A DNA stretch of 50,345 nucleotides from Spirochaetota bacterium. Its GTDB lineage: Bacteria > Spirochaetota > Leptospiria > Turneriellales > Turneriellaceae. A model generated the notes under the pieces. That model did not search any database. It was not told where the DNA came from and worked only from the letters and a program-made list of their open reading frames with translations. Shown here in pieces: positions 1 to 50,345 of this stretch. The position numbers and the translations under genes were made by a program. Each line of letters begins with the position of its first letter. The stretch's first letter is position 1. Location: positions 1 through 50,345 of the forward strand of contig JAFEGD010000239.1 of the NCBI GenBank assembly GCA_018240245.1, in the 5' to 3' direction.

Positions 1-470
1 ACTGGACAGCGAATGGCTATCGTCTACCCACCGAAGCCGAGTGGGAATATGCGGCGCGTTATATCGACGGCACAACCTTTACGGCAACGACGTATGCGAG
101 TGGTGCGACGGCCGACACGACGAATTTTACGGCGACTAATTTAGTCGCTTGGTTTGGCAATTCGCTGACAGCGCCCACAGGTAATACAACCTCTACGCAG
201 CCTGTTGGTACAAAAGCCGCGAATGCATTGGGCCTCTTCGACATGAGCGGCAATGTTTATGAATGGGTTTGGGATTGGCAAGCGACCTATACAACCGGCT
301 CACCCTACACCGATGCGGATAGTCAAGGCCCTACGACCGGTAATAGTCGGGTCGCTCGTGGTGGTAGCTGGAGCTTTACCGCCAGCACGCTGCAGGCGGC
401 GTACCGCAGCAGCAGCAGCCCGTGGTCCGCGAGCTACGCTGTCGGGTTTCGCCCCGTGAGGCGGCCGTAG
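1..470 (+). CDS. Formylglycine-generating-enzyme (SUMF1/FGE-sulfatase) domain protein, C-terminal part
   Basis: The frame is open from base 3, so the gene starts outside the window. The visible 155 codons hold the usual C-terminal signatures of the FGE-sulfatase domain: GYRLPTEAEWEYAAR, then LGLFDMSGNVYEWVWDW, then RGGSW and the closing GFRPVR. Members either oxidise a cysteine to formylglycine in sulfatases or, more often in bacteria, are exported proteins or domains of unknown role that keep the C-type-lectin-like fold. The stretch between the first two motifs is rich in Thr, Ala and Asn and looks like an exposed loop. The catalytic cysteine pair of true FGEs is not visible in this part, so a structural or binding role is as likely as enzymatic activity. 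A strong palindrome follows four bases after the stop. Confidence 0.85.
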   Translation, partial: WTANGYRLPTEAEWEYAARYIDGTTFTATTYASGATADTTNFTATNLVAWFGNSLTAPTGNTTSTQPVGTKAANALGLFDMSGNVYEWVWDWQATYTTGSPYTDADSQGPTTGNSRVARGGSWSFTASTLQAAYRSSSSPWSASYAVGFRPVRRP

Positions 471-473
471 GCT

Positions 474-506
474 ACACGCATAACTCGCGCAGCGAGTTAT
501 GCGTGT
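474..506. terminator. Bidirectional terminator-like palindrome between convergent genes
   Basis: Perfect 15-bp arms (474-488 and 492-506) enclose a 3-base loop. The palindrome lies between the stop of the FGE-like gene (470) and the stop of the minus-strand membrane protein gene (510-508). On the plus strand it runs into TTTTA; there is no long T-tract. It could serve both convergent genes. Confidence 0.7.
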
Positions 507-507
507 T

Positions 508-1518
508 TTAGAACCTGAGTGCCGTACCGAACGACGCACCGACTAAACCGTTCACTAAATCGACCTGCGCTTCGACGCCGATGTCGATCACAAAAAGCGA
601 AATTTCAAAACCGAACATAATCCGATGTGTGATAAGCTTTGCCGCATAGCGTTCTGAAATATTTAGAGAACCGGTATCGGTTTGCGCCGACATCGAAGTC
701 GGCGTCACCGTAATCGTACCCGCGACATTGAGGCCTGTAGTGTACTGCCCGATTTGTGTACCGAGCGAATAGCCGATGAACGGGTGAAAAAACATAAGAT
801 CGTACCACAGCCGTAATTCGGGGCCGAGACCGACGTATTGCCAGTTGGTCGAGATCGTTGCGTTTGCGTTCATGGCCACCGTGCCCGTGCTGTCGCTCGT
901 CGATTGCGAAAGATTATTTTGGGTGAGCGAAAGCGAACCCGTCGTGTAAGATGCGAACCCCGCCAAAGTTAATCCCGGTTTTAAGAAACCGCCCTCTAAG
1001 ATATGATAACCCACGCGCGCGCGGTATGTGCCGAACGCCATTTGCGCGCTCGTGCCGCCGCCAAACGTGCCCGAACTCATCGCGATCGGTACGTTGGGAA
1101 AAAACGAGAAGCGCACATCCCATTTGTGCGAAAAGCCGATACCGAAGTTGAAGCTAATAGACGGTGCGGGGAGATAGCTCGGCACGGTGCCTTGAATCGA
1201 GCTGTCGACTTCGCTCTTCATCGCGTTGACTTTGCCGAATGCCGCGCCGACGCCGATACCGACGTAGAGCGAGGGAAACGTGCCCAAATTATCGCGCGCG
1301 TTCGGCGCGCCCAAGTACGATGCGACGGCCATCGTGTCGCCATAGTAGTGCGAGAACGACCGCGCAAACTGCGTGTAGTTGTTGTCGAATTGCTGCGCGG
1401 TGCTCACGTACGATGCACCGTAAGAGGCCAAATTAGGAAAATTCAGCGTCGCATACGTAGGATTTACCCCGGCAAGCAGGGCAATAATAGCAGCGGTGGG
1501 CAGTATTCGTGAAGACAT
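508..1518 (-). CDS. Putative outer-membrane beta-barrel protein
   Basis: A 336-residue protein that begins with a typical signal peptide: MSSRIL, a hydrophobic run, then a likely cut near NPTYA. The rest is poor in long hydrophobic helices and rich in alternating Gly/Ser/Thr/aromatic strands. It ends in ALRF; a C-terminal Phe is the usual recognition signal for barrel insertion by the BAM complex. These signs suggest an outer-membrane barrel. I do not recognise a named family. It is transcribed divergently from the lyase gene at 1658, with about 140 bp of AT-rich sequence between them that must hold both promoters. It converges on the FGE-like gene with a shared palindrome. Confidence 0.6.
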   Translation of the reverse strand: MSSRILPTAAIIALLAGVNPTYATLNFPNLASYGASYVSTAQQFDNNYTQFARSFSHYYGDTMAVASYLGAPNARDNLGTFPSLYVGIGVGAAFGKVNAMKSEVDSSIQGTVPSYLPAPSISFNFGIGFSHKWDVRFSFFPNVPIAMSSGTFGGGTSAQMAFGTYRARVGYHILEGGFLKPGLTLAGFASYTTGSLSLTQNNLSQSTSDSTGTVAMNANATISTNWQYVGLGPELRLWYDLMFFHPFIGYSLGTQIGQYTTGLNVAGTITVTPTSMSAQTDTGSLNISERYAAKLITHRIMFGFEISLFVIDIGVEAQVDLVNGLVGASFGTALRF

Positions 1519-1657
1519 TGGTTTTTTATATGACGGTTTAGTCTATATATTATCGACAAAATACGGTCGTGGACTCAAGATTACATGCAGTAATATGTTT
1601 ACGTATAAGATCCATAGCGTTTGACGCGGTGTCTAAAAACTCCATACTTCCCTTATT

Positions 1658-2641
1658 ATGACACACCCCAAAGACGCCCTTTTTGCCGGCGAAAAAGCAT
1701 TTCCCGTAATTGCCACCTGCGAGCACTTCGCGGGTAACGAAAAAATGATTATGAAAGCGTTTAGCTTTCAAGACGAAAAAGGCCCCGTTTTCGACATCAC
1801 GCAAGACTGCGAAGACGGCGCCCCGACGGGCCAAGAAAAGGCGCACGCCGAGATGATTGTACGCCTCACGAATAGCGAGCACAACAAGCATAACATGGCG
1901 GGCGCGCGTATTCACGACTATACGAGCAAATTCTGGAAACAAGATGTGGATATTCTCGTTGCCGGCGCCGGCGAACGTCTGGCGTATATCACGATTCCTA
2001 AACCGACAGCTTACGAGCAAGTCAAAGAAATGGTCGAGTATATTCAAGCCGCCGCGAAAAAAGCCAATCTGAAGCGTGAAATCCCCATTCATGTGTTGAT
2101 CGAAACGCACGGGGCGCTGCGCGATGTGGAGCGCATTGCGACCTTGCCTTGGCTACAAGTGATCGATTTCGGCCTCATGGATTTTATCTCGGGCCACCAC
2201 GGCGCGATTGCGCTATCGAACATGAAGAGCCCGGGCCAGTTCGACCATAAACTCTTGGCGCGCGCTAAAGGCAATGTCGTTGCGGCGGCGCTCGCGAACG
2301 GCGTCGTGCCCGCGCACAACGTGACACTCGACCTCAAGAACTTCGAACAGACAAAATCTGACGCCGCGCGCGCGCGTAACGAATTCGGCTTTTTGCGCAT
2401 GTGGTCGATTTACCCCACGCAAATCGACGCAATTGTCGAGGCGATGAAGCCCGATCTTTCTGAAGTCAAGAAAGGCGTCGCCGTGCTCTTGGCGGCGCAA
2501 GACGCAGCGTGGGGCCCGATTCAGCACGAGGGCGAGCTACACGACCGCGCGACGTACCGCGGTTTTTGGACTCTCGTGCAGCGCGCGAAGCTGACCGGCA
2601 TCGACATCGGCGCCGAAGCGACGAAGAGATGGTTTAACTAA
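1658..2641 (+). CDS. HpcH/HpaI aldolase / citrate lyase beta-like (CitE-like) protein
   Basis: This 327-residue protein has the TIM-barrel pattern of the HpcH/HpaI aldolase and citrate lyase beta family. Visible landmarks are DCEDGAPTGQ (acidic metal-site region), HVLIETHGALRDVERIA (the Glu that binds Mg2+) and IDFGLMDFISGHHG. Family members cleave or condense CoA thioesters such as citryl-CoA, malyl-CoA or methylmalyl-CoA, or 2-keto acids, using Mg2+. No citrate lyase alpha or gamma genes are nearby, so this is probably a stand-alone CitE-like enzyme; the substrate cannot be told from the sequence. The start ATG has no obvious Shine-Dalgarno sequence. The stop codon lies inside a 16-bp palindrome. 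Confidence 0.85.
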   Translation: MTHPKDALFAGEKAFPVIATCEHFAGNEKMIMKAFSFQDEKGPVFDITQDCEDGAPTGQEKAHAEMIVRLTNSEHNKHNMAGARIHDYTSKFWKQDVDILVAGAGERLAYITIPKPTAYEQVKEMVEYIQAAAKKANLKREIPIHVLIETHGALRDVERIATLPWLQVIDFGLMDFISGHHGAIALSNMKSPGQFDHKLLARAKGNVVAAALANGVVPAHNVTLDLKNFEQTKSDAARARNEFGFLRMWSIYPTQIDAIVEAMKPDLSEVKKGVAVLLAAQDAAWGPIQHEGELHDRATYRGFWTLVQRAKLTGIDIGAEATKRWFN

Positions 2642-2666
2642 TTCTGCTGTGCAGAATTAGTTAAAC
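2632..2666 (+). terminator. Terminator-like palindrome overlapping the lyase stop codon
   Basis: Perfect 16-bp arms (2632-2647 and 2651-2666) surround the loop TGT. The left arm contains the last codons and TAA stop of the lyase gene. No T-tract follows. A second, smaller hairpin (2675-2689, 6-bp arms) comes next, just before the carboxypeptidase gene. Confidence 0.65.
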
Positions 2667-2689
2667 CCAATATCCGGGGAGCATCCCCG

Positions 2690-4189
2690 ATACGCAGTTT
2701 ATTTCGTATTGTTCTGATTTTTAGCGTCGGTGGTCAGCTCGCCGCCGCTGAAATTCAGAGCTTCTTCTACAAACGTCTACCGTGGCGCGCTGTCGAGATT
2801 CAGCGCGCCGATATTCAGAATTTTACCGAAGTGTACGAAAACCTCTTCGGCAGCGAACCCGAAATTATCGAAGAGCAAGCGCATAAATATGCCTTACGGA
2901 TAGAGACGGACGAGTACGATGCGCTTGTTGCGCAAGAGGCCATTCAACCCAGCGAGCGTGCGCTGCCGTTTCGCTATTACGACGCGACGTACGCGGCGCG
3001 CGTCAAGCGCGGCTATGAGTTTCTGGGAGATTTAGTCAGCGGCTACAAAGACGACGTCTTGAATGAAAAACTTCTCAAAGGCGTGGCGAAGGCATACCCA
3101 AAACTCGTGCGCTATCACGTGATCGGCAAGACGCGCCTCGGTCGCAAACTTATTGCGTTAGAAATTTCGCGCCCGAGTCAGCAGCCAAAATTTCGTACAA
3201 AGATTTTGTTCACGGGCTCAATCCACGGCAGCGAGATGACTTCGACCGAACACTGCTATCGCATCTTGCACGACATTTTGGGGCAGCCGCAGAAATACCG
3301 CAAGGTTCTCGAAAACCACGTGATCTGGATGATTCCTTTAATCAACCCCGACGGTGCGCATTTTTTCTGGCACACATCGTTACAGATGGGGCGCAAGAAC
3401 GGCTATTTGGCACCGGGGCAAGCGCGGGGGAGTTGGAATCGCGGCGTCGACCTCAACCGTAATTTTCCCTTTCGTTGGAAATCGGGGGTGAAGCGCGCGT
3501 CGAGCGGCGACCCCGAGAGCTATTATTATCGCGGCCCGCGCGCGGCATCGGAGCCCGAGACGCGCGCGATTATGAAGCTTGCGCGCGCACAGCGCTTTCT
3601 TTATGCGATTAGCTTTCATTCGGTAGCGAGTAAGCTTTTGTTTCCTTATACTATAGACAATACGACGAACCCTGCGCCCGATATTGCGCAAAGTTTTGCG
3701 CTACAGCTCGCCCAATTGGTCGACCCGGTGCAGCTCGGGCGCGCGTTCACGGCAGTGAAGAAGCTCTATGCGGTCGACGGCACCGATCAAGATTATTTTT
3801 ACCATGCGTTCGGTACGCTCGCGTATATTCTCGAAACCTCGTACGAGAATTGCGAATATCGTTTTGTGCCAGTTTACCTCGAACATTTTTCGCGCCTCAC
3901 CGACGCCTTTCTTTTCGACTACGGCAAAAGAAAGAAATTCGCGCTCAAGATCGTCGATACAGAAGGCAATCCCCTTGCGGCAAAGATTCGTTTTTCAGAC
4001 CAAGAGTTTTTCGAGGGCGAAGTGCGCAAAGCTTCGGCGCACGACGGCAGCTTTGTGCGCCTGACGAACTCGAACGCTGTCGTCACAGTTACTATACGTG
4101 CAAAAGGTTTCAAGACACGGCGCCTGTCGCTCAAACCGCAGCACAGTGCGTACCCGAAACTCCGTACAATTCAGTTGCAACATCCCTAG
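2690..4189 (+). CDS. Exported M14-family zinc carboxypeptidase
   Basis: Counting from GTG 2831, the M14 signatures are GSIHGSEMTSTE (zinc ligands H132 and E135), DLNRNFP (substrate arginine region), SFHSVASKLLFPY (third zinc ligand H263) and AYILETSYEN (catalytic E335). The C-terminal 90 residues look like a beta-rich domain of the carboxypeptidase-regulatory type. GTG 2831 is the first conventional start, but the frame stays open upstream. It encodes a convincing signal peptide, IRSLFRIVLIFSVGGQLAAA, from 2690 to about 2749. No ATG, GTG or TTG starts this; the best-placed codon is ATA at 2690, behind GGGGA. I therefore extend to 2690 with moderate confidence; alternatives are ATT 2708, CTG 2714 or a sequencing error. 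The likely role is trimming peptides or peptidoglycan stems outside the inner membrane. The gene converges on the DUF115 gene and ends inside their shared palindrome. Confidence 0.8.
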   Translation: MRSLFRIVLIFSVGGQLAAAEIQSFFYKRLPWRAVEIQRADIQNFTEVYENLFGSEPEIIEEQAHKYALRIETDEYDALVAQEAIQPSERALPFRYYDATYAARVKRGYEFLGDLVSGYKDDVLNEKLLKGVAKAYPKLVRYHVIGKTRLGRKLIALEISRPSQQPKFRTKILFTGSIHGSEMTSTEHCYRILHDILGQPQKYRKVLENHVIWMIPLINPDGAHFFWHTSLQMGRKNGYLAPGQARGSWNRGVDLNRNFPFRWKSGVKRASSGDPESYYYRGPRAASEPETRAIMKLARAQRFLYAISFHSVASKLLFPYTIDNTTNPAPDIAQSFALQLAQLVDPVQLGRAFTAVKKLYAVDGTDQDYFYHAFGTLAYILETSYENCEYRFVPVYLEHFSRLTDAFLFDYGKRKKFALKIVDTEGNPLAAKIRFSDQEFFEGEVRKASAHDGSFVRLTNSNAVVTVTIRAKGFKTRRLSLKPQHSAYPKLRTIQLQHP

Positions 4190-4222
4190 GCCGGGGTTTA
4201 ACCCCCGGCCTAGGGATGTTGC
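4177..4222. terminator. 20-bp palindrome shared by two convergent genes, containing both stop codons
   Basis: Arms 4177-4196 and 4203-4222 are perfectly complementary over 20 bp around a 6-base centre (TTTAAC). The left arm encodes the last residues and TAG stop of the carboxypeptidase, and the right arm does the same for the opposite-strand DUF115 gene. Both proteins therefore end in Gln-His-Pro followed by TAG. It is presumably a bidirectional terminator. Confidence 0.75.
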
Positions 4223-4938
4223 GGCACCCGTTTTGCGACGCGCGCGGTGTCGAGCCCAAGCGGCGAGTATTCGATAATTTGCACCGTCGCGGGTACGCGG
4301 GTCAAGTACGCGCGCATATTCTCGCGCGCCTGCATCAGCTCGAACGCCGTGCGTATCGCGTGGCCGTGTTTCATTACCACGCCGCCCGTTTTCTTGAGCG
4401 CCATTTCGTATTGCCACGTCTCGTGTGTAGTTAGTCGCGTGCGCTCGGGTGCGTGCGGTAAAATAGAGCGCGAATAGACTTGGTTGTCGATGTACGCGAA
4501 ATCTGCGCCAAGAATGTGGATTTCGGCTAGAGGTTGTGGATGTTCTATCGAACCAGACGCTGCGACCGCATACGACAGCATCACCCCGAGCACCGTGCCT
4601 GGCGAATAGAGTGCAGGAAAATCGCTGTCTTCGCCCAACAGCTTAAAGCGCATAGTTATTACATTTTTGCCACGCGGCAGATTACGCGCGGCCGCGCGTT
4701 GGTATGCCATGACCTGAATGGGGTGAATCCCCCGTGTGCTCAGACGCTGCAAATAGTTATGCCGCCGCAGTTCGACGGTAAAAACGACGATTGCGATTTG
4801 CGGATAGAGCTTCTGGAAACCGGCAGCGACCGAATCGGCGACGAGAAACACCGCCCCGCGCTCATGGAGCGTCAAAATTTCGGCGGTGCAATAGTCGAGC
4901 GAGGGGCCTGCGCCAATGAGCGCGATGCATTGCGACAT
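4210..4938 (-). CDS. DUF115 / MAF-flag10-like protein (6-hydroxymethylpterin pyrophosphokinase MptE-like fold)
   Basis: A 242-residue protein starting MSQCIALIGAGPSLD. The GAGPSL motif followed by an ILxADSVAAGF-like strand is typical of the DUF115 domain found in flagellin-modifying motility accessory factors and in the archaeal pterin enzyme MptE. Later landmarks are IHILGADFAY and the THETWQYEM segment. Spirochaete homologues are generally annotated only by this domain, and the substrate is unknown. A role in sugar or nonulosonate transfer to surface proteins is one guess; nothing here proves it. It lies just downstream of hsdM on the same strand, separated by a 31-bp repeat, and is probably not functionally part of the restriction island. 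Confidence 0.65.
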   Translation of the reverse strand: MSQCIALIGAGPSLDYCTAEILTLHERGAVFLVADSVAAGFQKLYPQIAIVVFTVELRRHNYLQRLSTRGIHPIQVMAYQRAAARNLPRGKNVITMRFKLLGEDSDFPALYSPGTVLGVMLSYAVAASGSIEHPQPLAEIHILGADFAYIDNQVYSRSILPHAPERTRLTTHETWQYEMALKKTGGVVMKHGHAIRTAFELMQARENMRAYLTRVPATVQIIEYSPLGLDTARVAKRVPQHP

Positions 4939-4948
4939 ACGACAGGAT

Positions 4949-4979
4949 TCACCACGGCGGCACGGCGAACACGGCGAAA
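4949..4979. repeat. CACGG-type intergenic repeat at the hsdM end of the restriction island
   Basis: The 31 bp between the DUF115 start and the hsdM stop are made of three near-repeats of CACGGCG spaced by GCA or AACA. This matches the CCACGGAGGCACGGAGAACACGG class of dispersed repeat that I know from many environmental genomes, often beside GxxExxY genes. One frame of the plus strand reads PRRHGEHGE, a stretch often seen at the N-termini of GxxExxY proteins. Confidence 0.55.
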
Positions 4980-6461
4980 TTAGTTTTGCAACCCGATCAA
5001 CACCTCGCGAAAGCTTGCGAGGCCCGCTTCGAGGTTGTCGACGATTTCGAGCGCAATGGTGTCGGGGTCGGGTAAATTGTCGAGATCGGCGAGCGACTGG
5101 TCTTTGATCCAGGTAATATCGAGCGACGTTTTGTCGCGCTGGGCAATTTCATCGTAGCCGAACTTGCGAAAGCGACCGTCGAGGTTTTTCTCGCTATACG
5201 TCTCTTTGCGCTTGTGCCGGTTCTGCGGATTATAGCACGCGATGAAATCTTTGAGGTCTTCGAGTTTCAGCGGGTTCTTTTTCAACGTGTGATGGATGTT
5301 TGTGCGGTAGTCGTAGATCCACACTTCTTTAGTCCATGATTCTTTGCTCGCCGGTTTGGCGTCAAAGAACAAGACATTCGCTTTAACGCCATTGGCATAG
5401 AAGATACCGGTTGGCAGGCGCAGAATCGTGTGCAGGTCGGTCGTCTCGAGCATCTTTTTGCGCACGGTTTCACCCGCGCCACCTTCGAAGAGCACGTTGT
5501 CGGGTAGCACAACCGCTGCCTGGCCGGTGGTCTTGAGCATACTGCGGATATGTTGTAAAAAATTGAGCTGCTTGTTGCTGGTAGTAACCCAGAAGTCCTG
5601 GCGATTGTAGGTAAGGTCTTCTTTCTCTTGCTCGCCGTCTTCGTTGGTGAAGGTCATGCTGCTCTTTTTGCCAAACGGCGGGTTTGCCAGCACGTAGTCA
5701 TAGAGTTCGGGGCTGCTGGCGATGAGCGAGTCGTTGGCGGAGATTGAGCTCTCGCCGTCGATGTCGCCGATATTATGTAAAAACAGATTCATGAGCGCGA
5801 GCCGCCGCGTACCTGCGACGATCTCGTTACCGAAAAAAGTCTTATGCTTCAAAAACTGTTTCTGCTCTTTATCGAGCGTGAAATTATTTGCATCGCTGAG
5901 AAAATCATACGCCGCCAGAAAAAATCCGCCGGTACCGCAGGCCGGGTCGGCAATCGACTTCTGTGGTTCGGGGCGAATACACTCGACTATCGTGCGGATA
6001 AGCGCACGCGGTGTAAAATACTGCCCTGCGCCGCTCTTGGTATCTTCGGCGTTTTTTTCGAGCAAGCCCTCGTAGATGTCGCCTTTGTCTTTGACGCCCA
6101 TCATCACCCAATTCTCGGCGCCAATCATGTCGATGAGACGATAGAGCTTTGCGGGGTCTTGAATTTTGTTTTGACTCTTCGTAAAAATCTGGCCGAGCAT
6201 GCCCTTCTGTGTGCCCAGCTCGCGTAACAGTTTCGAATAATGCGTCTCTAACTCGTCGCCGCTTTTGGTCGTTAAGCTCTCCCACGCAAATTCTTTGGGG
6301 ATATTCAGCTTACGGTTATGCGGCGGTCTTGCATATTCGTCGGCCATTTTGAGAAACAGCAAATAGGTCAGCTGCTCGAGGTAGTCGCCATAGCCGACGC
6401 CGTCGTCGCGCAGCGTGTTGCAGAAGGCCCAGATTTTCGAGACGATGGCTGAGGTGGTCAT
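4980..6461 (-). CDS. hsdM: Type I restriction-modification DNA methyltransferase subunit M
   Basis: A 493-residue N6-adenine methyltransferase. An N-terminal HsdM helical domain (about 1-130) is followed by the SAM-binding motif ADPACGTGGF (171-180) and the catalytic NPPFG (260-264). The linker GAGQYFTPRALI, typical of HsdM proteins, is at 145-156. The length is normal. It methylates the adenines of a bipartite site chosen by HsdS and protects the host from HsdR. The odd feature is its place: it is separated from hsdS by two toxin-antitoxin modules (about 1.6 kb) and starts only 12 bp after the stop of the RHH antitoxin at 6474. It is therefore probably transcribed with that module, or from a promoter inside it. 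Confidence 0.95.
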   Translation of the reverse strand: MTTSAIVSKIWAFCNTLRDDGVGYGDYLEQLTYLLFLKMADEYARPPHNRKLNIPKEFAWESLTTKSGDELETHYSKLLRELGTQKGMLGQIFTKSQNKIQDPAKLYRLIDMIGAENWVMMGVKDKGDIYEGLLEKNAEDTKSGAGQYFTPRALIRTIVECIRPEPQKSIADPACGTGGFFLAAYDFLSDANNFTLDKEQKQFLKHKTFFGNEIVAGTRRLALMNLFLHNIGDIDGESSISANDSLIASSPELYDYVLANPPFGKKSSMTFTNEDGEQEKEDLTYNRQDFWVTTSNKQLNFLQHIRSMLKTTGQAAVVLPDNVLFEGGAGETVRKKMLETTDLHTILRLPTGIFYANGVKANVLFFDAKPASKESWTKEVWIYDYRTNIHHTLKKNPLKLEDLKDFIACYNPQNRHKRKETYSEKNLDGRFRKFGYDEIAQRDKTSLDITWIKDQSLADLDNLPDPDTIALEIVDNLEAGLASFREVLIGLQN

Positions 6462-6473
6462 GGTTTACGCGGG

Positions 6474-6737
6474 TTAGACGCGATCCCACTCGGGAATTTT
6501 TCCCTTCTTGGGAACATTCGCCATAATCTCATCGAAGTCGGCAAAGATCTGTTCTTTCGAACGGCTCTTCCAGAATTTGCTGAAGGTGTCGGAGACATCC
6601 ATTTCGGCAATTTCTTTGGAAAAGAAGTAGAGAGCCAGTTGATTGATGGAGACGCCTTGCTTTAGAGCCGCTTTTTCGATCTTGTGCTTGAGTTCTTTGG
6701 GAACCCGCAGGGTCATGATGCTTGCATTAGTTTTCAT
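6474..6737 (-). CDS. Ribbon-helix-helix-type antitoxin of a PIN toxin module
   Basis: An 87-residue protein. It opens with MTLRVPKELKHKIEKAA followed by a QGVSINQLALYFFSKEIAEM helix pair; this beta-helix-helix pattern is that of CopG/HicB-like ribbon-helix-helix DNA-binding domains. The C-terminal half (EQIFADFDEIMANVPKKG) would wrap around and block the toxin. It overlaps the end of the PIN gene by 11 bp, so the order is toxin first, antitoxin second, which is the less common arrangement but usual for the COG1569-like PIN family. It is likely to repress its own operon by binding DNA upstream of the toxin gene. The next gene, hsdM, follows after only 12 bp. Confidence 0.75.
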   Translation of the reverse strand: MKTNASIMTLRVPKELKHKIEKAALKQGVSINQLALYFFSKEIAEMDVSDTFSKFWKSRSKEQIFADFDEIMANVPKKGKIPEWDRV

Positions 6738-7164
6738 GTTTTTGCCTCCATATTTTCAGGAATTTCGCCGGTGTAACGATCTTCAGCGTTGCTAGCTTTA
6801 GCTCCGCTCTGTTCTTGAAATCTACAATGTTGCTGGTGATCAGGTAATCGGCCTGACCATTTAACGCCAACTCGATGAATTTGTTGTCTGTTTCATCGCG
6901 CAAATTCGGCTTATAAGTGAAATGAATCGCCACCGGTTTGGCGATATAGCTGATGAACGCCAAAAAGCTTTCTATCTGCGTTTTTTTCAGGTCGAATTGA
7001 CGCAGGTTGGCAGGCCGACTCAATACTTCCTGATATTCGAACAGTACTGCGGTGGATAATACCATTTCGATCTGGCCTTGGCGGACCAGGGACAAAATAT
7101 AATACGATGCGCCTTGGCTGCGCAATGCCTGGTAGAGGACGGTGGTATCGAGCACAACGGTCAC
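6727..7164 (-). CDS. PIN-domain toxin (COG1569-like putative RNase)
   Basis: A 145-residue PIN-fold protein. The acidic residues expected to hold Mg2+ in PIN nucleases are visible: LDTTVL (Asp6), EYQEVLSRP (Glu43) and DETDNKFIELA (Asp near 92 with Asp95), followed by ADYLITSNIVDF. These enzymes cut RNA, often tRNA or rRNA, when not bound by the antitoxin. The gene overlaps its antitoxin partner downstream. Upstream is a 100-bp AT-rich gap with an inverted repeat at 7233-7258 that could be the operator. All active-site positions look intact. Confidence 0.8.
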   Translation of the reverse strand: MTVVLDTTVLYQALRSQGASYYILSLVRQGQIEMVLSTAVLFEYQEVLSRPANLRQFDLKKTQIESFLAFISYIAKPVAIHFTYKPNLRDETDNKFIELALNGQADYLITSNIVDFKNRAELKLATLKIVTPAKFLKIWRQKHEN

Positions 7165-7232
7165 CTGAGAGATGATGGTGCGGATACTATCACGCGGTCA
7201 AGCGAATTAAGGCCGGGCGCATGGGTTCGTAA

Positions 7233-7258
7233 TTTTACTTTATTACCGTAAAGTAAAA
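7233..7258. promoter_or_regulatory. Inverted repeat upstream of the PIN/RHH operon
   Basis: TTTTACTTTA at 7233-7242 and its perfect complement at 7249-7258 are separated by 6 bases. A third partial copy (TATTTTACTTT) lies at 7271-7281. It sits about 70 bp upstream of the PIN toxin start and just after the end of the preceding toxin-antitoxin pair. It may be the operator of the downstream module or a weak terminator of the upstream one. Confidence 0.45.
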
Positions 7259-7316
7259 TATAAGAATTCTTATTTTACTTTCTCTGAAGTGTTTTCTAAA
7301 AGAGCCTTGTAAATTG

Positions 7317-7763
7317 CTATGTCCAGAGGCGAGAGGTTCGCTGGCGTGGGATTTTGGACTTTCTTGATGAATTCGGCGTCATCACTACTGCGGAATTCTT
7401 AGGATAATCTTTCGTATTCCGCGAAATGAAGATATCAATTTTTCCCTTTTTAAAGGCAAAATATTGAACGGCATCTTCAAAATCTTTCATGTTCGAACTC
7501 AAAGCCGAATCGATAGTCTCTTCCGTTACGGGGAGTATTTGGATGAGCTTTCTAAATTTTTGCAGAAGCCGTCTTGCCTGCGCGGCGCCTAAATTCTTGC
7601 TGAGCAGATAATACAGGTTCCAGACGATCAGCGATGAAACGAAGCCATAAATTTGCTTATTCTCTATGAGATTCACTATTTTCACGACGGCCGCATCGTG
7701 CGGCTCACGCCCGGCTAGATAATATAGAATGGCATCGGAATCGAGATAGACCTTTTGCGCCAC
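7317..7763 (-). CDS. PIN-domain toxin, C-terminus changed by an apparent frameshift
   Basis: A 148-residue protein starting MAQKVYLDSDAILYYLAGREP, a typical PIN opening with Asp8 and Asp10. The second acidic patch is NMKDFEDAVQYFAF, and ISRNTKDYPKNSAVVMTP follows as expected. After VMTP the frame turns into a Ser/Arg-rich tail with no family character. One extra base near 7374 would restore EFIKKVQNPTPANLSPLDIA and continue to a TAA at 7270-7272, which looks like a genuine PIN C-terminus. The core catalytic residues precede the shift, so the toxin may still work, may be inactivated, or the shift may be a sequencing error. The gene directly follows its antitoxin gene with no gap. Confidence 0.75.
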   Translation of the reverse strand: MAQKVYLDSDAILYYLAGREPHDAAVVKIVNLIENKQIYGFVSSLIVWNLYYLLSKNLGAAQARRLLQKFRKLIQILPVTEETIDSALSSNMKDFEDAVQYFAFKKGKIDIFISRNTKDYPKNSAVVMTPNSSRKSKIPRQRTSRLWT

Positions 7764-8024
7764 TTATTTATACTTCTTCTCAATATAATCGGCGAGATCT
7801 GATCTATAATCAGAGGTAAGTTTGCCCTTCAGTACGCCATGCAGCTCTTGCGTAACAGGCCCAAGTTGCTCTTTGCGGACTTTAGAATCGGTCTTGGAAA
7901 TCGACGAAAGGTAATCTTGAACGATTTTAGAAACGCTTTTTCCTCGTTTTTGCGCATATTTCTTGGCGCTTTTAATAATTTCCCGATCAAGGGAGAGGGT
8001 CAGCTTTGCGCTAGCGGATGTCAT
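7764..8024 (-). CDS. DUF6364-like antitoxin of the second PIN module
   Basis: An 86-residue protein whose N-terminus, AKLTLSLDREIIKSAKKYA, followed by RGKSVSKIVQDYLSSI, matches the DUF6364/RHH-type antitoxins usually paired with PIN toxins. The beta strand plus two helices would form the DNA-binding dimer, and the charged C-terminal part would bind the toxin. It is the first gene of the pair and ends exactly where the toxin gene begins. A perfect 9-bp inverted repeat overlaps its start codon, which fits autoregulation by this protein. Confidence 0.75.
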   Translation of the reverse strand: MTSASAKLTLSLDREIIKSAKKYAQKRGKSVSKIVQDYLSSISKTDSKVRKEQLGPVTQELHGVLKGKLTSDYRSDLADYIEKKYK

Positions 8025-8055
8025 ACGTATATTTAATTAAATAAAGATACGTATG
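8022..8055. promoter_or_regulatory. Palindromic operator candidate over the antitoxin start codon
   Basis: CATACGTAT (8022-8030) includes the antitoxin start codon and is perfectly complementary to ATACGTATG at 8047-8055, with a 17-base AT-rich spacer. Placement and symmetry fit autorepression by a ribbon-helix-helix dimer pair. Confidence 0.55.
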
Positions 8056-8080
8056 GCAAGTCTTTCTCCGCGCCGCGTGT

Positions 8081-8118
8081 TTCCATTAGGCAGGGGTTTA
8101 AACCCCTGCCTAATGGAA
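8081..8118 (-). terminator. Perfect 38-bp palindrome after hsdS
   Basis: Two 19-bp arms (8081-8099 and 8100-8118) meet without a spacer at GTTTAAAC. It begins 7 bp after the hsdS stop and separates the hsdR-GxxExxY-hsdS run from the toxin-antitoxin genes. There is no T-tract. It is probably a terminator, or a dispersed palindromic repeat acting as one. Confidence 0.6.
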
Positions 8119-8125
8119 CTCCCCC

Positions 8126-9604
8126 TCACACCAACCTCCCCTCAAACGCCTGCTTGAGCACCGACTGCCTGAGCAGCTCCGCTTGCGCGAGACTTTGGGC
8201 GAGCGTCGCCTCGAGTTGGTCTGCGACGCTGAGGCGGCTTTCGATCGCGGCGACGATGGCTTGTTGCTCGGCGAGGGGCGGGAGTATGACATCGATATCG
8301 CGCAGACTCCCAAGCGGAATGAATTTCTGAGTCGTGCCTTTTAACAACTTCCTATGATTTAGTTGACGTTCAAAAATTGGTGAATCAAGAAAAAACCGAA
8401 AGTAATTGGGAATAATGACTCCTTCATTTTTCCGAAATAGTCCAACATTCTTTATGCTGAATAGCTGCGAGGGTTGGACAACAACTGGATTTCCAATAGT
8501 GCCAATCATTGCGAACAGTATGTCGCCAGCTTCAACAGCCGATCTTTTCGAGATTTCTTTAAAGTCTGTTTTACTAATATAACTTACCTTTTGAAAATCA
8601 ATCTTTCCATCTCGGAGGTTCTTTGAAGTAATTAACGGCACACCTTTGCCATCAGTTACATATTTCGGGGTATCATGGGTTCCATCCCGAACATCTATGA
8701 TCTTACCACTTTTAACCCACTTCCACCCCGCTGGCAAACCCTTACCCTCTGTCTGAATCACGGATGACGCAGATTGCGCAGATTTCACGGATTTTAGGAT
8801 TGTGCTGCTTGTGTCTTCGTCCGCGAAATCCTTTAATCCGTTTAATCCGTGATTCTGACCTTCTTCCTGCGATTCAGACAATGTAAGCCGCCCCTCGAAC
8901 GCCGCCTTGAGTACGCTCTGGCGATAGGTCTTGAGCTGCTGCTGCGCGAGCTTGATCGATTCGATGCCCTTGTCGAGCTCGCTGAAGAGTTGTTCGATCT
9001 TGGCGACGATGGCCAGCTGGGTGGCGAGGGGCGGGAGAGGGAGATTCTGATCGAAAATATCTCTGTCACGGACAGCGGGGTATGAAGTTCCCGTCTGCAG
9101 CTCACTCAAATCTTTGATAAAATTTCGTGTCAATACATAGTGAAAGAGGAATTTTTGATTTGCGATCTCCGGACGGCCGCGAATTACACAGAAGCCAGAT
9201 GAACCGATTTGTCCATCGAATTGCTTCTGCTCGATCATTGCCACATTCTTTAAGTAGGTTCTTACGGTTGAGTATAGTATGTCGCCATGGGAAAGGATTT
9301 GCTGAGCTCGCGAGGGCGCATCTTTCCATGAGTATTCTTTGTGAGAAACGATTCTATTTACCTGGTTATCAATGCTGCCTATGTCTAAGTAAATAAATTT
9401 TTCATTCGCAGATTTTTCCTTTCGCCTTACAACTGCAGCCTTTTCACAAACTTCACCCAGCTTAACCCAGCGCCAACTTGCGGGCAAGGGGGTCTGAATC
9501 ACGGATGACTCGGATTGCGCGGATTTCACGGATTTTAGGATTGTGCAGGGCATATCTTCTAATCCGCGTAATCCATTAATCTGTGTAATCGGCGATTCAG
9601 ACAC
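8126..9604 (-). CDS. hsdS: Type I restriction-modification specificity subunit S with two repeat-derived inserts
   Basis: A 492-residue HsdS. Target-recognition domain 1 covers about 39-200. The conserved coiled coil (PLPPLATQLAIVAKIEQLF to QQLKTYRQSVLKAAFEGRL) spans about 195-240. Domain 2 covers about 285-445, and the second conserved region is ILPPLAEQQAIVAAIESRL to QAFEGRLV at the end. It chooses the bipartite target and anchors HsdM and HsdR. Two stretches do not belong to the family: residues 1-38 and about 243-285. Both contain TILKSVKSAQSxSSVIQT and are translations of the dispersed repeat seen at 9999-10170. The GTG start at 9604 overlaps the stop of the GxxExxY gene by 8 bp; ATG at 9550 is an alternative. 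The second insert lengthens the join between the coiled coil and domain 2. Confidence 0.92.
   Translation of the reverse strand: MSESPITQINGLRGLEDMPCTILKSVKSAQSESSVIQTPLPASWRWVKLGEVCEKAAVVRRKEKSANEKFIYLDIGSIDNQVNRIVSHKEYSWKDAPSRAQQILSHGDILYSTVRTYLKNVAMIEQKQFDGQIGSSGFCVIRGRPEIANQKFLFHYVLTRNFIKDLSELQTGTSYPAVRDRDIFDQNLPLPPLATQLAIVAKIEQLFSELDKGIESIKLAQQQLKTYRQSVLKAAFEGRLTLSESQEEGQNHGLNGLKDFADEDTSSTILKSVKSAQSASSVIQTEGKGLPAGWKWVKSGKIIDVRDGTHDTPKYVTDGKGVPLITSKNLRDGKIDFQKVSYISKTDFKEISKRSAVEAGDILFAMIGTIGNPVVVQPSQLFSIKNVGLFRKNEGVIIPNYFRFFLDSPIFERQLNHRKLLKGTTQKFIPLGSLRDIDVILPPLAEQQAIVAAIESRLSVADQLEATLAQSLAQAELLRQSVLKQAFEGRLV
8752..8880. repeat. Dispersed repeat, copy inside hsdS (between coiled coil and second recognition domain)
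   Basis: This 129-bp stretch has GTCTGAATCACGGATGACG at one end and its inverted theme (TAATCCGTGATTCTGA) at the other. It is closely similar to the copies at 9493-9600 and 9999-10170. It is read in frame as a Ser/Lys/Asp-rich linker of about 43 residues. Confidence 0.7.
9493..9600. repeat. Dispersed repeat, copy forming the hsdS N-terminus
   Basis: Begins TCTGAATCACGGATGACTC and shares a block of about 50 bp with the copy at 8752-8880 (ATTTCACGGATTTTAGGATTGTG), then an inverted half ending GGCGATTCAGAC. It overlaps the end of the GxxExxY gene and the start of hsdS, and supplies the first 38 residues of HsdS. Confidence 0.7.
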
Positions 9605-9998
9605 TCAACACCAGCCTCTTAAACTCCAGACTCTTTGCCCCAAAATTAATCAGCAGACCGACTTCGAGCCGATAGGCCTTGAGATAATTAAGCGCCTGCG
9701 CCAAATGGACATCTTCCAGTTTAATGACGGCTTTGATTTCGACTAAGACTTTCTCTTCGACGACAAAATCGGCGCGCCGTGTGCCGATGGGCTTCTCAAG
9801 GTCCTTATAGAAGATATTCTGCTCAATTTCGCGCTGAAAACTTAAACCTGCGACTAGCATTTCGTGCGCCAAAGCACGTTGGTAGATAACTTCCTGAAAT
9901 CCGTTGCCGAGAAATTTATGCACTTCAAAGGCGGCGCCGATAATTTTTTCGGTGATGTCGCTGTATTTTAAGTCATTCTGTTTCATCATGTCTTCCAA
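9597..9998 (-). CDS. GxxExxY protein (PD-(D/E)XK nuclease-like superfamily)
   Basis: A 133-residue protein with KIIGAAFEVHKFLGNGFQEVIYQRAL, whose GFQEVIY is the defining GxxExxY motif. RADFVVEEKVLVEIKAV follows, giving the Asp and Glu-x-Lys expected of a PD-(D/E)XK fold. The family is widespread, small, of unknown function and typically surrounded by short dispersed repeats, as here. The first methionines (MEDMMKQND) give three possible starts within 15 bases. It sits between hsdR and hsdS in the same direction; its 3' end and the hsdS start lie in one repeat copy. That position suggests insertion into the restriction operon rather than being a subunit of it, but co-transcription is likely. 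Confidence 0.85.
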   Translation of the reverse strand: MEDMMKQNDLKYSDITEKIIGAAFEVHKFLGNGFQEVIYQRALAHEMLVAGLSFQREIEQNIFYKDLEKPIGTRRADFVVEEKVLVEIKAVIKLEDVHLAQALNYLKAYRLEVGLLINFGAKSLEFKRLVLSV

Positions 9999-10170
9999 TC
10001 CGCGTTAATCCTTAAATCTGTGTAATCCGCGATTCTGACCATCCCCTCTGTCTGAATCGCGGATTAAAGGATTACGCAGATTCCACAGATTGTAAATGTC
10101 AATCTTAAATCCGTGAAATCCTTTAATCCGTTGAATCTGTAATTCAGACTTTTTCATCCGCGATTCAAAC
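9999..10170. repeat. Repeat cluster between hsdR and the GxxExxY gene
   Basis: Several inverted and direct copies of an AATCCGCGATT / GGATTAAAGGATTACGCAGATT theme fill the gap. AATCCGCGATTCTGA near 10025 is nearly complementary (one mismatch) to TCTGAATCGCGGATT near 10051, giving a potential hairpin. The same sequences occur twice inside hsdS. No gene is visible here. Confidence 0.7.
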
Positions 10171-10173
10171 ATC

Positions 10174-12912
10174 TTAACTCGCCAACACCTCGTTCAGCTC
10201 ATCCAAAATCTTCTCCGTCCCCTCGCCAAAAAGCTGCCACATCTTGCCCAAGCCGCCCGCGGCGTTGAATGGGCTCAGATCGAAATCTTCGCGCTCGATG
10301 TGAAATGAATTCGCCACGAAATCTTTGATCATGCGCAACCACGCCATCTGCTCTTCGTCATACTTCAGCTTGCCCGACTGCTTGCCAAACACCCATTCTT
10401 GAAACTTGCGGTCGACCGTCTTGTCGTAAGGTGATAAGGCTTCGTCGATGCCGCAGATGTAACGGACCAAAGAAACGAGCGCAATGAGTTCATTCTTTGC
10501 CGAGCCGGTTGCCCCAACGGGCGACGCTGCCAGTTGCTCATACGCACGCCAGACCTTGAGCGGCGCGAGCGTCGGCTTGTCGGCGAGAATGCGTTCGCAG
10601 AGGTCTTTGATCATCTTGTATGTTAGCTCGCGGCGGCGAAAGGGTTGGCCATAAAAAATCTGCAGCGCCGTGATCTCGGTTTTGTGCGCCTCGATGTACG
10701 CGCGAAAGTCCAAGATCGTCTTTTCGGCCGCGGCCGCGAGGTCGGTCGTGAATCCCGCCTTGACCACCTCGTCGATATTCACCGTGTCGATGATCTGGTC
10801 GTACTTTTTGCGCACATCGACGATATAGTTTCGCAGCTCGGGGTTATGGAACACTGCCACCGCATTCTCGACGAGTGTCGCGTGCTCGTTGGCGCTGAGG
10901 CTTTCAATGCGGTCGGGGTCATGCGCCGCCAAGAGCTGCCGCGCGAGTTCGGCGGGGGCATTGCCTTGAGCCAGGCTGGCAATCTGTATACGTTCGCGCT
11001 CCGTTATCTGCTTATCTAAGCGCAAAAGGCGCGAGGCAAGCGTGGTGAGGATTTCTTCCTGTGTATTGCCCACGGCCACGTTTTCGAGTACTTCTTTCAG
11101 CGATAACCCGGGCTTACGCTCGAGCGGCCGGCTGTCGGTCTTAAGCGACGACTCGACGCCGATCGCGTCAATAATCACAAAGTGATCCTTGGTGAACTTC
11201 GCGCTCGGCGTGCCGGTCTTTTTGAGTTCTTCGAGCGAGCAGGTGCGCGTGCCGCGGCCCTTCATCTGCTCATAGTAGCTGCGGCTCTTAACGTCGCGCA
11301 TAAAGAGCAGCACCTCGAGCGGGCGAATGTCGGTGCCGGTCGCAATCATGTCGACCGTGACAGCGATACGGGGGGAGTAATTATTGCGGAAAGCGGCGAG
11401 CACGCTCTTCGGGTCTTCTTCGCTGCGGTACGTGATCTTTTTACAGAATTCATTGCCTTCGCCGAACTCTTCGCGCACTATCTCGATAATGTCTTCGGCA
11501 TGGCTGTCGCTCTTCGCGAATACCAGCGTCTTCGGCACCTCGAACTTGCCGTCTTTATCGATGCGATCGGGAAACATCGCCGGCAAATTTTCTTTCACCG
11601 CCCTGACAATCGTGCGAATCTGGGTGGGATTCACCACGTCCTTGTCGAGCTGCTTCCCTGCATACTCGACTTCTTCGTCGACCTGTTCCCAAAATTTGCG
11701 CCGTGTGAGACGCTCCCGCTTATCGACCCTTTCGCCCAGTGCAATTTTCGCTCCGTCCTGCGTAATCTTCGTCTCAATCGTGAAGACCTGGTATGGTACG
11801 AGCACGTTGTCCAAAACCGCCTTTTCATAGCCATAGTCTGAAACCAGGTTCTGGTTGAAGTAGCCGAAGGTGCGGTTGTCGGGCGTCGCGGTGAGGCCAA
11901 TCTGAAACGCATCGTAATAGTCGAGCACCTGCTTCCACAAATTATAGATGCTGCGGTGGCACTCGTCGATCACAATAAAATCAAAAAATTCGGGCGGCAC
12001 CTTTTCGTTGTAAATCACCGGTAGGGCTTCCTTCGCTTCAATGCGAATTTCATTCGGGTTCGTTTCTTCATCCGTTTCTGCAAGCTCTGTTCCTTTCAGT
12101 ACTGAATACATTCTCTGAATGGTCGAGATATAAACCTTGCTGTCGCGCGGTATGAAGCTGCTACGCAGCCGTGTCACGCCATAGAGTTCGGTGAACTTGC
12201 GGTTGTCGTCATTGGGTGTGTAGGATTGAAATTCCTGCTCAGCCTGTTCGCCGAGGTTCTTGGTATCTACCAAGAAAAGCACGCGACCGGCCTTGGCAAA
12301 TTTCAGCAGCCGGTAGATCGAGGTGATTGCAGTAAAAGTCTTACCCGAGCCGGTCGCCATCTGCACCAGCGCCTTCGGGCGCGCGTCTTTGAGCGACTTC
12401 TCTAAATTATTGATAGCCGTAATCTGGCAATCCCTCAGCTTCTCGGTATTGAGTTCCGGTAAGTCCAGAAGCCGCGCGCGCAGGGGCTTGTCTTGTTTGC
12501 TCCACACGCGCAGCATCTCGGGGCGGTGAAATGCAAACACCGGCCGCGAGCGCGGTTTCGGGTCATGCGCATCGCGAAAGCGTGTCAATTCGCCTGTGCT
12601 CTCATAGATAAAGCGCAGCGGTTCGCTGTTCAGGTGTTTTAATTTTGCATGCGCATAGTCATCGGACTGAGCTTCAACCACTGACAGGTGATGGCCTTCT
12701 TCAGCGCGCTTCGCTTCGATAATACCCTGCGGCTTTTTATCGATGAACAGTACATAATCCGCCGGCCCCACATCGGTCAGATATTCTCGCACGGCAACGC
12801 CGCCGCCTACAGCAAGATTTATCTCTGTCTTGCTTTGAACTATCCACCCGCTGGCCTTAAGCTGCGCATCGATTTTGTCGCGCGCAATCTGTTCGGGGTT
12901 TTGGTTCGGCAT
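10174..12912 (-). CDS. hsdR: Type I restriction endonuclease subunit R (EcoEI-like)
   Basis: About 912 residues. An N-terminal nuclease domain shows GPADYVLF followed by GIIEAKR (PD-(D/E)XK). A SF2 translocase follows, with MATGSGKT (Walker A), IDECHR (DEAH-type box) and QMKGRGTRT (motif VI). The C-terminal EcoEI_R_C-type helical domain is near TGSAKNELIALVSLVRYICG. It pulls DNA and cleaves it when the HsdS-HsdM complex meets an unmethylated site. I use ATG 12912; a TTG two codons upstream is also open. It begins 9 bp after the dapD stop, so it may depend on dapD transcription. No frame damage is visible. Together with hsdM and hsdS it makes a complete type I system. Confidence 0.95.
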   Translation of the reverse strand: MPNQNPEQIARDKIDAQLKASGWIVQSKTEINLAVGGGVAVREYLTDVGPADYVLFIDKKPQGIIEAKRAEEGHHLSVVEAQSDDYAHAKLKHLNSEPLRFIYESTGELTRFRDAHDPKPRSRPVFAFHRPEMLRVWSKQDKPLRARLLDLPELNTEKLRDCQITAINNLEKSLKDARPKALVQMATGSGKTFTAITSIYRLLKFAKAGRVLFLVDTKNLGEQAEQEFQSYTPNDDNRKFTELYGVTRLRSSFIPRDSKVYISTIQRMYSVLKGTELAETDEETNPNEIRIEAKEALPVIYNEKVPPEFFDFIVIDECHRSIYNLWKQVLDYYDAFQIGLTATPDNRTFGYFNQNLVSDYGYEKAVLDNVLVPYQVFTIETKITQDGAKIALGERVDKRERLTRRKFWEQVDEEVEYAGKQLDKDVVNPTQIRTIVRAVKENLPAMFPDRIDKDGKFEVPKTLVFAKSDSHAEDIIEIVREEFGEGNEFCKKITYRSEEDPKSVLAAFRNNYSPRIAVTVDMIATGTDIRPLEVLLFMRDVKSRSYYEQMKGRGTRTCSLEELKKTGTPSAKFTKDHFVIIDAIGVESSLKTDSRPLERKPGLSLKEVLENVAVGNTQEEILTTLASRLLRLDKQITERERIQIASLAQGNAPAELARQLLAAHDPDRIESLSANEHATLVENAVAVFHNPELRNYIVDVRKKYDQIIDTVNIDEVVKAGFTTDLAAAAEKTILDFRAYIEAHKTEITALQIFYGQPFRRRELTYKMIKDLCERILADKPTLAPLKVWRAYEQLAASPVGATGSAKNELIALVSLVRYICGIDEALSPYDKTVDRKFQEWVFGKQSGKLKYDEEQMAWLRMIKDFVANSFHIEREDFDLSPFNAAGGLGKMWQLFGEGTEKILDELNEVLAS

Positions 12913-12921
12913 CGGCAATCA

Positions 12922-13773
12922 CTACACACTCACTTCAAAATCTCTAAGCGCATTGTTGAGCGAGGTCTTCGTGTCGGTCGACTCTTTACGCTCGCCGATG
13001 ATGAGCGCGCACGGTACGTGAAATTCGCCGCCGGGAAATTTTTTTGCATACGAACCGGGAATTACCACCGCATTTTTCCGCACGAAACTTTTATACGTCT
13101 GTGTCTCCGACTTCGAAACGTCGATAATTTTTGTCGACGCTGTGAGGATTACCCCCGAACCCAAGACCGCGCCTTGGCTCACATGCACTCCCTCGACGAC
13201 AACGCAGCGGCTACCTAAAAAAGCATTGTCTTCGATGATGACCGGCAGCCCTTGCGGCGGCTCTAAGACCCCGCCGATGCCGACGCCGCCCGAGAGATGC
13301 ACGTGCTGGCCGATCTGCGCGCAACTGCCGACTGTCGCCCAGGTATCGACCATCGTACCCGCGCCGACATACGCGCCGATATTCACATACGAAGGCATCA
13401 TGATCGCGCCCGCTTCTAGAAAACTGCCATAGCGCGCCACCGCAGGCGGCACGACGCGCACCTTCTGCGCGGCGTAATTTTTTTTCGTGGGTATCTTATC
13501 CCAAAATTCGATTTCACCCGCATGCGAGGTCTGCATCCCCTGCATCGGAAAGTAAAGTAGGATTGCTTTCTTAACCCATGCGTTGACGCGCCAGGTGTCG
13601 GCGCTGTTGTCTGCGGTTTTTGGCGGAGTTACCACTCTGAGCTCGCCGCGGTCGAGCATGTCGACCACCGCATGCACCGCGCGGCGCACTTCGCTATCTT
13701 CGAGCACAGCGGGGTTTGTCGCCTTCTCGTCGTATTTTTTTTCGATGAAATTTTGTAATTCGGTTTGGTTCAT
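12922..13773 (-). CDS. dapD: 2,3,4,5-tetrahydropyridine-2,6-dicarboxylate N-succinyltransferase
   Basis: A 283-residue left-handed beta-helix acyltransferase. Landmarks match DapD closely: RVVPPAVARYGSFLEAGAIMMPSYVNIGAYV, then GTMVDTWATVGSCAQIGQ, then HLSGGVGIGGVLEP and EDNAFLGSRCVVVEG. It transfers succinyl from succinyl-CoA to tetrahydrodipicolinate in the lysine and diaminopimelate pathway, and so serves peptidoglycan synthesis in the cytoplasm. I chose ATG 13773 (MNQTELQNFIEKKY), which aligns with known DapD starts, over the upstream TTG at 13821 that only adds a sequence overlapping the previous gene's stop. The gene is the last host gene before the restriction island. Confidence 0.95.
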   Translation of the reverse strand: MNQTELQNFIEKKYDEKATNPAVLEDSEVRRAVHAVVDMLDRGELRVVTPPKTADNSADTWRVNAWVKKAILLYFPMQGMQTSHAGEIEFWDKIPTKKNYAAQKVRVVPPAVARYGSFLEAGAIMMPSYVNIGAYVGAGTMVDTWATVGSCAQIGQHVHLSGGVGIGGVLEPPQGLPVIIEDNAFLGSRCVVVEGVHVSQGAVLGSGVILTASTKIIDVSKSETQTYKSFVRKNAVVIPGSYAKKFPGGEFHVPCALIIGERKESTDTKTSLNNALRDFEVSV

Positions 13774-13817
13774 GGGTAGTGTGAGGCGAGTTTTGCGACA
13801 GCGTGGAAAGAAAAATG

Positions 13818-16754
13818 TCAATACTCATAGCCAATACTGAACATGCTCTGCCACAAACCGATCGGCAGCGACGATTGCAAATCCCACGGCGTACCCCAAT
13901 CGGTTTTGAGCATCACGCCCGGAAAAAGAATAAAGCGAATGCCGAGACCGTACGAGAGTTTCAAATCTTGCAACGCACCCGCGGCGTTCGTCAGTTGCCA
14001 CGTGCGCGGGTTGTCGAACGCGCTGCCGCCGTCTAAAAACATCACCATCGAAAAACCGCGAATCACCCACGGCACGGGAAAGCCGAATGCGAGTGCGTCG
14101 AGCATCGGCAAACGCATTTCGAGATTGAAGAAAAATGCGTTATAGCCGCGCATCGACATGAAGCCATAACTGCGGATCGTATTGTACCCGCCAATAATCC
14201 ACGGAAAATACTGTGCATCGGGGCCGTTTGTCGTTGCGGCATAGATCCGCCCTGCCAAAATATAGCGCTGCCATATTTGCCAATAACCGCGCGCTTCGAC
14301 GGTGTTGCGATTATAAACATAGTCGCGCCCCGAGATGTTCAAACTTTGCTCGCCGACGTACGACGCATACCAGCCTTTCAACGGGCCGATAATCGAATAG
14401 AGCACATTGTTGTGGCGAAAGCCGTACTGCACGCTATAGGCGTTCGTAAACGTGTCGGGCTGAATGCGCGCGTCGGGTATATTGAGCGGGTAGAGATACG
14501 AATTCTCGACGCGCGACATATTGAACTGCGCGACGATCGAGTCGAACGGCGTGATCGGATAATCGAGCCCGTAATACGCGCCGAGTCTCAAAACCGAGCC
14601 GATGTACGGCGGGTAATAGAAAAGACCGTTGAGCGAAGTGAGATCGATAAGACTCACGGGGGAGATAGCAAAGGTTGTGCGGTATGCCCCCCAATGCATC
14701 TTCACTCGTTTTTTGAGATATGCGTAATCGAATTGGTAGATACCGAGACCGTTCGTTAAAAAATTGGCGACGAGGCTGAAGTTATGGTTGCCGGTGATAT
14801 CCGAACCTGTCAGTGCGGCCATGCCCGCAAAATAACTACCGCCCGAATACGCGCCGTATCCCAAAAGAAAAAAAATAAAATCGGGACCGATGCGCAACTT
14901 TTGCGATTCGACGCTCTTGAGTTTATTCGTGTCGTTATATGCCGGCAGCGCGAACGCGCGATAGCTGTGAACTAAGCCATCGTCGGCATAAAATTTTTCG
15001 TCGCCGGGCGCCACCTCGCGCAGCGCAATATCGAACCCCTGCTGGCGAAACTGCGTGTAAATGATACGTTTTGGCGCGCCTGTGCCGAGTGTAATCGAGG
15101 CGTCGAGCGTGCCGCCACCGGCGTCGGTGAGACGTTTCTTCGCGAGCGATTTCCTATCGAGTAGATAGACGTTGTGAATTCCCGTATGGTTCGAAACGTA
15201 TAAAATTTTATCGTTGTTCGTACGTTCGTAAAACTGCGCAGACATTTGTTTTTGAGAGTCGTGGGTTAGTTGCCTAACTTCTCCCGTAGAAATATTTTTT
15301 TCGTACAGATGATATTCGGCAGATTCGATATCGCCCGCCGTATTCGCATTCGACGAATAAACGACGAGAGAATTATCGCCCGAAAGCGCCGGGTCTTTTT
15401 CTGAAAAACTGTCGTGGGTGAGCTTCGTTACCTTGTGCGTCTTGAGGTCGATTTTGAAAACGTCGGGCACTCCTAAGGTGACGCCGACAAAAACCGCTTG
15501 CGTGCCGTCGGGCGAGAGGCGCGGTGTGAGCACCATATCGACGGGTGGCGTGAGCTTTATTAGGATTGTCTTCGTTTCGATGTCGAACAAGTAGAGGCGG
15601 TCTTTACCCTGACTGCGTGCGGAAAAAAATATTTTTTTAGAGTCGGGCGTAAACGAGATGTGGTTCGAGAGTAGGTGTAATTGAAAAAATGTCGGATTGT
15701 CCGAACTTTTGAGCAAGATTTTCTCGGCTTCTTTATCCTCTTTTTCTTTGTTGCGTGTGAGCGAATAGTCGCGGCCGGTTTTAAGTTTTGATAAATCGCG
15801 CAACACGAGCACGGGATAAAAGCCGCGCGCGGTAAGATAGACCGCGCATTTCCCGTCGGGAGAGATTGCGGGGTGTAAGTTAATGTACGATTCGTCGTCG
15901 AGATGCTTCGTTAAAAGCGGGCCTTCTTCGTCGTCGTACTTTTTATTCACCAAAGGAAAATATTTGCGCTTAATCCAGCGGCGCCAACCGGTGTCGAAAT
16001 CTTCGAATGAGACGCCGAGTTCGGTTTTCACCGCTTCGTCGATACCGCGTAAGTCGCGCAGGTCGCGCAGCATCTCGCCGAGTTTTGTCTCGCCGTATGT
16101 CTCGGCGATGTACTGCATCACCGATTGCCCGCCTTTGTAAAAAATAAATCCCGTTTGCACGCGGTATTCGTTCATCATCTCGAGCGTCGGCAGCGTGTCG
16201 GTGAGCGCGGCGTCGCGCATCTGCATATCGACGGTCGCATCCCAACCGAGCGAAAAATATTCAGCCATGCCTTCGACAAACCACAGCGGCGGTTGCCCCG
16301 TTTGCGCGATCGAAATCGAGCCGCCCATGGTGGAGCCGAGCAAAATATCATACTGAAAGGCGTGCACGAGTTCGTGTACGACGACATGCCGAAACTCGTC
16401 GCCGCTGCCGAGATACGGAACGACGACGCGGCGCTTGATGCGCTCGGTAAAGCCGCCGGTGCCTTCGTCGATCGCAAACGGAATAATATTCGTCGATTGA
16501 AAATGGCCGTGCGAGGGGTAGACGAAGATCGGCGTCACCATCGATAGACGATGGTTGAGCTTACGACTTAGATAGATATTCGCTGATTCGGCGTATTGCC
16601 GCGTCTTTTCGGCCAGTTGTGTATAACCTTTCGGAAAATAAATGTCGAAGTGTTCGGTCTTTAAGAGCTGCCAATCGATTTCTTCCCAACTAATTTTTTG
16701 CGCGGCGAAAAGTGGCGCGGCTGCCAAAAGGCAGAGCGCTAAAAATTTTCTCAT
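13818..16754 (-). CDS. Exported MA-type metallopeptidase / beta-propeller / outer-membrane barrel fusion protein
   Basis: A 978-residue protein with signal peptide MRKFLALCLLAAAPLFAA (start ATG 16754; longer upstream readings overlap the neighbour). Residues about 30-200 form a gluzincin domain: VVVHELVHAF gives HExxH at 127-131 and WFVEGMAEYFS supplies Glu161. Residues about 350-620 hold TolB/WD40-like propeller repeats (SPDGKCAVYLT, TPDSKKIFFSAR, SPDGTQAVFVG). The last 300 residues are aromatic-rich strands of a surface-antigen/BamA-like barrel ending SIGYEY. It is probably an outer-membrane protein presenting a peptidase and propeller in the periplasm. Homologues of this layout exist in spirochaetes and Bacteroidetes, but their role is not established. 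It overlaps the upstream membrane-protein gene by 4 bp. Confidence 0.75.
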   Translation of the reverse strand: MRKFLALCLLAAAPLFAAQKISWEEIDWQLLKTEHFDIYFPKGYTQLAEKTRQYAESANIYLSRKLNHRLSMVTPIFVYPSHGHFQSTNIIPFAIDEGTGGFTERIKRRVVVPYLGSGDEFRHVVVHELVHAFQYDILLGSTMGGSISIAQTGQPPLWFVEGMAEYFSLGWDATVDMQMRDAALTDTLPTLEMMNEYRVQTGFIFYKGGQSVMQYIAETYGETKLGEMLRDLRDLRGIDEAVKTELGVSFEDFDTGWRRWIKRKYFPLVNKKYDDEEGPLLTKHLDDESYINLHPAISPDGKCAVYLTARGFYPVLVLRDLSKLKTGRDYSLTRNKEKEDKEAEKILLKSSDNPTFFQLHLLSNHISFTPDSKKIFFSARSQGKDRLYLFDIETKTILIKLTPPVDMVLTPRLSPDGTQAVFVGVTLGVPDVFKIDLKTHKVTKLTHDSFSEKDPALSGDNSLVVYSSNANTAGDIESAEYHLYEKNISTGEVRQLTHDSQKQMSAQFYERTNNDKILYVSNHTGIHNVYLLDRKSLAKKRLTDAGGGTLDASITLGTGAPKRIIYTQFRQQGFDIALREVAPGDEKFYADDGLVHSYRAFALPAYNDTNKLKSVESQKLRIGPDFIFFLLGYGAYSGGSYFAGMAALTGSDITGNHNFSLVANFLTNGLGIYQFDYAYLKKRVKMHWGAYRTTFAISPVSLIDLTSLNGLFYYPPYIGSVLRLGAYYGLDYPITPFDSIVAQFNMSRVENSYLYPLNIPDARIQPDTFTNAYSVQYGFRHNNVLYSIIGPLKGWYASYVGEQSLNISGRDYVYNRNTVEARGYWQIWQRYILAGRIYAATTNGPDAQYFPWIIGGYNTIRSYGFMSMRGYNAFFFNLEMRLPMLDALAFGFPVPWVIRGFSMVMFLDGGSAFDNPRTWQLTNAAGALQDLKLSYGLGIRFILFPGVMLKTDWGTPWDLQSSLPIGLWQSMFSIGYEY

Positions 16755-17428
16755 AAGCCGCGCGCAATGTACCAGATCCACCAAAGATAGCCGCAGTAAG
16801 AAATTATATTCGATGCGAAACGCAGTAGCTCGCCCCATGCCAACGAGCGTGCAAGCGCCAAATCGCCCACAGCCGCGAGACCATAGCTCAAGAAAATAGG
16901 CAGCGTTGCAAGCCGCATGAAACGGTCTTCGGCAGTGCCGATATTTTTCTGGGGGAGTACGATAAATATCCAAAGCAATGTCAGAATAGAAAATATGAGT
17001 TCGTACGCGAGGCGCTTATTTTGTACCGAGCCGACTATATCGGGCTTAGCGAAGCCGATTGCCGTTACAATGAGCGTTGCAAATAGAGAAAAAATGAACG
17101 CCGGTTTGATTACGGTGCTATCGACGCGAAACGCAAATAAATCCGCCAATGACTTTTTCGCATAAACGAGAAATGCCAAAATAATAATAAAGCGCAAATC
17201 GCGCACGAGCATTAAAAAATATGCGAGCGCGGCCTGCGTTTCGGCACCTGCGATCGGAATAAAGTTTCCGACGATAAGCGTGTCCAAAAGCGTCGTCGAT
17301 GAAAATAGTAACAGATAATTCTTTAAGTGCGGTCGGCTATATAATGCGAATACAAAAAGCAGCGCATTTGCACCGAGCGCGGCGACAATAAAGAAATGCT
17401 GCAATTTTCCCAGCTCGATCGGCGTCAT
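16751..17428 (-). CDS. Multi-pass inner-membrane protein of unknown function
   Basis: A 225-residue protein with about seven hydrophobic segments (for example FFIVAALGANALLFVFALY at the start and FASNIISYCGYLWWIWYIA at the end). I do not recognise the family; the size and helix count resemble small seven-helix membrane proteins. It begins one base after the stop of the ABC permease gene and overlaps the next gene by 4 bp (ATGA-type), so it is translationally coupled on both sides. This placement suggests a link to the peptidase/propeller protein or the permeases. Confidence 0.6.
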   Translation of the reverse strand: MTPIELGKLQHFFIVAALGANALLFVFALYSRPHLKNYLLLFSSTTLLDTLIVGNFIPIAGAETQAALAYFLMLVRDLRFIIILAFLVYAKKSLADLFAFRVDSTVIKPAFIFSLFATLIVTAIGFAKPDIVGSVQNKRLAYELIFSILTLLWIFIVLPQKNIGTAEDRFMRLATLPIFLSYGLAAVGDLALARSLAWGELLRFASNIISYCGYLWWIWYIARGL

Positions 17429-17429
17429 A

Positions 17430-18416
17430 TTAGCGCGAGAACCTCTGCCGCAGTTGGTCGCCCAAGTTGTTGAAGGTAATAACCGTCAAAAAAATCAAGA
17501 TGCCGGGAAAAAGCGTCATCCACCACGCAATATCGGGAAAGTCTTGCGCAGTTTTGAGCACGTCGCCCCACGATGGCTCGGGAATCGGCACGCCGATGCC
17601 GAGAAAGCTGAGCGCCGATTCTGTCAACACCGCTTCGGCGACATCGAATGCAGCCGTCACCGAAAGCGGTCCGACAGTTGCGGGCAGAATATGGCGAAAG
17701 ATAATGCGCCACGGCGATGCGCCCATCGCGCGCGCGCTCAAGACATAATCGAAATTACGCACGCGCATGACTTCGCCGCGCACCAAGCGCGCGATGCCCG
17801 TCCAACTGGTGATGCCGATGACGATCATCAGATTTAAGAGCGACGGTTTTTTAAGCGCCATCACGGCAATAATGAGGATTAATTTTGGGAAACAAATTAC
17901 AATCTCGATGAAGCGGCTGATTGCGTTATCGATCCACCCGCCGAAGTAGCCGGCGACGGCGCCGATAACGACACCGATGGCGAGTGCAAGACCGACCGCG
18001 ACAAGCGAGACCAATAGCGAATTGCGCGTACCGCGCACCAGGCGTGCGGCGACATCGCGCCCGTTTTCGTCGGTGCCGAGAAAATGTTTGAAGCGACTGG
18101 AAAAAAACTGCGGCGGTTTCAAATAATTTTCGAGTTCGGTTTCGTACGGAGAATACGGAATCAAAGTAAAAATTGCGCCGATCTCGCCCGCTGCCGCCAA
18201 TTTGCGGTACTCGAGCTTTTCGACTTGCGCATCGCTCTTAAAGAAAGTATAGAGCAAAGGCGAGCTTTTGAGCTGCAAACCGGTCTTCTGTTCGTAATTG
18301 GCCTTGTCGTAAATAAGAATCGGTTGCGACGAGGCGATGAAGGGCGCGAAGACGCCGACAAAGACGAATGCGAATAAAAACCATTTCGTGAGCTTACTTT
18401 CTCTCAGCCAATTCAT
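17430..18416 (-). CDS. OppC/DppC-type ABC transporter permease
   Basis: A 328-residue inner-membrane permease of the binding-protein-dependent type. The EAA loop, DYVLSARAMGASPWRIIFRH, contacts the ATPase. The N-terminal helix is followed by a periplasmic segment of about 90 residues (QPILIYDKANYEQKTGLQ onwards), a common OppC feature though its content is lineage-specific. GTDENGRDVAARLVRGTRNS is the standard OppC entry motif. It overlaps the OppB-type gene by 4 bp. No ATPase or binding-protein gene is in this run, so those subunits must be elsewhere. Peptides are the likely substrate class. Confidence 0.9.
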   Translation of the reverse strand: MNWLRESKLTKWFLFAFVFVGVFAPFIASSQPILIYDKANYEQKTGLQLKSSPLLYTFFKSDAQVEKLEYRKLAAAGEIGAIFTLIPYSPYETELENYLKPPQFFSSRFKHFLGTDENGRDVAARLVRGTRNSLLVSLVAVGLALAIGVVIGAVAGYFGGWIDNAISRFIEIVICFPKLILIIAVMALKKPSLLNLMIVIGITSWTGIARLVRGEVMRVRNFDYVLSARAMGASPWRIIFRHILPATVGPLSVTAAFDVAEAVLTESALSFLGIGVPIPEPSWGDVLKTAQDFPDIAWWMTLFPGILIFLTVITFNNLGDQLRQRFSR

Positions 18417-19417
18417 GACTTTTCCGTTTGCATGCCATAGCGAATGCGCGGGTCGACGAGCATGTACGCGATATCGGACATGAAGATGCCGAGCATCGTT
18501 AACACCGAAGAAATCGCAACGACCGCGAGAATTACCGTGTCGTCGTTCGCGTAAAAACTATCGTACGCGAGTTTACCCATGCCGGGAATCGAGAAAATTC
18601 TCTCTAAAATAACAGAGCCGCCGATGAGCGACGGCAAGAGACCGCCTAAAAGCGTCACCAACGGTATGACCGAGTTGCGTAGCGCATGCACGTAAATAAT
18701 CGTCGCATTTTTTAATCCTTTTGCGCGTGCGGTGCGTACGTAATCGGCTTTGAGCGCTTCGAGAAATGAGGATTTCATGTAGCGCGAAAGAAACGCAAAC
18801 GAACCGTAGACCATCACCGTAACCGGCAACACGAGGTGCGACAAAAAATCTCCGATTTTTTCGTACCAGCGCAACGAGTCGAAGTAGGGGCTCACGAGAC
18901 CCGAGAGCGGAAAGAGATTGAGATGCTCCGCCGAACCGAAATATTTGAGTAGCATTAGCGCGACCCAAAACCCCGGCAGCGCATAGAGTATGTAGAGTAC
19001 GGTTGCGAGAATTTTTTCGCGTCGAGAATTGTCGTGTACCGCCATATAAATCCCCAGAGGGATGGAAATACTGTAGACGATAAAAACCGTCAGGAGATTA
19101 AAAAACAAGGTAATCGGTAGTGCCTCGCCGATTTTTTTCAAAACCGGGCGATGGTCGATGCGGCTTTCGGAAAAATCGAGCGAGAGAATATTTTTCCAGA
19201 GGCGCAGGTATTGCACGTGTAGCGGTGCGTCGAGACCGTAATATTCGCGCATTTTTTTCTGAAACTCGTCGAGCCCCGTGCTCTCTTTCATGCCGTCGGG
19301 GCCCATCGAGGCAGTCGTCAAAGCATCGGGGCGCAGCTTGGTCAAGAAAAACGTAATGGTGATAATGCCGATAAACGTCGGTATCATTACGAGCAAGCGT
19401 TTCAGAACATAGGCCAT
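18413..19417 (-). CDS. OppB/DppB-type ABC transporter permease
   Basis: A 334-residue permease starting MAYVLKRLLVMIPTFIGII, the standard OppB N-terminal helix. The EAA loop DYVRTARAKGLKNATIIYVHALRNSVIPL and the following GSVILERIFSIPGMGKL are fully typical. It is the first gene of the minus-strand run that continues through the OppC-type permease, the membrane protein, the peptidase/propeller protein and dapD. A terminator-like hairpin (19480-19512) separates it from the RND gene upstream. Confidence 0.9.
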   Translation of the reverse strand: MAYVLKRLLVMIPTFIGIITITFFLTKLRPDALTTASMGPDGMKESTGLDEFQKKMREYYGLDAPLHVQYLRLWKNILSLDFSESRIDHRPVLKKIGEALPITLFFNLLTVFIVYSISIPLGIYMAVHDNSRREKILATVLYILYALPGFWVALMLLKYFGSAEHLNLFPLSGLVSPYFDSLRWYEKIGDFLSHLVLPVTVMVYGSFAFLSRYMKSSFLEALKADYVRTARAKGLKNATIIYVHALRNSVIPLVTLLGGLLPSLIGGSVILERIFSIPGMGKLAYDSFYANDDTVILAVVAISSVLTMLGIFMSDIAYMLVDPRIRYGMQTEKS

Positions 19418-19479
19418 GAAATCAAACCAGCCCCATGCACAAAACTAAATCGCCGCCGCCGTGCGTCTATCTTTTTCTC

Positions 19480-19512
19480 GAACGAAAACCCCTATGGGTG
19501 GGGTTTTCGTTC
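19480..19512. terminator. Terminator-like hairpin after the RND pump gene
   Basis: Arms 19480-19492 and 19500-19512 pair over 13 bp around a 7-base loop. It follows the RND gene stop by 9 bp and precedes the OppB-type gene. The arms themselves contain TTTTC; there is no separate T-tract. Confidence 0.65.
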
Positions 19513-19521
19513 ACGGCGCTT

Positions 19522-22500
19522 TTATTTTTTCGCGCGCTTGAGTTTACGCGCGTCGCGAGCGGCTTTGATTTCCGCGTCGATACTTTCGCCTGTAGACTCC
19601 GATAAATGCGCATCGTGGCCGTGGTTGCCGACGAGCGTCATGTCGTAATCGGGTCTAAAGCGCTTCTCAATCCATTCGCGAAAGCGATCGATATAACCGA
19701 AAATTGCGGGAACAAAGAAGAGAGTCATAATTGTCGAAACGACTAAGCCCCCGATGATCGCGATCCCCATTGCGGTGCGCTGCTTCGCCGCTTCACCCAA
19801 GCCCAAGGCCAAGGGTAGCGTACCCGCAATCATCGCAAACGATGTCATTAGAATAGGTCTTAAGCGTGCCTTGCCAGCCTCGAAAATCGCATCGTCTAAC
19901 GATAGGCCTTTTCGAACACGCTGTAAAGCATAGTCGACCAAGAGAATCGAGTTCTTAGTCACGAGCCCCATGAGCATAATGAGCGCGATAATACTAAAGA
20001 GATTGAGCTGCTCGCGGAAAAGCGCAAGCGAGGCGAACGCACCCGAGATTGCGGGCGGAATCGCAAAGAGAATAGTGATTGGAGTGATGAACGATTCGTA
20101 GAGCGACGAGAGCACAAGGTAGATAAAGAGTAGCGCGAGACCGAAGGCGATTGCCATGTTCTCCATAAGCTCTTTTAAGTCTTCAGCCTGCCCCCAGAAA
20201 ACGTAGTGAACTCCGGGTGGAGGTTTAATTTTGGTATCGAGAATCTGTTTTGCTGCAGCGACGGCGTTACCGAGTGCCCCGCCCGGCGCAAGATTCGCGT
20301 GAATTTTTATAACACGGCCACGGTCTTGTCGCGAGATATTCGACGGCCCGGCTTTGACTTCGCCTTTACCTAAAATGTGCAACGGAATCGGTCGCGAAGG
20401 CTGACTCAGGTTCGGCACATAGCTTTTGGCAAACGAGTTCTTGAGATCGCGTTGCGATTCTTTGAGACGCATGCGGATATCATATTCTAAGCCATTTTCG
20501 TAGAACTTGCCGACAACACCGCCCGCAATGTGCAAGCGTAGTTCATTGCCTGCAGCTGCAGGGCCGACGCCGACCTGCTGCATGCGTTCGGGGTCGAGTT
20601 GTACTTGAAACTCGGGCTTACCCGTCTGAAAATCGGCCGAAATATCGATGAAGTCTTTGATATTTTTGAGTTCGGCCATCACGACCTGCGAATATTTATC
20701 GAGTTCGTCGAGATTTTCGCCGCTGACGTTGAGGTTCATCGGATATTGCACGCCGCCGCCGACCGCACTATAATCGTTGACCGAAACTTTTGCGTACGCT
20801 AAATCTTTGAGCATCGACCGCGCAACGTCTTTGAGCTGCCATGTCTCGCGCTTACGCCATTTGCGGTCGACGAGCACGACACCCAATTCGCCTTTATTCG
20901 AGAGGCCGGTATACGTGCCGGCAACCGAGGCAATCATGTGCACTTCGGGTAAAGCCGAGAGACGCTTCTCGATTTCTTCGGCCATTTTTTTAGAACCTTC
21001 GAGGCTTGTCCCGGGAGGCATCTCGAAGTTTACTAAAAATTCTGGCTGCGTGTTCGGTGGAAAAAACGTGTTTTTAACGGTGAGGCACGACGCACAGTTG
21101 GCAATCATCACCGCACCCGAGATTGCGAGAGTCACGAGCGGTCGCCGCAGCGTAAATTTCATGATGAGCGCGTACATCGCCTCTAACCAATCTTGAAATT
21201 TGTTGAACGAGCGGATTATAAAATTCGGCTTGTCTTTGACGTGACCGCCAAAATAAGCCGAGAGCATCGGGGCCATTGTAATCGCATCGAAGAGCGATAT
21301 CGTCATCGCGAAGACGACGGTAAGACCCAACTGGCGCAAAAATTGGCCGACGATGCCCGAGAGAAAACCGACGGGCAAAAATACCGCAATCACCGTCATC
21401 GTCGTCGCGACCACCGCGAGTAAAACTTCTGTCGTACCCGTCTCGGCCGCCTTTACCGGATGCTCGCCTTCTTCCATTTTGCGGAAAATATTTTCACGCA
21501 CGACAATCGCATCGTCGACCAAAAGACCGATTGAAAGCGAGAGAGCGAGCAGCGTGATGACGTTAATCGTAAAACCCATCGCGAGCATTAAAATGAACGC
21601 CCCTAAAAGGGAGTTCGGTAGTGCAAGACCAGTAATAACCGTTGAGCGAACGTTACCGAGAAAGAGATATACGACGAGGACTGCGAGCAGGATACCGATT
21701 AAGATCGATTCGCGAACGTCGTCGACGTTAATTTTTATCCAGCGAGCCGAATTTCGAATGAGCGCGATTTCGGGGGCTGCCGTGATACGTTTAATTTCTT
21801 TATTTAGACCGCGAATCATATCGGCGGTCTCGGGTGCCTTGGGCTCTTTCAATACTTGTTCTTGTAGCGCTTTGAGCGCGGTGGCGAGGGTCGGGTTCGC
21901 GGTAGCAATCGCGTCGTCTTGAATTTTCTTGATCTGTTGCGTGAGTTTGTCGCCTTTATCGCCTTTACGAATCATCGTTTTTAATTCGACAAGGTTCTTA
22001 AGCGCCGGCGGGCGCAAATCGGCGTTAATCTTGTCCATGAGTCTTAGCGTACCGTCGGCGACCTCGACTGTATTCGCATTTGACTGCTTGTAGACATCGA
22101 CGACGAGCGCTTGGCGGCGCTCGCGTACCATCTTTGATTGGTTGATTTCTTTGCCTTTCAAATCGAGCGGATCATCTTCAATCGGTAAATACAAGAAGGC
22201 TGTCGATTTAGCGTCTTCGACGCCGTCGTAAACTTTTGCGACTTTTTTGAGAAGTAGCGCACTGCCCGCGTCGCCGCCGAACGAGACTACGGTATTTTCA
22301 ATTTGTTTCAACTTTTCAAAGCGGCCCATCGTACGAAACGCGATTTCTTTATCGCCGGTTTCTTTTTTTCCGACCGGCACGTTTGCGCCATAAGAGCGTA
22401 AATTATTCGCAATCCATGTGAGCGTCATCTGGTTGGAGTTCAAAAGATTGCGGTCGACTTCGACCTGAATTTCACGCTTCTGCCCGCCTGAGATGCGCAC

Positions 22501-23016
22501 CGCACCGACGTTGGCGATTTGCTCAAAGCGCGGTTTAATGCGCTGATCGACATAATCGTAGAGTTTCGCCGGGGGCATATCTGCCGCGACGGAGAGGCGC
22601 ACGATCGGTTGGTCGGCCGGGTCGAAGCGTTGAATGAGCGGTTCGTCGATTTCATCGGGTAGGTCGCGGCGCACTTTGCCGAGCTTGTTGCGCACTTGTT
22701 GCTCCGCCTCTTTAATATCTTGGCCGAGATAGAACTCGCACATGACGAGCGAAACGCCTTCTTGGTTGTCGCTACTGACGCGCTTTAAGCCCGAAATCGA
22801 CGCGACTTCTTCTTCGATCTTTTTGGATACGAGCGTTTCGATTTCTTCAGGCCCCGCGCCGGTGTACGTCGTGGTAATCGTAATAAACGGGATATTGACA
22901 TCGGGAAAGAGGTCAACGCCGATGCGCTTGAGGGATATCCACCCTGTGCTCAACATTAAGATGACGAGACTGGTGATAAAGATGGGGCGCTTGATCGAAA
23001 ACGCGGCTATGTTCAT
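19522..23016 (-). CDS. RND efflux transporter (AcrB/HAE1-like)
   Basis: A 1164-residue inner-membrane pump. It opens MNIAAFSIKRPIFITSLVILML, the canonical RND start. The proton-relay aspartates are in LLVDDAIVV, and the second half repeats the layout (GLVTKNSILLVDYALQR). Such pumps export drugs, lipids or solvents by proton exchange, with a periplasmic adaptor and a TolC channel; neither is encoded nearby. It is about 120 residues longer than AcrB. Much of the excess is a charged, probably helical segment (about 336-422) just before the second transmembrane helix, plus a Lys/Arg-rich C-terminal tail. An operator-like palindrome lies 42 bp upstream of the start. Confidence 0.92.
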   Translation of the reverse strand: MNIAAFSIKRPIFITSLVILMLSTGWISLKRIGVDLFPDVNIPFITITTTYTGAGPEEIETLVSKKIEEEVASISGLKRVSSDNQEGVSLVMCEFYLGQDIKEAEQQVRNKLGKVRRDLPDEIDEPLIQRFDPADQPIVRLSVAADMPPAKLYDYVDQRIKPRFEQIANVGAVRISGGQKREIQVEVDRNLLNSNQMTLTWIANNLRSYGANVPVGKKETGDKEIAFRTMGRFEKLKQIENTVVSFGGDAGSALLLKKVAKVYDGVEDAKSTAFLYLPIEDDPLDLKGKEINQSKMVRERRQALVVDVYKQSNANTVEVADGTLRLMDKINADLRPPALKNLVELKTMIRKGDKGDKLTQQIKKIQDDAIATANPTLATALKALQEQVLKEPKAPETADMIRGLNKEIKRITAAPEIALIRNSARWIKINVDDVRESILIGILLAVLVVYLFLGNVRSTVITGLALPNSLLGAFILMLAMGFTINVITLLALSLSIGLLVDDAIVVRENIFRKMEEGEHPVKAAETGTTEVLLAVVATTMTVIAVFLPVGFLSGIVGQFLRQLGLTVVFAMTISLFDAITMAPMLSAYFGGHVKDKPNFIIRSFNKFQDWLEAMYALIMKFTLRRPLVTLAISGAVMIANCASCLTVKNTFFPPNTQPEFLVNFEMPPGTSLEGSKKMAEEIEKRLSALPEVHMIASVAGTYTGLSNKGELGVVLVDRKWRKRETWQLKDVARSMLKDLAYAKVSVNDYSAVGGGVQYPMNLNVSGENLDELDKYSQVVMAELKNIKDFIDISADFQTGKPEFQVQLDPERMQQVGVGPAAAGNELRLHIAGGVVGKFYENGLEYDIRMRLKESQRDLKNSFAKSYVPNLSQPSRPIPLHILGKGEVKAGPSNISRQDRGRVIKIHANLAPGGALGNAVAAAKQILDTKIKPPPGVHYVFWGQAEDLKELMENMAIAFGLALLFIYLVLSSLYESFITPITILFAIPPAISGAFASLALFREQLNLFSIIALIMLMGLVTKNSILLVDYALQRVRKGLSLDDAIFEAGKARLRPILMTSFAMIAGTLPLALGLGEAAKQRTAMGIAIIGGLVVSTIMTLFFVPAIFGYIDRFREWIEKRFRPDYDMTLVGNHGHDAHLSESTGESIDAEIKAARDARKLKRAKK

Positions 23017-23057
23017 GCGTAATAAATTACTAAAGAAAAGACAAGTCGCCGAAAAAA

Positions 23058-23075
23058 ATTAACCAAACGGTTAAT
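23058..23075. promoter_or_regulatory. Operator candidate upstream of the RND pump gene
   Basis: ATTAACC, four bases (AAAC), then GGTTAAT: perfect 7-bp arms at 23058-23064 and 23069-23075. Its form resembles TetR-family operators that control RND pumps. No TetR gene is within the window. Confidence 0.5.
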
Positions 23076-23076
23076 A

Positions 23077-23114
23077 TTCTACATATCTATGGCCGCAGAC
23101 CAAGATATGTAGAA
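23077..23114 (-). terminator. Hairpin after the LysM-FecR gene
   Basis: TTCTACATATCT (23077-23088) pairs perfectly with 23103-23114, with a 14-base loop. It lies 20 bp after the stop of the LysM-FecR gene and would end that transcript before the RND promoter region. Confidence 0.5.
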
Positions 23115-23133
23115 GGTGAGCTACAGCGAAGAT

Positions 23134-23916
23134 CTAAATATCGGCGGGAGAGACTTCTGGGGGTAGCGGCAGCTTGAACGGCTTCATCGGCGGCTTACCC
23201 TTTTCGACGTAGGTGCCCATGCCGCGCGGAACCGAGACAGTAACTTTTTGCGCAGTAACATCGACTAAGCCTTCGTAGCAGGCGAGACCTGAATCTTTTT
23301 TTGACGCGCTGAGTTCAAAATTGGTGCCGCGAACCGCAGCGACAGCAGTCGGTGTACGCACGCTCAGACGGCCACCAGTTTTGCGCATGTCGCTGACTTG
23401 CGCTTGCAAGCGGCCTTGCTGCAAGGTAAATATCGTATCGTTGCCGTTGCGGCTGACTTTGTTGACAATGATAAAAGTATTCGCTTGCAGGCGCAATACC
23501 GAGGAGTTTGTGAGTTGCAGGTGAACATTGCCGTTTGCCCCGGTTTTGATCTGGTCTTCGTTAAATAGACCGAGTTTTATGAACACTTCTTTCCAGTTCG
23601 TTTCTTGCGCGCGAACAAATTGCGCGACACCCGATTTATAGATCACAACTGCTGCGGGTTTTTTGCCCAAATTCGCCGGAACTTTGAGTTTCATTCCCGG
23701 CTGAATGAGGTTGGGGTTGGCGACCTTATTATACTTCAAAAGCGCAGGCCATTGGCTGGGGTCTTCGAGATATTTTTTCGAAATCTTCGAAAGCGTGTCG
23801 CCGCGTTTGACCTCGATAATTTGCAACTTCTCTTCTTCTTTTCTATCTTGCGCGGCGCGATTTTCGATAAACACTGCGGAGATCAAAATAATTGAAAAAA
23901 AACAACGGAATTTCAT
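23134..23916 (-). CDS. Exported LysM and FecR domain protein
   Basis: A 260-residue protein with signal peptide MKFRCFFSIILISAVFIENRA. A LysM domain spans about 32-80 (EVKRGDTLSKISKKYLEDPSQ ... LIQPGMKLKVP) and should bind peptidoglycan. A FecR-type beta-sandwich follows (about 100-235), with VRTPTAVAAVRGTNFEL as the standard FecR motif. The pairing LysM-FecR is common in spirochaetes and proteobacteria. It gives a periplasmic, wall-bound protein whose ligand is unknown; it has no transmembrane helix, so it is not a classical FecR anti-sigma regulator. It is transcribed divergently from the haem-copper cluster. Confidence 0.85.
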   Translation of the reverse strand: MKFRCFFSIILISAVFIENRAAQDRKEEEKLQIIEVKRGDTLSKISKKYLEDPSQWPALLKYNKVANPNLIQPGMKLKVPANLGKKPAAVVIYKSGVAQFVRAQETNWKEVFIKLGLFNEDQIKTGANGNVHLQLTNSSVLRLQANTFIIVNKVSRNGNDTIFTLQQGRLQAQVSDMRKTGGRLSVRTPTAVAAVRGTNFELSASKKDSGLACYEGLVDVTAQKVTVSVPRGMGTYVEKGKPPMKPFKLPLPPEVSPADI

Positions 23917-23972
23917 AGCTTCCCCTATATGCCTAAATGAGACGCCGCGTCACGTGGATTTACGACAGTGAT

Positions 23973-24006
23973 AAGGCGGGAACTCGCGCCAGCGAGTTCC
24001 CGCCTT
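23973..24006. terminator. Strong hairpin in the divergent gap before the norSY-like cluster
   Basis: AAGGCGGGAACTCGC (23973-23987) pairs perfectly with 23992-24006 around a 4-base loop. It lies 56 bp upstream of the LysM-FecR gene and 108 bp upstream of the CuA-subunit gene, which point away from each other. A terminator has no obvious upstream client here, so it could be a 5'-leader element or an insulator. Confidence 0.45.
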
Positions 24007-24114
24007 GTCGCTATAGCCGTGCTATACGCCTGTATTCGTTAGTAAATAAATATCATTTTTTTGCCGATTCTATCAATCTATGCAATGTTACAATAAAGGA
24101 TTTTAAGAACTATT

Positions 24115-24681
24115 ATGCCATTAAGTTTACAGCAAATCGCGGCGATTGTTTCGCTCGGCGGTGCGGTCATTATAATCGCGCTCGCGCTTTATTTAGTTCG
24201 CTCGGCGGGGGCGTACGAAGACAAGCTAGAAGTTAAGCACAAACTCTATAAGCTACGCGGGCGTTATTTTTTTATCGCCGCCACCGCCGCGCTTGTTCTG
24301 CTCATATTTTCGTTACGGTTATTGCCATACCCGCAGTATCAATCCGCCCCCGACAAAACCGTCACCGTCGTAGGCTACCAATGGGGTTGGCTGATGGCCG
24401 ACGGCGTTTCGACCGAAAAACCCGACGACTTCAAAGGCACAAACGAAATCACGGTGCCCGTCGGCAAGCAAGTGCGCTTCGTCGTGACTTCGCGCGATGT
24501 GACGCACAACTTTGCGATCTACAATCCCGCCGGGGCGATTGTCGCGCAGACGCAGGCGATGCCGCGCTACCATAACGAGCTGCAGCATAAATTTACCGAA
24601 GCGGGCGAGTACCCGATTATGTGTTTAGAATATTGCGGCATGATACACTCGAATATGCTCGGGAAAATTCACGTCAAATAA
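24115..24681 (+). CDS. norS: CuA-containing subunit II of a haem-copper oxidoreductase, NorS-like
   Basis: A 188-residue protein with two transmembrane helices (about 10-30 and 52-70) and a periplasmic cupredoxin domain. VGYQWGW (86-92) is the aromatic electron-entry patch. The CuA ligands are complete: H131 (THNF), then C170, C174, H178 and M181 in CLEYCGMIHSNM. It has no haem c motif. It takes electrons from a soluble donor and passes them to the catalytic subunit encoded 19 bp downstream. The domain alone is subunit II of an oxidase; I call it NorS-like because the partner lacks the oxidase tyrosine and the gene order is norS-norY-senC-orf1. The cluster is the first plus-strand run after a divergent promoter region. 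Confidence 0.8.
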   Translation: MPLSLQQIAAIVSLGGAVIIIALALYLVRSAGAYEDKLEVKHKLYKLRGRYFFIAATAALVLLIFSLRLLPYPQYQSAPDKTVTVVGYQWGWLMADGVSTEKPDDFKGTNEITVPVGKQVRFVVTSRDVTHNFAIYNPAGAIVAQTQAMPRYHNELQHKFTEAGEYPIMCLEYCGMIHSNMLGKIHVK

Positions 24682-24700
24682 TTAAAAAAAGAGAAAAAAT

Positions 24701-26155
24701 ATGTTAGCATCAGATACCACAGAAATCAAAAAACACAAGACGCTCGTCACCGTTTGGGCGGTCACGTTCTTGATTCTTTTTCCGCTGCTCGTGACGCTCG
24801 GGTTACTTATGCGCCTCAACCAAGGCGAGGTCTTGAAGCTCAACGCGATGACGTTTTATAGCCTCATGACGCTACACGGTTTGGGCATGGCGGGCGTGCT
24901 TTTCAGCACCGCGCTCGGCGCATTGGGCTATGTCATTGCGACGCGCTATGCGCGGCTCAGCGTTCTGTTCGGTTATTTTATTTATGGTCTTGTTGTCTTG
25001 GGCACCGTGGGGCTTACCGCTGCCGCGCTTCTCGGTAAATATGCGGCGGGTTGGTATCTGCTCTACCCGATTTCGGTGCAGCCGGGTATCGGCGCTAATT
25101 GGGCAATTACGCTTGCGCTGGTCTCGCTCATTGTGCTCGGCGTCGCTTGGGTTTTGGGCGCAACACACATTGTGTATGCGTTGGGCAAGCGCTTCGGTGG
25201 GTTTTCAAAACTCATGGGTTGGCAATACCTCGGCAAGACCGAGCCGAAAGACGAATTGCCTTCGATAGCGCTCATTACCACGGTGAGCCTCGTACCGGGA
25301 ATCTTATCGTTTCTCGCGGGGGCGGTTTATCTCGCGATGAACCTCATGCAGCATTTCGAGGGCACGCTCGCGTTCGACCCGCTGATTCAAAAAAATCTCG
25401 TGTTCTTTTTCGGGCATACGCTCGTCAATATCACGATGTACCTGGCGGTCGGTTGGGTCTACGAACTCACACCCGAGTTTACGCACCGCGACTGGAAAGT
25501 CAATAAGGCGGTTGTCTACGCCTGGAACGCGACATTCTTCTTTATTATCTTCGCCTACTTTCACCATCTCTATATGGATTTCGCGCAGCCGACGGCGCTT
25601 CACTACGCGGGGCAGATCGCTTCGTATTTGAGCGCGATACCTTCGACCGTGGTGACGATGTTCGGTCTCGGCGTGCAGGTCTATCGCGCAAAAATCAAAT
25701 GGAGTATTTTTCCGCTGGCGGTGCTGATCGGCATGGCGGGTTGGGCGATCGGCGGCTTTGCGGCGGTCGTCGATTCGACGATTGCGATCAACAAAGTCTT
25801 GCACAACACGCTCTGGGTGCCCGCGCACTTTCACACCTACATGCTCTTGGGAGTCCTTCCTTTTATATTTGCTTTTCTCTATTATTTGGCTTACGGCAAC
25901 GCCGAGAAAAAGCCGTCGTGGGGCTTTTGGCTTTTTGTGGTCGGCGCTGCCGGTTTTCTCACGATGTTTTATTTAGGGGGATTACATAGCGTGCCGCGCC
26001 GCTATAGCGAGTACATGTCGGTCAACGTCACGGGCTTACGCGAAGCGGGTTCGCAGTATGCAAAAATCGCCGCACGTTTTATCGAGATACTGCTTTTAGG
26101 GTTGCTTGTGATGTACGTTTCGCTGTTCAAGAATTTACTTCGACGCAAAGCATAA
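24701..26155 (+). CDS. norY: Haem-copper catalytic subunit lacking the active-site tyrosine, NorY-like NO reductase
   Basis: A 484-residue membrane protein with about 12 helices. The haem and CuB ligands are present: H59 (TLHGLGM), H239 (FFFGHTLVN), H288 and H289 (FHHLYMDF), H376 and H378 (PAHFHTY). In O2-reducing A- and B-type oxidases the histidine of helix VI is cross-linked to a tyrosine four residues later (HPEVY or HPIVY). Here that position is Asn243 (HTLVN). Loss of the tyrosine is the mark of NO-reducing members of the superfamily. With a CuA subunit upstream and SenC downstream it fits the sNOR (norSY) type known from ammonia oxidisers. The likely reaction is 2 NO to N2O in the inner membrane. 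Alternative: a divergent oxidase. Confidence 0.8.
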   Translation: MLASDTTEIKKHKTLVTVWAVTFLILFPLLVTLGLLMRLNQGEVLKLNAMTFYSLMTLHGLGMAGVLFSTALGALGYVIATRYARLSVLFGYFIYGLVVLGTVGLTAAALLGKYAAGWYLLYPISVQPGIGANWAITLALVSLIVLGVAWVLGATHIVYALGKRFGGFSKLMGWQYLGKTEPKDELPSIALITTVSLVPGILSFLAGAVYLAMNLMQHFEGTLAFDPLIQKNLVFFFGHTLVNITMYLAVGWVYELTPEFTHRDWKVNKAVVYAWNATFFFIIFAYFHHLYMDFAQPTALHYAGQIASYLSAIPSTVVTMFGLGVQVYRAKIKWSIFPLAVLIGMAGWAIGGFAAVVDSTIAINKVLHNTLWVPAHFHTYMLLGVLPFIFAFLYYLAYGNAEKKPSWGFWLFVVGAAGFLTMFYLGGLHSVPRRYSEYMSVNVTGLREAGSQYAKIAARFIEILLLGLLVMYVSLFKNLLRRKA

Positions 26156-26156
26156 C

Positions 26157-26184
26157 CCCGAGGTTGTCCAGAAACAACCTCGGG
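26157..26184 (+). other. Intercistronic hairpin between norY and senC
   Basis: CCCGAGGTTGT (26157-26167) pairs perfectly with 26174-26184 around a 6-base loop. It begins 2 bp after the norY stop and ends right against the senC ribosome-binding region (GGGAGAGAAG before ATG). It may attenuate or protect the mRNA so that senC is made in smaller amounts. Confidence 0.55.
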
Positions 26185-26191
26185 AGAGAAG

Positions 26192-26812
26192 ATGAAGCAC
26201 TTTATCGCTCCCACGCTGGTCTTGGCGCTCGCGCTCTTAGGTCTCGGCGTGTGGACGCGGGGCTTCACCGCGTTCACGGTCTTCTCGCACACGCTGCAAA
26301 CGGCGGGCTCGTTGCCGCGATCGCTCGCGCCGATCGACCTCGTCGATCAAGACGGTAATATTTTTCGCCTCGGCAATGCAAAAAAATATACGCTTGTCAA
26401 TTTTGTCTATCTTAACTGCCCTTTTGTCTGCCACAAAATCAACAACCGTCTCGAAGGTATTTACCGTGCGCTGCAACCGAGTTTAGTGCCGCAGAAATTG
26501 CAGTTAGTCACGGTGAGCTTCGATACCGAACACGACGACACGGCGCGCATCAAAAAATACCGTCGCCAATTTGGCGCGCACTTAGACGGATGGACTTTTG
26601 CCTTGCCTTATGGCATCGATAAGACGGCATTCGATGAATTTTTAGTCCGGTTGGGTGTGTGGGCGCAGGCTGCCCCCGAACGCGACATTATCAATCACTC
26701 GATTTTTTTATTTCTGCTTACGCCCGATAAAAAAATTACTCGGGTGTTCGACCCGGCGCGCGAGAGCGATGCGCAAATCTTAACCGAACTACGCACACAG
26801 GTCGCGCGATGA
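26192..26812 (+). CDS. senC: SCO1/SenC-family copper chaperone
   Basis: A 206-residue protein with an N-terminal membrane anchor (about 5-22) and a thioredoxin-like domain. The copper site is complete: C76 and C80 in LNCPFVC, and H169 in INHSIFLF. VSFDTEHDDTARI is the usual SCO strand-turn. SCO proteins insert or reduce the CuA centre of subunit II, here presumably the norS product. The gene follows norY after a hairpin and overlaps the next gene by 4 bp, so cluster membership is firm. Confidence 0.9.
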   Translation: MKHFIAPTLVLALALLGLGVWTRGFTAFTVFSHTLQTAGSLPRSLAPIDLVDQDGNIFRLGNAKKYTLVNFVYLNCPFVCHKINNRLEGIYRALQPSLVPQKLQLVTVSFDTEHDDTARIKKYRRQFGAHLDGWTFALPYGIDKTAFDEFLVRLGVWAQAAPERDIINHSIFLFLLTPDKKITRVFDPARESDAQILTELRTQVAR

Positions 26813-27384
26813 GACGCGCGGTAAGCCTCTGCGGGGTCGCAATTTTTTTTGCGCTGTTCTCTTTTCCGCTCAACGCATGGTTTTCGCTCACGATGCTGCG
26901 CCACCAAATCATACAACTACCTGCGATGTTTATTTTAGGGGCAATCGCCGGTGCGGTTCTTTATCCGCCTCGGTTCAAAAACCGCTCGCTAAAGATCGCA
27001 CTACTCATCGCGACGATGGCAACACTAATTTTTTGGATGCTCCCCCGGTCGATTGACCTTACCATCGTCTACCCGTGGTTTAACCGGGTAATGCACGGCA
27101 GCATTTTTATCGCGGGTGCAGGCACCGTGTGGGGCTTACGTGGCAATTTTTTCGAGGCGCAAATTGCCTTTCCGTTGATGCTTGCGGCGATGCTGATTAC
27201 CGGCGGCGCCGCGCTGCGCTCGTTCACGATCTTGCTGTGCAGCTCGTTTACATTAGCCGATCAGCAAGCGACGGGGTTTTATCTTCTCTGCATCGGTGCG
27301 CTAATATTTATCGGCACGATCACGTTTCTTTTGCAGCGGTTAGGGGCTACCGCCAGCGAATCCGCATACCCTCGGCAATCGTGA
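26809..27384 (+). CDS. Membrane protein, Orf1 of the norSY-senC-orf1 cluster
   Basis: A 191-residue protein with about six hydrophobic helices (for example FFALFSFPLNAWFSLTML, then MFILGAIAGAVLYPP) and no known catalytic motif. It is coupled to senC by an ATGA overlap. In ammonia-oxidising bacteria the norSY-senC genes are followed by a membrane protein simply called orf1; this gene holds the same place. Similarity to that protein could not be tested here. It probably helps assembly or metal supply. Its last 38 bp overlap the 3' end of the opposite-strand gene 27347-27652. Confidence 0.65.
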   Translation: MRRAVSLCGVAIFFALFSFPLNAWFSLTMLRHQIIQLPAMFILGAIAGAVLYPPRFKNRSLKIALLIATMATLIFWMLPRSIDLTIVYPWFNRVMHGSIFIAGAGTVWGLRGNFFEAQIAFPLMLAAMLITGGAALRSFTILLCSSFTLADQQATGFYLLCIGALIFIGTITFLLQRLGATASESAYPRQS

Positions 27385-27652
27385 TGATGAGCGTGAGCGC
27401 GAGTAACAGCAGCAGCCCCGTGAAAAAAATATAATCCGCCCAGCGTTCGTATTGCGACGACTTTGCCCCGTCGCTACGCATCGACATAAAAGAGAGAAGA
27501 GAACTCGAAACAAACAGCAACATCGCGAGCGCCGTCATTTCATCGAGAATGCTTTTTTCGTTGAGGTTAAGACCGTTGAGCGCCGTAAAAACAAGAAAAC
27601 AAATACCCGCGAGGTTGGCCGAGGTGTTGAGTATGTGCGGCGCTTTTTGCAT
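27347..27652 (-). CDS. Small membrane protein, unknown
   Basis: A 101-residue protein with three hydrophobic segments (AGICFLVFTAL; ALAMLLFVSSSLL; FFTGLLLLLALTLIITIA). I chose ATG 27652 because a longer reading would start inside the tRNA gene. It lies directly downstream of the tRNA on the same strand and may share its transcript. It converges with and overlaps the last gene of the norSY-like cluster by 38 bp. No family recognised. Confidence 0.55.
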   Translation of the reverse strand: MQKAPHILNTSANLAGICFLVFTALNGLNLNEKSILDEMTALAMLLFVSSSLLSFMSMRSDGAKSSQYERWADYIFFTGLLLLLALTLIITIAEGMRIRWR

Positions 27653-27660
27653 CGAAAGTG

Positions 27661-27734
27661 TGGGCACACCAGGACTTGAACCTGGGACCAACGGATTATG
27701 AGTCCGCCGCTCTAACCAACTGAGCTATGTGCCC
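27661..27734 (-). tRNA. tRNA with CAU anticodon (elongator Met, or Ile2 after lysidine modification)
   Basis: A full cloverleaf folds on the minus strand: 7-bp acceptor (GGGCACA/TGTGCCC), D stem GCTC/GAGC, anticodon stem GCGGA/TCCGT with loop CTCATAA, and T stem CCAGG/CCTGG with TTCAAGT loop. The discriminator base is A and no CCA is encoded. The three-base-pair GGG/CCC initiator signature is absent from the anticodon stem, so it is not an initiator tRNA. Met and Ile2 cannot be separated by eye with confidence. Confidence 0.93.
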
Positions 27735-27814
27735 GAATCTAATCCGCAGAGACCCTGCGGTCTCTCGCGAAAACAAACGAAAAGACACACCGTCAAGCTG
27801 CTATTAACTATCCT

Positions 27815-29908
27815 ATGCTTACCACTGCGAACGCCGCCGACGGCATCTACGAAATCGGCTGCGGCATCTACGACGTCACCGGCCCCGCCGCCGAAGTCGG
27901 CATGATGGGGTTTGCCGACCCCGCGCAGACGACGCAGGGTATCTACATGCGCCTGTGGTCGCGCGCGTTTATTATCGGCGACGGCGTGCGCCGCATCGTC
28001 TATGTCTGCGCCGATCTCTGCATGATCTACCAAGCGGTGAAGCAGGCCGTCGCGAAGCGCATTGCGCAAGACAGCGAACTTACGGAGTTCTATAACGACC
28101 GCAATATTTTATTGAGTGCGACGCATACACACTCGGGCCCCGGCGGCTATTCGCACCATTTCATTTACAATATTACCACGAAAGGGTTTATACCGCAAAA
28201 TTTCGACGCGATCGTCGAGGGCATCTACCAATCGATTCGGCGCGCGCACCGCAATATCGAACTCGGTAAAATTTTCATGGCACGCGGCACGGTCGAAGGC
28301 TATGCCATTAACCGTGCGACGCGGCCTTATGCGATGAACCCGCAAAGCGAACGCGAAAAATACGGCGACGACCTCGATCGCGAAATGACGCTGTTGAAAT
28401 TTGTTTCGGTAGCAAATAATGATCCAGAGGGCACGGAAGCCCGTGGTTCGCGCGGCGCACGAGGCGCCTCTGAGTGCGAATCAGAGGGCACGGAAGCCCG
28501 TGGTTCGCGCGGCGCACGAGGCGCCTCTGAGCGCGAACTCGGCATGATAAACTGGCTCGGGGTGCATCCCACCTCGATTGGCCCCACGAACCGCCTCATC
28601 GGCGGCGACAGCAAAGGCCTCGCCGAATATTGGTTCGAGCACGATCACGCGAGCGACGTGCGCAAAGAAAAAACTTTTGTCGCAGCGTTTGCGTTAGCAC
28701 CGGCGGGGGATGTCTCGCCCAACCTCTGGGGCATCGCCGACGGGGTACACGACTACGAACACATGGAAATTATCGCGCGTAAACAATACGATAAAGCGGT
28801 CGAGCTTTTTGCGAACGCCACCGAACAGTTGAAGGGCATGGTCGATGCGCGCCATCGCTATACCGATTTTTCGCGCTTGCATATCGATGCGCAAAATGTC
28901 GATACCGTGCCCGCCGCGATGGGCGCGACATTTCTTGCGGGTTCGACCGAAGACAACGTTTCGCAAGTGAAGATTTTTCACGAAGGCGCGACGGTTGATT
29001 CGCTTCAGGGCAACGAGAAGGCGATTACGGCGCTCGTCGATTCGGCGTTCGGTCTCTTATGGCCGAAAACGCTTTCTGAAGATTTTATCCGCGGGCAAGC
29101 GCCGAAAAAAATTGTGATCCCCACCGGTCTCGCCACGTGGGACGGCAACCCGTGGACACCGCAGATTCTACCGGTGCAGATTGTACGCATCGGGCAACTC
29201 GCGCTCGCCGCGCAACCGACGGAGATTACCACGATGGCAGGGCGGCGCGTGCGCGAAACGGTGCTTGATGCGCTGCGCTCGACAGGTGTCACACACGCAG
29301 TCGTGCAATCGCATGCGAACGCCTATTCGTCGTATGTCACGACGCGCGAAGAATACGCTGGCCAAGAATACGAAGGTGCGTCGACGCACTTCGGGCCGTA
29401 CACGCTCGCAGGCTTTCAGCAAGAATACCAAAAACTCGCTGCTGCGTTGGCCACGGGTACGGCAGTCGCGCAGGGCATCTACCCGAAAGACTTTACGCTC
29501 ACGCAACTCACGTTGCAGCCGAACGTGGTTTATGACGCTGCACCGCGCGGTAAAAATTATGGCGCGATACTTGTCGACGCTCAGGCGGATTATAACTGCG
29601 GCGACACGGTGGCAGTCGAGTTTCAGTCGGCGCACCCGCGTAACGATCTTCTCACGATGGATAATTTTGCGCTAGTGCAGCGCAAGGTTGGCAACCGATT
29701 CGAAGATGTGGCCGGTGACCGCGACCCCGAGTTAACATTCACGTGGCAGCGCACGCGCGGCGCCGAATCGAAAGCAATTGTGCGTTGGGACACGAAGCAT
29801 GCCGAGCCGGGCGAATACCGCCTCGTTCACCGCGGCGTCGCGAAGGCGTTTTGGTTTAGTAGAAAACAGCGATTTGAGGGCGTGAGTCGCGTGTTTCGGG
29901 TGCGGTAA
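27815..29908 (+). CDS. Neutral/alkaline ceramidase-like hydrolase with an in-frame repeat insert
   Basis: A 697-residue protein. Zinc-binding histidines appear in SATHTHSGPGGY (H104 and H106) and GVHPTSIGP (H251). APAGDVSPNLWG holds the nucleophile Ser301, matching the GDVSPN motif of neutral ceramidases. A beta-sandwich follows at the C-terminus, as in the family. It would hydrolyse ceramide to sphingoid base and fatty acid. No signal peptide is seen at the chosen ATG, and no in-frame start exists just upstream, so the location is uncertain. Residues 204-240 are two 19-residue copies of EGTEARGSRGARGASE plus a spacer, inserted between FVSVANND and GMINWLGVHP, which are neighbours in the family. 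Confidence 0.85.
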   Translation: MLTTANAADGIYEIGCGIYDVTGPAAEVGMMGFADPAQTTQGIYMRLWSRAFIIGDGVRRIVYVCADLCMIYQAVKQAVAKRIAQDSELTEFYNDRNILLSATHTHSGPGGYSHHFIYNITTKGFIPQNFDAIVEGIYQSIRRAHRNIELGKIFMARGTVEGYAINRATRPYAMNPQSEREKYGDDLDREMTLLKFVSVANNDPEGTEARGSRGARGASECESEGTEARGSRGARGASERELGMINWLGVHPTSIGPTNRLIGGDSKGLAEYWFEHDHASDVRKEKTFVAAFALAPAGDVSPNLWGIADGVHDYEHMEIIARKQYDKAVELFANATEQLKGMVDARHRYTDFSRLHIDAQNVDTVPAAMGATFLAGSTEDNVSQVKIFHEGATVDSLQGNEKAITALVDSAFGLLWPKTLSEDFIRGQAPKKIVIPTGLATWDGNPWTPQILPVQIVRIGQLALAAQPTEITTMAGRRVRETVLDALRSTGVTHAVVQSHANAYSSYVTTREEYAGQEYEGASTHFGPYTLAGFQQEYQKLAAALATGTAVAQGIYPKDFTLTQLTLQPNVVYDAAPRGKNYGAILVDAQADYNCGDTVAVEFQSAHPRNDLLTMDNFALVQRKVGNRFEDVAGDRDPELTFTWQRTRGAESKAIVRWDTKHAEPGEYRLVHRGVAKAFWFSRKQRFEGVSRVFRVR
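28425..28532. repeat. Tandem 57-bp repeat inside the ceramidase gene
   Basis: Two almost identical units start at 28425 and 28482. Each runs from CAGAGG to CCTCTG, so each has 6-bp inverted ends. The unit length of 57 bp is a multiple of three, and the reading frame is kept. Confidence 0.8.
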
Positions 29909-29930
29909 AATCGCTTTACCTCGCACGCTA

Positions 29931-30494
29931 ATGGGCACGCCATGCACCATGGCGCTGCCCGCTCGATCGTTTGCATTCGTCGCCCTCTTGAGCACGCTCT
30001 CGCTGCACACCGAAGACGACATGCGCTGCGACGGCAAACTCATCGGCTCTGGCAGATCGCGCATCGAGGTTTTGAAATATTGCGGCGAGCCGCAAGACAG
30101 AATCGCGTACCTCGACGAAAAAATTCTGCACCGCCGCATGGCCGAAGTCATGGTCGGTAATACGCGCGAAACGCGGCAAACGGGTTCGTATATCGAAACG
30201 AGCCGTACCTCGCTACCGAGCGATACAAAAAATCGCCCCAACGACACCGAACGCGGCGGCACGCAGCGCCTACCGGCGCATACGCACGACGAATCGCGCG
30301 TCGTGAACGAATCGACGACGGTGACGCAAAGCTCGTATGCAGTCATGTCGATGTTTTGGGAGTGCAAGAAGACGACGGTTTACGTCGACGAGTATGTTTA
30401 CAACCTCGGCACCGGCAAGTTCATGACCTTCGTGCGTTTTGAAAATGGGCGCTTGCAGTCGATTCGCTACGGCGAATACGGTTTTCAAGAGTAA
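29931..30494 (+). CDS. DUF2845 domain protein, probably exported
   Basis: A 187-residue protein. MRCDGKLIGSGRSRIEVLKYCGEPQDR is the DUF2845 signature (a Cys, a Gly-rich turn, then KCGEP). A second region with VYVDEYVYNLGTGKFMTFVRFENGRLQSIRYGEYGF closes the domain. The N-terminus carries a short hydrophobic segment (SFAFVALLSTL) that looks like a signal peptide; starts at 29931 or the later ATG 29961 are both possible. The family is found in periplasmic proteins and has no assigned function. The central 60 residues are Ser/Thr/Arg-rich and probably disordered. It follows the ceramidase by 22 bp. Confidence 0.75.
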   Translation: MGTPCTMALPARSFAFVALLSTLSLHTEDDMRCDGKLIGSGRSRIEVLKYCGEPQDRIAYLDEKILHRRMAEVMVGNTRETRQTGSYIETSRTSLPSDTKNRPNDTERGGTQRLPAHTHDESRVVNESTTVTQSSYAVMSMFWECKKTTVYVDEYVYNLGTGKFMTFVRFENGRLQSIRYGEYGFQE

Positions 30495-30537
30495 AAATAG
30501 TAGCCACCGCATCTAAATTCATAAAGCGGATTGAACC

Positions 30538-31866
30538 ATGGAGAGCCTGCTCAATCCGCCTTTGAGTCTCAAATCTGCCGATTTGCAGCAGCATTGGCAC
30601 GAGCTAGCGGTCGAAGAGCGTAAACCGTTTTTTTTCTCGCTCGCGTCCGACGAAGCGCAGATTTTTTTTAAAGATCTTTCGACGGCCGAACAGTTAGACC
30701 TCATCGGCGATTTACCCGACGCCGAGCGCTTCGCGTGGATTCGCCTGCTGCGACTCGACGACGCCGCCGACCTCATGCAGAAATTACCCGAAGAGGCGCG
30801 CCATCATACGCTGGCGCTCTACGACGAAAGAACGCGGCGCGAACTCATCGGTCTTATGGCGTACGCCGAAGACGCCGCCGGTGGGCTCATGAATCCGCGC
30901 TATATTCGCATTCGCCCCGGTATGACCGTCGGTGAGGCGGCGCGCTATTTAAGTTCGCAAGCGCGCGGCAGCGTCGAAATCGTTTATTATGCTTATGTCA
31001 TCGCCGCCGACCAAAAACTCGTCGGCGTCATTTCTTTTCGCGATTTAATTCTTGCCAACCAAGACGCGACAATCAACGACACGATGAAGAAAAATGTCGT
31101 CTCGGTGCCCGAACAGATGGATCGCGAAGAGGTCTTAGGACTTTTCTCGAAATATAATTTTGTCGCGATCCCCGTCGTCGATGACGAAGGCCGAATGAAA
31201 GGTATCGTGACGTACGACGACTTGGCCGAAGTAGCGCAACAAGAAGCGACCGAAGATATGTTGAAGGTGGGCGGTATGGAAGCGCTCGACGCGCCTTACC
31301 TCAAAGTCTCGTTTTTCGAGATGATAAAAAAGCGCGGCGGATGGCTCACGGTACTGTTTCTCGGCGAGATGTTCACGGCTTCGGCGATGGCGTTCTTCGA
31401 GCGTGAAATCGAACGCGCGGTTGTGCTCGCGCTTTTTATCCCGCTCATCATTAGTTCGGGCGGCAATTCGGGTTCGCAGGCGTCGACGCTCATTATTCGC
31501 TCGCTCGCCATCAAAGAAATTCGTTTGCGCGATTGGTTTCGCGTGCTGCGGCGCGAGATTATGACGGCGATTGTCTTGGGTGCGTTCTTAGGGCTCGTGG
31601 GTCTGTTGCGTATCGTGATTTGGCAACACTGGCACCCGATCTACGGCGAACACTATTGGCTCGTTGCGATGACGGTCGCGTTTTCGCTTTTGGGCGTCGT
31701 CGTCTGGGGGACAATCTCGGGCGCGATGTTACCGTTTATTTTGCGCAAGCTCGGCTTCGACCCCGCAAGCGCGTCGGCACCCTTCGTCGCGACGCTTGTC
31801 GATGTCACGGGTCTCATTATTTATTTTAGCGTCGCGCAGTCGCTCTTGCGCGGGACGCTATTGTAG
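30538..31866 (+). CDS. mgtE: MgtE-family magnesium transporter
   Basis: A 442-residue protein. An N-terminal MgtE_N helical domain (about 1-115, FSLASDEAQIFFKDLSTAEQ) is followed by two CBS domains (about 120-240; GLMNPRYIRIRPGMTVGEA and MKKNVVSVPEQMDREEVL). A C-terminal five-helix channel domain contains PLIISSGGNSGSQASTLIIRSLA, the conserved pore segment. It gates Mg2+ influx in the inner membrane, closing when cytoplasmic Mg2+ binds the N and CBS domains. Length and order are standard. It stands alone. Confidence 0.95.
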   Translation: MESLLNPPLSLKSADLQQHWHELAVEERKPFFFSLASDEAQIFFKDLSTAEQLDLIGDLPDAERFAWIRLLRLDDAADLMQKLPEEARHHTLALYDERTRRELIGLMAYAEDAAGGLMNPRYIRIRPGMTVGEAARYLSSQARGSVEIVYYAYVIAADQKLVGVISFRDLILANQDATINDTMKKNVVSVPEQMDREEVLGLFSKYNFVAIPVVDDEGRMKGIVTYDDLAEVAQQEATEDMLKVGGMEALDAPYLKVSFFEMIKKRGGWLTVLFLGEMFTASAMAFFEREIERAVVLALFIPLIISSGGNSGSQASTLIIRSLAIKEIRLRDWFRVLRREIMTAIVLGAFLGLVGLLRIVIWQHWHPIYGEHYWLVAMTVAFSLLGVVVWGTISGAMLPFILRKLGFDPASASAPFVATLVDVTGLIIYFSVAQSLLRGTLL

Positions 31867-32111
31867 TAGAGTCTAATCCGATAGAAATTTGTCAATACGC
31901 AGGCATCGAAATTGGGCACAAGCCCCGCAAAAATAGTCAATAAATTCTTCGCAAAGAAACAGCGATTGTGGAAGAATTAGAGCTGCGGTAAAAGCCGATT
32001 GCGAAGCGGTGCGCGCGTAAGTTAAAACCGTTTATTAACGCAATTGTACTTTTTCTGCAGGCCCTATTGGGCGCATTAAAGATTGCCCCTTTAATACGAC
32101 GATATTCAAGC

Positions 32112-32279
32112 ATGGAAATCGATCCACTCCAAAATCTGGCGCAGAGCATGCAGCAGATGGCCGATTTGCAGAAGCAAATGGTCACGATGCAAGCGGCCTT
32201 TCAAGAAAAATTGCTCGATACCGCACTCGCCGAAACCGCCGAAGCGGTCAGCCAAAGCGGCGTCGACACGTTCGCTTGA
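32112..32279 (+). CDS. Small helical protein, unknown
   Basis: A 55-residue protein, MEIDPLQNLAQSMQQMADLQ onward, rich in Gln, Met, Leu and Ala in a heptad-like spacing, so probably one long amphipathic helix or coiled coil. I chose ATG 32112 over 32067 because the residues before it are Arg-rich and unlike the rest. It lies 35 bp before the acyl-CoA ligase gene on the same strand. The 245 bp upstream, after mgtE, hold no other gene that I can see. It slightly resembles short motility-associated proteins, without enough signal to name it. Confidence 0.5.
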   Translation: MEIDPLQNLAQSMQQMADLQKQMVTMQAAFQEKLLDTALAETAEAVSQSGVDTFA

Positions 32280-32314
32280 CCGAGTGAAGCTGTCGCGGTA
32301 CTGCGCCAATACCT

Positions 32315-34207
32315 ATGGCGCAAGTACGAGTTTTCTACGACCTCTTCGCGAACGCGGCGCGTGAAAAACCCGACCGCGAATCGTTCTTCACCCGCCGCAA
32401 AGACGGGTCAATTCGCGGGCGTACTTTCGCCGAAATTCACGAACTCGTCGCCGCTCTCGCCGCCGGTATAGTTTCGAACGGAATCAACGCCGGCGATCGC
32501 ATAACGCTCATCTGCGATAGCTCCCCCAACTGGATTATCGCCGACGCCGCAATCGTCGCCGCCGGTGCAGTCAGTGTGCCGCGCGGTACCGACGTTACCG
32601 ACGACGACATTCTTTATATCGTCGGCCACAGCGAAAGCCGTTGGGCGATTGTGCAGCATCCTCAAGACGCGGTGCGGCTCAAAAAATTTGCGCACGATTT
32701 GCCCGCGCTTGAAAAAATTCTTGTACTCGAAGGCGACGACTGGAATCTCGCGACGGGCGAAGACTCGGTGGCCACGCTCATCGAAGCGGGGCGCGCAGTC
32801 TTAGCACAAACGCCAAACCTCGTCGCCGACATCGCGGCAAAAGCAAAGCCCGAAGAACTCGCGACAATTATTTACACAAGCGGCACGACTGGCGCCCCCA
32901 AAGGTGTGATGCTCAGCCAATTGGGTTGGTTAAACGCGCTCGAACGCGCACTCGCGATGAAAGTTATCAACCCCGACGACACCGCGCTCTCGCTCTTACC
33001 GCCGTGGCATGCGTTCGAACGCGCGGTCGAATATGGCGTCATGATGGTGCAGTGTTCATTCATGATTTCGGGAATTAATTCTCTGCGGCAAGATCTCAGC
33101 GACTTCAAACCGACAAGCTTTCCTTCGGTGCCGCGCATCTGGGAATCTCTTTATAACGGCATCATGCAAAAGCTCGACAAAGAAACGCCCGCCAAGCGTG
33201 CGATCTTTCATTTCTTTCTCGACGTCGGCGCCGAGTATGCGAAGAACGAAGCGATTCTCGGCGGCTACGATTTACAGATTACTCCGAAGTCTGCATTGCA
33301 GAGCGTCGCCGACAAGACTATCGCTGCGGCAAAACTCGCGGCGCTTTTTCCGTTAAAGCTCGCCTCGCACAAAATTTTTGAACCAATTCACGCGGCGCTC
33401 GGCGGCAAACTCAACAAATCGGCATCGGGCGGTTCGGCGCTGCCGCAGGTCGTCGATCGTTTCTTGAGCGCGATCGGTATCAAAGTTCTCGAAGGCTATG
33501 GCATGACCGAAACGTCGGCACTCATTAGCCTCAGAGATGTCGCGCGCGCGGTGAGCGGCACCGTCGGTCGCCCTTTTCCCGGTTACAAAATTAAATTCAA
33601 AAACGAAGCGGGTCACGAACTTGCAGCCCAACCCGGCGCGAAAGGTACGCTGTGGGTACTCTCCAATCAAATACTTTTGGGTTATTATAAGCGACCCGAT
33701 CTCAACGAGGTTGTATTCGATAAAGACGGCTTTTTCGACACGGGCGACGTGATGGTAATGACCGCAGGCGGCGATCTCATGTTCGCGGGGCGCAGCAAAG
33801 AAACGCTCGCGCTTGCGGGCGGCGAAAATATCGAGCCCGTGCCGATCGAAGACAAGCTGCTTGCTTCTGAATTTATCGATCAGGCGATGGTTGTCGGCGA
33901 CGACAAAAAAACGCTCGGTGTTCTCATCGTACCGAATTTTGAAAAGGTGAGGATGCATACCGGTCTCAAAGACTTACCCGAACGCGATTGGGACACGAAC
34001 GCGGCAATTAGAGAAATTTTCAAAAAAGAAATTTCCGATCGCATCTCAAACAAAACCGGCTTCAAGAGTTTTGAGATGATTCCGAAAAATACGTTCTACA
34101 TCGTGCCGAAACAATTCGAACCGGGCGTCGAACTGACGCGCACGTACAAATTGCGCCGCACGGTGATTAAAGAACTTTTTGCGAAAGAAATCGAGGCGAT
34201 GTTTTAA
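32315..34207 (+). CDS. Long-chain acyl-CoA ligase / AMP-dependent synthetase
   Basis: A 630-residue ANL-superfamily enzyme. IIYTSGTTGAPKGVMLS is the ATP-binding P-loop, LEGYGMTETSALIS the adenylate motif, and DGFFDTGDVMVM with the following FAGRSKETLALAGGENIEP the hinge region of long-chain acyl-CoA synthetases. The last lysine region (YKLRRTVIKE) is at the C-terminus. It activates fatty acids to acyl-AMP and then acyl-CoA, at the inner face of the membrane. The presence of acyl-CoA dehydrogenase, desaturase and acyltransferase genes in the window fits a lipid-centred metabolism. Its end overlaps the 3' end of the PdxB-like gene by 4 bp, tail to tail. Confidence 0.92.
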   Translation: MAQVRVFYDLFANAAREKPDRESFFTRRKDGSIRGRTFAEIHELVAALAAGIVSNGINAGDRITLICDSSPNWIIADAAIVAAGAVSVPRGTDVTDDDILYIVGHSESRWAIVQHPQDAVRLKKFAHDLPALEKILVLEGDDWNLATGEDSVATLIEAGRAVLAQTPNLVADIAAKAKPEELATIIYTSGTTGAPKGVMLSQLGWLNALERALAMKVINPDDTALSLLPPWHAFERAVEYGVMMVQCSFMISGINSLRQDLSDFKPTSFPSVPRIWESLYNGIMQKLDKETPAKRAIFHFFLDVGAEYAKNEAILGGYDLQITPKSALQSVADKTIAAAKLAALFPLKLASHKIFEPIHAALGGKLNKSASGGSALPQVVDRFLSAIGIKVLEGYGMTETSALISLRDVARAVSGTVGRPFPGYKIKFKNEAGHELAAQPGAKGTLWVLSNQILLGYYKRPDLNEVVFDKDGFFDTGDVMVMTAGGDLMFAGRSKETLALAGGENIEPVPIEDKLLASEFIDQAMVVGDDKKTLGVLIVPNFEKVRMHTGLKDLPERDWDTNAAIREIFKKEISDRISNKTGFKSFEMIPKNTFYIVPKQFEPGVELTRTYKLRRTVIKELFAKEIEAMF

Positions 34208-35364
34208 TGAGCCAATTTTCCAAATGCCCACAGCGCTTCGCAAAAATGCTCGCTCAGACGTGGAAAACGCTGCCGAAACTCGCCGCGCTCGGTGGTATTA
34301 TATTCGTGAAATTCTTTGCGATAAAAATAGCCGTCGCGCAGCGCGTTGAATTTTTCCGGCGCGGCGGCAAAACGCGCGGCTTCTATATCTAAGAACCACG
34401 CGCGGCTTTCGGGCCATGTCGTCTCGCGCGAAAAATTGGGGAACAACCTATCGATGCCGCGCAAGATGCCGCCCAAGCGACCGCGCGTCGAATAGCCGGC
34501 GATATGCGGCGTCGAAATTTTTGCCCGCGCGCAATCGGTCTTATCGGGCGGCTCGACCGGATACACGTCTTGCGCGATTAACTCCAAATGCGGATGATCG
34601 CCGAGACGACGATAAAAATCGAGGTTCCAGATACCGCCGCGACAGCTTTGGATCATGCGGAGTTTTTTTCTAATAGAAGAGAAATAATCGACATCGAGCA
34701 TCGCGGCGGTGGGGTGGGGGGAACCGCTCGATAAAGTCGTCGGCAAAGAGGGCTTCCTGCCCGCCGCCGACCCCACGCCTCCATGCGTTAGGGGCTGCGG
34801 CAAAGAGAACATCGTGTTCGCCACAGCCTCGGTACTTCCGTGTACCAGAGGCACATGAAATGTCACAACATCACACTGAAGTACACTATCGAGCGAACCG
34901 GGGTCAGCTAATAACGGATCGTAGAAGGCCACGCGCGTATTGACCGAACGAAAAAATTTTAAGAGCCGTGAACCGATATTACCGACGCCGACAATACCTA
35001 AAGAATCGCGCGTAAAATCAAAATTATCGAAGCACAAGGCTTGTATTACGTAATCGAACACCGCCTGTGCGTTGGCGCCCTCGCCGCTCGAAAATTGAAT
35101 GCCGCGTTTCTCGATCTCGGCTATGGCGACATTATCGGCGCCGGTCGAGACGAGTGCGGCGAGGCGCAGGTTCGGTAGTAAATCCAACTCTGCTTTACCG
35201 AGAGTGTAATTGGCGCGAAAAAAAATGGCGTCGGCGTTTTTGTGTTCGGCAAAAATCGTGTGGCTTTCGGTAGCCGATGAAGCAAAGCGGACAATCCGCG
35301 CACCGCGTCTCTCGAGTTCGGAAAAAAAAACGTCGGGAATACCGTGTTGAAAAAGTAGGAGCAT
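34204..35364 (-). CDS. pdxB: PdxB-like D-2-hydroxyacid dehydrogenase with an internal insert
   Basis: A 386-residue NAD-dependent dehydrogenase. LGIVGVGNIGSRLLKFF is the Rossmann GxGxxG. MIQSCRGGIWN holds the catalytic Arg, QDVYPVEPP the Glu, and ISTPHIAGYS the His. SSGEGANAQAVFDYV and the HIAGYSTRGR pattern are more like erythronate-4-phosphate dehydrogenase (PdxB, pyridoxal phosphate synthesis) than other family members. Residues about 181-218 (VANTMFSLPQPLTHGG to SSGSPH) interrupt the loop between HVPLVHGSTEA and HPTAAMLD and have no family counterpart. Enzyme activity could survive if the insert loops out. It starts 4 bp after the ABC ATPase gene ends, so they share an operon. Confidence 0.75.
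   Translation of the reverse strand: MLLLFQHGIPDVFFSELERRGARIVRFASSATESHTIFAEHKNADAIFFRANYTLGKAELDLLPNLRLAALVSTGADNVAIAEIEKRGIQFSSGEGANAQAVFDYVIQALCFDNFDFTRDSLGIVGVGNIGSRLLKFFRSVNTRVAFYDPLLADPGSLDSVLQCDVVTFHVPLVHGSTEAVANTMFSLPQPLTHGGVGSAAGRKPSLPTTLSSGSPHPTAAMLDVDYFSSIRKKLRMIQSCRGGIWNLDFYRRLGDHPHLELIAQDVYPVEPPDKTDCARAKISTPHIAGYSTRGRLGGILRGIDRLFPNFSRETTWPESRAWFLDIEAARFAAAPEKFNALRDGYFYRKEFHEYNTTERGEFRQRFPRLSEHFCEALWAFGKLAH
34711..34824. repeat. In-frame insert in the PdxB-like gene
   Basis: This 114-bp GC-rich block contains CCCCACGCCTCCATGCG and GGTGGGGTGGGGGGAACCG, and differs in composition from the flanking gene. It encodes a Pro/Gly/Ser-rich loop absent from PdxB-type enzymes. I judge it repeat-derived by composition and position; no second copy lies in this window. 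Confidence 0.5.
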
Positions 35365-35368
35365 TGCC

Positions 35369-36067
35369 CTACTTCAAATGCGAACTGATTTGCCCGTCGC
35401 GCATTTCGAAAATCGATTTTGCATCGGAGGCGAGTTTGCTGTCGTGCGTCACCAAAAGAATACCTTTACCGCGCTCGTGCTCTTCGCGCAAGAGGCGCTT
35501 CACGCGCGCGACCGACTCGGGGTCGAGGTCGCCCGAGGGCTCGTCGGCTAAAATAAACGCCGAGTCTTTGATGAGCGCGCGCGCAATCGCCGTCTTCTGC
35601 AACTGCCCGCCCGAGAGCTTGCCGGGGTATGCCGTGAGCAGCGCAAACATATCGAGTCGCTTTGCCAAATATTGCAAGCGCTCTTGGTACGCGTCGTCTA
35701 ACTGCCCGTGCGCTGCCGCATACGCAAAGCGCAAATTTTCTTCAACGGTAAAACGCCCGAGCATTTCGGAGAACTGAAAAATTATACCGAAATAACGCCC
35801 GCGCAATTTCGCCTGCCTACCGCGGCGCGCGCGCGTGATCTTGTGCTTGTCGATATAGATGTCGCCTTTGATAACCGGCATAAGCCCCGCAACGGCGGTG
35901 ATAAGCGTGCTCTTGCCGCTGCCCGACGGCCCGACAATCGCAACGTAGTCGTTGGTGTTAATGTCGAGCGAGACGCCGCGCAGCGCGTGCACGAGTTCGG
36001 GTGGGGCAGACGAAAAAACTCCCGCACCTTGCGTGTAGTCGATATGCACGTCGATAATCCGAATCAT
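35369..36067 (-). CDS. ABC transporter ATP-binding protein (LolD/MacB-like)
   Basis: A 232-residue ATPase. GPSGSGKSTL is Walker A, LSGGQLQKTAIARAL the ABC signature, FILADEPSGDLDPES Walker B with D-loop, and VTHDSKLA the H-loop. The DEPSGDLD sequence and size put it in the LolD/MacB/FtsE group, which powers lipoprotein release or other mechanotransmission. No permease gene is adjacent, so its partner is unknown. It starts the two-gene run with the PdxB-like dehydrogenase. The gap between it and the DoxX gene upstream holds a strong palindrome and a second, 8-bp hairpin at 36172-36199. Confidence 0.9.
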   Translation of the reverse strand: MIRIIDVHIDYTQGAGVFSSAPPELVHALRGVSLDINTNDYVAIVGPSGSGKSTLITAVAGLMPVIKGDIYIDKHKITRARRGRQAKLRGRYFGIIFQFSEMLGRFTVEENLRFAYAAAHGQLDDAYQERLQYLAKRLDMFALLTAYPGKLSGGQLQKTAIARALIKDSAFILADEPSGDLDPESVARVKRLLREEHERGKGILLVTHDSKLASDAKSIFEMRDGQISSHLK

Positions 36068-36212
36068 TTTGAGCGACTATATTATGTCACATTACATGGT
36101 CAAATAGAATAGCGAAAATGATGACGATTGGGGGACGGCTGCGCATTGAAGCAAGAATAGACAAAAAGGCAATCCTTCTACATCTATCTACAGAAGGATA
36201 GCACAGGTGGAT

Positions 36213-36247
36213 TTTATAGCCACGGGGCGTCGCCCCGTGGCTATAAA
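36213..36247 (-). terminator. Palindrome after the DoxX gene
   Basis: Arms 36213-36229 and 36231-36247 pair over 17 bp with a single-base centre. It lies 7 bp after the DoxX stop and before the ABC ATPase gene. On the minus strand it ends in TAAAA rather than a T-tract. Confidence 0.65.
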
Positions 36248-36254
36248 TCAACCA

Positions 36255-36707
36255 TCACCGATTCGAAATCAGCGCATCGATAGAAAATTTACCGCCGCCC
36301 GCTACGATGAGTGCGAGCGCAATGCCGAGCGCGAGAATAAAAAACTCGATACCCTCGCCCGTTTGTTTGCCCGCCCAGTTCATAAAAAAACCGTTCGAGG
36401 CATGCACTTTGAGCATCGCACCCGCCATCACTGCACCGACGCCCAACGCGGCGATGCGCGTACCAACGCCTGCAACGAGCATCAGTGCCCCGAAAAACTC
36501 GGCCATGATCACGATGAAAGCTACGAGGGTCGGTAAGCCTTGATGGCTTGTCAAATAGCCCATAGAGCCTTTAAACCCGCCGCCGCCAAACCAACCCAAA
36601 AATTTTTGCGCACCGTGAGGAAAAATCATTACCCCCAATGCAATGCGTAAAATTAGCCCCGTCCAATCGGCGTTCGTCGCCACGATTCTTTGAATTATCT
36701 CTGCCAT
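36255..36707 (-). CDS. DoxX family membrane protein
   Basis: A 150-residue protein with four hydrophobic helices. LILRIALGVMIFPHGAQKFLGWFGG is the characteristic DoxX N-terminal helix and turn, followed by FIVIMAEFFGALMLVAGVGTRIAALG. DoxX proteins occur in thiosulfate:quinone oxidoreductase, redox and thiol-stress complexes, and often alone with MarR regulators. A strong ribosome-binding site (AAGGAG at 36717-36722) precedes the ATG. It is divergent from a MarR gene with a shared operator candidate, so it is probably the target of that regulator. Confidence 0.85.
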   Translation of the reverse strand: MAEIIQRIVATNADWTGLILRIALGVMIFPHGAQKFLGWFGGGGFKGSMGYLTSHQGLPTLVAFIVIMAEFFGALMLVAGVGTRIAALGVGAVMAGAMLKVHASNGFFMNWAGKQTGEGIEFFILALGIALALIVAGGGKFSIDALISNR

Positions 36708-36725
36708 TGTATTCTCCTTCGTAGT

Positions 36726-36768
36726 CAGGGCTTACGTACGGCGGCTGTGCCGTGGTACGTAAGCCCTG
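36726..36768 (-). promoter_or_regulatory. Hairpin in the DoxX 5' leader
   Basis: CAGGGCTTACGTAC (36726-36739) pairs perfectly with 36755-36768. It lies between the predicted promoter and the Shine-Dalgarno of the DoxX gene. Read on the plus strand it is followed by TTTTGTGTTT and would look like an intrinsic terminator for any leftward-origin transcript. It may shape DoxX translation or block antisense reading. Confidence 0.45.
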
Positions 36769-36793
36769 TTTTGTGTTTCATCGGGTTAAGAAT

Positions 36794-36834
36794 AGTATAA
36801 TTTAGTTGACTCGTCAACAAAAAGTACGTATTGT
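36794..36834. promoter_or_regulatory. MarR-type operator with divergent promoters
   Basis: GTTGAC-TC-GTCAAC (36805-36818) is a perfect inverted repeat of the kind bound by MarR-family repressors. On the minus strand a -10-like TATACT lies at 36794-36799. On the plus strand TTGACT (36806-36811) and TATTGT (36829-36834) are 17 bases apart, which would place the marR transcript start at about its ATG. Repressor binding would block both promoters. Confidence 0.55.
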
Positions 36835-36840
36835 ATTATT

Positions 36841-37275
36841 ATGAATGCAATCATATGCTGGCGCGATTTGGTAGCTTACAATACCGAAACGCTTTTTCAA
36901 ATCGAGCGCGAACTCAAAGCACACGGCGCGATTTCACTCGCCGCATACGACGTTTTGAGCGAAATCGAAATACAGAAAGATAAACGCATACGGATGCAAG
37001 ACCTAGCAATGGGGGTAATCCTCACCAAGAGCGGGGTCACGAAAATGGCGAATAGCCTAGTGAAACAGGGTTTCATTCGCCGCGAAAAATGCCCGCACGA
37101 CCGGCGCGGCACGTATGCGGCGATCACCCCAAAAGGCAGCGAGGCGGTCAAAAAGGCATGGCCGATTTACCGCGCGTGTATTCGCCGCTTCTTTTCTGCT
37201 AAACTCGCCGCCGCCGAGATCGAGAGTCTCGCACGATTCATCGCAAAATTGCGTGCGCCTCAGTCTTCAAAATAA
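36841..37275 (+). CDS. MarR-family transcriptional regulator
   Basis: A 144-residue winged-helix protein. RMQDLAMGVILTKSGVTKMANSLVKQGFIRRE is the helix-turn-helix with KSGVT in the recognition helix, and CPHDRRGTYAAITPKGSEAV is the wing with the DxR motif. It should bind the GTTGAC/GTCAAC palindrome just upstream and control itself and DoxX. Cys82-like residues in the wing (EKCPHDRR) might sense thiol oxidation, though that is a guess. The predicted mRNA has almost no leader. The end overlaps the convergent STAS gene by 16 bp. Confidence 0.88.
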   Translation: MNAIICWRDLVAYNTETLFQIERELKAHGAISLAAYDVLSEIEIQKDKRIRMQDLAMGVILTKSGVTKMANSLVKQGFIRREKCPHDRRGTYAAITPKGSEAVKKAWPIYRACIRRFFSAKLAAAEIESLARFIAKLRAPQSSK

Positions 37276-37622
37276 ACGCGCGCCATCTCATGATCGGCGA
37301 CGATCGTAAAAAACGATTTCAGCTTCGTCACTTCAAAAATATGCATCACAATCGGGCGCGGTTGGGTAAACACCACGCGAGCATCGTCGTGCTTACGCGC
37401 AGCAAGAACAAAATTTACGAGCGCGCCGATGCCCGAAGAATCGATCGTCTGCAAGTCTTCGATGTCGACGATTGCACGTAAACATTCGCTTTTCAAAAGC
37501 GGCTCGAGTTCGGCGCGAACTTGGCGTGCGGTAAAAAGATTCAGCGCACCGCTGATAAAAGCAACGGTATATCCCTTTTCGGGTTCATCGTTGATGACGA
37601 CTTTGCAGCGATCACTCTGCAT
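37260..37622 (-). CDS. STAS-domain protein (anti-sigma-factor antagonist type)
   Basis: A 120-residue single STAS domain. IVDIEDLQTIDSSGIGALVNFV has the conserved DSSGIG with the serine that the partner kinase phosphorylates (about Ser63), and ISGALNLFTARQVRAEL is the first strand-helix unit. Such proteins free a sigma factor or signalling partner when unphosphorylated. No serine kinase or phosphatase gene is near, so the circuit is elsewhere. It converges on and overlaps the MarR gene by 16 bp. Confidence 0.88.
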   Translation of the reverse strand: MQSDRCKVVINDEPEKGYTVAFISGALNLFTARQVRAELEPLLKSECLRAIVDIEDLQTIDSSGIGALVNFVLAARKHDDARVVFTQPRPIVMHIFEVTKLKSFFTIVADHEMARVYFED

Positions 37623-37755
37623 GATAGTTACTCGGTTTCATGCGCGCGTACCCTGTCTTGCAGAATTTTATTCGATAATTTTCAGTAACAACTCTTTTTT
37701 TCCAAACCATGAGAAAATTCGGCTTCTTTTTGGTATTTAATATATAGGATCCCCT

Positions 37756-38172
37756 ATGAATAACCAGAAATCTAAACTCAAATCCAGTATCTCGTTACCC
37801 TACAAAGTAACTCCTTTATGGCGGCAATATGCCAAAAGACTTCTTGATTCCCCTTGCGTGTGGCTGAAACTCTTCGCAAAACACCAACCGCGTCGGCAAA
37901 AATTACGCACATACACGCGAAACCAAGGCGAATTCATGAAAATCAACGTTTACTGGCCAGTCGAAGTATACGATCAAGTGCATGCCGTTGCAGCCGCGTT
38001 GCGCGTCAGCGTTTCACACCTAATCTGGCTAATTCTTAACTTGCTGAGCAATGGAGTGCAGTTACCCACACAAAAATTCAGTAACTATGTCTTCTCACTC
38101 ATCGAATGGTCAGAAAACAGCATGACTTTCGGCGAAACCTTACAATTTCGACACCAACCACCGGACATTTAA
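37756..38172 (+). CDS. DUF1564-like protein
   Basis: A 138-residue basic protein. The layout is an N-terminal SLPYKVTPLWRQYAKRLL segment, then LRTYTRNQGEFMKINVYWPVEVYDQ, then AAALRVSVSHLIWLILNLL. This resembles DUF1564, a ribbon-helix-helix-like family expanded in Leptospira (pattern: short helix, TxYQ-like motif, strand, helix with VSxxxxF/WxxLL). A DNA-binding role is plausible but unproven. Codon use is more AT-rich than the neighbours, which suggests recent acquisition. It is a main clue to the host lineage. Confidence 0.55.
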   Translation: MNNQKSKLKSSISLPYKVTPLWRQYAKRLLDSPCVWLKLFAKHQPRRQKLRTYTRNQGEFMKINVYWPVEVYDQVHAVAAALRVSVSHLIWLILNLLSNGVQLPTQKFSNYVFSLIEWSENSMTFGETLQFRHQPPDI

Positions 38173-38214
38173 TTTTTTTTGCAACCAATTGTTCACCAAG
38201 AGCATCTCACCGGC

Positions 38215-39165
38215 ATGGAAAAAAGAAAACCCCTACCCGAAAGCGGGCAAGAACCCAACTATAGCGCCGCAGAAAAGACGACCGGCCGCTCAAAAATCGG
38301 CTCGTGGTTCAGCGGCGACAAGATGTTTATTGCAATGCATTTTATCCCGCTGGCGGCGATTTATACCGGTGTCACTCTGCAGTCGGTGATCTTGTGCATA
38401 GCGCTCTATTGGGTGCGGATGTTCTTCGTTACTGCGGGCTATCACCGTTATTTTTCGCACCGTTCGTTTGAAACAAGCAGGCTGTTTCAATTTATCTTGG
38501 CTTTCGGCGCGCAAACCACCGGCCAGAAAGGCGTGCTCTGGTGGGCGGGCCACCACCGCGACCACCATAAGTACAGCGACACCGAAAAAGACGTTCACTC
38601 GCTCAAGATGCGTGGCTTTTATATATCCCACATTGGTTGGATTTTCGACAAAGCGAATAAGCGCGTACCGCTCGAAAACATTCAAGACTTCGCTAAGTAT
38701 CCCGAGATTCGTTTTATTTCTAAGCACGATTGGATTGCCCCCTGGACGCTCGGCTTCGCCGCGTATTTCATCGCCGGTTGGCCGGGGTTGTGGATCGGCT
38801 TTTTCTTAAGCACGCTTCTGACGTACCACTCGACGTTTACGATCAATTCGCTGACGCACAAGTGGGGCAAGCAGCGCTATGCGACGGGCGAAGAGTCGCG
38901 CAACCACTGGCTGCTCGCGTTGACGACGATGGGCGAGGGCTGGCATAACAATCACCACTACTACCAAGGCGCGGCAAAGATGGGTTTCTTTTGGTGGGAG
39001 ATCGATATGACGTATTACTTACTGAAATTTTTGAGCTTCTTCGGTATTGTCTGGAACCTCAAGGGAGTGCCCAAGGCAGTGCGGGCAAAAACGATTAAAG
39101 CGACTGAAGCCGCGCAACTGCGGCCAGCGCAGCCGAGGATAGCAGGCGTGCCGAGTACGCAGTAA
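38215..39165 (+). CDS. Acyl-CoA/fatty-acid desaturase (delta-9 type)
   Basis: A 316-residue membrane di-iron enzyme. The three histidine boxes are in order: HRYFSH, HHRDHH and HNNHH. They are separated by two pairs of hydrophobic helices, as in stearoyl-CoA desaturases. It introduces a cis double bond into acyl-CoA or acyl-lipid chains using O2 and an electron donor. I use ATG 38215; the upstream TTG gives only a short unlikely extension. The need for O2 means the organism is at least microaerobic. A hairpin terminator follows. Confidence 0.92.
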   Translation: MEKRKPLPESGQEPNYSAAEKTTGRSKIGSWFSGDKMFIAMHFIPLAAIYTGVTLQSVILCIALYWVRMFFVTAGYHRYFSHRSFETSRLFQFILAFGAQTTGQKGVLWWAGHHRDHHKYSDTEKDVHSLKMRGFYISHIGWIFDKANKRVPLENIQDFAKYPEIRFISKHDWIAPWTLGFAAYFIAGWPGLWIGFFLSTLLTYHSTFTINSLTHKWGKQRYATGEESRNHWLLALTTMGEGWHNNHHYYQGAAKMGFFWWEIDMTYYLLKFLSFFGIVWNLKGVPKAVRAKTIKATEAAQLRPAQPRIAGVPSTQ

Positions 39166-39193
39166 GCAAGAAAAGCCGTGCGTCGCAACAGTT

Positions 39194-39227
39194 GCGCTAT
39201 CGGTCGTTTATAAGCGACCGATAGCGC
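39194..39227 (+). terminator. Terminator-like hairpin after the desaturase gene
   Basis: GCGCTATCGGTCG (39194-39206) pairs perfectly with 39215-39227 around an 8-base loop, 28 bp after the desaturase stop. No T-tract follows. Confidence 0.6.
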
Positions 39228-39291
39228 ATCCTCCCCCCAACATTCGTAAAACAAACTTTACACCGCAGCGATTCTGAGTTCCGTTGGCCCT

Positions 39292-40362
39292 GTGGCGAGT
39301 GCTTGGCTCCAAAGCGTAGCAACATGGATTGAAGTCGGGGACCCGCTCGCCGAAGCCGCCGTGGCCGCCATCAGGCAGGCTAAACTCCCGCGTTCATCGC
39401 CCAGCGCATCGGTGCTGCAACTCGCGGCGCAAGGCGACACAGCCTGCGCTAAGCTCATAGCCGAAATGGCAGCCGTACCCGCATGGGTCGATTTCGATCT
39501 GATGCGGCAGGGCGGCGCGATGACGCAGCGGCATTTCCCGATGCTCGTGCTGGCGCTGACTTATGGCTGCCTGCCTTTGACCTTCGCGCACCCAAGCTCG
39601 GCAGCGGTTTTTGTGCGCACGGGCCGCTTGCAGGCCGACATTATCCGCCGGCTCAACGAATCGGCGACGCTGTTCTTCGGCGTCGCCGCCAGCGATACAT
39701 TACGGCCTCACCAAAAAATGTGGGAGGCTTGTCTGCACGTGCGGCTCGTGCACGCGATTGTGCGCATGCAACTGCTTACCGATACCACCTGGAATCGCGC
39801 GACTTATGGCTTGCCCATCAGCCAGCTACAAACGGCGGCGGGGCCTGCGTATTTTGGCAGCCATTTGCTCGCGTGTTTGCGAGAGTTGGGTGTGCGCTTT
39901 ACAGAAAGCGAAGCAATCGGGCATAAAATGATCTGGCGTTATGTGACAAAACTTTTGGGCGTGACCGATGCACTCGTCTTTGCCGACCAAAAACAGCAAG
40001 ACGCATTCGACGCGCATGTCGTGCAAGAATTTCTCGCACCCGACGAAGCCTCGCGCCAAATGGTCGCCGATATGCTCGCGGGTTTATGTTCCCGGCAGCC
40101 GACCGCCAATTTGCCAGCGGCATTTCAAGCGGCTTTGATGCGTCGCCTCTTGGGTGCGCGGTTGGCCGATGGCTTTGGCCTGTCGCAGAGTGTTGCCGGC
40201 GATTTGACAGTTGATTGCGCCCGCTTCGCTTTTGGTGGATATACCCTTGTACAGCGGCTACCTGTTCTGAATGAATTTCTGCGCCGTACCGGTGCCGATG
40301 TCTTTGCCCGCTTTGCCTCAGAAGGGATTGTGGGCCTCGAAGCCGCAGGCGCTGTGACTTGA
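39292..40362 (+). CDS. DUF2236 (oxygenase MpaB-like) protein
   Basis: A 356-residue mostly helical protein. MQRHFPMLVLALTYG-like and HVRLVHAIVRMQL segments (the latter with conserved Arg and His) match the DUF2236/MpaB family. That family includes fungal MpaB, latex-clearing protein-like oxygenases and many bacterial proteins with a haem b ligated by histidine. Some family members are oxygenases that cleave isoprenoid chains; the substrate here is unknown. The start is GTG 39292; the upstream in-frame stop at 39247 leaves only CTG as another choice. It stands between the desaturase and the ArsR gene. Confidence 0.7.
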   Translation: MASAWLQSVATWIEVGDPLAEAAVAAIRQAKLPRSSPSASVLQLAAQGDTACAKLIAEMAAVPAWVDFDLMRQGGAMTQRHFPMLVLALTYGCLPLTFAHPSSAAVFVRTGRLQADIIRRLNESATLFFGVAASDTLRPHQKMWEACLHVRLVHAIVRMQLLTDTTWNRATYGLPISQLQTAAGPAYFGSHLLACLRELGVRFTESEAIGHKMIWRYVTKLLGVTDALVFADQKQQDAFDAHVVQEFLAPDEASRQMVADMLAGLCSRQPTANLPAAFQAALMRRLLGARLADGFGLSQSVAGDLTVDCARFAFGGYTLVQRLPVLNEFLRRTGADVFARFASEGIVGLEAAGAVT

Positions 40363-40461
40363 TGGGGTGCCGCAACTGCGGATAGCAGTTACGATCTACC
40401 GCAGACGCTCAGCCCAATACCAAAATATACACACTTTAAGTTGCCAATCACCGAAGAATTT

Positions 40462-40483
40462 TATATCGTGATATTGCGATATA
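40462..40483. promoter_or_regulatory. ArsR-type operator
   Basis: TATATCG (40462-40468) and CGATATA (40477-40483) form a perfect inverted repeat with an 8-base spacer, ending 5 bp before the ArsR start codon. It is a likely autoregulatory operator for the two-gene unit that follows. Confidence 0.6.
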
Positions 40484-40488
40484 GCTAT

Positions 40489-40824
40489 ATGGGATTAATC
40501 CGCCGCGAAATTCACAAAGCCGAGGTCAATCGATTGGCCGATCGTCTACGCGCGATTGCGCACCCGGCAAGGCTCGCGCTCTTACGGCGCATTGCACAAA
40601 GCAGCAACTGTATTTGTACCGATCTCTCCGCAGAATTGGGGCTTGCGCAGGCGACGGTATCGCAACATCTCAGAGTATTACGCGACGCCGGCATCATCAG
40701 GGGCACCATCGAACGCAACGCCGTCTGTTATAGTATCGATCAGAAATTTATGCGGGCTTTCAGAAAAGATTTTCTTAAACTTGCGAGCGTTTTAGAAAAA
40801 AATCCTTGTGGCGGGCGATGCTAA
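40489..40824 (+). CDS. ArsR/SmtB-family metal(loid)-responsive repressor
   Basis: A 111-residue winged-helix protein. HPARLALLRRIAQSS leads into SNCICTDLSAELGLAQATVSQHLRVLRDAGIIR, the DNA-binding helices. C41 and C43 in CICTDL are placed like the ELCVCDL metal-sensing cysteines of ArsR and CadC-type proteins. C80 and a C-terminal pair (CGGRC, C107 and C111) offer more thiol ligands. It should release DNA when a thiophilic metal or metalloid binds. I use ATG 40489, because the longer reading starts with TTG inside the operator. It precedes the ATP-grasp gene by 13 bp. Confidence 0.88.
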   Translation: MGLIRREIHKAEVNRLADRLRAIAHPARLALLRRIAQSSNCICTDLSAELGLAQATVSQHLRVLRDAGIIRGTIERNAVCYSIDQKFMRAFRKDFLKLASVLEKNPCGGRC

Positions 40825-40837
40825 AAGAGGGATTGAT

Positions 40838-42001
40838 ATGTTAAAAGCAAATTTTCTAAACCAAAACTGCCATTGCTCGACGTTGGACACAAAAGCGTTA
40901 CCCCTGTTCTATAGTCCGGCGCCGCATTTTCTTGCGCGCGATCATTTGAAAACAATCGTTAGGTTCATCGAAGATTATGAAAATTTTCTGACGCTCCCTG
41001 CGGTGCAGAGTGAATTTCTACGCTCCAATCTCGTCGAGCGGGGAATTTTTAATTCGTACGATTTTCATATTGCAGCGCAAGGGCCGCAGTTGATTGAGAT
41101 TAACAGCAATGCCGGCGGGGCGTTCTTGAGTCTCTTGGCTTCGGAAAATATGCTGCCTTGCTGTACGGGTATACATGACTACATTCCCGACACCGATTAT
41201 CGTTTCAATCGCGAACGTATAGTAAAAATGTTCGGGGATGAATTTCGACTGCGCTTTCCCGAGCGTGAACTCAAGAGTTTGGCGATCGTCGACGAAGCGC
41301 CCGATACGCAATTTTTCTATAAAGAATTTTTACTCGCACGCGAATTATTACAGGCGCACGGTATAGAAACCCATATCGTTTCCCCGCACGATCTTCAAAT
41401 TACGAATGGTATCGCCTACGCTGCGGGACATCCTATCGACTTTATATATAACCGCCTCACGGATTTTTATTTTAAGCTACCGGCGTCCGCGACAATACGC
41501 GAGATTTATGAACGCGGCTTGGCCTCGGTAAGTCCGAATCCGTCGGTTCACGCGCTCTATGCGCGCAAGTCGAATCTGGTTTCGGCTTGGGACGATACTT
41601 TCGCAAGGCGCTTGAATATTCCCGCGCAAAACTTGGTGCATCTCAGAGTGCAAATTCCCGAGAGCGTCTTTGTCTCGGAAAAAAACCGCGATGCGCTCTG
41701 GCGAAATCGTCGCGCCTGGTTTTTCAAACCCACCGACGGCTTCGGCAGCAAAGGCGTCTATCGCGGCGATAAAATAACAAAGAAGGTGTGGGAGTATATC
41801 AACGCGGGCAACTATATCGCGCAGCGTTATATCGAACCGGAGCATCGCCAAATCGGTGCCGACGAAAGACTGAAATACGATATTCGCGTGTACACCTACG
41901 GAAAAGAAATTCTCGGTATCGCCGCGCGCTATTACCAAGGGCAGACGACGAATTTTCGGACGCCGAACGGCGGGCTTGCCACGGTGCTGGTCGCGGCCTA
42001 G
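40838..42001 (+). CDS. ATP-grasp family ligase in an ArsR operon
   Basis: A 387-residue protein. The C-terminal half shows an ATP-grasp fold: WFFKPTDGFGSKGVYRG (glycine-rich loop, 295-310), NYIAQRYIEPEH, then LKYDIRVYTYGKEILGIAARYYQGQTTNFRT (metal-binding D348, R350, N372). The N-terminal half has NQNCHCSTLD (C11, C13) and PCC (C108, C109). ATP-grasp enzymes join a carboxylate to an amine or thiol via an acyl-phosphate; glutathione synthase is one. I do not know this subfamily. A good ribosome-binding site (AGAGGG) fixes ATG 40838. Shared control with ArsR suggests a job in metal or metalloid stress, for example making or modifying a thiol peptide. That is inference. Upstream ATG-less readings overlap arsR. 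Confidence 0.75.
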   Translation: MLKANFLNQNCHCSTLDTKALPLFYSPAPHFLARDHLKTIVRFIEDYENFLTLPAVQSEFLRSNLVERGIFNSYDFHIAAQGPQLIEINSNAGGAFLSLLASENMLPCCTGIHDYIPDTDYRFNRERIVKMFGDEFRLRFPERELKSLAIVDEAPDTQFFYKEFLLARELLQAHGIETHIVSPHDLQITNGIAYAAGHPIDFIYNRLTDFYFKLPASATIREIYERGLASVSPNPSVHALYARKSNLVSAWDDTFARRLNIPAQNLVHLRVQIPESVFVSEKNRDALWRNRRAWFFKPTDGFGSKGVYRGDKITKKVWEYINAGNYIAQRYIEPEHRQIGADERLKYDIRVYTYGKEILGIAARYYQGQTTNFRTPNGGLATVLVAA

Positions 42002-42052
42002 TCACTTGATTCACTATCGAAGTTGTTACGAATCCGGGGAGAAAACGTACAC

Positions 42053-42270
42053 CTAAGCGGTCTTAGCCAATCGACGTCCATAGAAGCGTTCATGCGGGGG
42101 CGAGCCGTTCAGCGACCAATGTGGTCTGCGCTTGTTGTCCCACAGCAGAAAATCGTCTGTTAGACGCTGAAAATCCTGAATACTCATGCCATTGCGCGCT
42201 ACACGCCGCAGGTAGCGTTTGATTGTGGCATGTAAATCGCTCCACCAAGCCTGGAACGAAAGTAACCGGT
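42053..42270 (-). pseudogene. Transposase/integrase remnant (C-terminal fragment)
   Basis: In one minus-strand frame the sequence reads FQAWWSDLHATIKRYLRR, then NGMSIQDFQRLTDDFLLWDNK, then RPHWSLNGSPPHERFYG, ending TAG at 42053-42055. This is the typical C-terminal end of an rve-type (DDE) transposase such as IS3/IS481. Nothing upstream continues it; the 5' part has been lost and the sequence merges into the 3' flank of the cyclase gene. The 310-bp gap between the ATP-grasp gene and the cyclase is therefore mostly this fragment. No terminal inverted repeats were found. Confidence 0.7.
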
Positions 42271-42310
42271 AACAAAAAATTCAAATAAACCGACACTCCG
42301 AAGATTTCCA

Positions 42311-44563
42311 CTACTTGTTTCTTGCGATGGCAACACCGTCCCATGCGATTGGTGGCGGATTCAGAACGTACTCATCGCTGCGGCTATGGAAAATCATAGC
42401 TGTCTTATCGTCGGGAGATTTCGCGAGTAACCGTGATAGCAGCTGCCTGGCCGCCATGAACTCACGCGCATAAAAAAGCCGCATCGCCTTGTTCCACGCG
42501 AGCAGCCATTTTTTTGAGTATTTAATCGCTTTGCCATTTTTGAGTGCGATCAACTCATAAATTGTCGCGGGTTCGTTTTTCCCTTTAACGGCAACGCGGT
42601 CGATGAAGCGGCGAATCCATGGAAATTCTGAGGTGCCGAGGTTTATGCCCAAAAGCGTTTCCTTTGTCACGAGCAAGTCGACACCGTATTGCTTGGTGAG
42701 AGACTCGACTCGCGAGGCAAGGTTGACTGCGTCGGAAATGACGGTGCCGTCCATGCGCTGTGGCTCGCCGATGGTGCCGAGCATGAGGTGTCCGGTATGG
42801 ATGCCGATACCGACATGGATGGGGGCGACAAGACCTTTTTGTGATTGTACATCCCCTTCGGTATCCCTCCCCTGAGTAAGATGAGGGGGCGGGGGAGGGG
42901 GTTGGCCAAGCATACGATTTAGACGAGCATTGCGGCTTTGAAGACGTAGTGCGGCGTTGATGGCATTTTCACGTCTTTCAAAGAGCGCCATGATGCCGTC
43001 GCCCATGTACTTGTCGATAAAGCCGCCGTTATTGCGGATGACTGGGCCGGAGCCTTGCAGGTAGTTATTGATGAATTCGAAAGTCTGCTTGGGACTGAGT
43101 TTTTCTGAGATCGTCGTGAAGCCTCTGATGTCGGCAAAGAGGATAGTCATTTCGCGCTCGGTGTAGTCGCCCAAGAGAACTTCGGGAATCGATTTCTTAC
43201 CGAGCATTTGCAAGAATGGCGTAGGCACGAAGCGGGCAAAGGCTTCGTTAAGGACGCGCTGCTGTTCAATGGTCGCAGCTTGCGCGAGCTCTTTTTCTTT
43301 TTGAAGTAAGCGAATGCGGTCGGCGAGGCCGAAGGAGAGCAGAGTCGCCTCGAGCGCGCCACCAAACTGTGAGCAATACGCCACAAAGAGATTGTCCATA
43401 GGAATAAAGCCTAACCGCGAAAGGCCGTAGATGAGCGTCGTGAAAATAACAAACCCGAAACCGAAAACAAAATATCGTGCCGGTCGAAATCCCTGCGCAA
43501 GCCGGATAAACCCGAGTACGAGCAATACCGTTGGGCCGATAAACGCGCATAAATAAGCCATCCGTAAACCTAAGCGGTAGTTCCCGAAGACTACGATGCA
43601 GAAGGTAATGCTTCCAAAGGCGATGAAGGCAAGAATCGCCCGGCGGATTTTCTGGTTTTCCGAAGTTACATTGAGAAACCGAGATGCAAAAAGCGCCGCC
43701 ATTGTCATCGCACTCACCGAAAGCGCAGATGGAGTGCGCTGGATCCAGCCTTCGAGAATCGGGAAGTATTGGTAAAGGAATCCCTCGGCGACAAAGTTAA
43801 AAAGGGCAAAACTGAGCATGTAAATCGCGTAATAATAACCGCTCAGCGATTTTAGCGCGGATGCCATGATTATGTTATAGGCAATCATGATCAGCATGAC
43901 GCCAAAGAAAACACCGTGCAGCAGGAGCTCCCGTGCATCGTTGCGATCGAAAATCTCCCTGTTCCAGAGTTTTAATGGTATGGAGATGGTGCTGTCGGAT
44001 TGGATTTTTATCAGGATTTTCAGTTGGCTTGGCGATTTAGGTACAGGGAATAAAAAATGCCGGTGGTTGATGGGGCGGGATCTAAACGAACGCAGCACGC
44101 CCGTTTGCCATGAATGCATAATTTTTCCAGATTTTGATTCGCGTATAATCACATCGACATGCTCCATAATCGGATGCGACAATTCGATGAGATATTCATC
44201 GCCCCGGCCCCCTGCAAGCTTTGCAGAGGTGAGGTCCAAATCTACGATCGCCCAAATCGTCGAATGCGTCGAGCCGAAGTTCGGCACGGCTTTGTTCTGC
44301 GGTTTGAAATCTGTGTCGTGTTTTCCGGCGAGAACATCTTTCCATTGCGCCGCGCCCGTTTTGTCTTCAAAAATGCGCAGATACGGCCCCAAGAGCAGGC
44401 CGTCATTGAGGTCTGCGACGGTCACAGGTGCTGGCGACGCTGCTGCACTTGGGAGTGCGTGCGGCAAAGCGGCCGCTTCGGCGACCAGTGGCAACAGAAT
44501 AAAAAAATATAGGCTGAGCAAGAACGAGGAAAATCCGGCTTTATGCATAAAAACGCTATCCAT
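42311..44563 (-). CDS. 7TMR-DISM adenylate/guanylate cyclase
   Basis: A 750-residue membrane protein. A signal peptide (SSFLLSLYFFILLPLVAEA) is followed by a periplasmic 7TMR-DISM extracellular domain (to about 225), seven transmembrane helices (about 230-420) and a class III cyclase domain (about 470-680). TILFADIRGFTTISEKLSP and YMGDGIMALFERRENA carry the metal-binding aspartates, and DAVNLASRVESLTKQYG is the third catalytic motif. It would sense a sugar or other ligand and make cAMP or cGMP. Residues about 552-579 (GQPPPPPPHLTQG ... GLVA) interrupt the domain just before HVGIGIHTG and are not family sequence. It may be expressed from ATG 44563 or 44548. Confidence 0.88.
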   Translation of the reverse strand: MDSVFMHKAGFSSFLLSLYFFILLPLVAEAAALPHALPSAAASPAPVTVADLNDGLLLGPYLRIFEDKTGAAQWKDVLAGKHDTDFKPQNKAVPNFGSTHSTIWAIVDLDLTSAKLAGGRGDEYLIELSHPIMEHVDVIIRESKSGKIMHSWQTGVLRSFRSRPINHRHFLFPVPKSPSQLKILIKIQSDSTISIPLKLWNREIFDRNDARELLLHGVFFGVMLIMIAYNIIMASALKSLSGYYYAIYMLSFALFNFVAEGFLYQYFPILEGWIQRTPSALSVSAMTMAALFASRFLNVTSENQKIRRAILAFIAFGSITFCIVVFGNYRLGLRMAYLCAFIGPTVLLVLGFIRLAQGFRPARYFVFGFGFVIFTTLIYGLSRLGFIPMDNLFVAYCSQFGGALEATLLSFGLADRIRLLQKEKELAQAATIEQQRVLNEAFARFVPTPFLQMLGKKSIPEVLLGDYTEREMTILFADIRGFTTISEKLSPKQTFEFINNYLQGSGPVIRNNGGFIDKYMGDGIMALFERRENAINAALRLQSRNARLNRMLGQPPPPPPHLTQGRDTEGDVQSQKGLVAPIHVGIGIHTGHLMLGTIGEPQRMDGTVISDAVNLASRVESLTKQYGVDLLVTKETLLGINLGTSEFPWIRRFIDRVAVKGKNEPATIYELIALKNGKAIKYSKKWLLAWNKAMRLFYAREFMAARQLLSRLLAKSPDDKTAMIFHSRSDEYVLNPPPIAWDGVAIARNK
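42827..42907. repeat. In-frame insert inside the cyclase domain
   Basis: An 81-bp block with GGGGGCGGGGGAGGGGG at one side and CCCTCCCCTGAG at the other, reading as poly-Pro followed by a Gln/Gly/Asp-rich loop in the cyclase. Composition is unlike the neighbouring codons. It lies in a loop that is short in class III cyclases. Confidence 0.5.
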
Positions 44564-44819
44564 TATCTACAGAAGGCTTAGGGCGGTCGATAAAAATTGC
44601 GGTTTTTCCGTAGTGTTCAGTGAATCTTTTTGCGTCGCGCAAGACCGCGCAGACCGCAGTCAAGCGAATAAGTATTTATGCCTGAAAGACCACAGCGTCC
44701 GTAGGTTCTGATCGGCACGCAGAGCGACGTACTAGTTTACATCTTGTATAATCGTCCAGCTTTGGATTCATAATCCGTCGAAAACGTTCGACGCATTTCG
44801 CGTACAACAGGAGCACACC

Positions 44820-46571
44820 ATGGCCAACTTTTACGAAAGCAATACCGACTTGCAGTTTAATACCGATCACTGGATCGAATGGGACGGCTTCGTACCGCAA
44901 ATGGAATCGGGGTTTGCCGATGCGAAAACCTACGTAGCGACGAAAGATGCACGCTATGAATTCGCGCCTACCACGACCGAAGAAGCTCTGACAAATTACA
45001 AAGCTGTGTTTGAGGCGTATGCGCAGATCATCGACGGCGAGCTCTATCCGCACCTCAGAGAAATGGATAAGCAAGGCATGCAATATAAAGACGGCAAGGT
45101 TACGCCGCCCACCGCGCAGGTGAAATTTATCGATGCGCTGAAAGAAGCGCAGATTCTAACGTTTAGCGTGAGTCGCGCGTATGGCGGTCAGAATTTCGGT
45201 CTCGCGGCGCGTATGCCGATTACCGAAATGGTCGCGCGCGCCGACATCGGCACGCAGATTGTCATCTCGTATTTTAACATGAGTGAGATGATCGAATTTT
45301 ACGGTTCCGATGCCATGAAAAAAAAGTACCTGCCGCTTTTCGCCGAAGGTAAGATGCTCGGCGCGATGGCGCTCACCGAACCCAATATCGGCAGCGATTT
45401 GACCAATGCGGCGACGAAAGCAACCAAAAAAGAAGACGGCTCATTCGCCATCAACGGTACAAAAATTTTTATCACACAAGGCGCCGGTTTTGCCGACGCC
45501 AAGGCTGCAATCTTCACGATTGCACGCTCGCTCGATAAGAAAGGCGCGTTTGGTCTCAGTTTCTTTCTCGTCGAAAGCGACGACATTCATGTCTCGCGCA
45601 TCGAAGAAAAAATCGGATTGCATTCTTCGGCGACATGCGAGGTGCTTTATGAAAACAGCAAAGCGCAACTGATCGGCGACGAAGGCGCAGGTCTTGTCAA
45701 ATACGCCATCAATATGATGAATGGCGCGCGCATTGGTATTGCCTGCCAGTCCTTGGGTATCGCCGAGGCCGCCTACCGCGAGGCCGAAAAGTACGCTCAA
45801 GGGCGCATCCAGTTTGGCGTGCCGATTATACAACTCACGGCGGTGAAGCGCATGCTCGACGAAAGCTGCGCGCGTGTGCATGGGGCGCGAGCGCTCATCT
45901 ACAAGGCGTCTGAAATGGTCGACCGATACTTCGGCAATGTCAAACACCTCACCGAAAAAGGCGACGATGAAAAATCCATCCGCAAAAATGAAATTGTAGC
46001 TCGCTGGGATAAGCTTGCGAAAATTTTAACACCGCTCGCGAAATTTACGGCTTCAGAATTCGCCTGCAAGGTTGCCTACGATGCGATGCAGGTACATGGC
46101 GGCGTCGGTTATACCGAAGAATACCCCATTGCAAAAATTTTTCGCGACGCGCGCATCACGACAATCTACGAGGGAACAACTCAATTACAAGTACTCGCCA
46201 TTATCGGCGGCGTCGTCGAAGGTGTTACCGCCAGCTCGTACCTATCGCAGTACTTTCACGAACTTTTGAATTCGCTGAGCGATGCGAAACATAAAGCAAC
46301 TCTCGCTAAATATTGGGAAGAGCTGGTTGCGCTAACAGCGATCTACAAAGAACAAGAAAAAGTCGTTAAAGAAGATATTGCTCTCGAATTGTGTTGGCAC
46401 TTGTCGTATACGATCATGACGGTATTTTTGGCGAAGCAACTTATGATCGCGAAGACACTGAACCACGCGGTCGTGCCTGAAAAAGAGCAGGCTCTGGTAC
46501 ACATGATACGCCTCGCCGATGCGCAGATTGCCGCTGGTCGGGCAACCATCGAGCGCGTGACGCGCTCTTAA
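44820..46571 (+). CDS. Acyl-CoA dehydrogenase
   Basis: A 583-residue FAD-linked dehydrogenase. ALTEPNIGSDLTNAATKA is the FAD-binding loop, INGTKIFITQGAGFADAK the following strand, and MQVHGGVGYTEEYPIAKIFRDARITTIYEGTTQLQ contains the C-terminal domain with the catalytic Glu in YEGT. It is longer than the usual 380-400 residues by an N-terminal extension and about 130 C-terminal residues, as in the long-chain ACAD/very-long-chain subgroups. It oxidises an acyl-CoA to the 2-enoyl-CoA and passes electrons to ETF. The 256-bp region upstream carries no other gene that I can see. Confidence 0.93.
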   Translation: MANFYESNTDLQFNTDHWIEWDGFVPQMESGFADAKTYVATKDARYEFAPTTTEEALTNYKAVFEAYAQIIDGELYPHLREMDKQGMQYKDGKVTPPTAQVKFIDALKEAQILTFSVSRAYGGQNFGLAARMPITEMVARADIGTQIVISYFNMSEMIEFYGSDAMKKKYLPLFAEGKMLGAMALTEPNIGSDLTNAATKATKKEDGSFAINGTKIFITQGAGFADAKAAIFTIARSLDKKGAFGLSFFLVESDDIHVSRIEEKIGLHSSATCEVLYENSKAQLIGDEGAGLVKYAINMMNGARIGIACQSLGIAEAAYREAEKYAQGRIQFGVPIIQLTAVKRMLDESCARVHGARALIYKASEMVDRYFGNVKHLTEKGDDEKSIRKNEIVARWDKLAKILTPLAKFTASEFACKVAYDAMQVHGGVGYTEEYPIAKIFRDARITTIYEGTTQLQVLAIIGGVVEGVTASSYLSQYFHELLNSLSDAKHKATLAKYWEELVALTAIYKEQEKVVKEDIALELCWHLSYTIMTVFLAKQLMIAKTLNHAVVPEKEQALVHMIRLADAQIAAGRATIERVTRS

Positions 46572-46623
46572 AGAAAAAAAGCGCACTTTACCAACTGGCG
46601 TGCAAACGGCGATGAACAGGCAA

Positions 46624-48171
46624 TTAAAGTTGTCGCATAAACCACTCGGAGAACGCTTTAACTTCGCTCGCCTTGAGACCTTCGCACTCAAACGCAAAAT
46701 CGTGGATTTTTTTCACTGCGTCGGTGCCGATTCCCGAATTAGCGAGTTTTTCCATCACCATTACAATCATTTCATCATCGCTCGTACCGGCAAAACCGGG
46801 GGGATTTAGACTGGTGCCAGTAATATTTTCGCCGCTCGCAAGCTTCACCGTTACCGTAGCGGGGTTAATAAATTTGTAACGGCTAAAATCCTCGGCGGGA
46901 GTCACAAGATTTTCTGTCGGATATCTCTGCTTACGAAAGATGGCAAGCCCCGCTTCGAGCGGCAGCGTAAAGGCGTCGATAAATCCGCCCATGCGTTGCA
47001 TATATGGCGCAAGACGATGAAGATTTTTCAGCACGAGCGCTGCCGAATCTTCGACGAGCGAAGTGTATTTCATCATGATACGCGTCGCTTCGAGATCGTG
47101 TTCGACTTTGACTTTGCTGGCGAGCGACCAGAGTTCGGGACGCGCGAGCATATCGCCAGAAAAACTTTCGGGTACGATGTTGCCGTCGAGCAGCATCGTC
47201 GCGCAGTTAACCGGCAAAGAGAAGTTGAGAGTGGTCAGTGAACTCTCGCGACCTTTAAGGTACGGCTTTGAGAGATCGTCCATCTTTTTCGAGAGCATAT
47301 TACATTCGACGCGAACACCGACAATATCGGCGTTCTGGATTTTGCGCGCCCGTAAATTAGCATAGAGGGTACGGCAGGCTTCGACGGGGCCGCCGATATA
47401 CGCGCAACCCGGATATTTCTTGATCGAGATCGACTGCGAGTACCAACGTTCGCCGAGGTCGCCCCAGACTTGCACGAGCGGTACATACGCAAATGTGCGG
47501 TAAAAATCAGAACCCTCGCGAAACAAATCGGGGCCGTGAACGCCGTCGGCGGCGAGTGCGGCGTTGAGTCCAGAGGTGAGTGCCGACGACGCGGTAAAAA
47601 TTTTCGCTGACGACGAAAAAAAACTATCGAAGAGCGCAAAGACCGGAAAAGCCATCGCACGCGAAATCGTTTCGCGAATTGTGTCCGCTGGCGATTGCGA
47701 ACTTTTTGCGCGGAGTCGCCCGACGACAACGCCCGCGTTAAATTGATGTATACTCGACCACATCTGTCCGTTATGCGGGCCAAAAAAAAGTGAAGCGCCG
47801 AGGCGAGCCCCCGTTTCGTTGGCAATAGTTTGCAAGCTGAGAAATTCGGCACCGTCAATCGCATATTCACTCGCAAGTGCAAGGGGTAAGATTACCGACG
47901 AGTGCCCGGTATGTCCCGCGAACATAAAGTCGTCGAAGTCGTAAAACATCGAGAGTGTGGCGAGATAGGCGGCGCGTGAGACCGCGTCACCTGCGGGGTT
48001 CTTTAGTTTTTTGTAGTAAAGACTTTTCTTGCCGTGCAGAATTGCCGCGAGCATCGAGAGCGTTTGCCAGGCGTTAATCTTGCGGATAGGATGGGGAATT
48101 TTTTGAATTGTTAGCCCTCCCTGAGGGTTAAGAAAATCTGTAATTCTATCAAGTAATGACGAATATGTCAT
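46624..48171 (-). CDS. MmgE/PrpD family protein
   Basis: A 515-residue helical protein. FDDFMFAGHTGHSSVILPLALA, then GASLFFGPHNGQMWSS and SISIKKYPGCAYIGGPVEACRTL, match the MmgE/PrpD family, which includes 2-methylcitrate dehydratase, cis-aconitate decarboxylase and iminodisuccinate epimerase. Many members are of unknown substrate. Neither prpB nor prpC is here, so this may be a different family function. The start codon lies inside a 10-bp palindrome. The gene converges on the acyl-CoA dehydrogenase with 52 bp between the stops and no clear terminator. Confidence 0.85.
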   Translation of the reverse strand: MTYSSLLDRITDFLNPQGGLTIQKIPHPIRKINAWQTLSMLAAILHGKKSLYYKKLKNPAGDAVSRAAYLATLSMFYDFDDFMFAGHTGHSSVILPLALASEYAIDGAEFLSLQTIANETGARLGASLFFGPHNGQMWSSIHQFNAGVVVGRLRAKSSQSPADTIRETISRAMAFPVFALFDSFFSSSAKIFTASSALTSGLNAALAADGVHGPDLFREGSDFYRTFAYVPLVQVWGDLGERWYSQSISIKKYPGCAYIGGPVEACRTLYANLRARKIQNADIVGVRVECNMLSKKMDDLSKPYLKGRESSLTTLNFSLPVNCATMLLDGNIVPESFSGDMLARPELWSLASKVKVEHDLEATRIMMKYTSLVEDSAALVLKNLHRLAPYMQRMGGFIDAFTLPLEAGLAIFRKQRYPTENLVTPAEDFSRYKFINPATVTVKLASGENITGTSLNPPGFAGTSDDEMIVMVMEKLANSGIGTDAVKKIHDFAFECEGLKASEVKAFSEWFMRQL

Positions 48172-48176
48172 TACTT
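48151..48176 (-). promoter_or_regulatory. Palindrome enclosing the start codon of the MmgE/PrpD gene
   Basis: AAGTAATGAC (48151-48160) and its perfect complement at 48167-48176 enclose GAATAT. The ATG (48169-48171) sits inside the arm. It could be an operator or an mRNA hairpin that hides the start codon. Confidence 0.5.
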
Positions 48177-48235
48177 AGCATTGCTATATTTTCGCGGCGA
48201 GCGTCGATTACTTTTTTGTGAATCGTACGTCGTTT

Positions 48236-49093
48236 TTAATGTGAAATTTCGTTCAGTAACTCGATATACTCCGCTGCTTTTGCCGAAACGTGCGTGCGCT
48301 GTTCTGGTGTGAGCAGCGCGTCTGCCGCTAAAATTAAATCTTTTAGAATCAAAAGCGTGCGCTGAAAGCCGCTGCGAAATTTTTTCGGCACGTTCTTTTC
48401 TTGGCCGATCGTGCGTGCGGTGAGATCTTTTGCGAGCGTCGCCGCGTCGGGCTTCGATAAAAGTAATTTCACAAATACTTCTTGCTGACCGCGCCGGTAC
48501 GCAAGCCAATCGCCCGCCGCGTCGGGAAACGTCTCGAAGCGCTGGCGCAGCGCCGCTCTTTGCTCGCGGCTGAGCGCGCCGGTCCAGTCTTCAATCTGCT
48601 TAAGCGATTTCTCGAATTCGTCTTCGTGCCGTTTTGCGAGCGGCAAATTCAATTTCTCTTCTAACTCGGCGTTCTCGTCGGCAAGCCGCGTGCGCAGCCG
48701 TTCGATTTGCTCCACAGAGAGCGAACGCAAGAGCAGATTTATGTCGGGAATAACGCGCCGATAGATGCGGTCGCGGTGCGCGGTCAGCCGCGCGAGCATC
48801 CAATCGAGATCTTTTGCAACGAGGCGGCGCTCGAAGCGCTTTTTGAGTTCGGCTAAATCGGTAGCGTAGAGTGGTAACTGCGTACGGCGATGCCATGCGT
48901 GGTGCAGCGCGATGCGCGCGCGCAAAAAATTTTCTTGATCGCGGTTCAAGTCGAAATAATGATTCACGCGATTGACGATATAAACCGGCACCAACGAATT
49001 ATACGCGACTTTGCGAAATGCGCCGGTGCAGGCCGCAGAAAGTACGACTAAAACAATTAGGAGTTTGAAATTTGCTTTGACTATTTTCTCCAA
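48236..49093 (-). CDS. DUF6279-type lipoprotein
   Basis: A 285-residue protein with a lipobox signal (LLIVLVVLSAAC, Cys near 22) followed by a helical Arg/Leu-rich body. FRKVAYNSLVPVYIVNRVNHYFDLNRDQENFLRARI is the DUF6279 opening, with the WHRRTQLPLYATDL region after it. The function is unknown; the family is of lipid-anchored helical proteins in proteobacteria and spirochaetes. It overlaps the start-proximal plsC gene by 13 bp and is the last gene of the PAP2-plsC run. Confidence 0.8.
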   Translation of the reverse strand: MEKIVKANFKLLIVLVVLSAACTGAFRKVAYNSLVPVYIVNRVNHYFDLNRDQENFLRARIALHHAWHRRTQLPLYATDLAELKKRFERRLVAKDLDWMLARLTAHRDRIYRRVIPDINLLLRSLSVEQIERLRTRLADENAELEEKLNLPLAKRHEDEFEKSLKQIEDWTGALSREQRAALRQRFETFPDAAGDWLAYRRGQQEVFVKLLLSKPDAATLAKDLTARTIGQEKNVPKKFRSGFQRTLLILKDLILAADALLTPEQRTHVSAKAAEYIELLNEISH

Positions 49094-49827
49094 GTTTGCT
49101 CCCGAATAAGTTTGAGCATCGCGTCGTGTGCTTGCATCCGTATTTTTTCTGCGGCTTTGCCCGCGTCGCGCATTTTTGGCGGCATGAGGATTTCCCCCAC
49201 TGCGAGCCTTATTTCGCCCGTGAGATAGCCCATTCTTCTCCCGAACGCGCCCGGCATTTGCGCCGGTTTTTCTTCGACCACCGCAACCGGCAAAATCGGC
49301 ACTCCGCTGGCGACCGACAAGACAAACGCGCCCGAGCGAAATTCGTCGAGCGTTGCGCTTTGCGTGCGCTTGCCTTCGGGAAACATTAAGAGCGAGCGGC
49401 CTTGGGCAAAGTGTGGTGCGGCGGCTTTCTGCAAAAAATCCATGCCGCCTTGCGGCGGTATAAAAATTTGCTCGGTGCGCGCGGCCATTTTACCCACAAC
49501 GGGAAAAGTAATCAGCGCGCCACGCACGACACCCCGCCATTGAAACGGTATGAGATGCGTGAACACGTAACCATCCCACTCGCTCTTGTGGTTCACGATA
49601 AAAATATATTGCGCGCTTGTGTCGAGCTTTTCGAGCCCCACACCGCGCACGCGCACGAACGAGCCGTAGAGAATTAAGGAACTCCAGATGCGCCGCAGAT
49701 GATTGTGCCCCCAATCGACGCTCTTGCCTATGGAGAAAAAAAAGAGCGCGACCATCGCCATGACGCAACAGACCGAAAAAATCCAAATGATGCGATAACT
49801 GGTAAGGATGGTATTCAGAAGCGCCAT
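49081..49827 (-). CDS. plsC: 1-acyl-sn-glycerol-3-phosphate acyltransferase-like
   Basis: A 248-residue PlsC-type acyltransferase with an N-terminal membrane helix (about 11-33). NHKSEWDGY gives the HX4D motif (H80, D85) and MFPEGKRTQS (148-157) the glycerol-phosphate binding motif; the phosphate-binding RG segment GVVRGALITFPVVG lies between. It adds the second acyl chain to lysophosphatidate in the inner membrane. It overlaps the PAP2 gene by 13 bp and the lipoprotein gene by 13 bp, so all three are co-translated. The pairing with a PAP2 protein fits phosphatidate metabolism. Confidence 0.9.
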   Translation of the reverse strand: MALLNTILTSYRIIWIFSVCCVMAMVALFFFSIGKSVDWGHNHLRRIWSSLILYGSFVRVRGVGLEKLDTSAQYIFIVNHKSEWDGYVFTHLIPFQWRGVVRGALITFPVVGKMAARTEQIFIPPQGGMDFLQKAAAPHFAQGRSLLMFPEGKRTQSATLDEFRSGAFVLSVASGVPILPVAVVEEKPAQMPGAFGRRMGYLTGEIRLAVGEILMPPKMRDAGKAAEKIRMQAHDAMLKLIREQTWRK

Positions 49828-50345
49828 TTATAACCGTATCGCCGCAATGTGCTCTCAACAAAAGCAAAGTGCGCGGCGGCTCCTAAAATTAACCCAACGA
49901 CGTTGTCGTAAAAATAATGCCGCTTCAAGAACAGCGAACCTACAAACGCGAGCACCCAGAGCGCGAGCGCATAATATGTCACGAATCGTTTTACGCGCAC
50001 GAGCGACATGAGCGCGAGCGTCGCGGCGGCGATATGCAGCGACGGAAAAGAATTCCACCCCGAACTTTCGAATACGGGCAACCGTAACCAGAAGCCGTTC
50101 GTCTCGCGGGGCAAATCCGCAAGAAAAATACGCACAGGCAACGCCGCATAACAGGCAAAACAAATTGTCAACATTACGACAAGCGCGAGCGCACCGCGCC
50201 GAAAAAAATGAATTTCGGGAAAAAATAGTATCGGCATGAGGCAAAGCGTATACGAAAAAACAAAAAGCGGCGCGAGCATCGGCAGATATGGTATGCGCGC
50301 ATCGACTGCACTGGCGAGAGAAATTGCCCGCTGCGCCGTATGCAG
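49815..50345 (-). CDS. PAP2-family phosphatase / phosphotransferase, 5' end outside the window
   Basis: The frame stays open to the window edge, so the gene begins beyond it; ATG 50279 is not the true start. From the edge it reads HTAQRAISLASAVDARIPYLP, then four to five hydrophobic helices. NSFPSLHIA (Ser and catalytic His) and FLKRHYFYDNVVG (Arg, His and nucleophile-aiding Asp) are the PAP2 motifs. The pattern resembles the PAP2_3/AUR1-type group that dephosphorylates phosphatidate or transfers head-groups. It leads the operon with plsC and the lipoprotein. Confidence 0.85.
   Translation of the reverse strand: MHTAQRAISLASAVDARIPYLPMLAPLFVFSYTLCLMPILFFPEIHFFRRGALALVVMLTICFACYAALPVRIFLADLPRETNGFWLRLPVFESSGWNSFPSLHIAAATLALMSLVRVKRFVTYYALALWVLAFVGSLFLKRHYFYDNVVGLILGAAAHFAFVESTLRRYGYKWRF

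Follow-up and report, generated by a model that had tools for sequence, protein, structure and literature searches.

A putative sNOR-type nitric oxide reductase gene cluster in the draft genome of a Spirochaetota bacterium

The four genes described here very probably encode a complete sNOR-type nitric oxide (NO) reductase, a haem-copper enzyme fed through CuA, together with its assembly factors; judged from sequence, the enzyme would work beside an eNOR-type NO reductase of the same host. The genes are located in a stretch of 50,345 nucleotides (the window), which represents contig C154 of a 3.30-Mb draft genome (243 contigs, 93% complete). The phylum of the host is Spirochaetota, in agreement with an earlier note on this DNA, in which the genome was described as spirochaete-like. 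The sNOR family is already known and poorly characterised, being to our knowledge among the least tested NOR families; what is new here is its spirochaete member.

The genes follow one another in the order norS-norY-senC-orf1, with tight spacing (Table 1), and the start of orf1 overlaps the stop of the SenC gene by 4 nt. All four open reading frames were found at the positions given by the earlier note and with the domains that it had named (COX2, COX1, SCO1-SenC and a membrane protein). The same four genes occur in the same order in about 40 other loci from relatives, and the arrangement is therefore far beyond chance. The GC content of the cluster (0.53) lies within that of its flanks (0.51-0.54), such that composition is uninformative as a mark of transfer. 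The neighbouring genes in the window are not N-oxide genes, and no FNR/NNR-type box was found upstream of norS. An inverted repeat is located upstream of norS, between two divergent genes; its membership in the cluster is uncertain, and its core was found only in its own genome among the fetched loci.

Table 1. Positions of the cluster genes and of other features in the window
Feature	Position	Strand	Remarks
Type I restriction-modification genes	4980-12918	-	HsdM, specificity subunit, EcoEI-like R
Inverted repeat	23967..24012		21-nt arms
Four-gene cluster	24115-27384	+	norS-norY-senC-orf1
norS-like CuA subunit II	24115..24681	+	188 aa; COX2 match 1.8e-9
norY-like haem-copper subunit I	24701..26155	+	484 aa; COX1 match 8.9e-54, 183 bits
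Asn243 codon	25427..25429	+	diagnostic residue (H239+4, helix VI); position calculated from ORF start
SCO/SenC copper chaperone	26192..26812	+	206 aa; SCO1-SenC match 1.3e-13
orf1 membrane protein	26809..27384	+	191 aa; six helices
tRNA-Met gene	27660-27734		near the sNOR cluster
Neutral/alkaline ceramidase gene	27815-29908		directly downstream of the tRNA gene

Examination of the alignments shows that the catalytic subunit I contains the low-spin haem ligands H59 and H378, the high-spin haem ligand H376 and the CuB ligands H239, H288 and H289, i.e., all six histidines that had been reported from the sequence beforehand. Its predicted structure (AlphaFold pLDDT 90.7, pTM 0.92) is composed of 12 long transmembrane helices. 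Subunit II had likewise been described as complete, and every ligand of its CuA site is indeed there (H131, C170, E172, C174, H178 and M181); these ligands are kept in 85 of the 85 aligned subunits. The same subunit contains two hydrophobic segments, corresponding to two predicted transmembrane helices. The SenC protein has a single N-terminal helix and, in the alignment, a CxxxC motif (C76-C80) and H169; it probably loads CuA.

The fourth protein, orf1, matched no Pfam family above the cut-off. Its homologues, 49 in the fetched loci, share a set of conserved residues (M29, W76, M77, P79, S81, D83, M128 and C144), and its model (pLDDT 96) consists of six helices, with no matching solved fold. 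Pfam matches of the homologues to CtaG are weak (2.5e-4 and 4e-3; 0.34 for orf1 of the window), and a profile comparison of orf1 with CtaG, represented by two sequences only, was negative (probability 0.4%). We hypothesise that orf1 is perhaps a remote CtaG-like factor for CuB insertion.

The diagnostic residue of subunit I is Asn243, four positions after H239, which in the alignments occupies the place of the cross-linked Tyr of the oxidases, as the earlier note had observed. In six B-type oxidases this column is occupied by Tyr, and in four eNORs by Gln. The note had proposed to follow this position through the whole clade, and Asn is kept in 83 of the 85 relatives; it is also present in Ruegeria pomeroyi and Thermomicrobium roseum. 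In a published table of the residues at this place, oxidases have Y, sNOR N, eNOR Q and gNOR D; bNOR also has Asn, and sNOR is listed for Silicibacter (= Ruegeria) (PMC8756737). Identity as an eNOR or as a gNOR was rejected, since these would need Gln or Asp, respectively, where the present protein has N243.

In the two relatives that deviate, Ser (L062) or Thr (L065) stands at this place, and CuB histidines are missing as well. In these homologues of subunit I from Bacteroidota (L062:3-1463 and L065:4923-6458) the HH pair of CuB is changed to QN or QH. The L065 locus has kept a full CuA subunit, with no SenC or orf1 nearby, and L062 is located near a nosZ. Both proteins are probably no longer NORs, and they possibly represent a derived enzyme without CuB.

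A Tyr supplied from another helix, in a protein placed inside the B-type oxidases, was named in the earlier note as evidence that would speak against an NO reductase. In cbb3 oxidases the active-site Tyr is located on helix VII, at position HH-6; I or V is found there in 82 of 84 clade members, the remaining two having an F and a gap. Tyr286 is replaced by F or V in nine relatives. Given the aliphatic HH-6 position and the variable Tyr286, a Tyr from helix VII was ruled out, and no substitute Tyr is seen in the sequences. An A-, B- or C-type O2 reductase was also rejected, there being no active-site Tyr on helix VI (N243) or at HH-6.

The residues of the proton path were placed by mapping onto the numbering of Thermus ba3, in which Y237, Y244, T315, Y248 and T312 are presumably the K-path residues. 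Those nearest the active site in the B-type path, Y237, Y244 and T315, become N, V/L/I and G/S, respectively, clade-wide, and the equivalents of Y248 and T312 are kept across the clade. At the level of sequence, this clade-wide loss agrees with the predicted absence of a proton channel in sNOR (PMC8756737).

The role of sNOR is disputed in Nitrosomonas: transcripts of the N. europaea enzyme increase under O2 limitation, and the authors of that work argue for a high-affinity oxidase (PMC6967387). By analogy, the present enzyme could be mainly a high-affinity O2 reductase lacking the cross-linked Tyr, and its retained haem-copper fold and CuB site are consistent with that proposal. Against it stand the clade-wide lack of the Tyr, with no candidate for its replacement, and the loss of the proton pathway near the site.

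In the genome collection, 183 relatives were confirmed and 80 retained; they are distributed among the Bacteroidota, Verrucomicrobiota, Acidobacteriota, Planctomycetota, Pseudomonadota, Aquificota, Spirochaetota and other phyla. A tree of subunit I, as suggested in the earlier note, was built from 95 rows, Nitrosomonas NorY not among them. The protein of the window falls in the Asn clade (support 100/99), which contains R. pomeroyi and T. roseum, and outside the Tyr-bearing B-type oxidases (100/94); these and the Gln-bearing eNORs (100/100) are groups apart from it. Long branches join at the base of the tree, which leaves the position of the Asn clade with respect to the A- and B-types uncertain. 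There is no orf1 in a second subclade, where 13 of the CuA subunits are preceded by a fused cytochrome c motif (L009:2908-3903; L086 and L092-L114 in part). One member of the window's genus carries an sNOR of this cytochrome c-fusion subclade.

The NCBIfam oxidase models match subunit I far under their cut-offs, and automatic annotation thus has no name for it. The earlier expectation that such proteins are annotated as cytochrome oxidase by default is borne out by the homologues from R. pomeroyi and T. roseum, both labelled "cbb3-type cytochrome c oxidase subunit I". The Asn, the CuA site, the gene order, the 12 helices, the place in the tree and the lack of a rival Tyr all agree with the sNOR assignment proposed in the note, and together they argue for a candidate sNOR.

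Four haem-copper subunits I were found in the genome, one each of the aa3, cbb3, eNOR and sNOR types. The eNOR-type enzyme, which has Gln, is encoded on contig C221 together with a cytochrome b, SCO proteins, a CRP/FNR-like regulator, NnrS and a NirK that bears a cytochrome c tail; a clade II nosZ and its accessory nos genes are located on contig C187. The eNOR gene (L122:2817-4448) is located about 6.6 kb upstream of the NirK-cytochrome c fusion; NnrS and hemerythrins are encoded in the vicinity, and eNOR matches occur in five of the seven genomes of the genus. In this 93%-complete draft, nirS was not found, nor was a cNOR or qNOR, an absence which is not final; a molybdopterin oxidoreductase is represented by a single low-scoring match. 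Because aa3, cbb3, nirK, eNOR, sNOR and nosZ are all found in the genome, the cell would possess O2 reductases as well as a nitrite-to-N2 set. The best reading of this gene content is that the host is a nitrite-to-N2 denitrifier with two B-family NORs, in which aa3 and cbb3 would serve O2.

Among the relatives, RIC/DnrN-type di-iron proteins adjoin the cluster in six loci, and the other neighbours include DUF2249 proteins, Rrf2 regulators, formate/nitrite transporters, HPP transporters, one NirK and one NosZ. Neighbours related to NO or nitrite are found in a minority of the loci, not all of them independent. The locus numbers of Nitrosococcus oceani put an NsrR gene near sNOR (PMC3772326). 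The relatives' neighbours, pointing to NO and nitrite, and the aa3 and cbb3 oxidases already in the genome also tell against the O2 reductase proposed above, which we consider unlikely for the enzyme of the window. That the whole Asn clade consists of working high-affinity O2 reductases without any cross-linked Tyr is likewise unlikely; if true, the principle "no Tyr, no O2 reduction" would not hold for an entire haem-copper clade. The residues, the neighbours and the genome context favour NO over O2 as the substrate of sNOR.

The protein of the window and that of a sister genome in the genus are nested among Bacteroidota (100/96), and two other spirochaetes are placed in a different part of the Asn clade. 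A single spirochaete clade was rejected both with four rows (p-AU 4e-5) and with five (2e-22), in AU tests on a 40-row data set under a simpler model than that of the 95-row tree. The sister genome contains the same four genes (84-85% identity) at a different chromosomal place, beside a tRNA-Leu gene (L165:13178-13260), and two other members of the genus have the window's conserved RND-LysM flank without the cluster. Such an enzyme occurs in three of the seven genomes of the genus, from two different subclades. Owing to the nesting in Bacteroidota, the rejected spirochaete clade, the cluster-free flanks and the differing sites, the cluster likely entered the genus by horizontal transfer, on at least two occasions, with Bacteroidota as the probable source of the genes in the window. 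In both genus genomes that share the cluster, it is close to a tRNA gene.

This patchy distribution, compared with eNOR in five of the seven genomes, and the equivalent flank of sister genomes without the cluster would also suit an idle foreign island with no role in the cell. The four intact frames, the retention of every metal ligand, the host-like composition and the sister genome carrying the same genes at such identity argue otherwise, and we regard an idle island as extremely improbable.

For the working sNOR that we prefer, we infer the substrate (NO), the electron donor, the lack of proton pumping and the role of orf1 as follows. A periplasmic cytochrome c or cupredoxin would deliver electrons into the CuA of subunit II, from which they would travel through the low-spin haem (H59/H378) to the haem-CuB centre (H376; H239, H288 and H289), where two NO would be converted to N2O. 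Since it lacks the cross-linked Tyr, this centre would be ill-suited to four-electron O2 reduction, and the enzyme probably pumps no protons, the B-type proton pathway being interrupted. In assembly, SenC would serve CuA, and orf1 may help in loading CuB. The sNOR would stand beside the eNOR-type enzyme, for NO respiration or for relief from NO.

These observations place sNOR in a spirochaete, with several separate arrivals within the phylum. Standard annotation would score such a genome as containing nir and nosZ and no nor, despite its two NORs. Concrete targets for deciding between NO and O2 are provided by the set of conserved residues, by orf1 and by the 80 relatives.

The order norSY-senC-orf1 is that of the sNOR genes of ammonia oxidisers (PMC4940428). 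In Nitrosomonas europaea (NE0683-86), the same order comprises a CuA subunit, a haem-copper subunit, SenC and a downstream membrane protein (PMC4940428), a likeness of gene set and gene order; the present host differs in being a spirochaete. The cluster of R. pomeroyi (SPO_RS20760-20745, L126) belongs to the same clade, with the Asn, the full set of ligands and the order II-I-SCO-membrane protein. Its identity to that of the window is about 34% (tblastn) and, unlike the latter, it is flanked by an Rrf2 regulator and a formate/nitrite transporter. The eNOR on the other contig of the same genome is likewise a B-family enzyme with a CuA subunit and no active-site Tyr, and differs in having Gln instead of Asn, a longer protein and a separate clade.

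The Asn, the CuA subunit, SenC and the downstream membrane protein are also shared with bNOR (CuANOR, "type I" of Bacillus azotoformans; PMC3475470; PMC8756737), so that the cluster could be assigned to bNOR instead of sNOR. Type I, however, has a 1707-bp gene for subunit I, 13 modelled helices, a one-helix CuA subunit and an extra peptide of 46 aa (PMC3475470), as opposed to 484 aa and 12 helices for subunit I in the window, with two helices in its CuA subunit, and we consider a bNOR very unlikely. The cluster of the window also matches the 12-helix "type II" cluster described by Heylen and Keltjens (PMC3475470) in its gene order. This type II qCuANOR (Bacillus azotoformans BAZO_04695-04710 and Geobacillus GTNG_1517-1520) shares the short, 12-helix subunit I, the Asn, the two-helix CuA subunit and SenC; its membrane protein, compared by description, has 4-5 helices versus the six modelled in orf1 of the window (PMC3475470).
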